A stretch of DNA of 64,000 bases from Planctomycetota bacterium. GTDB lineage: Bacteria; Planctomycetota; UBA1135; UBA2386. The position numbers and the translations under genes were made by a program. Positions within the stretch are counted from its first letter, which is position 1. The number at the start of each line of letters is the position of its first letter. Under the pieces are notes generated by a model. It made no database searches. It was not told where the DNA came from and saw nothing but the letters and a program-made list of their open reading frames with translations. Shown here one piece after another: positions 1 to 64,000 of the stretch. The stretch lies in assembly GCA_947444055.1 (NCBI GenBank), contig CANEYR010000006.1:49560-113559 (forward strand), read 5' to 3'.

Positions 1-92
1 AACGGGGCCGGAACCGGCCGCCAGCGCTCTCGGGTCAGGTTTGCCAAGCTCGTGTCGACGCCGCCCCCCGTCGCAGCCGATAACACCGCCCT

Positions 93-1244
93 GTGACCGA
101 CTTCGATCTCAAGCCCGACTGTCGCCATGTTCGTTGGGACCGCCCCTGCGCGCCGCACAAGCACCGCGGCAAGGTGTGTAGTTCGTGCGATGAGTACGCG
201 CCGATCCGCCATCGGGTGTTGATGGTCAAGCTCGCGGCCACCGGCGATGTGTTGCGCACGACAGCGTTCCTGCGGGCGATCCACGCGACGTGGCCGGCCG
301 CGAAGGTCACCTGGCTGACGCGCAGATCAGCGGCTGGTCTGTTCGATGGCAACCCGCTGGTCGACGAAGTGCTCGTCACCGACGACGCCGTCACCGCGGC
401 GCGCTTGGCCACCGAAGTGTTCGACGTCGTGTTGTGCCCGGATGCTGATCCGGACGCGGCGGTGCTGGCCGCGATGGCGAAGGGCAAAGAACGGCGCGGC
501 TATGTTCGCGACGCCGCGGGGCGCATCGTGCCGCTGTCGCCGGGAGCCACGCGTTGGCTCGCGATGGGCTTGTCCGATAGCGCCAAGAAGGCGAACACCG
601 AGACCTACCAGAAGCTCGTGGCCGAAGTGTTGGGACTCGATCCGTCACTCGTGTCCGAGCCGATCCTTGAGCCAAGCTTGCGCGATGCTTCGGATGCGCG
701 CGCGCTGGTGCAGGGGCTTCCTCGCAAGGGACCGCTGATCGGCCTCAACACCGGGGCTGGTGGTCGTTGGGCCTACAAGGTGTGGACGCGCGCGCACCAA
801 GTGACGTTCTTGCAGCTCGCGACCGATGCGGGCTTGTCGGTGTTGTTGCTCGGTGGGCCAGAGGAAGTGGCGACCCATCGGGAGCTGCTGGCGGGCGCCG
901 AAGGGCTGCCGGTGTTCGATGGCGGCAACCACAATTCGTTCTCGCGGTTTGCGGCGTTGATCGACCAATGCCGGGTCGTGGTGACCAGCGACTCGCTGGC
1001 GGTGCACGTCGCACAGGCGCGCAAGGTGCCGGCCGTGGTGCTGTTCGGGCCGACCTCGGCGGCGGAGATCGAGCTGTATGGCCGCGGCACCAAGATCGTG
1101 CCCAAGGATCTTGAGTGCCTGTGCTGTTACTTGCCGCGCTGCGAACGAGTGCCGCATTGCCAGGCGTTGATTGAGCCCAAGGTGGTGCTGGCCGCCGTGC
1201 AGCATTGGCTGGCGGTGGCTCAGCAGGGAATGCACGCTCGGTAG
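93..1244 (+). CDS. Glycosyltransferase family 9 (LPS heptosyltransferase-like) with Cys/His-rich N-terminal extension
   Basis: VLMVKLAATGDVLRTTAFLRAI and GLNTGAGGRWAYKVW / SDSLAVHVAQARKVPAVVLFGPT motifs typical of GT9; N-terminal C-x-H...C-x-P-H-K...C-x-x-C. Confidence 0.85.
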   Translation: MTDFDLKPDCRHVRWDRPCAPHKHRGKVCSSCDEYAPIRHRVLMVKLAATGDVLRTTAFLRAIHATWPAAKVTWLTRRSAAGLFDGNPLVDEVLVTDDAVTAARLATEVFDVVLCPDADPDAAVLAAMAKGKERRGYVRDAAGRIVPLSPGATRWLAMGLSDSAKKANTETYQKLVAEVLGLDPSLVSEPILEPSLRDASDARALVQGLPRKGPLIGLNTGAGGRWAYKVWTRAHQVTFLQLATDAGLSVLLLGGPEEVATHRELLAGAEGLPVFDGGNHNSFSRFAALIDQCRVVVTSDSLAVHVAQARKVPAVVLFGPTSAAEIELYGRGTKIVPKDLECLCCYLPRCERVPHCQALIEPKVVLAAVQHWLAVAQQGMHAR

Positions 1245-1307
1245 CATCGCGGTGCGTCGCTACCATCGGCGCTTCGTCGCGCCCACGTTCGTGGGCCAAG
1301 AAGCCCC

Positions 1308-4300
1308 ATGGTCAATCCCGCTGAAGACCTGCAGAAGGATCCCCTGTTGCAAACCGCGCCCTCCTGTGAGGGTTTCAAAGTGCTGGAGCCGGCGGTGCTC
1401 TACGCCAAGATCGGGGCTGGCGGCATGGGGGCGGTCTACCGCGGTCGCCACTTCAGTCTCGAGTGCGACGTCGCCGTGAAGGTGCTGCGGCCCGAGCTCG
1501 CGCTCGACGAGCAGTTCGTGTCGCGCTTTGCGCGCGAAGCCAAACTTGCCGCGCGCATCAGCAACGACAACGTCGTGCGCGTGCTCGATGTCAAAGAGAA
1601 GAATGGCATCCACTATCTGGTGATGGAGTTCGTGAAGGGAGAGACGGCGCGCGAACGTGTCAAGCGGAAGGGGCCGCTGAAAGAGGCCGAGGCGCTGGCG
1701 ATCTTGGTCGGGGCGACCAACGGACTGCGCGAGGCGCACGCGCAGGGCATCGTGCATCGCGATATCAAGCCCGACAACGTGCTGGTCGCTGAGGACGGCC
1801 GCATCAAGCTGGCCGACTTGGGGCTGGCCAAAGCCAAGCAGAATGCCGGCGAACAGAACCTCACGGTGTTGTCGTCGGGGGTCATGGGCACGCCGCAGTA
1901 CATGCCACCCGAACAGTGGCGCACGCCGGACGTGTCGCCAGCCGCGGACGTGTGGGCGCTGGGGGCGACGCTCTACTACTTGTTGGCTGGCAAGAGTGGC
2001 ATTCCGTCGGGCGAGATGTTGGTGATCGCCGAGCACATTCGCGATCACGATTTTCCCAGCATCCTGTTGGTGCGACCCGATGTGCGGCCGGAGGTAGCTG
2101 CCCTGCTGGCGAAGTGCACTGCGAAGAAGCCGGAGCAGCGCTTTGCCGATGCGCGCGAACTGCTGAAGGAACTGCGGCCGTTGGTGACGATTGACGACGA
2201 CTTGTTGCGGGATCCGGCCGCGGGTTCGAGCAACTCGAGTGCGGTGTTGGTGACGCCGCCGCCGCGGGCGACCCTGGCGCGCATCAAGTTGCAGGTGCAA
2301 GAGAATCCGGATGAGGTGCCGACTCGCGTAGGTGCCTCGCCGGTTGGGACAGGGTCAGCAGCGTCGTCGGCAGTGGCGTCGTCGACCGAACTACGCCCAC
2401 CTGGTGCTGTCGTCTCGCCAGCGGGACCTGCGGTGGCGCCGCGACCAATCTCGCGCAGTCATTTGCCGTGGCTGATCACCGCCCTCGTGGTCGTCGGCAC
2501 CGCCGTAGGTGGTGGCTATGCCGCCGGTTGGTTCGGTCCCGTGCCACTTGAGCGCAACGAAGTGGCGAAGGCGGACGCGCCGATCGTGCCTGCGACCCAA
2601 CCGGCGAAGCCAGCCGAGGTGCCAGCCAAGGGCGACACGACGTCAGCACCGAAGGCCAACACGGACACCGCCGCTCCGACCACGACGCCAACGGTGCCGA
2701 CGAACAACCAGCCAGCGAACAACCAACCCGCGAATGACTCGCCAGGGAACGCTCCGCCAACGAACGCCGTGGTCGTCACGCCGCCCGCGGCGAAGCCGCC
2801 AGTCGAGGCGCCGCCGGATCCGGCGCCCGCCAAGCCAGAGCCAGTTGTGATCGAGGATCCCTCGGTGGCGGCGAAGGCCGCCCTGGCGCGCGGTCTCGAA
2901 GCGTTGCCGCGCAGTGGTGGCCTGGAGACAGCAATCGTCGAGTTCGAACAGGCGCTGCGCTTGGACGCGACTTTGGCGCCGGCCAAGCAGAGTCTCGTGC
3001 TGGGGCTCGTTCGCAAGCAGAAGCAACTCGCGACGAGTGATCCGGATGCTGCATACGACGCCGCGCTGCGGGCGCGCGAGTTGGCGCCGGACGATGGCGA
3101 TGTGCAGGCCGCCGTGGCGAGTGCCGTGGCGTCATTGCAGCAGCGCATGGCGGCAGCGGTGACGTTGCGCACGCCAGTCGTCGATGCCGTGGTCGGTGAG
3201 TTGACGATCAAAGTCGAAGGCAGCGCCAACGTGCCGAACGTGCGCACCGTTCGCGTGGCGATCGATGCGAACGAAGCGGGAGGAGCAGGGATGCCGTTCC
3301 CGCTGGCGCAAGCGACGACGGCACCCGTCGTGGGCGGCGTCTTCGAAGCCTTGCTGCAGGCCAAGGGCGATGGCCCGCAACTGCTGCGAGTGCAAGTCGA
3401 AGATGTGCGCGGCCCCCTCGGGGAGATGGTGCCGCGCGGCATCGTGGTCGACACCAAGGCACCGGACCTCACGATGGTGGCGCCAGCCGAGGGGGCATTG
3501 GTAGCGGCGGTGAGCGAGTTCGTCGTGCGCGTGCAGGATGGTTCACCGACGACCGTGCGCATCGCGGGGCAGAACGCATCGCGTCAACCCGATGGCAGCT
3601 TCGTCGCGCGCGTCACGCTTGCCGATGGCGCCGCCGACGTCGCGGTCGAGGCCACGGATGCGACCGGGCGAGTCGGCACGGCCAAACGCAGCGTGCGCGT
3701 CGATGCCAAGCCGCCGGTGGTCGAGGTCGCGCCGGGTCTGCCGCCACTGACGAAGGACAAGGAACTGCGCATTCGTGGCGTTGTGCGCGATGCGAACACC
3801 ACGACGTTGACGGCCGCCGGCAACGGCGTGCGGGTTGCCGCCGATGGCGCGTTCGAGGCCGTCGTCGCGTTCGCCGAGTCGCGTGCGTACGAGGTCGCAC
3901 TCGTGGCCACCGATGTGGTCGGCAACGTGGGGCAAGCGGTGGTGCAGGTTCGCCACGACGGCGTGCCGCCGGTGTTGGCGTTTGGCGAACCGATCGCCGC
4001 GACCGTGCTCGCCGGGCCATTGCAGCTGACCGGCAGCGTGACCGACGACTCCGTCTGCGAAGTCTTGGTGAATGCCGTCGCGGTGCCGGTGCAAGACGGT
4101 CGCTGGTCCGCCTCGCTGACGGTGCTGGCCAACGCGGAACTCGTCGTCACCGTGACGGCGCGCGATGCGGCCGGCAACGAGGCGGAGCCGCTGCGCCTGT
4201 CGGTGCGTGGGGAACAACCGTTGGTCGAACTGCCTTGGGCGGTGGCCGCTCCCGGTTGTGCGCGCATCACGATCGGCGAGTTGGTCTATCCGAGCGTCGT

Positions 4301-5006
4301 GGTCGAGAAACAAACGCAGCTGCGCATGGTGTTGGTGCCCGCCGCACCCGCGGGGTTCACGATGGGTTCGGCGAGCGGCGAAGCCGAGCGCGGCGAGGAC
4401 GAGACTTCGCACCAACGTGTCATTGGTCGCGCGTTCTGGCTCGGCGAGACCGAGGTCACGCAGACGCAGTGGCAGACGGTGATGGGCAACAACCCAAGCA
4501 AGCGACCTGCCGCCGATCGCCCAGTGGACAGCGTCAGTTGGAACGACTGCCAGCAGTTCGTGCAGAAGCTGAATGCGTCGAGTGGGGGCTTCCGGCTGCC
4601 GAGCGAAGCGGAGTGGGAGTACGCGTGCCGCGCCGGGACGACGACCCCGTTCGCGTTGGGCACCGCGGTGACGCCTGAGCAGGTGAACTACGACGGCAGC
4701 CGGCCCTATGCGGGGGCGCCCAGGGGAACGAACCGCAAGCAAGCGGTGCCCGCGGGCAGCCTGCCGGCGAATACGTTCGGGCTGTTTGAGATGCACGGCA
4801 ACGTCTACGAGTGGTGCGAAGACAAGTACGCGCCGTATCCCGGCACCGGCACCGAGCAGCCAGTGGTCGGCGATGGACCGCGCGTCGTACGCGGCGGGGC
4901 TTGGGGCAGCATGGCGAGCGGTTGTCGTTCGGCCTTTCGTTTCGGCAGCAACGAGCCGTGGACAAAGAGTGAACGCATCGGCCTGCGCCTGGCGCGCTCC
5001 CTGTAG
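1308..5006 (+). CDS. Membrane Ser/Thr protein kinase with Ig-like repeats and C-terminal FGE/SUMF1 (formylglycine-generating-enzyme-like) domain
   Basis: IGAGGMGAVYRG, IVHRDIKPDNVLV, DLGLAK kinase motifs; Pro/Asn linker and TM LPWLITALVVVGTAVGGGYAAGW; VDTKAPDLTMVAPAEG Ig-like repeats; C-terminal FTMGSASGEAERGEDE...LPSEAEWEYACRAGT...VVRGGAWG. Confidence 0.9.
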   Translation: MVNPAEDLQKDPLLQTAPSCEGFKVLEPAVLYAKIGAGGMGAVYRGRHFSLECDVAVKVLRPELALDEQFVSRFAREAKLAARISNDNVVRVLDVKEKNGIHYLVMEFVKGETARERVKRKGPLKEAEALAILVGATNGLREAHAQGIVHRDIKPDNVLVAEDGRIKLADLGLAKAKQNAGEQNLTVLSSGVMGTPQYMPPEQWRTPDVSPAADVWALGATLYYLLAGKSGIPSGEMLVIAEHIRDHDFPSILLVRPDVRPEVAALLAKCTAKKPEQRFADARELLKELRPLVTIDDDLLRDPAAGSSNSSAVLVTPPPRATLARIKLQVQENPDEVPTRVGASPVGTGSAASSAVASSTELRPPGAVVSPAGPAVAPRPISRSHLPWLITALVVVGTAVGGGYAAGWFGPVPLERNEVAKADAPIVPATQPAKPAEVPAKGDTTSAPKANTDTAAPTTTPTVPTNNQPANNQPANDSPGNAPPTNAVVVTPPAAKPPVEAPPDPAPAKPEPVVIEDPSVAAKAALARGLEALPRSGGLETAIVEFEQALRLDATLAPAKQSLVLGLVRKQKQLATSDPDAAYDAALRARELAPDDGDVQAAVASAVASLQQRMAAAVTLRTPVVDAVVGELTIKVEGSANVPNVRTVRVAIDANEAGGAGMPFPLAQATTAPVVGGVFEALLQAKGDGPQLLRVQVEDVRGPLGEMVPRGIVVDTKAPDLTMVAPAEGALVAAVSEFVVRVQDGSPTTVRIAGQNASRQPDGSFVARVTLADGAADVAVEATDATGRVGTAKRSVRVDAKPPVVEVAPGLPPLTKDKELRIRGVVRDANTTTLTAAGNGVRVAADGAFEAVVAFAESRAYEVALVATDVVGNVGQAVVQVRHDGVPPVLAFGEPIAATVLAGPLQLTGSVTDDSVCEVLVNAVAVPVQDGRWSASLTVLANAELVVTVTARDAAGNEAEPLRLSVRGEQPLVELPWAVAAPGCARITIGELVYPSVVVEKQTQLRMVLVPAAPAGFTMGSASGEAERGEDETSHQRVIGRAFWLGETEVTQTQWQTVMGNNPSKRPAADRPVDSVSWNDCQQFVQKLNASSGGFRLPSEAEWEYACRAGTTTPFALGTAVTPEQVNYDGSRPYAGAPRGTNRKQAVPAGSLPANTFGLFEMHGNVYEWCEDKYAPYPGTGTEQPVVGDGPRVVRGGAWGSMASGCRSAFRFGSNEPWTKSERIGLRLARSL

Positions 5007-5049
5007 TCGCGGGCTCGCCCTCGTTGCGCGAGCGAGGTAGCCTCTGCGC

Positions 5050-5982
5050 GTGGTGTTCCTCGGACTCGATGTGGGTGGCAGCAAGTGTCGCTTCGAATGG
5101 TGGCCAGTCGGCAGCGGCATCGGCGGTGACGCGGCGAGCGTGCAGCCGGCGGTGCATGGCATCGAGGCCACGGTCGAAGGGATGATCGCCGCCCTGCGTC
5201 AGGCCACGCGCGTGGCGACGCCGACCGCCGCCGTGTGCGCACTGGCTGGCGCTGGCGATGCGAAGACCAGGGAAGCACTGGTTGCTGGTGTGCGTGCGGG
5301 CGGCGTGGCGTTCCCGCTCGCGGTGGTCGGGGATGTCGTGGCAGCTGCCGCGGCGGGTTTGGCCGATGGTCCGGCGGTGTTGGTGTGGTCGGGAACTGGT
5401 TCCTTCGCGATCGCGCGGGCCGCCAACGGCGAGCTGCACCGAGTGGGTGGGCGCGGCTACTTGCTCGGCGACCAGGGCAGCGCCTACGACTTCGTCCGTC
5501 GCGCGGCGGCCGCGGCGCTGCTCGCGGTCGATGGCTTGGGGCCGACCACAGCACTCACCGCCGCGCTGACGGCGGCGTTTGCGGCGCCCGCCCCGGAGCG
5601 ACTTGGCGCGGTGTTGCAGCGCTTGTCGCCGGGTGAAGTCGCCGCGAAGTTGCCCGTAGTCTTGGCGACCGCGGCGGCGGGTGACATGGTCGCCAAGGCC
5701 GTGTTCGCGGACGGGGTCGAGGCGTTGGCGATGCTGGCGGCGGCGGCGGTGCGGCAGGCGGGACTCACTTCGACCGCGTTGCCGGTCGCCTTTGGCGGCG
5801 GCGTTCTCACTGAAGCGGCAGCAATCGCCGAGGCCCTGAGTGTTCGCCTACAGGCTGTTGGTGCCAGGGCACCGCGCGTCATTGCCCCGCGGGGGGCCGC
5901 GCAAGCCGCCGCGTGGCTCGCGCACGGTTGGCATCACCGTCTGTCACCTCAATACGAATGGGTGAACCGTGTCGCGCTCTGA
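5050..5982 (+). CDS. BadF/BadG/BcrA/BcrD ATPase family / N-acetylglucosamine kinase-like protein
   Basis: FLGLDVGGSKCRFEWW phosphate-1 motif, SGTGSFAIARAANGELHRVGGRGYLLGDQGSAYDFVRRA. Confidence 0.8.
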   Translation: MVFLGLDVGGSKCRFEWWPVGSGIGGDAASVQPAVHGIEATVEGMIAALRQATRVATPTAAVCALAGAGDAKTREALVAGVRAGGVAFPLAVVGDVVAAAAAGLADGPAVLVWSGTGSFAIARAANGELHRVGGRGYLLGDQGSAYDFVRRAAAAALLAVDGLGPTTALTAALTAAFAAPAPERLGAVLQRLSPGEVAAKLPVVLATAAAGDMVAKAVFADGVEALAMLAAAAVRQAGLTSTALPVAFGGGVLTEAAAIAEALSVRLQAVGARAPRVIAPRGAAQAAAWLAHGWHHRLSPQYEWVNRVAL

Positions 5983-6400
5983 CCTCACCTTGCGCGATGG
6001 CCGCGTGTTGCCGAAGGACTGCTTTCACCTGAGCTTCTCGCGCAGCGGCGGGGCGGGTGGTCAGCACGTCAATAAGACCGAATCGAAGGTCGACCTGCGG
6101 CTCGATCTGACCGCCGCGACAGCCGTGCTGGGCCTGCGCGACGTGCATCGCATTCGGTCGGTGCTCGAGAACCGCATCGATGCCGACGGCATGCTCTACG
6201 TGACCGCGAGCGAGCACCGCAGCCAGTTCCAAAACTACGAGGCGGCGATGCTGCGCATGGCAGGACTGCTGGCAGGTGCCCTGGTGCGGCAGAAGCGACG
6301 CATCGCGACGCGCCCCACTCGTGGCAGCCAGCGGCGGCGGGTGGATGAGAAGCGCCACCGCGGCGACATCAAGCGGGGTCGGCAGGACGGCGGCGGCTGA
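5969..6400 (+). CDS. arfB: Peptidyl-tRNA hydrolase ArfB-like (class I release factor domain)
   Basis: SRSGGAGGQHVNKTESKVDLRLDL GGQ motif, short protein with basic C-terminal tail. Confidence 0.85.
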   Translation: MSRSDLTLRDGRVLPKDCFHLSFSRSGGAGGQHVNKTESKVDLRLDLTAATAVLGLRDVHRIRSVLENRIDADGMLYVTASEHRSQFQNYEAAMLRMAGLLAGALVRQKRRIATRPTRGSQRRRVDEKRHRGDIKRGRQDGGG

Positions 6401-6454
6401 TTCGCTGCGTTGTTCGAGGGTCGCCGAGCTTGCGCTCGCGCGGCGCCGCGCCGA

Positions 6455-7717
6455 CTAGGCGTAAATCCCGCGCATGCGCGTGGTCTCGGCCACGCGGTTG
6501 ACGCCGAGCATGTAGGCGGCGATACGGTTGCTGACTTGGAACTTGCGGGCCATGTCGACCACGGAACGGAAGGCGTCGACCATGATGTGCTCCATGCGGT
6601 CCTCGACTTCCTTCTGCGTCCAGAAGAACGCCATGCGATCCTGCACCCATTCGAAGTAGCTGACGGTGACACCGCCCGCGTTGGCCAGGATGTCGGGGAT
6701 CACAAAGATGCCTTTCTGGTCGAGCATCTTGTCGGCGTTGGCGGTGCATGGTCCGTTGGCACCTTCCACGATGATCTTGGCCTTGATGTTGCCGACGTTG
6801 CGGCTGGTGATCACGTTCTCGGTTGCCGCTGGCACCAGGATGTCGACCGGCAGTTCGAGCAGGTCGCCGTTGCTGATCTTGGTGGCACCCTCGTAGCCGT
6901 CGAGGCGCTTGTGCTTTTGCAGGTGCGCCTTCACGGCTTCGAGGTCGAGACCGCGCGGATTGTGTATGCCACCGTGCATGTCGCTGATGGCCACGATCTT
7001 GATGCCGAGCGTGGCGAGTTGCAGTGCCGAGATCAGACCGACATTGCCCGAACCCTGCACCGCCCCGGTGCATTCCACGCCGTTCATGCCAAGGTGCTTG
7101 AGCGCTTCGCGCGTCACCAGCATCACACCGCGACCGGTCGCTTCGATGCGCCCGAGCGAGCCACCAAGGCTCACGGGTTTGCCGGTGACGATGGCCGGCA
7201 AGTAGCTGCGTTGGTGCATGGAGTAGGTGTCCATGAACCACGCCATGATCTGGCCGTCGGTGCCCATGTCGGGGGCGGGTACGTCGCGGTCGGGGCCGAG
7301 CAGGTCCATGATGCCGGTGACGTAGCGGCGCGTGACGCGCTCGAGTTCGCCCTTCGACATCTTGAACGGGTCGCAGATGACGCCGCCCTTGCCGCCGCCG
7401 AACGGCACGTTGACGACGGCGCACTTCCAGGTCATCCAGGCCGCCAGTGCGCGCACTTCGTCGCGGTTGACGTTGGGGGCGTAGCGGATGCCACCTTTCG
7501 CCGGACCGCGCGAGGTGCAGTGGTGCACGCGGTAGCCCTCGAACACATTCACCGACCCGTCGTCCATCACGACCGGCATGCTGATGGTGATCTCGCGTTC
7601 GCACGCGCGCAGGATGGCGATGATGTTGGGCTCGAGTCCGAGGCGGGCTGCGGCCAAGTCGAGCCGAGCCTGCATGGCTTGGAACGGATTCTCTTCGCTG
7701 CTGACGGGTTGGTTCAT
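6455..7717 (-). CDS. Glu/Leu/Phe/Val dehydrogenase (glutamate dehydrogenase)
   Basis: RVHHCTSRGPAKGGIRY, PFGGGKGGVICDP, PAPDMGTDGQIMAW, GAVQGSGNVG; start placed at MNQPVSSEENPF. Confidence 0.92.
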   Translation of the reverse strand: MNQPVSSEENPFQAMQARLDLAAARLGLEPNIIAILRACEREITISMPVVMDDGSVNVFEGYRVHHCTSRGPAKGGIRYAPNVNRDEVRALAAWMTWKCAVVNVPFGGGKGGVICDPFKMSKGELERVTRRYVTGIMDLLGPDRDVPAPDMGTDGQIMAWFMDTYSMHQRSYLPAIVTGKPVSLGGSLGRIEATGRGVMLVTREALKHLGMNGVECTGAVQGSGNVGLISALQLATLGIKIVAISDMHGGIHNPRGLDLEAVKAHLQKHKRLDGYEGATKISNGDLLELPVDILVPAATENVITSRNVGNIKAKIIVEGANGPCTANADKMLDQKGIFVIPDILANAGGVTVSYFEWVQDRMAFFWTQKEVEDRMEHIMVDAFRSVVDMARKFQVSNRIAAYMLGVNRVAETTRMRGIYA

Positions 7718-7769
7718 GCCGAGTGGCCGCTTGCGGATCGCCGGAGGGCGGGGGAACGTACAACGGACC

Positions 7770-8501
7770 ATGCACGCCAGCAACAAGCCGCAAAATGCGA
7801 ACGCCCCTGAGGTGGCGCTGACGGTTGGTAGGCATGCGCAGGCGGTGCTCGCCATGTGGCATGGTTCGCTCGGCCGCACCGTTCGTTGCGTGCCGACTCG
7901 CCGCACGCTGGCGGTCCAGGTCGGGGATGACTGGTTGTTCGGCAAGCTGCGGCGTGGCGCTGCGCATTCGGCGGCGGCGGAGTGGCGTTGGCTGCACGTG
8001 CTACCGCTGCTTGGTTTGCAGGTGCCGGAGCCGGTAGCGTGGATCGGTCACAAGAACCGGTCGCTGCTGGTGACGGTGGGGTTGCCGGGGCGATCGCTCG
8101 ATGCGTGGGCGCTCGATGCCGTGCGCGAAGGTTGGTTCGACGAGTTAGTCCGTTACGCGTGCCGTTGCGTAGCGCCGGTCGTGCGTCGCTTGCACGATCG
8201 CGGCCTCATCTATCGCGACCTCTACTGGAACCACGTGTTCGCGCTGGATCCGCATAGCGACGCGCCGCCGATGTTTCTTGATGTGGAGCGGGTCTGTGAA
8301 GTGCGTTGGCAGAGCCGTCGCTGGCTGGTGAAGGACCTCGCCGGCCTGTTGGCGTCGGTGCCGGTGCCGCTGCCAAAACGCGCCGGGTTGCGGTTCCTGC
8401 GGGCCTACCTGGGGGAACGGCTGCGCGCACACCGGTTGTTGTTGCGGGCCATCGTCGCCAAGGCGAGCCGCATCAAGGCCCACGTGCCGCGCTACGGCTG
8501 A
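7770..8501 (+). CDS. Lipopolysaccharide core kinase-like protein (WaaP/Kdo kinase family)
   Basis: VRRLHDRGLIYRDLYWNHVFA ... FLDVERVCEVR...KDLAGLL; start at MHASNKPQ. Confidence 0.75.
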   Translation: MHASNKPQNANAPEVALTVGRHAQAVLAMWHGSLGRTVRCVPTRRTLAVQVGDDWLFGKLRRGAAHSAAAEWRWLHVLPLLGLQVPEPVAWIGHKNRSLLVTVGLPGRSLDAWALDAVREGWFDELVRYACRCVAPVVRRLHDRGLIYRDLYWNHVFALDPHSDAPPMFLDVERVCEVRWQSRRWLVKDLAGLLASVPVPLPKRAGLRFLRAYLGERLRAHRLLLRAIVAKASRIKAHVPRYG

Positions 8502-8508
8502 GCGAGCG

Positions 8509-8552
8509 CCCGTTCCCGACTCCTTGCACGCCCCTTCCCGACTCCTTGCACG
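8509..8552. repeat. 2 x 22-bp tandem repeat (21/22 identical)
   Basis: cccgttcccgactccttgcacg followed by ccccttcccgactccttgcacg. Confidence 0.9.
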
Positions 8553-8565
8553 ACTGCCGGCGCGA

Positions 8566-8820
8566 TTACTTCTTGTTCGTGCGCCGCCGTCGGCGCGCGG
8601 TGAGCGCCAGACCAATCAGGCCAGTGCCCACCAACAACAGCGTGCTCGGCTCGGGAACCGGCGCCGAGCCATCGATGCCGCCGTTTTCGCCGGCATGCTG
8701 CTGGCCAATACCCGAACTCAGGTCGGCCGTGTAGGAACGGGTCGACACTTGGGCAGAAGGGCCTTGAGCAGGGATGGAACCCAAGGCGAATGCGAGGACT
8801 AGACAGAATGCGAGTCGCAA
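8566..8820 (-). CDS. Small secreted PEP-CTERM sorting-signal protein (84 aa)
   Basis: N-terminal signal peptide MRLAFCLVLAFALGSIPAQ; C-terminal VPEPSTLLLVGTGLIGLALTARRRRRTNKK. Confidence 0.8.
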   Translation of the reverse strand: MRLAFCLVLAFALGSIPAQGPSAQVSTRSYTADLSSGIGQQHAGENGGIDGSAPVPEPSTLLLVGTGLIGLALTARRRRRTNKK

Positions 8821-9047
8821 GGCGACCTCAGCAGGTGCGGAACAAGTTGGTCGAGGCGAGAGAGATTGGCGGTGACGAGACGCGCCAAGCGAGGTTCAAG
8901 AGGCTACCCCACTACGCCGACCCAACAAGGCGAGGGTCGCAATTCTGGCGATCGTGCCGGTGAACCTTCGATGAAGGCGGCAGCTGGCGTGTGCATCCCT
9001 CTGGCTCGGCGCTTGTCTCGCGATGCCGCCGCCGTATGGTGCGCCGC

Positions 9048-9414
9048 GCTTGGTCCCTGGACGGCCGCCGGCGGCATGCATTTGCCGCGGGAGGAAAGTC
9101 CGGGCTCCCCAGGGCAGGGTGGTGGGTAACGCCCACCGTTCGCAAGAACAGGGAAAGTGCCACAGAGAACAAACCGCCGGACTGCCAGCTTGCTGGCGAC
9201 GGTAAGGGTGAAACGGTGAGGTAAGAGCTCACCACGAGTCGGTCGACCGACTCGCACGGCAAACCCCACCCGGAGGAAGACCGAATAGGAGGATCGCGCT
9301 GCTCGCGCTCAGGTCCTCGGGTAGGTCGTTGGCGACCGTTCGCGAGAACGGTTCTAGAGAAATGGCCGTCATCGCCTCACGGCGACACCAGAACCCGGCT
9401 TACGGGGACCAAGC
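9048..9414 (+). ncRNA. rnpB: RNase P RNA, class A
   Basis: GAGGAAAGTCCGGGCTCC, AGGGCAGGGTGGTGGGTAACGCCCACC, AGAACAAACCGCC, AGGGTGAAACGGTGAGGTAAGAGCTCACC, AGAACCCGGCTTACGGGGACC; P1 stem GCTTGGTCCC / GGGGACCAAGC defines the ends. Confidence 0.95.
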
Positions 9415-9416
9415 AC

Positions 9417-18179: not shown

Positions 18180-21047
18180 ATGTATTCCAACAAGGTCCTC
18201 GACCGAGGCACGCCCGAACGCACGTGCACGACAACGGTGGCGCTGCACATCGACGGCGTGCAGGTGCACGTTCCTGCTGGCACTTCGGTGATGCGCGCGG
18301 CCATCGAAGCCGGCGTCAAGGTGCCCAAACTCTGCGCGACCGATTCGCTCGATGCGTTCGGCAGCTGCCGGTTGTGCGTCGTCGAGGTCGAAGGCCGTAA
18401 GGGCTATCCGGCGTCGTGCACCACGCCGTGTGAGCCGGGCATGAAGGTCAAGACGCAGAGCAAGAAGCTCGCCGATCTGCGCCGCTCAGTGATGGAGCTC
18501 TACATCAGCGACCATCCGCTCGATTGCTTGACCTGTCCCGCCAACGGCAATTGCGAGCTGCAGGACATGGCTGGTGTCGTCGGTCTGCGCGAAGTGCGCT
18601 ACGGCTACGAGGGCGAGAACCACCTGACCGGCACCAAGGACACGTCGAACCCGTACTTCTCGTTCGACCCGACCAAGTGCATCGTCTGTTCGCGTTGCGT
18701 GCGCGCGTGCGAGGAAGTGCAAGGCACGTTCGCGCTGACGGTAGAAGGGCGCGGCTTCGGTTCGAAGATCGCGGCGGGCCCGACCGACTTCCTCAACAGT
18801 GAATGCGTGTCGTGCGGCGCCTGCGTGCAAGCCTGCCCGACGGCGACGTTGATGGAAAAGTCGATCGTCGACCAGGGGCAGCCTGACCACGCCGTCGTCA
18901 CCACCTGCGCCTACTGCGGCGTTGGCTGCGCGTTTCGCGCCGAGATGAAGGGCAATGAGGTCGTGCGCATGGTGCCGCACAAGGACGGCAAGGCGAACCA
19001 CGGCCACTCGTGCGTCAAGGGTCGCTTTGCGTGGGGCTATGCCACGCACCCCGATCGCCTGAAGAAGCCGATGATCCGCCAGAAGATCAGCGATCCGTGG
19101 CGCGAAGTGAGTTGGCAAGAGGCGATCGCCTACGCGGCGAGCGAGATCAAGCGCATCCAAGCCAAGTACGGCCGCACGTCGGTCGGCGGCATCACCAGTT
19201 CGCGCTGCACCAACGAAGAGACGTTCCTCGTGCAGAAGCTGGTGCGCGCCGGCTTTGGCAACAACAACGTCGACACCTGCGCGCGCGTCTGCCACTCGCC
19301 GACTGGCTATGGCCTCAAGCAAACGCTCGGCGAATCGGCGGGCACGCAGGACTTCGACAGCGTCGACTTCACCGATTGTGTGATCGTGATCGGCGCCAAC
19401 CCGACCGATGGCCATCCGGTGTTCGCCTCGCGCATGAAGCGGCGCCTGCGTGGCACCCCCGGTAAGGAAGGAGCCGGCCTGATCGTCATCGACCCGCGGC
19501 GCATTGACCTGGTGCGCATGCCGCACGTCGAAGCCGAGTTCCACTTGCAGCTCAAGCCCGGCACCAACGTCGCCGTGATGAACTCGCTGGCGCACGTGAT
19601 CGTCACCGAAGGCCTCGCCAAGGAAGCCTACGTGCGCGAGCGCTGCGACTTGGTCGAGTGGGAGAAGTGGCGCGCGTTCATCTCGCTGCCAAAGAACTCG
19701 CCAGAAGCGCTGGCGGCTGACACCGGCGTGCCGGCGGCGCAGATTCGCGGGGCGGCGCGCCTCTTTGCCGCGGCGCCAAACGGCGCCATCTACTACGGAC
19801 TCGGCGTCACCGAGCACAGCCAAGGCAGCACCACTGTGATGACGATCGCCAACTTGGCGATGGTCACCGGCAACATCGGTCGCCCCGGGGTCGGCGTGAA
19901 CCCGCTGCGCGGCCAGAACAACGTGCAGGGTTCGTGCGACATGGGTTCGTTCCCGCACGAGTTGCCCGGCTATCGCCACGTCTCCGACGCCGCGACCCGC
20001 GAGCTGTTTGCCTCGGTGTGGGGGCGGCCGATCGACCACGAGCCGGGCCTGCGCATCCCCAACATGTTCGACGCCGCAGTCGATGGTTCGTTCAAGGCGC
20101 TCTACGTGCAGGGCGAGGACATCGCGCAGTCGGATCCCGATACCCAGCACGTGCAGAAGGCTTTGGAATCGCTGGAGTGCTTGATCGTGCAGGACATCTT
20201 CTTGAACGAGACGGCGAAGTACGCGCACGTGCTGCTGCCCGGCAGCTCGTTCCTCGAGAAGGACGGCACCTTCACCAACGCCGAACGGCGCATCAGTCCC
20301 GTGCGCAAAGTCATGCCGCCGCTCGCGGGCATGGCCGATTGGGAAGTCACGGTCGCGTTCAGCAACGCGCTCGGCTACCCGATGCACTACGACCACCCGC
20401 GCCAGATCATGGCCGAGATCGCCAAGTTGACGCCGACGTTCACCGGCGTCAGCTACGAGAAGATCGATCTGCTCGGCAGCATCCAGTGGCCGTGCAACGA
20501 CGCTGCCCCCGAAGGCACGCCCACCATGCACGAGAAGCAGTTCGTGCGTGGCAAGGGCAGGTTCATCCTCACCGAGTATGTGGCGACGCCCGAACGCACG
20601 ACGCGCAAGTTCCCGCTCATCCTCACGACCGGCCGCATTCTCAGCCAATACAACGTTGGCGCGCAGACTCGCCGTACCGAGAACAAGGTGTGGCATGACG
20701 CGGACGTGCTCGAAATCCATCCGCACGACGCCGAGCAACGTGGCATCAAGGACGGCGAGATGGTGTCGCTGCAGAGCCGCAAGGGCGAGACGACGCTGCG
20801 CGCGACGATCACCGAACGCATGCAGCCGGGGGTCGTCTACACGACGTTCCACCATCCCGAGTCGGGCGTGAACGTGGTGACGACGGAGAACAGCGACTGG
20901 GCGACCAACTGCCCCGAATACAAAGTCACCGCCGTGCAGGTCGTGGCGCACGCGAAGAAGTCGGAGTGGCAGCGCGAGTTCGACACGTTCTCGGCGACGC
21001 AAGAAGCCTTCGTGCCGAAGACCGCCGTGAAGGGAGAGACGAGCTGA
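18180..21047 (+). CDS. fdsA: Molybdo/tungsto formate dehydrogenase alpha subunit
   Basis: 2Fe-2S/ferredoxin N-terminus, CPANGNCELQDMA, CIVCSRCVRACEEVQG, CVSCGACVQACPTATL, TCAYCGVGC, active-site region DTCARVCHSPTGYGLKQT (Cys, not Sec). Confidence 0.95.
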   Translation: MYSNKVLDRGTPERTCTTTVALHIDGVQVHVPAGTSVMRAAIEAGVKVPKLCATDSLDAFGSCRLCVVEVEGRKGYPASCTTPCEPGMKVKTQSKKLADLRRSVMELYISDHPLDCLTCPANGNCELQDMAGVVGLREVRYGYEGENHLTGTKDTSNPYFSFDPTKCIVCSRCVRACEEVQGTFALTVEGRGFGSKIAAGPTDFLNSECVSCGACVQACPTATLMEKSIVDQGQPDHAVVTTCAYCGVGCAFRAEMKGNEVVRMVPHKDGKANHGHSCVKGRFAWGYATHPDRLKKPMIRQKISDPWREVSWQEAIAYAASEIKRIQAKYGRTSVGGITSSRCTNEETFLVQKLVRAGFGNNNVDTCARVCHSPTGYGLKQTLGESAGTQDFDSVDFTDCVIVIGANPTDGHPVFASRMKRRLRGTPGKEGAGLIVIDPRRIDLVRMPHVEAEFHLQLKPGTNVAVMNSLAHVIVTEGLAKEAYVRERCDLVEWEKWRAFISLPKNSPEALAADTGVPAAQIRGAARLFAAAPNGAIYYGLGVTEHSQGSTTVMTIANLAMVTGNIGRPGVGVNPLRGQNNVQGSCDMGSFPHELPGYRHVSDAATRELFASVWGRPIDHEPGLRIPNMFDAAVDGSFKALYVQGEDIAQSDPDTQHVQKALESLECLIVQDIFLNETAKYAHVLLPGSSFLEKDGTFTNAERRISPVRKVMPPLAGMADWEVTVAFSNALGYPMHYDHPRQIMAEIAKLTPTFTGVSYEKIDLLGSIQWPCNDAAPEGTPTMHEKQFVRGKGRFILTEYVATPERTTRKFPLILTTGRILSQYNVGAQTRRTENKVWHDADVLEIHPHDAEQRGIKDGEMVSLQSRKGETTLRATITERMQPGVVYTTFHHPESGVNVVTTENSDWATNCPEYKVTAVQVVAHAKKSEWQREFDTFSATQEAFVPKTAVKGETS

Positions 21048-21283
21048 TGGACGGCAAGAAGTTGGTCCGGATGGCGAACGAGATCGCCGCCTTCTTCGCC
21101 GTCGATCCAGCGCGCAGCACGGCGATCGAAGGCGTGGCCACGCACCTGCAGCGGTTCTGGGAGCCGCGCATGCGCCGGGCGATCTTCGCCGAGTTGGATG
21201 CCGGGGCAACGGCTGGCATGCACGAGTTGGTGGTGGCAGCGCTGCAGACGCATCGCCAGAAGCTGGAGCCGGCGGCGAGCTGA
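21047..21283 (+). CDS. fdsD: Formate dehydrogenase delta subunit
   Basis: VRMANEIAAFFAVDP...AIEGVATHLQRFWEPRMRRAI, typical FdsD; TGATG overlap with fdsA. Confidence 0.9.
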   Translation: MDGKKLVRMANEIAAFFAVDPARSTAIEGVATHLQRFWEPRMRRAIFAELDAGATAGMHELVVAALQTHRQKLEPAAS

Positions 21284-21365
21284 GGGCGGTTGCGACGGTG
21301 CTTCGGCCGCGGCGCCACTCGGAAATCCGCGCTACACTCTGCCCCCGGTTGCACACAACCAAGGC

Positions 21366-22043
21366 ATGACGCCGCTCATGACGACCTCCAACAGGATCCC
21401 GGTGTTGCGTGCGGGCGATCGGCTCTCCCGCGACGAGTTCGAACGACGCTACGAAGCGATGCCGGATCTGAAGAAGGCGGAGCTGCTCGAAGGAGTGGTC
21501 TACATGCCTTCCCCGGTTCGCTACACCCAACATGGTCTGCCCCACGCGCTGCTCGCTGGCTGGCTGTGCGAGTACCGTCGCGCCACGCCGGGCGTGGCGG
21601 TTGGCATCGACACCACGTTTCGCGTCGACCAGGACAACGAAGTGCAGCCGGACCTGATGCTGCGCATCACTGGACCAAGTGGCCGATCGCGCATCGATCA
21701 GGACCACTACATCCATGGCGCTCCGGAGTTGGTCGTCGAGGTCGCCGCCAGTTCGGTCAGCTACGACCTGCATCAGAAACTGCAGGTCTACCGTCGGGCG
21801 GGGGTTCAGGAATACCTCGTGCAACGTACCGAGGATGGTGCCGTCGACTGGTTCGTACTGCGCAGTGGCGGCTATCACCGCCTCGTGCCGGATGCCGCAG
21901 GTTACCTGCGCAGCCAGGTGTTTCATGGTCTTTGGCTCGATGCCGCGGCGCTGCTGCGAGCGGATGATGCGGCGATGCACACCACTTTGCACCTTGGCCT
22001 CGCGTCAGCCGAGCACGTGGCGTTCCGCCTGCGAACGCCTTGA
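21366..22043 (+). CDS. Uma2-family (DUF820) restriction-fold endonuclease-like protein
   Basis: RYEAMPDLKKAELLEGVVYMPSPV...VQPDLMLRI...GAPELVVEVAASSVSYDLHQKLQVYRRAGVQEYLV. Confidence 0.88.
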   Translation: MTPLMTTSNRIPVLRAGDRLSRDEFERRYEAMPDLKKAELLEGVVYMPSPVRYTQHGLPHALLAGWLCEYRRATPGVAVGIDTTFRVDQDNEVQPDLMLRITGPSGRSRIDQDHYIHGAPELVVEVAASSVSYDLHQKLQVYRRAGVQEYLVQRTEDGAVDWFVLRSGGYHRLVPDAAGYLRSQVFHGLWLDAAALLRADDAAMHTTLHLGLASAEHVAFRLRTP

Positions 22044-22052
22044 GCCAACAAC

Positions 22053-23984
22053 TCAGCGCGGGGCAACGAGCAAACCAGCGCGCGCCGTGGCCAACAGCCC
22101 CGCATCGCTCTGCAACCACTGCAAGAACGTCGCGACCTCGGGCTTGGCGTCGTGGCGTGAATACAACATCACGGGCCGCGCCAGCGCGTAGCGGCCTGCC
22201 GCCAGCACTGCTGGTTCCGGCAACGTCGCCGCCGTCTGCTCGGCCGCGCGCAACGGCACCACGCGAACGCCCGCGCCAACGTGGCCGGCGCGCACGAACC
22301 CGATCGCGGTGGGGCTGGCGCGCACGAGTTCGACGACGTTCTCTGACTGCTTTAGCAACTGCATGTCGCGCGCGAAGCTGCGCCGCTGCAGCACGCGGTC
22401 GCGCACGAACTCGCCGGTCTCGGTCGCCGCGTTCAAGCCGACGGCGACGAGCGGTCCCGCCGTCGCCAAGGTGACACCGAGCTCGGCCCACGCGCGCAGC
22501 GGTTGGCGGCCGAGAATCTTCGCCAACTGCTCGACCGTCAGTTCACGCAGCGGGTTGTCCGCATGCACGATGACGGCCACGGCATCGAACGCGATGCGGT
22601 GCTCACGCAAGGTCACGCCTGCATCGTTGGCGGCTTGTTGTTCCTGTTCGTTGGGCGCGCGGGTCGTCATCGCCAGATCGCAGGTGCCAGAGATGAGCGC
22701 CTGCAGCCCCCGGCTCGCATCACTGTCGATCGCGCTGGCGAGGCAGTCCGGCGTCGACAGGGCAAACCCATCGACCCACGCCGTCGCCGCCGCCGCGAAG
22801 TGTGCACTGCCGCGCAGCATGACCTCGGGCGGGGTCTTAGGGAATGGCACCTGCGTCACCGTTCGCCGATTCGAAGTCAGGTCGACCAGCCAGAGGCCGT
22901 GTTGGTGCGGTTCGGCGCTGGCCAGCATCGCGGTCGAGGCGGCGGCCGTGCTGCCGTCGGGGGCCAGGGCCAATGGGAAGGCCATGGCCCACGGTCTCTG
23001 GTCTTTGGATGTCACCTTGGTCGCCAGGACCTTCGTCTCGCGCGTCACGCTGCCGCTCAGCGTCGTCTCGTACAGGCTCCACGTCATCGTCTCCGCGGTA
23101 CGGCGGCATAGGCCGGCCGCCAAGGTGACGCCGTCCGGCAGCCACTGCAGCGAGGCGCAGTCGAGCTGCTCGTGCGGCCCCAGCACCAGGGTGTTTTCAA
23201 GTTGGTCGCCAGCGAACACCAGCAACGCCAGATCGTTCGGCTTGCCGACGCGGCGCGCTGGCAAGGCGAGACGCCGACGATCGTGCGACACCGCGGGCAT
23301 CGGCAAGACCTCCCACGGGAACTGTGCTGGCGGCGTCACCCGGGGCGTGCGCACCATGGTGTCGGGGTCGAGCGTGCCAAACTGCCAGCGGTCGCGTCGA
23401 TGCTTGTGGCTGGCGAAGTAGGCGAGCCCGTCGCCGTACGGCGTCAGCAGCAGTTCTTCCGTCCCTTCGTTGGCGGCGCGCCGCTGTTCGCCGGTGGCCA
23501 TGTCGATGCGAACGATGGTGTCGGTGGCGACGAAAAGGTGCGGGCCGTGCACTAGGGTTGGTGTGAACATCTCGCCAACGTCGCCAGTCACCGGAATGAC
23601 GACGGTCGCCAGCGCTGACTTGGTGCGCAAATCGATGGTGGTCACCTGCAGCGTCGCCGCCTTCTCCTTGGCCCACAGCACGACGGCGTGTTGGCCATCG
23701 GGATGCCAGGCTGGAGCCACCATCGCTTCGCGCGGCATCACGGTCAGGAGCTCGCTCTTCTCGGTGGCGACGTCGTAGCAGCCGACGCCGAGGCGATCGT
23801 TCGCCAGCTTCACCAGGTGCAGACAACGCTTGCTGTCGGGGCTCCAGGCCGGTCGGCAAGCGAGGCCCAGGCCGGTTGCCAACAGCAGGACCAGGAACGT
23901 CCAGCGAGTGATGGTCTGTCGGCGCATGGTCGGCATGGCCGCTGCTGTGGCCGCTGGTCGGCTACGTACTTCGCGTCGAATCAT
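22053..23984 (-). CDS. TolB-like beta-propeller fused to PstS-like phosphate-binding domain, probable lipoprotein
   Basis: N-terminal TM/Cys LLLATGLGLACRPAWSPDSKRCLHLV; propeller repeats (APAWHPDGQHAVVLW); C-terminal ISGTCDLAMTTRAPNEQEQ...AFDAVAVIVHADNPLRELTVEQLAKILG. Confidence 0.7.
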   Translation of the reverse strand: MIRREVRSRPAATAAAMPTMRRQTITRWTFLVLLLATGLGLACRPAWSPDSKRCLHLVKLANDRLGVGCYDVATEKSELLTVMPREAMVAPAWHPDGQHAVVLWAKEKAATLQVTTIDLRTKSALATVVIPVTGDVGEMFTPTLVHGPHLFVATDTIVRIDMATGEQRRAANEGTEELLLTPYGDGLAYFASHKHRRDRWQFGTLDPDTMVRTPRVTPPAQFPWEVLPMPAVSHDRRRLALPARRVGKPNDLALLVFAGDQLENTLVLGPHEQLDCASLQWLPDGVTLAAGLCRRTAETMTWSLYETTLSGSVTRETKVLATKVTSKDQRPWAMAFPLALAPDGSTAAASTAMLASAEPHQHGLWLVDLTSNRRTVTQVPFPKTPPEVMLRGSAHFAAAATAWVDGFALSTPDCLASAIDSDASRGLQALISGTCDLAMTTRAPNEQEQQAANDAGVTLREHRIAFDAVAVIVHADNPLRELTVEQLAKILGRQPLRAWAELGVTLATAGPLVAVGLNAATETGEFVRDRVLQRRSFARDMQLLKQSENVVELVRASPTAIGFVRAGHVGAGVRVVPLRAAEQTAATLPEPAVLAAGRYALARPVMLYSRHDAKPEVATFLQWLQSDAGLLATARAGLLVAPR

Positions 23985-24232
23985 GTTGGCGGCGACGAGT
24001 TCGAGGTCGCTGGCGGGGCAGGTCCGGCCGCGGCAGGTTACCTACGCGGCCAGAAGTTCCTCGCGGCTTCGCCGACTCGCCTCCTGGCGTGGCCGCACTC
24101 GCTGACCTATCCTGCGGACTTCCAAAAGCCCCGGCGACGGGGCGGAAGCCGCGTTGGCAAGCTGGCTACGGCTTTCCGCGGCTAGGCGCCGATGAACACA
24201 CGCGACCGTTTGCAGCCAGCGAAGGACACCTG

Positions 24233-26538
<2,306 letters not shown>

Positions 26539-26557
<19 letters not shown>

Positions 26558-26592
26558 CGGCGCGGCGGTCTCTCGGGCGCCTGCAGGCGTCT
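26539..26592. repeat. 27-bp period two-copy tandem repeat with perfect 18-bp core
   Basis: cggtctctcgggcgcctg at 26539-26556 and 26566-26583, the first copy overlapping the ftsH stop codon. Confidence 0.9.
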
Positions 26593-26622
26593 CGTTCTCG
26601 TTCTCTTTCTCGTTCGCCCAGC

Positions 26623-27447
26623 GTGCCCATGATTGCAGTGCCAGCGTTGCTGCGCCAGGACGTGCCCGCGACCGGGCTTGCCAGTGCCATCGGCATCAGC
26701 ACGATGTTGCTCGAGGTCGCGATCTTCGCCGTCCTCATCTACATCGTGCTCCGCTTTCTGTGGGCGACGCGCGGCTCGGTCATCATTCGCGGCCTCGGCC
26801 TGCTGTTGCTGGTGGCGATGGTCGGCTTCTTCTTGCTGACCGAGTCGCTGCCGTTGGATCGGGTCAGTTATCTCGTCGACAGCTTGGCGCCATCGGTCGT
26901 GCTCGGCTTGGTCGTCGTGTTCCACCCGGAGATCCGGCGCGCCATCGTGCAGATCGGCGATGCCTCGATCTTCCGCACGTTCTTTCGCCGCGACACCAGG
27001 ATCGTGCCGCGGTTGCTGCGCGCCATCGCGCGCATGAGCAAAGAACGCATCGGTGCCCTGATCGCGATCGAACGCGACTCCACGCTTGGAGAGTTGACGG
27101 AGAACGGCATCACGATCGATGCCGAACTCAACAGCTACCTGATCGAGTCGATCTTCTATCCAAAGAGCGCTCTGCACGATGGTGGGGTCGTGGTGCGCGA
27201 CGATCGCATCGTGGCGGCGTCGTGTTTGTTCCCGCTGAGCCAGAACCCCGACGTCGACAAGCGCCTCGGCACGCGGCACCGCGCCGCCCTCGGTTTGTCT
27301 GAGGACACTGACGCCTTCGTGCTGATCGTCAGCGAAGAGACCGGCAAGATCTCGACCGCGAGTGGCGGCAAGCTCAACTTTGATCTGACGCTCGAACAAG
27401 TCGAGCAACAACTCGACGCGGCGCTCGGACGCAAAGAGGTGGCATGA
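26623..27447 (+). CDS. cdaA: Diadenylate cyclase (c-di-AMP synthase), CdaA type
   Basis: three N-terminal TM segments; DAC-domain motifs IESIFYPKSALHDGGVVVRDDRI, GTRHRAALGLSE, VSEETGKIS. Confidence 0.92.
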   Translation: MPMIAVPALLRQDVPATGLASAIGISTMLLEVAIFAVLIYIVLRFLWATRGSVIIRGLGLLLLVAMVGFFLLTESLPLDRVSYLVDSLAPSVVLGLVVVFHPEIRRAIVQIGDASIFRTFFRRDTRIVPRLLRAIARMSKERIGALIAIERDSTLGELTENGITIDAELNSYLIESIFYPKSALHDGGVVVRDDRIVAASCLFPLSQNPDVDKRLGTRHRAALGLSEDTDAFVLIVSEETGKISTASGGKLNFDLTLEQVEQQLDAALGRKEVA

Positions 27448-28574
27448 GCGAGAAACGACGTCGGCCCGGCATCTTCGCGGCGATCGTTGCCGATCCATGG
27501 CGCAAGTTGTTGGCGATCGGGCTGGCGGTGCTGCTGTGGTTCTTCATCGACAGCCGCATCAAGGACACCCACACGCGCACCGTGCCGTTGGTGCATGTTG
27601 GCACGTTGAACGCGACCGGCATGTTGCTCGATCGTTTGGCGATTGCGCTGCCGACCGACCGCGTCGTCGGCCTGCGCTTCTTCGATGGCGATCGCCCCAT
27701 CGACAAGGTCGAAGTGCGCATCAGCGGTCCGCGCTTTCGCATCGCGACAATCGAGACCGAGCGACTCGATCTGCAGATCACGGCGTTCCTGGGCCTCGAC
27801 TGGAGCACGCGTACGAGCATCGAATTCACGGTGGCCGACGTGCGCCGCGACCAACGGGTGTTGCAGGACCTTGAGATCGAACTGTCGCCGCCGCGCATTC
27901 GACTCGACGTCGAGAACATTGCCTCGCGCGAGATCCCGTTGAGCTTCGATGTCGTCGATCTGGTCGAGGGTGCGTTCGTGGGCCGCTTGCGCCGCGACAC
28001 GGCGGAGTTCACGCCGCCGTCCGCACTGGTGCTCGGCCCGGCGATTGGCATCGACCAATTGGGCAAGCGCACCAACAAGCCGTTCCGGGCCGTGATGGAG
28101 AGCGGCGGCACGGATCGCAAGGTGAAGGCCCATCTCGAACTGATCGATGGCCCGGACCTCGGGCTGAAGTTCGCGACGCCGCCGTTGCTGACCATGCAGG
28201 TGTTGCCGCAGACGACCAAGTTCGAGCTCGAGCTGCCGATTGTGGTCGACGACTTGGCGCTGCCGCCAGAGCAGCGCGGCAGCTACCAACCGGAGGCCAA
28301 GACGCGCATGGTGCGCGTGGCGGCGGGTGGCGAGCTGCGTTCGCGGCTGGTGAATATGGGGGAAGGCGGCGATTCGACGAGCATGGCGGAGTGGGCGGCG
28401 GCGAACCTGCGGTTGCTGGTGCATATTCCGCGGGCGGAGCCGGGTGCTGCGCACTTGACCGAGATCGATCGCCCCGCCCGTCTGCTGCTGGTCGGGCGGC
28501 TGTACGAGACCCTGGATCGCAACGAGTGCTTGCTCGACGAAACCGTCGTCGTCAAGCTGCGCCAGAAGACATGA
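27444..28574 (+). CDS. cdaR: YbbR-like domain protein (CdaR)
   Basis: PWRKLLAIGLAVLLWFFIDSRIKD single TM and repeated YbbR-like segments; position between cdaA and glmM; ATGA overlap. Confidence 0.8.
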   Translation: MSEKRRRPGIFAAIVADPWRKLLAIGLAVLLWFFIDSRIKDTHTRTVPLVHVGTLNATGMLLDRLAIALPTDRVVGLRFFDGDRPIDKVEVRISGPRFRIATIETERLDLQITAFLGLDWSTRTSIEFTVADVRRDQRVLQDLEIELSPPRIRLDVENIASREIPLSFDVVDLVEGAFVGRLRRDTAEFTPPSALVLGPAIGIDQLGKRTNKPFRAVMESGGTDRKVKAHLELIDGPDLGLKFATPPLLTMQVLPQTTKFELELPIVVDDLALPPEQRGSYQPEAKTRMVRVAAGGELRSRLVNMGEGGDSTSMAEWAAANLRLLVHIPRAEPGAAHLTEIDRPARLLLVGRLYETLDRNECLLDETVVVKLRQKT

Positions 28575-29929
28575 CCAACGAAGACATACCCAACATCGCC
28601 CCGCCGCAGTTCGGCACGGATGGTTTGCGTGGGCGCGCGGGCGATGCCCCGATGGAGCCTGAGACGTTGCGGCGCGTTGGGGCGGCGCTCGGTGTGTTGC
28701 TGCAGCGCAGTGGCCAGGCGCAAAAGCGTGTGCTGGTCGGCAACGACGGCCGCGAGTCGGCGCCGTGGATCTTGGAGTCGCTGGCGCAGGGGCTGGCGGC
28801 GGCCGAGGTGTCGGTCGGCGACCTTGGCTTGTGCACGACCCCAGCGTTGGCGTTCGTAACGCGCACGCAGCCGGTTGACGCGGGCGTCATGATCAGTGCG
28901 TCGCACAACCCGTCGCACGACAACGGCATCAAGATCTTCGCCGCCGACGGCACCAAGATGCGCGACGACGACGAAGCGGACATTGCACGCCTGGCGGTCG
29001 AACTGCGGCCGGCGGCCTTGCGCACGCCGCGCATTCGCGAGCGCAGCGAACTGTTGCTGAAGTACGAAGAGTACTTCGCGACGCAGTTCCCGGATCTCGA
29101 TCTGACCGGGCGCAAAGTCTGCATCGACGCGGCCAACGGCGGGGGTACCGAACTGGCGCCGCGCATCCTGCGCGCGTTCGGCGCCGAGGTCGTCGAGTTG
29201 GCGTGCGAGCCCGATGGCTTCAACATCAACGAGGACTGCGGTGCCCTGCATCCGCAGAAGCTCGCCGCGGCGGTTCGCGAACACGGCGCCTGCCTTGGCA
29301 TCTGCCTCGACGGCGATGGCGACCGCGGCATCTTCGTCGACGAACTCGGCACCGTGCGCGACGGCGACGATGTGATGACGCTGTTCGGTCGGCAGCTGCA
29401 CGCGGAGGGACGGCTGCCCGGCGGGCGCTTGGTCGCGACGGTGATGAGCAATCTCGGCTTGCACAAGGCGCTGCGCGAGGCCGGCGTGGCGGTGCACGTG
29501 ACGCCGGTTGGCGATCGCAACGTGTTCTTGGCGATGCAAGAACTCGGCGCCCAGCTGGGCGGGGAACAATCGGGCCACGTGCTGTTCTCGGACCACCATC
29601 TGGTCGGCGACGGGCTCTACACCGGCATCCGGTTGTTGGCGACGGTGCACGACGGTGCCTTCGCCAAGGCGTTCGCGGCCTTTTCACGCTTCCCGCAAGA
29701 ACTGATCAACATCCAGGTCGCGCAGAAGCCGCCACTCGACAGCGTGCCGGCCATTGCCGCGAAAGTGGCCGAAGTGGAACGCGCGCTGGGCAGCGACGGC
29801 CGCTTGCTGTTGCGCTACTCAGGCACCGAATCGAAGTGCCGCGTCATGATCGAGGCCGCCGACGGCGCCTTGTGCAGCCGCTTGTGCCGCGAACTCGCGG
29901 ACATCGTCGCGCGCGAGCTCGGCGCATGA
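28571..29929 (+). CDS. glmM: Phosphoglucosamine mutase
   Basis: FGTDGLRGRAG, MISASHNPSHDNGIKIF, CLDGDGDRGIFVDE, GGEQSGHVLFSDH. Confidence 0.95.
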   Translation: MTNEDIPNIAPPQFGTDGLRGRAGDAPMEPETLRRVGAALGVLLQRSGQAQKRVLVGNDGRESAPWILESLAQGLAAAEVSVGDLGLCTTPALAFVTRTQPVDAGVMISASHNPSHDNGIKIFAADGTKMRDDDEADIARLAVELRPAALRTPRIRERSELLLKYEEYFATQFPDLDLTGRKVCIDAANGGGTELAPRILRAFGAEVVELACEPDGFNINEDCGALHPQKLAAAVREHGACLGICLDGDGDRGIFVDELGTVRDGDDVMTLFGRQLHAEGRLPGGRLVATVMSNLGLHKALREAGVAVHVTPVGDRNVFLAMQELGAQLGGEQSGHVLFSDHHLVGDGLYTGIRLLATVHDGAFAKAFAAFSRFPQELINIQVAQKPPLDSVPAIAAKVAEVERALGSDGRLLLRYSGTESKCRVMIEAADGALCSRLCRELADIVARELGA

Positions 29930-30591
29930 ACGGCGCGCCGGTGTTGGCGTTGTCGGGCAGCAACCTGACTGGCGACGTGCCGTTCTCGTGCGCACTGTCC
30001 ATCGACGGCCGCATCGAGACCGCTCGCGCCGCACCTGGCATTCGCGGCGACTTGGCCCAGCTGGTCGCCAACCTGTGCGCGACCTGTAGCGTGCGCCCCG
30101 ATCAGGTGCAGAGCCTGCGCGTGGACGTGGGGCCAGGCTCGTACACGGGACTGCGTGTGGCGTTGACGTTCGTGCGGTTCCTGCAGCATTTTGGCAACGC
30201 GACGGTGCAGGGCCTCGACAGCTTGGCGCTGCTCGCGGCCCGCGCCGTGCACACGGGACCCAGCCGGGTGCGGGTGTTGCTCGATGCGCGGCGAGAGCGT
30301 GTGCACACCCAGAGCTTCGACATCGCCCCCGGCCACATTGCGGCGGTAGCGCCGGCGGTCGCGGTGCCGATGGCGAACGTGCTGAACGACCTGCGCGCCG
30401 GCGATGTCGTCATCATTCCGGCGAGCCTGCCGCTGGCGCTGCAGGAGCCACTGCGAACCCAGGGTGCTGTGCTGCGGCTGCAGACCGAAGTGGTAGCCGC
30501 CGAGATGTTCACACCGGGGTTGCCATTCTTCTTGGCCTCGACCGCGGAGCTCGAACCGCGCTACTTGATGAGCAGCTACGCGGAGACGTGA
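29926..30591 (+). CDS. tsaB: tRNA threonylcarbamoyladenosine biosynthesis protein TsaB-like
   Basis: DQVQSLRVDVGPGSYTGLRVALTFVRFL...VQGLDSLALLAARA. Confidence 0.82.
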   Translation: MNGAPVLALSGSNLTGDVPFSCALSIDGRIETARAAPGIRGDLAQLVANLCATCSVRPDQVQSLRVDVGPGSYTGLRVALTFVRFLQHFGNATVQGLDSLALLAARAVHTGPSRVRVLLDARRERVHTQSFDIAPGHIAAVAPAVAVPMANVLNDLRAGDVVIIPASLPLALQEPLRTQGAVLRLQTEVVAAEMFTPGLPFFLASTAELEPRYLMSSYAET

Positions 30592-30593
30592 CG

Positions 30594-31112
30594 ATGCGCG
30601 CGTTCCGCACCCTGTGGTTGATGCATCGCTGGCTCGGTGTCTCGGTTGGCCTCGTGCTGCTGGTCTCCGCCGCAACCGGCTTTCTGTTGCTGGTCAAGAA
30701 GGACTACCCGTGGCTGCAGCCGGCCGTGGTCCCGGGTGCCGTCGGCACGCCCGCCCAATTGCAGCCGCTGGCGGCGGTCTACGACGCAGTGTTCGCGCTG
30801 CAGTTGCCGCAGCTGCGCAGTGAAGACGACATCGCCCGCATCGACTTTCGCCCGGCCCAACGCGTGCACAAGGTCATCAGCAAGCATGACGACGTCGAGG
30901 TGCAAGTGTGTGCGATCACGCTGCACACGACCGGGCCGTTGGTGCGCCGCAGCGATTGGTTGGAACGCTTGCACGATGGCTCGCTGTTCGGCAGTTCGAT
31001 GCACGGCATCGTCATGCCGGTCGTGGCGCTGGTGTTGCTGTTCTTGGCGGTGAGCGGCTACGTGATGTGGCTGTGGCCGAAGTGGCTGCGCCGCCGCCAC
31101 GCTCGCCCCTGA
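30594..31112 (+). CDS. PepSY-associated TM-helix protein
   Basis: FRTLWLMHRWLGVSVGLVLLVSAATGFLLLVKK ... SSMHGIVMPVVALVLLFLAVSGYVMWLW. Confidence 0.7.
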   Translation: MRAFRTLWLMHRWLGVSVGLVLLVSAATGFLLLVKKDYPWLQPAVVPGAVGTPAQLQPLAAVYDAVFALQLPQLRSEDDIARIDFRPAQRVHKVISKHDDVEVQVCAITLHTTGPLVRRSDWLERLHDGSLFGSSMHGIVMPVVALVLLFLAVSGYVMWLWPKWLRRRHARP

Positions 31113-31161
31113 GCCAAGCCTCGCGCTTGCGCGGCACGCAGGATTTCGGCACCGTGCTCGC

Positions 31162-32382
31162 ATGCTGTCTCGACTGCTCCGTCCCGCGTTCGTCCTCGCG
31201 CTGTCGCTCGCGGCAGGGCTGCCAGCCCAGCAGTCGCCGTTCCTCGCCGAACGCTTGGCGCTGGTGCCGGCCCTCTTGCAGGCCGAAGTCGAGAAGGGCC
31301 ATCACGCCGGGCTGGCGTTCCTCGTGCTGCATCGTGATCAGGTGGTCGCTGAGGGTGTGTTCGGCGATGCCGACATCGCGCGTGGCCGACCGCTGCGCCG
31401 CGACGCCATCGTGCGCATCTATTCGATGACGAAGCCGATCACCGCGATCGCGGCGCTGACGCTCGTCGAGCAGGGCAAGCTGCGCTTGGACCAACCGATT
31501 CGCGAGTTCCTGCCGGAGTTCGCGCAGCCGCAGGTGTGGGTCGGCGGCACCGTGGCTGCACCGCAGTTGGCCCCGGCCAAGCAGGCGATCACGCTGCGCA
31601 TGCTGCTCAACCACACCGCCGGCTTCACCTACGACTTCTTCCGTGAGTCACCGCTGCACGATCTCTACCGCCAGGCCGACTTGTGGAACGCGGTTTCGAG
31701 CGAGGACTTCCTGAAGCGGGCTGCGACTTTGCCGCTGCTGGCGCAACCGGGCACGGCGTGGAACTACAGCATCGCCGACGACGTGCTCGGGCTGCTGATC
31801 GAGCGCGTCACGCAGCAGCAGCTCGGCGACTATGTGCGCGAGCATGTCACCTTGCCGCTCGGCATGGTCGACACCGACTTCGATGTGCCAGCCGCCAAGC
31901 GCCCGCGCCTGGCCACGCTGCATCGGCAAGAGAACGGCAAGCTGGTGACGATGGAGCCGTCGTTTGGGGTGTCGGAGGAATCGGGCAAGGGCTTCGATGC
32001 TGGCGGTGCGGGGCTGTTCTCGACGCTCGACGACTACGCCCGCTTTTGCCGGTTCTTGCTCGGCGACGGCGGCCTCGATGGCAAGCGGGTGCTGAGCCGC
32101 AAGACGCTCGAATTGGCGCGCCAGAACTCGCTGCGCGATGGCCAGCAGACCGGCCGCCCTGGTGATGGTTGGGGGCTGTTCTCGTCGGTCTGCGTCGACC
32201 CCGCCGCCGGCTGTGACCTGATGAGTGCTGGCACCCTGCATTGGAGTGGGGCGGCCACCACCACGTTCTTCGCCGACCCCAAGGAGGGGCTGATCGGCAT
32301 CCTGTTCGCGCAGCACATGCCCTACGACGAACACAAGGTCATCGCCCGCTTCCGAACGGCGGTCTACCAAGCGCTGCGCTGA
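31162..32382 (+). CDS. Beta-lactamase family serine hydrolase (class C fold)
   Basis: RIYSMTKPITAIAALTLVEQGKL (SxxK) and YSIADDVLG (Y-x-N-like); signal peptide. Confidence 0.88.
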   Translation: MLSRLLRPAFVLALSLAAGLPAQQSPFLAERLALVPALLQAEVEKGHHAGLAFLVLHRDQVVAEGVFGDADIARGRPLRRDAIVRIYSMTKPITAIAALTLVEQGKLRLDQPIREFLPEFAQPQVWVGGTVAAPQLAPAKQAITLRMLLNHTAGFTYDFFRESPLHDLYRQADLWNAVSSEDFLKRAATLPLLAQPGTAWNYSIADDVLGLLIERVTQQQLGDYVREHVTLPLGMVDTDFDVPAAKRPRLATLHRQENGKLVTMEPSFGVSEESGKGFDAGGAGLFSTLDDYARFCRFLLGDGGLDGKRVLSRKTLELARQNSLRDGQQTGRPGDGWGLFSSVCVDPAAGCDLMSAGTLHWSGAATTTFFADPKEGLIGILFAQHMPYDEHKVIARFRTAVYQALR

Positions 32383-32421
32383 CTATCGCCAGCCCTGCGC
32401 ACCCGGCATGATCATCGCGCC

Positions 32422-33531
32422 ATGCTGCGCGCCCCTTTCGCAGTCTCGTTCCTCTTCGCCTGCTGCCACCTGCTGCCCGCTCAAAGCATTGAGTGGTGGC
32501 AGAAGGATCTCGACGGCGCCTTGCTTGCCGCCAAGGACAAGCCGGCCGCGATGGTCCTGCTCTATTGCTGGAAGGACGGCCACGGCGTCTGCATGGACAT
32601 GTTCCAGGGCACGTTGGCCGAGAAGCAGGTGGTGACCGCCGCCGCCGACTTCGTGTGCATGGGGGCGAAGGACGACGAAGCGGGCCGCATCGTGCTCGCC
32701 AAGTACGGCATCGAGCAGGTGCCGACCGTGCTCTTCCTCGCCCCGGACGGCAGCGTGGTCGATGTGGCGCCGGGCTATGTGCCAGTGAAAGAGTTCTTGG
32801 CCGAGATCGCGCGCATTCGCGCCGGCAAGGACACCGTCGGGGAATTGAAAAAGCAAATCGCAGCCGCACCCCAGGACCTCGGTCTGCAGATGCGGCTCGT
32901 GCGCAAGCTGCGCACGGCCGGCGACAAGGCTGGCTCGCTGGCGGTCATCGACGCGATCGTCGCCAAGGACCCAAAGCTCGCCAGTGAACCGGCGGCGGAA
33001 GCGATGTTGCTCAAGCTCACCGACCAGATCTTCAAGCCGGAGATCACGCCTGCCGACTACGACTTGAAGCCGCTGCGCGACTTCCTCGGCAAGCAACGCA
33101 ACAAGAACATCCTGTTCCTCGGCTATGACCGCATGGCCGCCGCTGAATATCGGCGGCAGAACCTGAAGGCCGCTGCGGAAGCCGCGGGCAAGGCGTGGAA
33201 GAACATTCCACCCGACCAGGTGCTGGCGTGGGGACAGGGCATCGCGGGCAAGGCCTACGAGAATTGGCAAGCGCTCGAGAAGCTGAACAAGGAGCTGCTG
33301 AAGCAGGCGCTCGAGATCAGCAAGAAGGCGCTCGAAGAAGTCGAGAAGCGACACAAGACCTCGCCCGACAACCCGTTCCTCGGCAGCGCGATGTACCTGC
33401 ATGCGGCGGTGCAGTTGGTGTGTAACCAGCGCAAGGAAGCGTTCGCGACGATGGACAAGGCCATGGCGATCGATCCGAACAACGAGAACCTGAAGAAGGC
33501 GAAAGATCGCTGGCTCGACGGTTCGAAGTGA
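32422..33531 (+). CDS. Secreted thioredoxin-fold protein with helical repeat C-terminus
   Basis: signal peptide ...LLPAQ; DKPAAMVLLYCWKDGHGVCMDMF...YGIEQVPTVLFLAPDG. Confidence 0.65.
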   Translation: MLRAPFAVSFLFACCHLLPAQSIEWWQKDLDGALLAAKDKPAAMVLLYCWKDGHGVCMDMFQGTLAEKQVVTAAADFVCMGAKDDEAGRIVLAKYGIEQVPTVLFLAPDGSVVDVAPGYVPVKEFLAEIARIRAGKDTVGELKKQIAAAPQDLGLQMRLVRKLRTAGDKAGSLAVIDAIVAKDPKLASEPAAEAMLLKLTDQIFKPEITPADYDLKPLRDFLGKQRNKNILFLGYDRMAAAEYRRQNLKAAAEAAGKAWKNIPPDQVLAWGQGIAGKAYENWQALEKLNKELLKQALEISKKALEEVEKRHKTSPDNPFLGSAMYLHAAVQLVCNQRKEAFATMDKAMAIDPNNENLKKAKDRWLDGSK

Positions 33532-33574
33532 CGCCGCGGGAAGACCCGGGCGACCGTCGTCGTCGCATCGGGCG

Positions 33575-34846
33575 ATGAAGTTGCGTTCCCCGTGGTGGGT
33601 CGTTCTCGCCGCGGCGGCCGCGACGATCGCGTTGGCGGCGGGAGCACGGCTGGCGGATGCTTTGTTGTGTGGCTTGCCGCCGTTGACGCCGCTGCTGTGG
33701 GCGCGCGCGCGCCGACGCCATGACGCCGTGAAGGTGGCACTGCAGGCGGCGGTTCTGGTGGTCGCCGCGTTCCTTGGTGCCTTGGCCCTCGGTGCCAGCC
33801 TTGCTGCTGGGATGCAGGCGGCGATGCCGTGGCTAAGTTCGCTGCGGTTTGGCTGCTACCTGCTCGCCTGGTTGGTCGCACTGCGGCTGTTGCAAGCGGC
33901 CCTGGTGGTAGTGGCGGCGAAGTGGGTGCGGCCGGCGGCGCTGCGGTCGGTGCTGGTGGCGATCGTCACCATCGCGGTTGGTCTGCCCAATCTCTACGTG
34001 GCGCTGCAAACCCATCGCATCGCGGTGGCGGCGGTACCGACGATCTCGGTTCAGGTCGCCGTTCTGCGTGAGCAGGCGCGCGAGGTCACGTTCGACACCC
34101 TCGATGGCGTGCATCTGGTCGGCACGCTGTTGACGCAGCCGTCGGCGGCGGCCAGCGCCGAGGTGCCGGTGGTCGTCGTCTGCCATGGCCTCGGTGCCAA
34201 TCGGGCGGCGTTCTTTGCGTATGCCGAGATGGCGTGGCAACTCGGTTGCCATGCGCTCGCCTTCGACTTCCGCGCCCACGGCGGTAGTGGTGGGTTCACC
34301 TCGACGTTCGGCGCCGAGGAAGTCTTCGATGTCGCGGCGGCCGTCGGGTGGGTTCGCTCACAGCCGTCATTCGCGCAGTCACCACTCGTGCTGGTCGGCG
34401 TCTCAATGGGTGCTGTCACCGCCTTGCGGGCGGCGGCGATCGTCGGCGCCAACGGGGTGCTGGCCGAAAGCGCTTTCGCGGATCTGTCAGCGATGGTGGC
34501 CCACCAGGTAGCGCCGCTGGGCCCGTTCGCTGACGTCGCTGCCTGGTCGATCGGACTGGCCGCACGTTGGCAATTGGGCGTCGAACTCGACGACGTGTCA
34601 CCGCGCCGCAGTCTTAGCGAACTGGCGACCCAGATCCCGGTCGTGCTGCTGCAGAGCGGTGCGGACGCCATCATTCCGCGTGCCGAGAGCGAACGTCTGG
34701 CGGCGGTGCGTCAGCAAGCGATTCACACCTTCGCCGGTTCGCCGCACGGTGGCTGCAGCGTGTTCGATCCGGAGCGGGTCATGCGGTTGCTCGAAGACCT
34801 GCTGGCGGCCGTGCGCGCCGCGCGTCACGCGATCGGCAACAAGTAG
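33575..34846 (+). CDS. Membrane-anchored alpha/beta hydrolase
   Basis: N-terminal hydrophobic helices; PVVVVCHGLGANRAAFF, GVSMGAVTALRAA nucleophile elbow. Confidence 0.85.
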   Translation: MKLRSPWWVVLAAAAATIALAAGARLADALLCGLPPLTPLLWARARRRHDAVKVALQAAVLVVAAFLGALALGASLAAGMQAAMPWLSSLRFGCYLLAWLVALRLLQAALVVVAAKWVRPAALRSVLVAIVTIAVGLPNLYVALQTHRIAVAAVPTISVQVAVLREQAREVTFDTLDGVHLVGTLLTQPSAAASAEVPVVVVCHGLGANRAAFFAYAEMAWQLGCHALAFDFRAHGGSGGFTSTFGAEEVFDVAAAVGWVRSQPSFAQSPLVLVGVSMGAVTALRAAAIVGANGVLAESAFADLSAMVAHQVAPLGPFADVAAWSIGLAARWQLGVELDDVSPRRSLSELATQIPVVLLQSGADAIIPRAESERLAAVRQQAIHTFAGSPHGGCSVFDPERVMRLLEDLLAAVRAARHAIGNK

Positions 34847-34848
34847 TC
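34801..34848. repeat. 48-bp direct repeat, copy 1 (left flank of UPF0175/DUF3368 cassette)
   Basis: gctggcggccgtgcgcgccgcgcgtcacgcgatcggcaacaagtagtc; 46/48 identical to 35656-35703. Confidence 0.95.
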
Positions 34849-34917
34849 CAGTCATGTGGCGGCGGGGCCAAACAGTTGTCAGCTGTGCTGCCTTGTCGCG
34901 GCATTGAGGTGCGTGCC

Positions 34918-35181
34918 ATGACCAACATCCGCTTCGACATCCCTGAACACATCGAACGGACCCTCGGTGGCGACGCCAACAGTCTCGCCAATGCTGCGAA
35001 AGAGGCGTTTCTCGTCGACCTCTACCGAACACAGCGCATCACCCATCACCAGCTTGCCGAGGCGTTGCAGCTGGGGCGTATTGAGACGGATGGCATCCTG
35101 AATCGACACGGCATTCTGCTGGAGTTCAGCCTGCACGATATGGATCAAGAAACGGACCAGTTGCGCAAGGCGCGGGACTGA
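34918..35181 (+). CDS. UPF0175 family protein (antitoxin-like)
   Basis: ANAAKEAFLVDLYRTQRITHHQLAEALQLGRIETDGILNRHGI. Confidence 0.85.
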   Translation: MTNIRFDIPEHIERTLGGDANSLANAAKEAFLVDLYRTQRITHHQLAEALQLGRIETDGILNRHGILLEFSLHDMDQETDQLRKARD

Positions 35182-35640
35182 TGCTCGTCGTCGCCGATAC
35201 GACTCCATCAACTACTTGGTTCTGATCGAGAGTGTCGACGTCCTGCCCGTCTGTTTCGCGCCATCGCTTGTCCGACCGCCGTCGGTGCCGAACTTCTGCA
35301 TCGTGGAGCGCCTGCAGTCGTTCGCGCGTGGGCCAGCAACCCACCGAGTTGACTCGTGGTGATCGATTCAGGTCTGCATCTTGGCCCAGGCGAGAATGCC
35401 GCGATTGCATTGGCTCAGGAACTGCGCGCGGATCGGTTGCTGGCCGACGAGCGTGATGCGAGGGCTCTTGCCCGCCAACGCGGTCTGGAGGTGGTTGGCA
35501 CACTTTCCATTCTCGCCGAAGCCGCGGACAGGGGATTGATCGACCTTGTCGCCAAGATTGAGTTGCTGCGAGGCACCAGCTTCCATGCGAGCAGGCAGTT
35601 GCTGCAAGCTCTGCTCGCTCGCCACCAGAAGCGTCAATAG
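35181..35640 (+). pseudogene. Decayed DUF3368/PIN-like toxin gene (two frameshifts plus an in-frame TGA)
   Basis: MLVVADTTP (frame 35181) -> INYLVLIESVDVLPV (from 35207) -> LFRAIACPTAVGAELLHRGAPAVVRAWASNPPS* (from 35251; TGA 35350-35352) -> LVVIDSGLHLGPGENAAIALAQELRADRLLADERDARALARQ... continuing in that third frame. Confidence 0.85.
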
Positions 35641-35655
35641 AACTGAATCGACCTT

Positions 35656-35703
35656 GCTCGCGGCCGTGCGCGCCGCGCGTCACTCGATCGGCAACAAGTA
35701 GTC
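35656..35703. repeat. 48-bp direct repeat, copy 2 (right flank of cassette)
   Basis: gctcgcggccgtgcgcgccgcgcgtcactcgatcggcaacaagtagtc. Confidence 0.95.
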
Positions 35704-36231
35704 GTAGCCCTCGCCTGCCAGCTCGCGTTTGGACAGACCCAGGCGGTCGCCGCCGGGCGTCACATACACCGCGTCGCTGCGCACACTGGCGAAGTCGAGC
35801 AGCGGCAACGTCGCCAGCAGCTGGCGCCAGGTCGCGCGTTGCTGCCACGTGCTTTCGGGTAGATCACAGCGTTCGCCAACGCTGCGCGCACTAGCACCGT
35901 TCGCTGGCAGCAAGAACATCGCCGACACCAACACGTGGTCCATGCGGGCGCCGGTCGCGTCGGGCACCCATGGCTCGGCACTGTCGTCTTCGATGCCTTT
36001 CACCCAGTCGTCGTATTCGCTCTTGCCGTCGGGCACGAAGTCCCAGAAGCCGAAGGCGCAGCGGTCGATCGAGTCGAGCAGCAGGTTGGCGAGGCTGCCA
36101 TAGAGCCCGCGGTTGTCGGCCAAAGCCAGATCGCGCACGTGTTGGCGCACCACGCTGCACAGCCGAGCGCGCCACGGGTCGTGCGGCGGCGCTTGCACGG
36201 CAACTTGCAGTCCAAAGAAGAGGTCGCTCAT
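35680..36231 (-). CDS. Conserved-looking hypothetical protein, last gene of ATP-grasp/DUF350 operon
   Basis: 183-aa frame 3 bp after the preceding CDS stop; MSDLFFGLQVAVQ...GYDYLLPIE. Confidence 0.6.
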   Translation of the reverse strand: MSDLFFGLQVAVQAPPHDPWRARLCSVVRQHVRDLALADNRGLYGSLANLLLDSIDRCAFGFWDFVPDGKSEYDDWVKGIEDDSAEPWVPDATGARMDHVLVSAMFLLPANGASARSVGERCDLPESTWQQRATWRQLLATLPLLDFASVRSDAVYVTPGGDRLGLSKRELAGEGYDYLLPIE

Positions 36232-36234
36232 CGT

Positions 36235-37560
36235 TCAGCCTCCGTAGCCGCCGCTGGAACGGCCCCACGAGCCACCGCTCGAACCTGAGCCAGTGGTCGT
36301 GCGGCCAAGGAGGGCGATGCCGGTTGCCGCGGAGCCGCGAGTCGTGGGGCGGTAGTTGCCGCCGAACGCGCTCGTCGGTGGCCGCACGGGTGCCACCGGG
36401 CCCGGTTGGCTCGGCCAACGGAAATGGTTCCAGAACCACCAGTGGTGCAGCAGACTGCCACCCCAGTAGTAGCGGGACCCGGTACCGCCGGGGTTCGCCG
36501 CGTCCTTCGGCTTGTCGGTGCCGAGCTGCAAATCGCCGAGCCCGAGCATCTGCACCTCGATCTTGGCGGTGCGGTACTCCACGAAGCGAGCATTCAAGTC
36601 GTCGAGTTCGACGGCGGCAGCATCTTCGGGCACCACATAGAGAATGCGTTCGATGCCGAGGGTCTGCAGATCGCGCGCACTTGGCAGCTTCGCCACGTAG
36701 CGGTTGTCGAAGCGGTCTGGCTCGTTGCGATAGGGCGCCAGCCGTTCGCGAGCGAGCACGAACGCCGGCGGCTTCCTGGTCGCCGGGGCATCGACGAAGC
36801 GCGAGCGGAAGTGCATCACAGCGCCCAACGTCAAATGGGCGGGGACAACACCGCGTGGGTGCGGCCAATTGGCGAAGACGAAGACCGGGGTGACCGCCGG
36901 CACCAAGGCCGCGGCGAAGGCGACGCTCTCCGGTCCTGGCAGGTCGATCACCAGCGCCCACTTGCTGGCCTGCACCGCGTGCTCGAGCAGTTCGCGCACC
37001 GCTTCCCCGCGCCGCCACGCCGTCGCCATCGTCGGCGAACGCACCATCTGGAAGGTGTTCAGCAAACTGTCGTTGCCCTTCGCCGTGAGCGCTTGGAACA
37101 GCGTGGGCACGTAGAACGGCAGCCACGAACTATCGGCGGGCTGCAGTTGGGTGGCGAGTTGGCTGAGCGTGCTGCGATCGAGTGGTTGGTCATCGAACGT
37201 GGTCGGCGTGGCGTTCGTCCACGCGAACGTGGCGCTGTTGCTGCCGAAGTCGAGCCCGTTGGCGCGCTGCAGCTCGAGCGAGGCTTGGTCGATGCCTTGG
37301 TCGACAGGTTGGCTGCGGTTAGCGCGGCGTGTGGCAAGGCTGGCCACTACGACGCCTCCAGCGAGCACCGCACCGCCGAGCCCGAGCATCACCTTCAGAG
37401 CCGAGCGGCGCGATGCATCCATCGACGCTCCCCTGGTGCGCGGCTGGAACGTCGTGGCCTCGGCCAGGCCGTCTTGCCACCAGCGCGCGCCGAGCAGCTC
37501 GTCCTGGTCGTAGCCGACTTGCAGTTGGAACGGCACCTTGCTGTTGGCGGCGTCGCTCAT
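36235..37560 (-). CDS. Hypothetical protein with internal Tat-like/TM anchor and Gly/Ser-rich C-terminus
   Basis: MDASRRSALKVMLGLGGAVLAGGVVVASLATRRA; C-terminus GSGSSGGSWGRSSGGYGG; ATGA overlap with upstream gene. Confidence 0.65.
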   Translation of the reverse strand: MSDAANSKVPFQLQVGYDQDELLGARWWQDGLAEATTFQPRTRGASMDASRRSALKVMLGLGGAVLAGGVVVASLATRRANRSQPVDQGIDQASLELQRANGLDFGSNSATFAWTNATPTTFDDQPLDRSTLSQLATQLQPADSSWLPFYVPTLFQALTAKGNDSLLNTFQMVRSPTMATAWRRGEAVRELLEHAVQASKWALVIDLPGPESVAFAAALVPAVTPVFVFANWPHPRGVVPAHLTLGAVMHFRSRFVDAPATRKPPAFVLARERLAPYRNEPDRFDNRYVAKLPSARDLQTLGIERILYVVPEDAAAVELDDLNARFVEYRTAKIEVQMLGLGDLQLGTDKPKDAANPGGTGSRYYWGGSLLHHWWFWNHFRWPSQPGPVAPVRPPTSAFGGNYRPTTRGSAATGIALLGRTTTGSGSSGGSWGRSSGGYGG

Positions 37561-38810
37561 TGCATGCCCTCCGCGGTGCGCACAAAGACCGGGGCGCAAC
37601 GGGCGGCGTGGTCGGTCGGCAGGTTGGCGGCGTGCACCCTCGCCAGGAGGCCAGCTTCTACACCTGCGATCACGTAGACGCCGTGGTTCACGACCGCACC
37701 GTCCGCATCCCGTTCGGCGGTGAAGTGTTCCTGGGCGATCCAGCGCCGAGCCACCACCGACGTCAGGGTCGCATTCCACGTCGCCTGGTCGACGTCGCAG
37801 CCGATTACCACCTCCGCGCCTTCGCAGCCGTAGTCCGACTTGAGCACCCAGCGATCCTTGTCGTGCCACAGGTCTTCGCGAACGTGCTCAAGTCGGCACG
37901 TGCGCGGCAACCAACGGTGGATCGCGGCTTGCGAGGTCGGCGAGAAGCGCGCCAGCTCTTCCCAGCAGAACGCCAGCGCGCGCTTGTTCTGCGTCAGCAC
38001 GGCCCCGAACGGATTGCAGATCGCGGTGCGGCGTTCGACCTGCGCTTGCAACAAGTGCAGCAACGGCTGCACCAACGGCCCGCGATCGGCGCACAAGGCA
38101 TCGCCGTCCGCCACCGGCAGCCGTTCGCCAAACCAGTCGCTCTTGTAGTGGCGAACGATCACGTCGCACGGCACCTGCAACAGCGTCGCACGTCCGTCCG
38201 CGGCGAGGCCGACGTTGAATGGCGATCCGAGCACGACGGCATGGCCCTTCGCCGCGAGCCATTCCTGGTAGGCCGCGATCATCGACAGGTCTTCGGGCAT
38301 CTCGGTCGGATACAGCAGCCCGATTGTCAGCGCGCCCGTGTGGCCGCAGGCGTGCGCGCGCTGTTCGAGCATGCGAACGAAGCGCTCCGCGAACTGCGCA
38401 TTCGGGTCGAACGTGCCGTCGGGACGGTTCACCAAGCGGTTGCACAACACGGCCTCGGCCTCGCCACTCGGCGTGTCGCTGTTAAGTTCGCAGACCTTGG
38501 CGCCGTGCGCGGTCCAGAACACATCGGCGCGCGCGATGCCGTGCCAATCGGGCGCCGAACATTGCCACATGCCGCGCTGCCAGCGCGTGAGGCCGAAGAA
38601 CGAGTCGGCCAACTCGGGGCTGTCCGCGACGAGGCGCGCCAGCTCGTCATGCACGGCGGCGATGCCGGTCGCGGCGGCGCAGAGGTCGCGATAGCGCGTC
38701 GCCGTCAACAGCACCGGGTCCGCTTGGAAGCGTTCGCTGCCGTCGAGCCAGGGGTCACTGACGATGCCGGTTGCTTGCAGGCCCGCGTTGAGTTGGTGGG
38801 TGCTGTTCAT
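37557..38810 (-). CDS. Glutathionylspermidine synthase-like ATP-grasp ligase (YgiC/YjfC-like)
   Basis: KVCELNSDTPSGEAEA, DRWVLKSDYGCEGAEVVIG, RRWIAQEHFTAERDADG...NHGVYVIAGVEAGLLARVHA; ATGA overlap. Confidence 0.85.
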   Translation of the reverse strand: MNSTHQLNAGLQATGIVSDPWLDGSERFQADPVLLTATRYRDLCAAATGIAAVHDELARLVADSPELADSFFGLTRWQRGMWQCSAPDWHGIARADVFWTAHGAKVCELNSDTPSGEAEAVLCNRLVNRPDGTFDPNAQFAERFVRMLEQRAHACGHTGALTIGLLYPTEMPEDLSMIAAYQEWLAAKGHAVVLGSPFNVGLAADGRATLLQVPCDVIVRHYKSDWFGERLPVADGDALCADRGPLVQPLLHLLQAQVERRTAICNPFGAVLTQNKRALAFCWEELARFSPTSQAAIHRWLPRTCRLEHVREDLWHDKDRWVLKSDYGCEGAEVVIGCDVDQATWNATLTSVVARRWIAQEHFTAERDADGAVVNHGVYVIAGVEAGLLARVHAANLPTDHAARCAPVFVRTAEGMQ

Positions 38811-39625
38811 GCGAGGGCTCCCACGAACAAGGCGACGGCGAGGTAGGTCATGCCTTCGAGCGCGCCAGCGCCGACGTCGGCGCGGTCGGCGATCGCGCGA
38901 TCGAGTTCGCCGCCGAGCCACTGCGGTCTGGCCCGCAGCACCAGGCACTGCACTACGACTTGGCGCAGCGGCCACACCACGAGGCATTCGCATAGGGCGA
39001 TGCCGTAGTCGCGCAGTGCTGGCCACGTTCCCTGGAATTCGCCTTCGGTCGCATGCGCAATCACGATCGCCAACGCGATGGTGAGTCCGCCGTGCGACAG
39101 CGCCGCGGCGACGTTGCCTAAGAGAATCTGCGCCCGGTCGTCGTAGGTGGTGAGGCAGCGAAACAACCAGACCAACGCCAGCAAGGTGGCTTGGCCGATC
39201 GCGAACGACAGCACGGCGATCGTCAACTCCGCGAACGACGAACCGCCAAACACGTTCGCGATCAGGATGCCGATCGCGACCGTATGCGCCGCCGCCGCCG
39301 TGGCTGCCGCGAGGTTGTCACTGCGCGCCGCCGGGCCGAGGCCGCGCATCGCCCACAGGCCCAGCGCTTGCGCCACTTCGAGCGCGAGCAAGCCGGAGAA
39401 GCCGAACATGCCCATCCACAGAATGTCGGTGACGAGGTTGTCGCCGCGACGGCACGCGGTCGCCAAGGTGCCCGCCAGCAAGAAGATGCCCAACACGCGC
39501 GCCGCCTGCAGCAGTCGTCGCCCTGGAGTGCTCTCGGGAGGACGTTTGGCGAGGGTGCGGACGAGCGCGTCGAGAGCCAGGAGCACGCACACCGCCGACA
39601 CGCCGAAGGCCATCATTTCCAACAT
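38807..39625 (-). CDS. Tandem DUF350 (YjfL-like) membrane protein
   Basis: two related membrane units; AQILLGNVAAALSHGGLTIALAIVIAHATEGEFQGTW is DUF350-like, with SDNLAAATAAAAHTVAIGILIANVFGG as first unit. Confidence 0.75.
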   Translation of the reverse strand: MLEMMAFGVSAVCVLLALDALVRTLAKRPPESTPGRRLLQAARVLGIFLLAGTLATACRRGDNLVTDILWMGMFGFSGLLALEVAQALGLWAMRGLGPAARSDNLAAATAAAAHTVAIGILIANVFGGSSFAELTIAVLSFAIGQATLLALVWLFRCLTTYDDRAQILLGNVAAALSHGGLTIALAIVIAHATEGEFQGTWPALRDYGIALCECLVVWPLRQVVVQCLVLRARPQWLGGELDRAIADRADVGAGALEGMTYLAVALFVGALA

Positions 39626-39682
39626 GGCGCGCACTGTGCGCGGGCATTCACTTGCACGCAAGCCACCGCCGCGGCGCCGCTC

Positions 39683-40588
39683 TCACTTCGCGCGCCGTCC
39701 CGTGTGCATCGCCAACCGCACCGCGGCAGCATCGCGGCGGCCAGGCAGCAGGGCAGTGACCGCCTGGTCTGGCGCCGTCAACAGCGCGCGCAGGCTCGCG
39801 GGCACCTCGGCCACCACCGTTGCTTGCGCATCCAGCAACTGCACGACGAGGTCGCGGCCCTCGCCCACGAGCGTGCACGCCGCACGCTGCGCGGTGTCCG
39901 TCTGCTGCGCGATCGATTCGTTCAGCGCTGCTACCGTCGCCGGATACTGCGCCCCGCGGCGTAGCGTGACTTCGTAGTTGCCCCACGAGTCCGCGACCCC
40001 AACCGCCAACCAAGCACCGAAGCTGCTGGTGTCGAGGCGCAACGTCGCGGCCGGCACCGAGAACGCCCGGTCGATCCAGCCGGACTGCCACCCGACCAAC
40101 GCCACGACGAGCACGGCGGCGGGCGCGAGCAGCCGACGCTCCCGCCGCGCCAGACCGAAGCGAGCGCGTGCCTTGGGCTCGGCCGGGACGACATCGTCGG
40201 CGGTGCGCGGGCGTCGTCGCGTCAACGGTTCGATGCGGTCCCCGCGAACGACGAACAACGTCTCCGCGACTTCGTCTTGGTGAATGAGCCGACAGCGCAG
40301 GTTCGTCTCGACGCTGTTCTTGCCGGCACTGAGCACCAGTTCTTGTAGGGCGGTGAGAAAGTTCGCCTGCGCTTCGCTCGCAAACCTCGACGGGTCGATG
40401 CGCGTTGCCTCGGGAATGAGCGAGAAGCGACCGCCGTGCAGCTCGCACCGAAACCGGCCCGCGCCCGCCGCACTCAAGCTGCGCACCGCCGCCTGCAGCT
40501 TGGTCGCATCGCCAACGCGGCCATCGAGAATGCCCTCGACGAACGCCGCCAGCGGCACGTCGTGGCTCTCGGCGTCACCGTCCTTCAC
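39683..40588 (-). CDS. Hypothetical single-TM protein with cytoplasmic N-terminal domain
   Basis: GTG start overlapping previous stop (GTGA); TM LLAPAAVLVVALVGWQSGW. Confidence 0.55.
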   Translation of the reverse strand: MKDGDAESHDVPLAAFVEGILDGRVGDATKLQAAVRSLSAAGAGRFRCELHGGRFSLIPEATRIDPSRFASEAQANFLTALQELVLSAGKNSVETNLRCRLIHQDEVAETLFVVRGDRIEPLTRRRPRTADDVVPAEPKARARFGLARRERRLLAPAAVLVVALVGWQSGWIDRAFSVPAATLRLDTSSFGAWLAVGVADSWGNYEVTLRRGAQYPATVAALNESIAQQTDTAQRAACTLVGEGRDLVVQLLDAQATVVAEVPASLRALLTAPDQAVTALLPGRRDAAAVRLAMHTGRRAK

Positions 40589-41133
40589 GCCAAGTCCCCA
40601 CCAAACTGCTCGACCTTCGCCAGCGGCACCCAATCGGGCATGCCTTCGCACCACAGCAACGTGCCGCGATCAATCGCCTTCGCTTGCAGCAGATGGCGAA
40701 GGGTGTCCGCCGACACCGGGCCGAGGCGCTCTTTGCCACGCGCGTAGAACCACAGGTCGCGGTCGGGCAGTTCGGGTGGCGCGGCGTAGCCGGCGAGTTC
40801 CGGCGCCTCGTCCGTGCGCAGGCCGAGCGCTTGGTCGTGCGCGCCGAGGCGCCGATCGATCTGGGAATGGCGTTGGTCCGCGATCTGGCGTTCCTTCGCC
40901 AACTGCTCGCGCAGGCGGCGCGCCTCCAATTGGTGGTTCTGATGGCCTTCGTGTTCCTCTTTGAGGTTTGGCAACACCAGCACCAGCACGAGGCCAATGC
41001 AGCTCAGGAAGAAGCCGACGAAAAACCAGCCGATACCGCTGCGGCCGCGCCCCGAGGCGATCAAGGCACACAGGACGCCGAACACCAGGGAGACGCCGAT
41101 TTCAGCGCCATGAACTTCCACGGATGCGAGCAT
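40585..41133 (-). CDS. Membrane protein with coiled coil and C-terminal GYF_2 (DUF4339) domain
   Basis: SGIGWFFVGFFLSCIGLVLVLVLPNLK, heptad-rich segment, LWFYARGKERLGPVSADTLRHLLQAKAIDRGTLLWCEGMPDWVPLAKV. Confidence 0.8.
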   Translation of the reverse strand: MLASVEVHGAEIGVSLVFGVLCALIASGRGRSGIGWFFVGFFLSCIGLVLVLVLPNLKEEHEGHQNHQLEARRLREQLAKERQIADQRHSQIDRRLGAHDQALGLRTDEAPELAGYAAPPELPDRDLWFYARGKERLGPVSADTLRHLLQAKAIDRGTLLWCEGMPDWVPLAKVEQFGGDLA

Positions 41134-41143
41134 TGGTTTGGGA

Positions 41144-41575
41144 TCAGTAGGTAACGCGCAGCAACCAACCGAGCAGCAGCGTGACGACGAACCAGCGATG
41201 ACCGCGTCGGCGCCAGAGTCGGTGCGACGGCAATTCGACCCGGCGGCGAAGTATGTCGAAATGCAGCACGGCGGCACCAACCAACAAGGTGGCGATGGCG
41301 ATGCCGGTCGGGTGGGTGGCGAACGACAAGGCAAAGTCACCTTGCAGTGCGGCCGCTGTGCTGCGCAGCAGTCCGCAGCCGGGGCAGGCGAGGGGGCCAA
41401 AGCAGGCGCCGATTGGGCACTCTGGGCCGCGCACACCAAACCACGTGGCGCCTGCCTTCGTGGCCTTCGCGGTGACGCCAGCGGTCAGGGCTAGAACGAT
41501 GGCGACCGTGCGCACGATGGGTTCGCGCAGCGATGGCGGCGAGGGGTTCCCTGGCGGCGGTGGCACGCCGCGCAT
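41144..41575 (-). CDS. DUF2752 membrane protein
   Basis: CPIGACFGPLACPGCGLLRSTAAALQGDFALSFATHP (CPGCGxxR signature). Confidence 0.75.
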   Translation of the reverse strand: MRGVPPPPGNPSPPSLREPIVRTVAIVLALTAGVTAKATKAGATWFGVRGPECPIGACFGPLACPGCGLLRSTAAALQGDFALSFATHPTGIAIATLLVGAAVLHFDILRRRVELPSHRLWRRRGHRWFVVTLLLGWLLRVTY

Positions 41576-41667
41576 CGGACACTCGCCCCCAGCTCGCTGC
41601 AAGCTGCTCGCTCTAGTCGCGGAACGGCGCCGCGGTCCACCGGAGCAAGGCCGACCCGCTGCTGTGA

Positions 41668-43302
<1,635 letters not shown>

Positions 43303-44046
43303 TCAGGTTCTCGAAGTTGTCAGTCGCTGCAGGAAGGCGTCGTAGTCGCTGCGTGTCTCGATGCCCCACGGGTCACCTTGCGCATCAAGCACGTGCATCG
43401 CAATGTCGTTCTCAAGGAAGCGCAATTGTTCGAGGCTTTCGGCTTCGGCCAGGCCGCTGCTTGGCAACGGTGGAATGCGCAGCAGGGTCGCGCGAGCGAA
43501 GCCGTAGACGCCGATGTGCCGCTGCAGCGCGTAGCTGCCATCCTTGACGAACGGCACCACGGCGCGGCTGAAGTAGAGCGCCTTGCCGTTGCCGCCGCGC
43601 ACGACCTTGACGACGTTGGGGTTGTTGGCGACGTCGGGATCGAGCAGGGGCACGCACAGCGTGTTGCACACCGCTTCGCCTGCGAGCAGTTGGGCAACAA
43701 TCGCTTCGAGGTCGCGCGGGGCGATCTCTGGCCAGTCGCCTTGGATGTCGAGCACCGCTTGGCAAGGAATGGCGGCGGCGGCTTCGGCGCAGCGCTCACT
43801 GCCGGTGCGGCAGGCCGGGCTCGTGCGCACGACGCCGTAGCCATGGCGTTTGGCGACGGCTTCGACGACGTCGTCATCAGTGGCGACCACGACGCGGTCG
43901 ATGTTGCGCGCCTTCTTGGCCTGGTCGCAGGTGTGCAAGAACAGTTCTTGGCCGCTTTCGCGCAGCAGCGCCTTGCCGGGCAGGCGTTGGCTGCCGACCC
44001 GCACCGGGATGATGGCGAGCGCTCGCACTGGCGAGGACGCACTCAT
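43303..44046 (-). CDS. kdsB: 3-deoxy-manno-octulosonate cytidylyltransferase
   Basis: AIIPVRVGSQRLPGKAL...VVATDDDVVEAV...IQGDWPEIAPRDLEAIV...KVVRGGNGKALYFSRAVVPF. Confidence 0.9.
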   Translation of the reverse strand: MSASSPVRALAIIPVRVGSQRLPGKALLRESGQELFLHTCDQAKKARNIDRVVVATDDDVVEAVAKRHGYGVVRTSPACRTGSERCAEAAAAIPCQAVLDIQGDWPEIAPRDLEAIVAQLLAGEAVCNTLCVPLLDPDVANNPNVVKVVRGGNGKALYFSRAVVPFVKDGSYALQRHIGVYGFARATLLRIPPLPSSGLAEAESLEQLRFLENDIAMHVLDAQGDPWGIETRSDYDAFLQRLTTSRT

Positions 44047-44630
44047 CGTTTACGGCCCTGTTCCTGCAGGCGCGCCTTCTCCAGACGCAGGCGGGCGGTC
44101 TCGGCCTCGGCGCGGGCGCGCGCGTTCTCGCCGGTGAAATCGGGGCGCTGCTTGCCGGTGCCGTGGTAGGCGACGCTGCCGTTGTAGAGCGACAAGAAGT
44201 AGGCGCGGGCTTCGTTGAACGTCTCGTCGCTGGCTTGCACGCCGAGTTTGCGACGAGCCCAGTACCAACGTTGCTTGCCTTGCTCGACCAGCAGCACGAC
44301 GCGGGCGTCGCTCGGCACATCCGGCAGGCTGGCGGCGAACATGCCCTTGTCGCTGAACACGTCGAGCAGCGCTTGCACTTCGGCGTCGGTTGCGACCTTG
44401 CGGCTCTGGTCGGCGGAGCTCTGCGTGTAGATGTCGGCCGCTTCATTCGCACTGGCGTTCTGCAGTGACAGCGCGAGGTTGTCATTCACTTGCAGCAGGT
44501 GGATCGTGGTGCGTTGCCCGGCGACCACGGTGCAGGCGCGGGTGCTGATCGAGGGGCCGCTCTGGCAGCCGACGATGGCGCCCGCCGCGAGTAGCAGCTG
44601 CGCGAACCGAAGGGGTGCGAGGGCGACCAT
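44043..44630 (-). CDS. Hypothetical lipoprotein
   Basis: lipobox LLLAAGAIVGCQSG; ATGA overlap with kdsB. Confidence 0.6.
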   Translation of the reverse strand: MVALAPLRFAQLLLAAGAIVGCQSGPSISTRACTVVAGQRTTIHLLQVNDNLALSLQNASANEAADIYTQSSADQSRKVATDAEVQALLDVFSDKGMFAASLPDVPSDARVVLLVEQGKQRWYWARRKLGVQASDETFNEARAYFLSLYNGSVAYHGTGKQRPDFTGENARARAEAETARLRLEKARLQEQGRKR

Positions 44631-44791
44631 GCAGCGCGCGGAGGATAGCGATCGGGGGCGCAAAGGAAACGCTGCGTTCGGCGGCAGCTACGCAACTTGG
44701 CTTCGGCCTCAGGCTGGAGTGGGCGCGGGTCGAAAAACTCACCATGACTTGGCGGCTTCCGCCGGGTCGTGATCTAGCCTCGTCCGTGCCC

Positions 44792-47700
44792 ATGACCATC
44801 CGCCCCTTTCAGAAGGTTCTCAGCGCCAACCGCGGTGAGATTGCGATCCGCGTGTTCCGTGCGTGCGCCGAACTCGGCATTCGCACCGTCGCGGTGTTTA
44901 GCGAGGAAGACGCGGCCAACCAGCATCGCTACAAAGCCGACGAGAGTTACCTGATCGGGCGCGGCAAGACGCCGGTCGCTGCCTACCTCGGTGGTGACGA
45001 GATCATCGCCGTCGCCAAGAAAGCGAACGTCGACGCGATCCATCCTGGCTACGGCTTCTTGTCGGAGAACCACCTGTTCGCGGCGGCGGTGCGGGCGGCG
45101 GGCATTGCGTTCATCGGTCCGCGGGCGGAGGTGATTTCGGGGCTCGGCGACAAAGTGCTCGCACGCAACGAAGCGCAGCGCTTGCAGATTCCGACGGTGC
45201 CTGGGCGGGAGCTGCCGACCGATGAGGTGCAGGCGGTCGCCGCGGCGGAAGCGTTCTTCACGCAGCACGGCACCACGATCTTCAAGGCGGCCCATGGCGG
45301 CGGCGGTCGCGGCATGCGCGTCGTCGAGGACAGGAAAGACTTGGTGCCGTTCCTGCGGCAAGCGCGCAGCGAGTCGCTGGCTGCGTTCGGCAGTCCGGTG
45401 GTGTTCGTCGAGAAGTACCTGCCGCGTGTGCGGCACATCGAAGTGCAGATCCTCGGCGACCAGCACGGCAACGTCGTGCATCTGCACGAACGCGATTGCT
45501 CGGTGCAGCGTCGCCACCAGAAGGTCGTCGAGATTGCGCCCGCCCCTCACCTCGATGCGAAGGTGCGCGAGGCGCTGTTCGCTGACTCCCTGAAGCTCGC
45601 CCGCGCGGCTGGCTACCACAACGCCGGCACCTTCGAGTTTTTGGTCGCCGGCGCACAGCATTTCTTCATCGAAGTGAATCCGCGGCTGCAGGTCGAGCAC
45701 ACCGTCACCGAACAGATCACCGGCGTCGACATCGTGCAGACGCAGCTTCGCATCGAGCAGGGCTATCGCCTCGACAGCCCGGAGATCGGTCTCGGGGCGC
45801 AAGATCAGGTGCGGCCGCGAGGTTTCGCGATCCAGTGCCGCATCACCGCCGAGGATCCGCAGAACGACTTCTTCCCCGACACTGGCACCATCGTCGCCTA
45901 CCGCGCGCCGGGTGGGTTCGGGTTGCGCCTCGATGGCGGCGACGGCTTGGCGGGCACGGTCGTGTCGGGCCACTACGACTCGCTGTTGGTGAAGAGCATC
46001 ACGTTTGGGCCGACCTTGGCGCAGGCGGCGCAGAAGGGCGTGCGCGCGCTGCGCGAGTTCCGCATCCGCGGCGTCAAGACCAACCTCGCGTTCCTCGCCA
46101 ACGTGCTGATGCACGGCGCCTTCTTGCGCGGCGAGACGTGGACGCGCTTCCTCGACGAGACGCCCGAACTGTTCGACATCAAGCCGGGAAAGGACCGCGC
46201 GACGAAGCTGCTCAGCTACCTAGCCGACATCGTGGTCAACGGCCACCCGACGGTGAAGAAGGAGCAGCGGCTCTCGTCGGCCGCCTGTGTGGCGGCACCA
46301 ATTCCGGTGGTGCCGGTGGGGGCGCCGCCGCCTGGCACCGCGACGATTCTGAAGGAAGGTGGACCGGGCAAGGTGGTCGAGTGGATCAAGCGGCAGACGA
46401 AACCGCTGCTGACCGACACCACGATGCGCGATGCGCACCAATCGTTGTTGGCGACGCGCGTGCGCACGAAGGACATGTTGGCGGTGGCGCCCGCGACGGC
46501 GTTCTTGTGCCACCAACTGTTCTCGCTCGAGACCTGGGGGGGCGCCACCTTCGACGTTGCCTATCGCTTCCTCGACGAGGATCCGTGGGATCGTCTCGTG
46601 CAGTTGAAGAAGGCGATCCCGAACGTGCTGCACCAGATGCTGGTGCGCGGCGCCAACGCGGTGGGCTACACGAGCTACCCGCAGAACGTCGTCGAAGGCT
46701 TCATCGATGCGGCGGCCGAGCACGGCATCGACGTCTTCCGCGTGTTCGACAGCTTGAACGACCTCGATTCGATGGAAGTGTCGGTGCGCCGCGTGCTGCA
46801 GACTGGCAAGCTGGCCGAGGTCGCGATGTGCTACACCGGCGACGTCGACAATCCGGCGCGCAAGAAGTTTGGGCTCGAGTACTACGCCGAGTTGGCCAAA
46901 CGCATCGAGGGCATGGGCGCGCACATTCTCTGCGTCAAGGACATGGCCGGTCTGTTGCGACCGCAGGCGGCCCGCATGCTGATCTCGCGGTTGCGCGAGG
47001 TGACGCAGTTGCCGATCCACCTGCATACGCACGACACCTCGGGCAACGGCATCGCGACGTACATGGCGGCCATCGACAGCGGCGTGCACATCGTCGACAC
47101 GGCGCTGTCGTCGATGGCCGGGCTAACGTCGCAGCCGAGCATGAACGCGCTGATCGCGGCGCTGCGTGGGCACTCGCGCGAGACCGGGCTGACCAATCGT
47201 GGCATGCAGCCGCTCGCCGATTACTGGGAAGCGGTGCGCGAGTTCTACGCGCCGTTCGAGTGCGGGCTGAAGAGCAGCACGAGCGAGGTCTACTACCACG
47301 AGATTCCAGGTGGCCAGTACAGCAACCTGCGGCCGCAGGTCGCCTCACTCGGGCTGCTGCATCGTTGGGCCGACGTGCGCCATGCGTTCGCGATCGTCAA
47401 CCAATTGTGTGGCGACATTCCGAAGGTCACGCCGAGCTCGAAGATGGTCGGCGACTTCGCGATCTTCCTGGTGCAGAACGACCTGCTGGTCATGCGCAGT
47501 GACTTCGTCACGTCGAGCGAAGCCACCAAGCAGAAGGTGCTGCTCGAGTCGAAGCGCTTGGACTTCCCGCAGAGCGTCGTGCAGTACTTCCAAGGCTTCT
47601 TGGGCAATCCGCCGGGTGGCTTCCCGGCGGACTTGCGCGCCGCGGTGCTGAAGGGACTGCCGATGCTGCAAGGGCGACCGAGCGACGGCATGCCGCCGTT

Positions 47701-48292
47701 CGACTTCCAGAAGGCGAAGCTGCACGTTGAGAACCGCCTCGGCCAGGACGCGGCCATGCGCGACGTCGTCAGCTACGCGCTCTACCCGCGGGTGCTGGAC
47801 GACTTCTTCACCTTCCAGAATCGCTGTGGCGATGTGTCGATGTTGCCGACGCCGGTCTACTTCTACGGGCTCGAGATGGGACAAGAAGTTTGGATCGAGA
47901 TCGAGCCGGGCAAGACGCTCGTGGTCTCGCTCGAAGCGAAGAGCGAGCCGGATGAAGAGGGGCAGGTCACGGTTTACTTCAAGTTGAACGGGCAGAACCG
48001 GCAGGTCGTGATCGCCGATCGTTCGCTGCAGAAGGACACCGAGCAGCGGCGGCGTGCGGATCCCGCGATCGCTGGCGAAGTCGGCGCCCCGATGCCTGGT
48101 CGCGTGATCGTGCTGCACGTGCGCGAAGGGCAGACGGTGGCCGCGGGCGAACCGCTGCTGACACTGGAAGCGATGAAGATGGAGACGATCGTGCGCGCGC
48201 CGATCGCTGGCCTGGTGCGCGAGCTATGCACCGATGTGAAGGCGGCGGTGAGGGGGCAGGACCTGCTGGTGGTGCTCGACGCCAAGAAGTGA
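44792..48292 (+). CDS. pyc: Pyruvate carboxylase
   Basis: biotin carboxylase domain (KVLSANRGEIAIRVFRACAELG, HERDCSVQRRHQKVVEIAP), carboxyltransferase (TTMRDAHQSLLATRVRTKDM), C-terminal biotinyl motif LTLEAMKMET. Confidence 0.97.
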   Translation: MTIRPFQKVLSANRGEIAIRVFRACAELGIRTVAVFSEEDAANQHRYKADESYLIGRGKTPVAAYLGGDEIIAVAKKANVDAIHPGYGFLSENHLFAAAVRAAGIAFIGPRAEVISGLGDKVLARNEAQRLQIPTVPGRELPTDEVQAVAAAEAFFTQHGTTIFKAAHGGGGRGMRVVEDRKDLVPFLRQARSESLAAFGSPVVFVEKYLPRVRHIEVQILGDQHGNVVHLHERDCSVQRRHQKVVEIAPAPHLDAKVREALFADSLKLARAAGYHNAGTFEFLVAGAQHFFIEVNPRLQVEHTVTEQITGVDIVQTQLRIEQGYRLDSPEIGLGAQDQVRPRGFAIQCRITAEDPQNDFFPDTGTIVAYRAPGGFGLRLDGGDGLAGTVVSGHYDSLLVKSITFGPTLAQAAQKGVRALREFRIRGVKTNLAFLANVLMHGAFLRGETWTRFLDETPELFDIKPGKDRATKLLSYLADIVVNGHPTVKKEQRLSSAACVAAPIPVVPVGAPPPGTATILKEGGPGKVVEWIKRQTKPLLTDTTMRDAHQSLLATRVRTKDMLAVAPATAFLCHQLFSLETWGGATFDVAYRFLDEDPWDRLVQLKKAIPNVLHQMLVRGANAVGYTSYPQNVVEGFIDAAAEHGIDVFRVFDSLNDLDSMEVSVRRVLQTGKLAEVAMCYTGDVDNPARKKFGLEYYAELAKRIEGMGAHILCVKDMAGLLRPQAARMLISRLREVTQLPIHLHTHDTSGNGIATYMAAIDSGVHIVDTALSSMAGLTSQPSMNALIAALRGHSRETGLTNRGMQPLADYWEAVREFYAPFECGLKSSTSEVYYHEIPGGQYSNLRPQVASLGLLHRWADVRHAFAIVNQLCGDIPKVTPSSKMVGDFAIFLVQNDLLVMRSDFVTSSEATKQKVLLESKRLDFPQSVVQYFQGFLGNPPGGFPADLRAAVLKGLPMLQGRPSDGMPPFDFQKAKLHVENRLGQDAAMRDVVSYALYPRVLDDFFTFQNRCGDVSMLPTPVYFYGLEMGQEVWIEIEPGKTLVVSLEAKSEPDEEGQVTVYFKLNGQNRQVVIADRSLQKDTEQRRRADPAIAGEVGAPMPGRVIVLHVREGQTVAAGEPLLTLEAMKMETIVRAPIAGLVRELCTDVKAAVRGQDLLVVLDAKK

Positions 48293-48353
48293 CTGGTGCC
48301 CGTTGTGGTAGGCGGGGCTTTCCCGGGCCTCCGTTCGACGTATCGTCCCGACC

Positions 48354-49220
48354 GTGCGAATCGCCGAGTTGCCGTGGTACGACGTGCCGGACCTGGTCCC
48401 GGCGACCGACGCATGGTGGCGTGGCCTCGCCCGGCACCTGCGGGCGGCCGGCGTCGATCGGGTGCCGGACACACTCGCACGCGACGGTTCGTACCTGGAA
48501 CGGTGGCGTCACCCGGACTTGCTGCTGAGCCAAGCCTGCGGCTACGACGTGCTCTACGACAGCGCCGATGACCTCGAGCCGATCGCCACGCCGTGTTATC
48601 TCGCCGAGGGCTGTGAAGGGCCGCGCTACCGCAGCATCGTCGTGGTGCGCGGCGATCGGCCGTTCCGGCGGCTGGAGGATCTGCGTGGCGGCCGCGTCGC
48701 GATCAACCAGGCGTCGTCGCACTCCGGCACCAACGCGTTGCGACCGCTGGTGGCACCGCTCGCGCGTGGCGGCGTGTTCTTTGGCGCGGTGGTGGAGACC
48801 GGGTCGCACACTGACAGTCTCGCCGCGGTGCAGCAGGGCGAGGTTGATGTCGCTTGCATCGATGCGGTGGTGCTGGCACTGCTGCGCCGCGTGCGGCCGG
48901 CAGCTTTGCGCGCCCTGCGGCCGATCGCGTGTACTGCGCCGGCGTTGGCGCCACCGTTGGTGACGTCGCGGCGTTCGCCGTTGCCGCTGCGAGCGGCGCT
49001 GCGCACGGCCCTGCGGGCGGCGCTGCACGATCCCGATCTCGCCGCGGCGCGGCAGGCGCTGCTGCTCGGCGACTTCGTGTTCTTGCCGGGATCGTGCTAC
49101 GAGGAACTTGCTGTGTTCGAGGAGTCGGCTTTGGCAGTCGGCTGGTTCGAACTGCCCGCGCCGGCGCGTTCGCCGCTGGCGCGCGGGACCGCGGTGTCGC
49201 GCCGCGACACCGCGTGCTGA
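48354..49220 (+). CDS. PhnD-like phosphate/phosphonate-type periplasmic binding protein fold, orphan
   Basis: LLLSQACGYDVLYD...RSIVVVRGDRPFRRLEDLRGGRVAINQASSHSGTNALRPLVAPLA...GSHTDSLAAVQQGEVDVACIDAV. Confidence 0.7.
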   Translation: MRIAELPWYDVPDLVPATDAWWRGLARHLRAAGVDRVPDTLARDGSYLERWRHPDLLLSQACGYDVLYDSADDLEPIATPCYLAEGCEGPRYRSIVVVRGDRPFRRLEDLRGGRVAINQASSHSGTNALRPLVAPLARGGVFFGAVVETGSHTDSLAAVQQGEVDVACIDAVVLALLRRVRPAALRALRPIACTAPALAPPLVTSRRSPLPLRAALRTALRAALHDPDLAAARQALLLGDFVFLPGSCYEELAVFEESALAVGWFELPAPARSPLARGTAVSRRDTAC

Positions 49221-49224
49221 ATCC

Positions 49225-52200
49225 TTACGGATTCAGGCCGACGATCATCCGGGTGTAGCCGGAGATCGTGATGTCGCCAGGTTCCGAGGTGTCGAGGCCG
49301 AGCCACGTGCCGAACACCTTGGCGCCGTCGAGCGCCGCGTTGTTCGGGACCGGCAGCGGGTAGACGCCGTTGCCCGACGCGTCGGTCGAGACGGTCAGCA
49401 GCACGTCGGCGTCGTGCCATGCGTGGCAGTTCGTCCAACCCAGGAAGTTCACGTTGATCGGGTAGGGCGACGCGTTGTTGAGGCCGAGGCTGATGAACGC
49501 GACCAGGTTCGGCGTCGCGTTGGAGACCCGGTAGTTGAAGTTCGTGCCGCGCGCGCCGGAGCCCGTGTGGCCGGCTTCGAGCGGACCGCACGAGGCGCCG
49601 TATTCGTTCGCATTGGCGCAGTTGAAGCTCACGCGCAGGCGCGCTGCCAGGTTGTCGACGGCTCCGGTCACCGGCGTTGCGCCAGTCCAGACGGCGTCGT
49701 AGACGCGCGGCTCCGAGCCAGCGCGATGGAATCCGGCCGTCGTCGTCTGCCAGTTGCCGCGCGAGACGATGTCGACCACGACGTCGGACGTGCCATTGTA
49801 GGCGAACGGCGCCTGCAGGCCGATCTCGCGCCACTGCTCGTTCTGGTAGTCGAAGCTGTAGTTCGACTGGCTGAGCACCGTCACCGGCGTCGGCAGGTTG
49901 GTCGCGAACGTCGTCGACATCACGTGGCCGGCCGGCACGTGCGACATGCGCACGGTCAGCGACGAGCTCCAGTGGCGACCGGTGTCGGCCGCCGAGAACG
50001 CGAGCCCAGTGATGTTGCCGGCGATGGCCAGTTCACCCTGCCGCAGGATGGTCTGGTAGCGCATGTTCGTGCCCTGCGCGCTGTCGAGGCGATAGCCAAG
50101 CGTCATGTTGGCGACGCGCGGCGAGAAGGGAACGCCGCTGAACGGGACGTTCGTGGCCGAACCGCAGGCGATCGCCACGTTGGCGTCGCTGTAGTTCTGG
50201 TTGGCACCGGTGCCGTTGGTGTAGTGGTGCGGGAAGTTGCCCGCGACGACTGCGAAGCCATAGGTGCCGGCCGCCAGATAGAACGGTGTGGCGAGGTCGA
50301 TCCGGCTCGGCAGGTTCGCGCCCGCCGCCGTGCCCTTGCCCGCCGTCATCGGCAGCCACAGGGCCGCATTGGCCTCGTTGCCGATGTGCGTGCCACCGAC
50401 CGCGGTGCGATACACGTCGAGCCGCAGCTCACTGCCGACCAAGACGTTGGTGTGGATGTCGAGCGACGTCACATACATCGGGTTGGTGACGGTGACGTTG
50501 TAGTACACCGCGCCACCGGCATTGCCGCTGTTGCCGCCGGTGTAGATCGTCGCCAGCGTGGAAGGCGCGTAGCCGCCCCACGGGTAGTAGTTCTCCGTGC
50601 CGGTCAGGCTGGCGTCCGGAACGAAGCGCGCGCAGCCCGAGCCGGTGAGGAGCGTGCCGCCGTTGACGACCAGCGCGTAGGTCGCGTCAGTCGCCGCAGT
50701 GGCGACGTGCGCGTCGGTGGTGACGGTGGGGGCGGTGATGGTCACCGTCCACGTGCCGGCCACCGGGTTGTTCAGGAACACGTTCTCGACGGTGTCGATC
50801 GTGTTGTTGACGCCGCCCGAGGTCGACGTGTTGTTGGCGGTGAGGCCGTTGTTGCCGCGGTAGATCGTGCCACCGGGCGACGTGACCGTCAGCGACAGGT
50901 CGTTGACGCGGTCGATCGCAGCGGCGACGACGCCGGCCGGATCGAGGTAGGTCATGCAGACCTTCAGCTGCGTCTCACCGGGTGCTACCTGGATCGAGTA
51001 GGTGTGCGTGGCGCCCTGCGTGATCGGCACGTCCTCCGGGATGATCACCAGGTTGTCACGCCGGTTGTAGATCGTAGCTACGTTGGCGTAGCCCCAGCCT
51101 GCTTGCGCGCGGGTGGCCTGGGCGACCGGATAGATCGACGCGCACGCGATCTGCAGCGCCTTCAGCGTCTGCGCGTACGGCCGGTTCTGGAACCGCGTGC
51201 CGTTGATCACGCGCGGCGTGTTGTTGAGGATGTGGTCCGTGTACATCTGGATCGCCAGCGCGTTCAGGCCGGCGGTGATCGGCGTCGCCGACGACGTGCC
51301 GTTGAAGCCCGTGGTCGAGTTGCCGGCCGAGTAGCCCGCGGCGCCGGTGAGGTCCGAGGTCCAGACGTTGTCGTAGAAGTTGCAAAGGTCCGGCTTCAGG
51401 CGTCCATCGGCGGCCGGGCCGATCGAGGCACTGGTCCAGACGTCGTTGGCCGGGTTGGCATCGTTGCCGTGCGACAGGCCGCCGATCGAGATCACGTTCT
51501 TGGCCCACGCTTCGGGACGCACGTTCTGGTTGCCCAGGTTCGACATGCTGTTCGTCCACGGGATGCGGTGGTCGAACACGATGTCGTCGGCGTCAGCCGA
51601 CGCCGACGTGTAGCTCACCGTCTGCGCGCCGCCCCACGACGCGGTCGTGAACATGCAGTTGTGCACGTTGACGACGTCGTCGATCACCATGTTGCGCGAG
51701 AAGCCCGCGGTGACCGTGGTGTAGTTGGTGTAGAAGCCGACCGCACCCGGTGCGTGGCCGCGCGCTTGCGGGGCGCTGGTGCCGTTGCCGAAGATGCAGC
51801 CGGCCGTGCAGTGGCCGTGCGCCTGGCTGGCGCCGCTGCTGCGAACGTTGGTGAGCGCGGTGGTGAAGTCGGTGTGCCCTGCTTCGACACCTTCGTAGAC
51901 GTGGCCGCGAACGCCGATACCGGTGTAGCCGGCGGCGGTTTCGAGGGCGTTCGAGCCTTGCACGATGCGGGCGTTGTCCATGTCTTCGCCCGACGCTGTC
52001 CAGCGGTCGATCCACACCACCTCGTCGAGGCGCGCGGCGGCGAGCAATTGCGCGCCGGTCAGTTCGGCGGTGAACAGGAGGCCGCGTTCGTGGCGATCGA
52101 CGACCTTGCCGCCCATGGCGACGATCTTGGCTTCGAGCGCCTTCTTGTCGTTGCGCTTGTCGGCCATCACCATGTTGTAGACGCGGGTCGGAACGGCGGC

Positions 52201-52623
52201 GCCGGTGAGGTGTTCTGCGAGCAGCACGCCTTCGAGGCGGTAGGCCGGTTGGTAGGCGCCGATCCAGCGCACGTTCTTCATCGTGGCGACCAGGTCGCGC
52301 GTAGCACGTTCCATGCGCACGATGTGGCTGTCGTGCGGCAGGTAGCCGTGGACCCTGGCGCCGGTGGCCAGCATCGGGGCACGGTCTTCATCCGTGGGAG
52401 TTCCGACAAACTGCACGATCCACAGGTTGGTGTCGGCGGCCGCACGCAGCGCGGCGGGAACTTCCGGTGGGTTCGCAATGGGGTCGAAGGTGGCGTAGCG
52501 GAGCAGCACGCGTGGGTCGTTCGACACCCTGGGGGCGTCACCGTCGTTCTGGGCCAACGCCATCGAAGCGGCGGCGAGAGTGCTGCTGAGCAGAAGAGTG
52601 AGTCTTGTGAGTGAAGTGCGCAT
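49225..52623 (-). CDS. Secreted subtilisin-like (S8) peptidase with C-terminal proprotein-convertase-like region
   Basis: signal peptide ...AAASMALAQ; HGHCTAGCIFG; GFNGTSSATPITAGLNALAI. Confidence 0.8.
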   Translation of the reverse strand: MRTSLTRLTLLLSSTLAAASMALAQNDGDAPRVSNDPRVLLRYATFDPIANPPEVPAALRAAADTNLWIVQFVGTPTDEDRAPMLATGARVHGYLPHDSHIVRMERATRDLVATMKNVRWIGAYQPAYRLEGVLLAEHLTGAAVPTRVYNMVMADKRNDKKALEAKIVAMGGKVVDRHERGLLFTAELTGAQLLAAARLDEVVWIDRWTASGEDMDNARIVQGSNALETAAGYTGIGVRGHVYEGVEAGHTDFTTALTNVRSSGASQAHGHCTAGCIFGNGTSAPQARGHAPGAVGFYTNYTTVTAGFSRNMVIDDVVNVHNCMFTTASWGGAQTVSYTSASADADDIVFDHRIPWTNSMSNLGNQNVRPEAWAKNVISIGGLSHGNDANPANDVWTSASIGPAADGRLKPDLCNFYDNVWTSDLTGAAGYSAGNSTTGFNGTSSATPITAGLNALAIQMYTDHILNNTPRVINGTRFQNRPYAQTLKALQIACASIYPVAQATRAQAGWGYANVATIYNRRDNLVIIPEDVPITQGATHTYSIQVAPGETQLKVCMTYLDPAGVVAAAIDRVNDLSLTVTSPGGTIYRGNNGLTANNTSTSGGVNNTIDTVENVFLNNPVAGTWTVTITAPTVTTDAHVATAATDATYALVVNGGTLLTGSGCARFVPDASLTGTENYYPWGGYAPSTLATIYTGGNSGNAGGAVYYNVTVTNPMYVTSLDIHTNVLVGSELRLDVYRTAVGGTHIGNEANAALWLPMTAGKGTAAGANLPSRIDLATPFYLAAGTYGFAVVAGNFPHHYTNGTGANQNYSDANVAIACGSATNVPFSGVPFSPRVANMTLGYRLDSAQGTNMRYQTILRQGELAIAGNITGLAFSAADTGRHWSSSLTVRMSHVPAGHVMSTTFATNLPTPVTVLSQSNYSFDYQNEQWREIGLQAPFAYNGTSDVVVDIVSRGNWQTTTAGFHRAGSEPRVYDAVWTGATPVTGAVDNLAARLRVSFNCANANEYGASCGPLEAGHTGSGARGTNFNYRVSNATPNLVAFISLGLNNASPYPINVNFLGWTNCHAWHDADVLLTVSTDASGNGVYPLPVPNNAALDGAKVFGTWLGLDTSEPGDITISGYTRMIVGLNP

Positions 52624-52899
52624 GGATCCTTGGGGGACGGGGCGTGGAACCTGGAAGGCGCCACAGAGCGACTGCCAGTCGCCCGGAGCATACAGCGATC
52701 CGCGGTGGGGAAGTCCCCGTACGAAATCCATGAAGTTTCCCGACAGCTTGGCGGGCTTCGTACGGTAGGGCGCCATGGATCGTCATCCAACAACCGCCTT
52801 CGCTGCAGATCTTTGACAGCATCTCGCCTTGGCAAGGATCCCGCGGTGCAGGGTGAAGCGAAGACAGTTTGGGCCGAAGATCGATCGGTGAACGTGCGG

Positions 52900-54099
52900 T
52901 CACGTCTCTGGCGGCGAGTCAGATTTCTGCGGATTTGAGGGTGGCAAGGTCAGCAGTGCCACGAACCCGATGGCAGCGGCCAGGCTCGCCAGAGTGAAGG
53001 CCGCCGACGCGCCGTGCGCATCCCAAAGGGCGCCGAGTGACAAGGCGCCAACGAACGCCGCGAGGCCGTGCACGGCGTGGTAGATGCCAAAGATCGTACC
53101 GCGGTTGGCAGTGCCTGCGTGCGCGGCGACGAGTGCGCGTTCGGCCCCTTCGGTGAACGCCGCGTGCAGTCCGAGCAGCGCGAACAGCGGCCACAGCAGC
53201 GTGGCGTTCGCCGTGGTCGCGAAGGCGAGCAACACCAAGGCCTGGCCAAGCAGTCCGGTACCGATGACGGCCTTGCAGCCGAGTCGGTCGGCGATCCGGC
53301 CCAGCGGTGCGGCGAGCAGGGAGCGGGTGAGGTGCAACACGACCCACAGCAGCGGTAGTGCCACGGTGGCGACACCGAGTTGGCTGGCGCGCGCGAGTGC
53401 GAACAGGTCGATGGCACCACTGATCGTCGACAAGGCGACCACGACCAGCACGGGGTAGAGGCTGCGGGGCGGGGTGGTTGCCGCGGGGGGAGCCTTGGCT
53501 GTGGGGGGCGCTTCGACGTCGCGTACCGCGAACGCAATCAACGCGATCGCGGCGAGGCCGGGCAGCAGCGACGCGGCGAAGACCCAGCGCAGTTCCCACC
53601 CTGCGAACAGCAGACCGCTGGCGACCAAGGCGCCGGCCACGGCCCCGGCATGGTCGAGCGAACGCTGCACCCCAAAGGCATGGCCGCGGCGGTCGCTCGG
53701 TACGGCGGCGGTCAGCAGTGCGTCTCGTGGCGCCGCTCGCAGACCTTTGCCGACGCGATCGAGCAGGCGCACGCTGATCGCTTGCAGCGGCGTGCCGACG
53801 AACGCGAACAGCGGTCGCAGCAGCGACGAGATGCCATAGCCCCAGAGCAGCCATGGGCGCCGTCGTCGCTGCCGGTCGGAGAGGCGGCCGCTGAGCACCT
53901 TGAGCATGGCGACGACGAGGTCGCTCGCGCCCTGCAGCAGACCGAGCTGCAGCATGCTGGCACCCAGCGAAGTCATCAGGGTGGGCAACAACGGCACGAT
54001 CATCTCGCTGGCGAGATCGGTGCAGAACGACACCATGCCGAGCACGTAGACGAGGCGCGGCAGCGGCCGCGATCCGGGCGCTGGCCCGCGTTCGATCAC
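52900..54099 (-). CDS. MFS transporter
   Basis: LGMVSFCTDLASEMIVPLLPTLMTSLGASMLQLGLLQGASDLVVAMLKVLSGRLSDR; GTG start overlaps hflX stop. Confidence 0.85.
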   Translation of the reverse strand: MIERGPAPGSRPLPRLVYVLGMVSFCTDLASEMIVPLLPTLMTSLGASMLQLGLLQGASDLVVAMLKVLSGRLSDRQRRRRPWLLWGYGISSLLRPLFAFVGTPLQAISVRLLDRVGKGLRAAPRDALLTAAVPSDRRGHAFGVQRSLDHAGAVAGALVASGLLFAGWELRWVFAASLLPGLAAIALIAFAVRDVEAPPTAKAPPAATTPPRSLYPVLVVVALSTISGAIDLFALARASQLGVATVALPLLWVVLHLTRSLLAAPLGRIADRLGCKAVIGTGLLGQALVLLAFATTANATLLWPLFALLGLHAAFTEGAERALVAAHAGTANRGTIFGIYHAVHGLAAFVGALSLGALWDAHGASAAFTLASLAAAIGFVALLTLPPSNPQKSDSPPET

Positions 54100-55415
54100 G
54101 AGTCGGCGGCGGAGTCGCTCGGTGGCCGGTTCTTCTCGGTGACGCGGGCGCCACCGGCCATCAGGCGGCCGAGCAAGGCGGGCGACACCTGGATCGTCAT
54201 CAGGCAACCTTCTTCGGTGTAGAACTCGGACAGCACCGTCGCCTTGGCGCGGATCTCGCCGTGCAGCGCCCCCGCGGAGTGCGGCAGCAGCAGTTCTACG
54301 CGTTGCTCGACGGCGGCCAAGTGGTTCTGGATCGCAGCGAACAAGTCTGGCAAGCCATCGCCGGTCAGCACCGACACCGGCACGGCGCGCGGATCGATTT
54401 GCCACAGCGGGGTCAAGTTGGCGCGGTCGGTGACGAGGTCGAGCTTGTTGAGAACGGTGATGCGCGGCAGGTTCTGCGAACCGAGCGTCTCCAGCACTTC
54501 GTCGACCGTCTGCATTTGTTCGACGGCCTCGGCCGAGCTGCCATCGACGAGCACCAGCAAGAGGTCGGCGTGCAACGCTTCTTCGAGCGTGGCGTGGAAG
54601 CTGGCGACCAGTTGGTGGGGCAGCTTGCGCAGGAAGCCGACGGTGTCGGTCAGCAGCACGGTGCGGCCACCGGACAATCGCCACGGGCGCGTGCGCGTGT
54701 CGAGCGTCGAGAACAGGCGGTTCTCAGCCAGCACGCCGGCGTCGGTCAGCTTGTTCATCAACGACGACTTGCCGGCGTTGGTGTAGCCGACCAGCGCGAT
54801 CGTGAAGAGGTCGGGCCGCGCCTGCACTTCCCGCACCTTGTGCTCCTCGATCTTTTCGAGGTCGCGGTTGATGGTGGAGATGCGCGTCTTCAGCAGGTTG
54901 CGGTCGACGTCGATCTGCTTTTCACCCGCACCGCCGCGCACACCGATGCCGCCGCGTTGGCGTTCGAGGTGGGTCCAGCGACGGCGCAGGCGCGGCATCT
55001 CGTACTGCAGTGCGGCGAGTTCGACTTGCAGCTTGGCCTGGGGGGTGCGCGCGTGCATGGCGAAGATCTGCAGGATCAGTTCGCTGCGATCGAGGCACGG
55101 CACGCCGACCGCGGCTTCGATCGCCTTCGCTTGGTTGGGCGTCAGCGAGTCGTCGCAGATGATGGCGCTGCTGTGCGCGAGCTTGACGACTTCGGCCAGT
55201 TCTTCGAGCTTGCCGCTGCCGAAGTAGCTGTGCGGGTCGGCGTGGCGGCGATGCTGCACCATGCAACCAGCCGGCACGAAGTCCGCAGTCTCGGCGAGCA
55301 GCTGCAGTTCGTGCAGCGCTTCGGCAGCAGTGCGGGGATCGCCCATGGGCACGAGGCCGAACAGGATGGCTTCGGTAGCGTGGCCTTGGCGGGTGTCGAT
55401 CGGATCGGTTCTCAC
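54096..55415 (-). CDS. hflX: GTPase HflX
   Basis: RRRWTHLERQRGGIGVRGGAGEKQIDVDRN; VGYTNAGKSSLMNKLTDAGVLAENRLFSTLD; NKLDLV. Confidence 0.95.
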   Translation of the reverse strand: MRTDPIDTRQGHATEAILFGLVPMGDPRTAAEALHELQLLAETADFVPAGCMVQHRRHADPHSYFGSGKLEELAEVVKLAHSSAIICDDSLTPNQAKAIEAAVGVPCLDRSELILQIFAMHARTPQAKLQVELAALQYEMPRLRRRWTHLERQRGGIGVRGGAGEKQIDVDRNLLKTRISTINRDLEKIEEHKVREVQARPDLFTIALVGYTNAGKSSLMNKLTDAGVLAENRLFSTLDTRTRPWRLSGGRTVLLTDTVGFLRKLPHQLVASFHATLEEALHADLLLVLVDGSSAEAVEQMQTVDEVLETLGSQNLPRITVLNKLDLVTDRANLTPLWQIDPRAVPVSVLTGDGLPDLFAAIQNHLAAVEQRVELLLPHSAGALHGEIRAKATVLSEFYTEEGCLMTIQVSPALLGRLMAGGARVTEKNRPPSDSAADS

Positions 55416-57100
55416 GAGGATGGGCGGTCGGTTGGCGCGAGCAGGGGGCCGAGGTCAGTGCGAATTGCACCATCTGGACGCCGTTCCAGGAAGATCCTGC
55501 GACAGAACGTCGCGTCGTCGCGGGTTGGATGGTCGTCCCGGAAGTGGGTACCACGCGATTCGGCGCGCGCGATGGCGGCTTCCGCCACGAGGGCGGCGAC
55601 CGTCAGCATGTTGGCGAGTTCGCAGCGAGCGCGGTCGGGCAGCGGCGCCTTCACCAGGTAGTGATGCCAGAAGCCGATGCGGTTGCGAGCGTCCTGCAGG
55701 CCAGCTTGGGTGCGGCGCAAGCCGACCTGGCGCCACATCAGACTCTTCAGCGAGTACAGCAGGTCGTCGTGGGATAGGCGCGGCGGATCTTGCGCGATCT
55801 GCGGCCCCGAGCCGACGCGCGGCAAGTCGGCATGGCCTTGGCGCGCGGTGTCGGCGGCAGCGAGCCCAGCGGCTTGTCCGATCACCGCCCCTTCGAGCAG
55901 GCTGTTGGAGGCGAGGCGGTTGGCTCCGTGCAGGCCAGAAGCCGCCGCTTCGCCAACTGCGAACAAGCCTGGCACGTTGGTGCGCCCAGCGTGGTCGGTG
56001 GCGGCGCCGCCGACGAAGTAGTGAGCGCCCGGGCGCACCGGGATCGGGTCCTTGGCGAGGTCCAGATCGAACGTCGAACAGATGCGCGCGATGGACGGGA
56101 ACAGCGTGCGCGGGTCGCCCTTCACCGTGCTGAGGTCGAGGTAGACGTGGGTGTCGTTGGTGGCGACCATGCGGTCGAGGATGGCGCGGCTGACGACATC
56201 GCGCGGGGCAAGTTCTTGCATCGGGTGCGCGTCCGCCATGAAGCGCTCGCCGTTGCGATCGCGCAGCACCGCGCCAGCTCCGCGCACGACTTCGCTGATG
56301 AGGAAGCGCGACGCGCCGGCGATGTAGAGCGTGGTCGGATGGAACTGCACGAACTCGCAGTCGGCCATGCGGGCGCCGGCGCGGAAGCACAGGGCATGGC
56401 CGTCGCCGGAAGCGCCGGTTGGGTTCGTGGTCTCGCGATAGATTTGCCCGGTGCCGCCGCTGGCGATGACGATCGCTCCCGCTTCGACCGCGACCTCCAT
56501 GCCATCTTGCAGACCGACGGCGCCGACACAGCGGCCGTCGGCCAGCACGAGGTCGCGCACGAACACGTGCGAACGCACGGTGATGCGCGGGTGCGCCGCC
56601 AGGGCGGCGGCGAGGGCCCGCTGGATCTCGCGACCGGTGGCGTCGCCGTGGCTGTGCACGACGCGCGCGTGGCTGTGGCCCCCTTCGCGGGAGAGCGCGA
56701 GCGGGGCGCCGGGATCTTTTTGGTGGCGATCGAAGCGCGTGCCGAGTTGTTCAAGCCAATGCACGGCCTCCCCAGCGGACTGCACGACGGCGCGCACGAC
56801 GGCGGGATCGGCGATGCCCGCGCCGACCAGCAGGGTATCGGCGATGTGGGAGTCGAGGCTGTCTTCGGGCAACTGCACGACCGCGATGCCGCCTTGCGCC
56901 CACGCCGTGTTGGTGTCGCCGACATCGTCCTTGGTCAACACCAGGACTTGCGCGCCGGCGTCGGCGGCATGCAGGGCGCTGCACGCGCCGGCAATGCCAC
57001 CGCCGATCACCAACACGTCCGTGCGCAGCAGTGGCGTCGTTCGCAAATCGAACGGCGCGAGCCGAGAGGGCATGTGCGGCGTCGCGTAGGGGGCTTGCAT
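55412..57100 (-). CDS. nadB: L-aspartate oxidase
   Basis: TDVLVIGGGIAGACSALHAADAGAQVLVLTKD; FDRHQKDPGAPLALSREGGHSHARVVHSHGDATG; ADAHPMQELAPRDVVSRAI. Confidence 0.93.
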   Translation of the reverse strand: MQAPYATPHMPSRLAPFDLRTTPLLRTDVLVIGGGIAGACSALHAADAGAQVLVLTKDDVGDTNTAWAQGGIAVVQLPEDSLDSHIADTLLVGAGIADPAVVRAVVQSAGEAVHWLEQLGTRFDRHQKDPGAPLALSREGGHSHARVVHSHGDATGREIQRALAAALAAHPRITVRSHVFVRDLVLADGRCVGAVGLQDGMEVAVEAGAIVIASGGTGQIYRETTNPTGASGDGHALCFRAGARMADCEFVQFHPTTLYIAGASRFLISEVVRGAGAVLRDRNGERFMADAHPMQELAPRDVVSRAILDRMVATNDTHVYLDLSTVKGDPRTLFPSIARICSTFDLDLAKDPIPVRPGAHYFVGGAATDHAGRTNVPGLFAVGEAAASGLHGANRLASNSLLEGAVIGQAAGLAAADTARQGHADLPRVGSGPQIAQDPPRLSHDDLLYSLKSLMWRQVGLRRTQAGLQDARNRIGFWHHYLVKAPLPDRARCELANMLTVAALVAEAAIARAESRGTHFRDDHPTRDDATFCRRIFLERRPDGAIRTDLGPLLAPTDRPSS

Positions 57101-57136
57101 GGCGAGTGGCCGTGGGCGCGGCCGCGTCGGTCGGTC

Positions 57137-57160
57137 GCGCGCACCATGGTTGGTGCGCGC
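57137..57160. terminator. 10-bp-stem hairpin downstream of secDF (minus-strand transcription)
   Basis: GCGCGCACCA-tggt-TGGTGCGCGC perfect stem between secDF stop and nadB start. Confidence 0.55.
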
Positions 57161-57170
57161 GGCAGGTCGA

Positions 57171-60100
57171 TCAGCTGACGGGCGTCTCGACCGGTTCGGC
57201 GGCGGGGGCCGGCGCCACCTTGGGCCGCGACAGGTCGCCCTTGTCGAGCCAGATCAAGACCGGTGCGGCGATGTAGACCGTCGAATAGACGCCTGACACC
57301 ATGCCGATGATCATCGCGAACGCAAACGACTCGAGGTCGGAGCCGCTGCGGTAGTTGACGACGAACTGCGCGATGACGACCAGCAGGGTGAGTCCGCTGG
57401 TCAGCAACGTGCGCGACATCGTTTGGTTGAGGGCGCGGTTGATCAGATCGCGGAACGGCTCGACCACACCCAGACGCGCGTTGTCCGTCGCGTTCTCACG
57501 GATGCGGTCGAAGATGACGATCGTGTCGTTCACGGAGTAGCCAATGATCGTCAGGAAGCAGGCGATCATCGCTAGGTTGATCTCGGCGCTGACCAGTTCC
57601 AGGTGGTTGCAGATCACCACGGCGACGAGGGCGACCAGCACGTCGTGGATCAACGCCACGACGGCGGCGATGCCATACTTGTACTCGTGGAAGCGAACGC
57701 GCAGGTAAAGCACGATCAGACCCCATGCAAGGATCAGGGCGCCGATGGCGGCGTTGCGCAGGTCATTGACCAAGCGGCCTTGGATTTCCTGCGCCTCTGG
57801 GAACGGGTCGGACAAGGACAGCGCGGCGCCGGTGACGTCCTTGAGCTTGGCGAGTTCGCTCTGCACGGTCGCCGGTAGCTCCCATGGGCGCACGCTCGAT
57901 TGCGTGGTCCACTCGATACGCAGATCCTTGGCTTGCGTGGCGGTGGCGTCCCCGACCGGATTCACGAGGCTGCTCGGCAGACCCTTGGCCAGCGCCTCTC
58001 TTGCCTTGGCCAGTTCGACCGGTTGCTGCAAGAAGACGTCGATCATCGCGTACTGCAGGTTGTCGCTGCCGGGCACCTTCATGATCGTCGGCGTACTGAA
58101 CGCAGGCTTCACCAACTGGTCGCTGAAGATGCGGCGCAACTCGCCGACGTAGGGTGGCTCGTAGGCGGCTGGCGGGGCCAGCTTGTCTTGCTCGGCCTTC
58201 AGCCGGTTCTCACGATGTTGCTTGCGGCCCGCTTCGACCACCACTCGTTGCGTGTCGTTCAACTTGATGCGCACGTTGAACTCGTTGCCGGTGCCGTCGG
58301 CGTTGAGCTCGCCGAACGCGTTGACTTGCGCGTTGGGGTAGGCCTGGTCGAAGGCGGCGTCACCCGCCAGCTTGCCCTTGATGACCTCAGTCGTCATGGG
58401 CTGAGCGAGCACCATGCGCATGTTGGCGCCACCGGTGAAGTCGATGCCGAGCGTGACTTCGCGCGGGGCGACGAACACCGCGTAGACGAGGCCGACACCG
58501 ATGAAGACAGCACTGCCCGTCACGCACACCTTGATGTACTTGACGAAGTCGACGTTGAGGTTCGCGAACAGCGAGCGCGGCTTGTAGTCGCGCAACCAGT
58601 TCTTCTCGAGGGCGACGTGGAACAGCAAGCGCGTCACGAAGAACTGCGTGAACACGGTCGTCACGATGCCGACCATCAGCGTCACCGCGAAGCCGCGCAC
58701 CGGACCGACGCCGACGTTGTAGAGCACCAAGCCCACCAAGAACGTCGTGATGTTGGAGTCGAGAATCGCCGACATCGCCTTTTCGAAACCGGCGCGTACG
58801 GCCACCAGCAGGTCCTTGCCCTTCGCCAGCTCTTCGCGAATGCGCTCGTAGATGAGCACGTTGGCGTCGACGGCCATGCCCATCGTCAGCACGATGCCGC
58901 CAAGGCCTGGCAGCGTGATCGTCGCCTGCATGAACAGCATCGCTGCGTAGAGCAGGAAGACGTTCAGCACCAGCGTCACGCAGGCGATGATGCCGGCGAT
59001 GCGGTAGTAGAGCAGCATGAAGGCGAACACCAACACGCTGCCGGCGATGAGCGACAAGGCGCCGCGTTCGATCGCTGCCCGGCCGAGTCTCGGTCCGATC
59101 GAGTCGTTGCTGACCAGGTCGGGTTCGACGCGCAGCGAGCCGGTCTTGAGCACCTTGACCAATTCGTCGACTTCGGCCGCCGTGAAGTCACCACTGATGA
59201 TGCCGCGGCCGGGGATCTTGCTCTCGAACACGGGTGCTGAACGCACGACCCCGTTCAACACGATGGCGCTGGACTTGCCGATGTACTTCTCCGACCAGTC
59301 GGCATACTCGCCGCTGCGGCCTGGCTCGATCGCGTAGTTGACGCCGAGGCCACCAGTATTGCTGTTGCCAGGACCGACACCGGACGGGTCCAGGTCCTTA
59401 CCCTCGAAATGAGTCTCCCTCATGTTGAGGGCGAGGAACTCAACCAGGAACTGCTGGGCCACCGGCAGCTTGGTGATGGCCTCCGGAATCAGGCCGCCGT
59501 TGAAGTCGATGTCGTCGTAGGCCTTGACCACCGCTGCCTGCAGCGACGGCATGCCTGAATACGTGCGATCCCAGACCTTGCCTTCACCGCTCTTGGTGTC
59601 GGGCTTGATCAGGCGTGGGTACCACGCCAGGTTGCCGACTTGCATCGGGCCTTGGCCGCTGGTGTTCTCGTTGAAGCGGCGGATGTTGCGGTAGTCGTCC
59701 TTGATCAGCTGCTTGTTCTCGGGGTTCTGCAACCACATGGTCAGCCGCTGCGACTCTTGCTGCATCACGAACGTGACTTGGCCGTCGCCATAGTCCTTGT
59801 CGGCGACGATGCGCATCTCGAGCTTGCCGAGATTGGCGATGCGGGCGAGCACCGCGGCGCGCTCCTGCGAGCTCTCGAACCACGGCAGTTCGATCAGGAT
59901 GCCGCTGTCGCCGCTGCGCGTGATCATCACGTCGAGCGTTCCCGACGGGTCGATGCGCTCGGTGATCACCGAGAGCGTCTGCGCCATGATCTCGTCGATC
60001 GAGGCCTTCTCCTTGCGCTTCAGTTCCTCAAGCACGTCAGGCGGAACTTCGTAGCGCAGCTGCGTGCCACCCTTGAGGTCTGGCCCTAGCGGCACCTTCA

Positions 60101-60176
60101 GAGTGAGGACACAGATCAGGCCGGCGACGATAGACAGCAGGACCAGAAACAACTGACGACGGGCGTTCTCGAGCAT
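57171..60176 (-). CDS. secDF: Fused protein translocase SecD-SecF
   Basis: GPDLKGGTQLRYEV, GLGGIVLTMGMAVDANVLIYERIREEL, GIDFTGGANMRMVL, TIIGYSVNDTIVIFDRIREN. Confidence 0.95.
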   Translation of the reverse strand: MLENARRQLFLVLLSIVAGLICVLTLKVPLGPDLKGGTQLRYEVPPDVLEELKRKEKASIDEIMAQTLSVITERIDPSGTLDVMITRSGDSGILIELPWFESSQERAAVLARIANLGKLEMRIVADKDYGDGQVTFVMQQESQRLTMWLQNPENKQLIKDDYRNIRRFNENTSGQGPMQVGNLAWYPRLIKPDTKSGEGKVWDRTYSGMPSLQAAVVKAYDDIDFNGGLIPEAITKLPVAQQFLVEFLALNMRETHFEGKDLDPSGVGPGNSNTGGLGVNYAIEPGRSGEYADWSEKYIGKSSAIVLNGVVRSAPVFESKIPGRGIISGDFTAAEVDELVKVLKTGSLRVEPDLVSNDSIGPRLGRAAIERGALSLIAGSVLVFAFMLLYYRIAGIIACVTLVLNVFLLYAAMLFMQATITLPGLGGIVLTMGMAVDANVLIYERIREELAKGKDLLVAVRAGFEKAMSAILDSNITTFLVGLVLYNVGVGPVRGFAVTLMVGIVTTVFTQFFVTRLLFHVALEKNWLRDYKPRSLFANLNVDFVKYIKVCVTGSAVFIGVGLVYAVFVAPREVTLGIDFTGGANMRMVLAQPMTTEVIKGKLAGDAAFDQAYPNAQVNAFGELNADGTGNEFNVRIKLNDTQRVVVEAGRKQHRENRLKAEQDKLAPPAAYEPPYVGELRRIFSDQLVKPAFSTPTIMKVPGSDNLQYAMIDVFLQQPVELAKAREALAKGLPSSLVNPVGDATATQAKDLRIEWTTQSSVRPWELPATVQSELAKLKDVTGAALSLSDPFPEAQEIQGRLVNDLRNAAIGALILAWGLIVLYLRVRFHEYKYGIAAVVALIHDVLVALVAVVICNHLELVSAEINLAMIACFLTIIGYSVNDTIVIFDRIRENATDNARLGVVEPFRDLINRALNQTMSRTLLTSGLTLLVVIAQFVVNYRSGSDLESFAFAMIIGMVSGVYSTVYIAAPVLIWLDKGDLSRPKVAPAPAAEPVETPVS

Positions 60177-64000: not shown

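Follow-up and report, generated by a model that had tools for sequence, protein, structure and literature searches.

The locus lies on the minus strand of the window, i.e. the complete analysed stretch of 64,000 nucleotides from an uncultured Planctomycetota bacterium, and comprises seven ORFs (Table 1). All seven ORFs and their junctions were found as described in an earlier note on this DNA, and its domain calls DUF350, GSP_synth, GYF_2 and DUF2752 were each confirmed by Pfam. The DUF350 gene is regarded as a tandem one because Pfam DUF350 matched two stretches. The TM protein, the Gly-tailed protein (here named F2) and the 183-aa protein (here named F3) matched no Pfam family above its cut-off. 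The minus-strand run extends further upstream, through pyrG and kdsB. In consensus scans of the run no promoter was found, and terminator-like sites were fewer than expected by chance.

Table 1. Genes and features of the locus, in the direction of transcription (positions of the window)
Feature	Position	Strand	Evidence and remarks
DUF2752 protein	41144..41575	-	Pfam DUF2752 1.6e-10; genus-specific neighbour outside the core; seen only in L019
GYF_2 and TM protein	40585..41133	-	Pfam GYF_2 1.1e-15; genus-specific neighbour outside the core; seen only in L019
301-aa single-TM protein	39683..40588	-	GTGA overlap with GYF_2 gene; genus-specific, outside the core; only in L019 among the loci examined
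Tandem DUF350 (YjfL-type) membrane protein, core gene 1	38807..39625	-	Pfam DUF350 1.6e-18; relatives 61-66% identical, order kept
GspS/YgiC/YjfC-like ATP-grasp ligase (GSP_synth), 417 aa	37557..38810	-	ATGA overlap with DUF350 gene; Pfam GSP_synth 5.1e-12; residues mapped onto E. coli Gss
F2, 441-aa Tat/TM-like partner with Gly/Ser tail	36235..37560	-	ATGA overlap with ATP-grasp gene; alignment of 12 homologues and AlphaFold2 model
F2 C-terminal tail, GSGSSGGSWGRSSGGYGG plus stop codon; proposed ligase substrate	36235..36291	-	Similar tails on unrelated proteins beside related ligases
F3, 183-aa alpha/beta protein, final core gene	35680..36231	-	3-bp gap after F2; position behind F2 kept in Planctomycetota as well as Myxococcota

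Comparison with other genomes revealed a conserved core consisting of DUF350, the GspS-like ATP-grasp ligase, F2 and F3. The four proteins are 43-74% identical to those of planctomycete relatives, their genes are under protein-level conservation, and they occur in the same order in several families of Planctomycetota and in Myxococcota, i.e. in two phyla. The GYF_2, single-TM and DUF2752 genes were found only within the same genus, in locus L019. In another member of the genus (L034) a 63-aa ORF alone stands between pyrG and the DUF350 and ligase genes. The earlier note had proposed one seven-gene system and had named synteny as a check; the four downstream genes proved to be the conserved unit, and the other three were genus-limited. 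Close packing and the 4-bp overlaps in the window would fit a single membrane ligation machine of seven gene products, to which GYF_2, the single-TM protein and DUF2752 belong together with the four core proteins. However, these three genes are restricted to the genus and absent beside the core elsewhere, and even in L019 an Rce1-like gene intervenes before DUF350. We therefore rejected this possibility as highly improbable.

The ligase passes Pfam GSP_synth (PF03738) with 46.1 bits at a curated cut-off of 29.3 (residues 82-407). Alignment with the bifunctional glutathionylspermidine synthetase/amidase of E. coli (Gss, PDB 2io7) showed that equivalents of R316, D318, E330, N332, S337, E391, K498, K533 and R598 are all present in the active site, namely R94, D96, E108, N110, S115, E173, K276, K324 and R391. 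A loss of ATP/Mg-binding residues, which the earlier note had considered fatal to its proposal, is thus not seen. E173 corresponds to Glu391, the spermidine-binding residue of Gss. According to a review, Gss phosphorylates the C-terminus of glutathione, and Glu391 and Ser337 have roles in spermidine binding and attack (PMC6272389). The same active-site residues and an ATP-grasp synthetase domain are shared with trypanothione synthetase. In contrast to Gss, the window ligase lacks the amidase domain; its 417 aa align to the synthetase domain alone, with low identity. We found no evidence for glutathione as substrate of the window ligase and no plasmid-borne copies of it.

Family membership is based on the Pfam match and the residue mapping. 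Neither phmmer nor a profile of close ligase homologues matched PDB at E<=1, and when eight close homologues were aligned with just YjfC by hhalign the match was weak. The YgiC, YjfC and Gss structures were found in PDB with a family-wide ligase alignment; this match is circular because the alignment includes the E. coli sequences.

F2 and F3 represent two families absent from Pfam. In the alignment of 12 homologues, F2 has a conserved cytoplasmic N-terminus followed by a twin-Arg/TM segment. The AlphaFold2 model shows a Rossmann-like body (residues ~110-410), which carries the invariant polar residues N231, H234, H242, D285, N286, R287, D320 and D321. The tail is disordered, Gly/Ser-rich and ends in SSGGYGG; with the C-terminal sequence SSGGSWGRSSGGYGG, F2 belongs to the Gly/Ser-tailed partners described below. 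No PDB fold match was obtained for F2 at E<=0.001, and Pfam scans gave no match to DUF1190. F3 is an alpha/beta protein in which no signal or TM segment is visible (AlphaFold2 pLDDT 87.6), and its model had no PDB fold match. Its sequence pattern had raised the suspicion of DUF1517, which was discarded as no F3 member matches it in Pfam and no PDB match was found. DUF2170 and DUF2491 were likewise rejected for F3, since no member matches either in Pfam; among the other proteins of the run neither was matched.

The link to YjfC/YgiC and YjfL drawn in the earlier note was supported. Like the core, the E. coli sets yjfI-yjfJ-yjfK-yjfL-yjfM-yjfC and ygiB-ygiC combine DUF350, a GspS-like ligase and, next to it, an exported protein whose Gly/Ser tail ends in GG. 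The window ligase is only ~17-19% identical to the yjfC and ygiC ligases. Furthermore, the body of the E. coli partner is DUF1190 whereas that of the window partner is F2, the DUF350 gene is tandem unlike that of E. coli, yjfI, the PspA-like yjfJ and the DUF2491 gene yjfK are absent, and F3 is present. Group 3 PSP-linked operons (Ravi et al. 2024, PMC11237479) also resemble the core in that they combine an exported partner and DUF350 with a glutathionylspermidine synthetase-related ATP-grasp, but the window locus has no potassium channel, DUF1190 or DUF2491. A PspA link was rejected because no PspA (PspA_IM30) match was found in the window genome, which is ~90% complete. Operons of DUF350, GspS-like ATP-grasp and exported partner have already been described in Proteobacteria (PMC11237479), and YgiC and YjfC have been reported as peptide-spermidine ligases (Pederick 2023, as far as cited in PMC12568646). 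To call the system undescribed, as was done earlier, was therefore too strong.

Related ligases of Proteobacteria, Bacillota, Cyanobacteriota, Myxococcota and Planctomycetota have a neighbouring gene encoding a Gly/Ser-tailed protein. The bodies of these partners are unrelated (DUF1190, small lipoproteins, F2) but their tails are alike, being Gly/Ser-rich with GGFG- or GGSW-type motifs. YgiC and YjfC, which are annotated as peptide-spermidine ligases, adjoin YgiB and YjfM, both ending in GG. Of 37 tails, 36 terminate in G, S or A and one in H; pooled over all tails, the last 20 residues contain 72 K/R versus 7 D/E. Under strict tail criteria 21/22 partners were tailed, against 0/318 other genes; the first-set partners had been picked by eye before the test, and the loci are phylogenetically related. 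A tailed adjacent partner was present in 10 of the 11 plasmid-collection and E. coli loci (0/145 other genes), and all 11 full-length F2 proteins were tailed (0/173 other genes). For the GC-rich loci L085, L086 and L100 same-strand ORFs were read directly.

The tailed partner and the amine-binding residue are lost together. In a further set of 22 Planctomycetota loci, 17/17 with an acidic residue at the position of Glu391 had a tailed partner, compared with 0/5 without (p = 3.8e-5). Among the plasmid-record ligases, that of L047 is the only one to have lost D318, E330, E391, K498 and K533, and here the tailed neighbour is absent as well.

Almost all related ligases examined adjoin a protein with such a tail, and these proteins are otherwise unrelated; the tail is therefore the best candidate for the missing ligase substrate. 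The earlier guess that the enzyme might conjugate an amine to the tail of a partner protein thereby gains independent comparative evidence. We regard the four core genes as related to the enterobacterial set yjfL-yjfM-yjfC, with the F2 tail as the likely acyl donor for amine ligation, and give this interpretation an even chance. The ligase would use ATP to phosphorylate a C-terminal carboxylate, most likely that of the disordered tail of the adjacent F2, and an amine held in the acidic pocket (E173) would attack it to form an amide, so that the amine is joined to the C-terminus of the partner. Modification would be cytosolic and would precede or accompany Tat export or insertion into the membrane. 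It would yield a protein associated with the membrane or envelope, with an amine added to a flexible tail that is basic already. Modified F2 may then act together with the DUF350 membrane protein, with F3 as a putative cytosolic adaptor.

Alternatively, the ligase might make a diffusible peptide-amine metabolite similar to glutathionylspermidine, with the tailed partner as sensor, carrier or docking platform whose unmodified tail binds the ligase or the membrane. E. coli Gss indeed acts on a free tripeptide (PMC6272389), and the conserved Rossmann-like body of F2 with its invariant polar residues suggests a ligand site of its own. However, it is the tail and not the body that all partners have in common, and its free G/S/A end fits the acyl donor of a GspS-type enzyme. 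We consider a diffusible product unlikely. Two observations count against the tail as substrate: its last residue is not always Gly but may be S, A or, in one case, H, and Gss has Glu391 yet uses glutathione. Gly/Ser-rich tails can also serve other purposes.

A broader proposal, which we put slightly below even probability, is that genome-encoded Gly/Ser tails of the GGFG and GGSW types on unrelated proteins are C-terminal tags capped with polyamine or another amine by dedicated GspS-like ligases, a modification that would be widespread in bacteria. YgiC and YjfC would have YgiB and YjfM as their natural substrates, and the ligase in Planctomycetota and Myxococcota would have F2. The literature searched names no natural substrate of YgiC or YjfC; the idea of a tail may stand in Iyer 2009 or Pederick 2023, which lay outside that search. 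Should the tail serve as acyl donor, YgiC/YjfC-type ligases would have a named substrate (YgiB and YjfM, or outside Proteobacteria F2), the capping of protein C-termini with amines would join the bacterial modifications, and a mechanism would be offered for the connection noted between polyamines, envelope stress and DUF350.

Which amine is used is uncertain and the supply of spermidine unproven, because the window genome (~90% complete) gave no match to AdoMet decarboxylase or NspC. The genome encodes an arginine-decarboxylase-like 745-aa ORF and two more decarboxylases that share its Pfam family. When 14 other carriers were tested for AdoMet decarboxylase, it was present in the four cultured myxobacteria alone and in none of the Planctomycetota. 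These findings would suit modification of the tail with agmatine, putrescine, an amino acid, a peptide or some other amine in this lineage, a variant compatible with tail ligation that we consider possible but somewhat doubtful. Against it, polyamines can be imported, the genome is incomplete, the E. coli homologues use spermidine, and the acidic amine-binding residue is retained in all 17 tailed planctomycete loci.

All ORFs and junctions that the earlier note had described were present in the window at the coordinates given there, and the assembly comprises 5.35 Mb in 237 contigs and is about 90% complete. The Pfam families GSP_synth (the ATP-grasp ligase), tandem DUF350, GYF_2 and DUF2752 were found in the run. 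The 301-aa single-TM protein and the 441-aa and 183-aa proteins, here named F2 and F3, had no Pfam family, and a PDB fold search with F2 and F3 gave no significant match. F2 and F3 represent two families absent from Pfam. The UPF0175 and DUF3368 genes converging on the 3' end of the operon look like a toxin-antitoxin pair.

Features of the ligase locus and its surroundings
Feature	Position	Strand	Remark
pyrG + kdsB	41668-44046	-	directly upstream of run
DUF2752	41144-41575	-
GYF_2	40585-41133	-
Single-TM protein	39683-40588	-
DUF350	38807-39625	-	core
ATP-grasp ligase	37557-38810	-	core
F2	36235-37560	-	core
F3	35680-36231	-	core
UPF0175, then DUF3368 (PIN-like) fragment	34876-35640	+
Rce1-like CPBP membrane protease	L019:7124-8116		inserted between single-TM and DUF350 genes

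Relatives' sequences were taken from whole genomes and named genome contigs, with genes called by a simple codon-model script. The relatives of the window genome are Planctomycetota MAGs, and the order DUF350, ligase, F2, F3 was kept in such MAGs (L018, L023; truncated in L020 and L022), in further Planctomycetota families of a wider sample (L097-L099, L091), in the Myxococcota Hyalangium and Archangium and in the deltaproteobacterial MAG L033. Sorangium (L030) and L032 carried ligase, F2 and F3, with DUF350 not called. L019, a member of the same genus, was the only relative in which the GYF_2, single-TM and DUF2752 genes were found; in L034, also of this genus, pyrG is followed by a 63-aa ORF alone and then by DUF350 and the ligase. 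The three genes are therefore local neighbours, and upstream genes of other loci were unrelated (DUF1415, DinB, guanylate kinase). The genes of the proposed seven-gene system are real but the conserved unit is the smaller four-gene core. Some Myxococcota loci (L026-L028, L032) additionally carried an upstream family without Pfam match showing an oxygenase-like HxD...H pattern (F4) and, downstream on the opposite strand, a 2OG-Fe(II) oxygenase-like gene (F5), possibly for a further modification step.

The ligase was aligned with E. coli YgiC, YjfC and the glutathionylspermidine synthetase/amidase Gss as well as with homologues from five phyla. The ATP/Mg residues, on which the earlier note had made its proposal depend, were present. 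R94, D96, E108, N110 and S115 of the window ligase align with Gss R316, D318, E330, N332 and S337, and E173, K276, K324 and R391 with Gss E391, K498, K533 and R598. In Gss, ATP phosphorylates the glutathione C-terminus, which spermidine then attacks; Glu391 is key for binding spermidine and Ser337 helps the attack (PMC6272389).

In F2, the N-terminus is cytoplasmic and conserved (GARWWQ) and is followed by a twin-arginine/TM segment (SRRxALK); one member matches TAT_signal at 0.0014. The body is Rossmann-like and carries the invariant polar motifs NWPHP and FDNRY. The Gly/Ser tail is disordered, and some of its positions are constrained, S431 and R434 being nearly invariant. Export is not a general feature of the family: in some planctomycete relatives of F2, body motifs and tail were kept but neither a signal nor a TM segment could be seen. 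Short relatives of this kind (L084, L095, L096, L067, L069, L071) had tails such as GGFGGWIPEPSQSSGSG. F3 has no invariant Cys or His. As guesses, DUF350 would be the membrane partner and F3 an adaptor.

Similar tails were found beside related ligases. E. coli YjfM, the partner of YjfC, ends in RGGYGRSSSARGHWGG and YgiB, the partner of YgiC, in RGGFG...SSRSMGG. Adjacent proteins of Rhizobium, Pseudomonas, Loktanella, Paracoccus, Azospirillum B510, Acinetobacter, Klebsiella, Bacillus, Brevibacillus and Leptolyngbya carried a like tail; the bodies differ among these organisms and the tail is the common element. Strict criteria (a G+S share of ≥40% over the 25 C-terminal residues, the final two being small) selected 10 of 11 partners versus 0 of 145 other genes in these loci, and 11 of 11 F2 proteins versus 0 of 173, the partners having first been chosen by eye and the F2 proteins being mutual homologues. 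In 36 of the 37 tails compared, the terminal residue was G, S or A. Over the last 20 positions of all tails, basic residues numbered 72 and acidic ones only 7.

A more independent set comprised all 22 other GSP_synth loci from 300 sampled Planctomycetota genomes. Of these, 17 had a tailed neighbour protein, the Gly/Ser tail bearing GGFG, GGSW or similar; the criterion was slightly looser than that above, and L069 and L079 were recognised by eye. L075, L077, L080, L081 and L082 had none. The residue at Gss position 391 was Glu or Asp in all 17 ligases with a tailed partner and Ser, Pro or Tyr in the other five (Fisher p = 3.8e-5, without correction for relatedness; two related genera account for three of those five). 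In Azospirillum TSH58 the ligase has lost five active-site residues, and the tailed neighbour is also absent. GSP_synth-like proteins of L089, L090 and L094 (also L092, L093) lacked both acidic 391 and tailed partner, lay near a membrane protein resembling UbiA and probably have a different activity; those of L090 and L094 carry an Arg-rich C-terminal extension.

Read most simply, the tail would serve the ligase as acyl donor. Its flexible, small-residue C-terminus would occupy the site where Gss accepts the Gly end of glutathione, would be phosphorylated and would then be capped by an amine. Operons in which DUF350 and a GspS-like ATP-grasp occur together with DUF1190 and DUF2491, and in some cases also with PspA, have been described and proposed to act in polyamine sensing or membrane-structure modification (PMC11237479). 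YgiC and YjfC are peptide-spermidine ligases according to Pederick 2023, as cited in PMC12568646, and attachment of spermidine to a protein C-terminal Gly has precedent in SUMO and ubiquitin (PMC12270671). No proposal of the tailed partner as substrate was found among the openly readable papers searched. The common tail makes the substrate question of the ligase family directly testable.

Regarding the amine, no AdoMet decarboxylase or NspC match was found in the window genome, nor was a match to PspA. The genome encodes three Orn/Arg/DAP-type decarboxylases, assigned by eye, one resembling biosynthetic arginine decarboxylase. AdoMet decarboxylase was present in 4 of 14 other carriers tested, all four being cultured myxobacteria.
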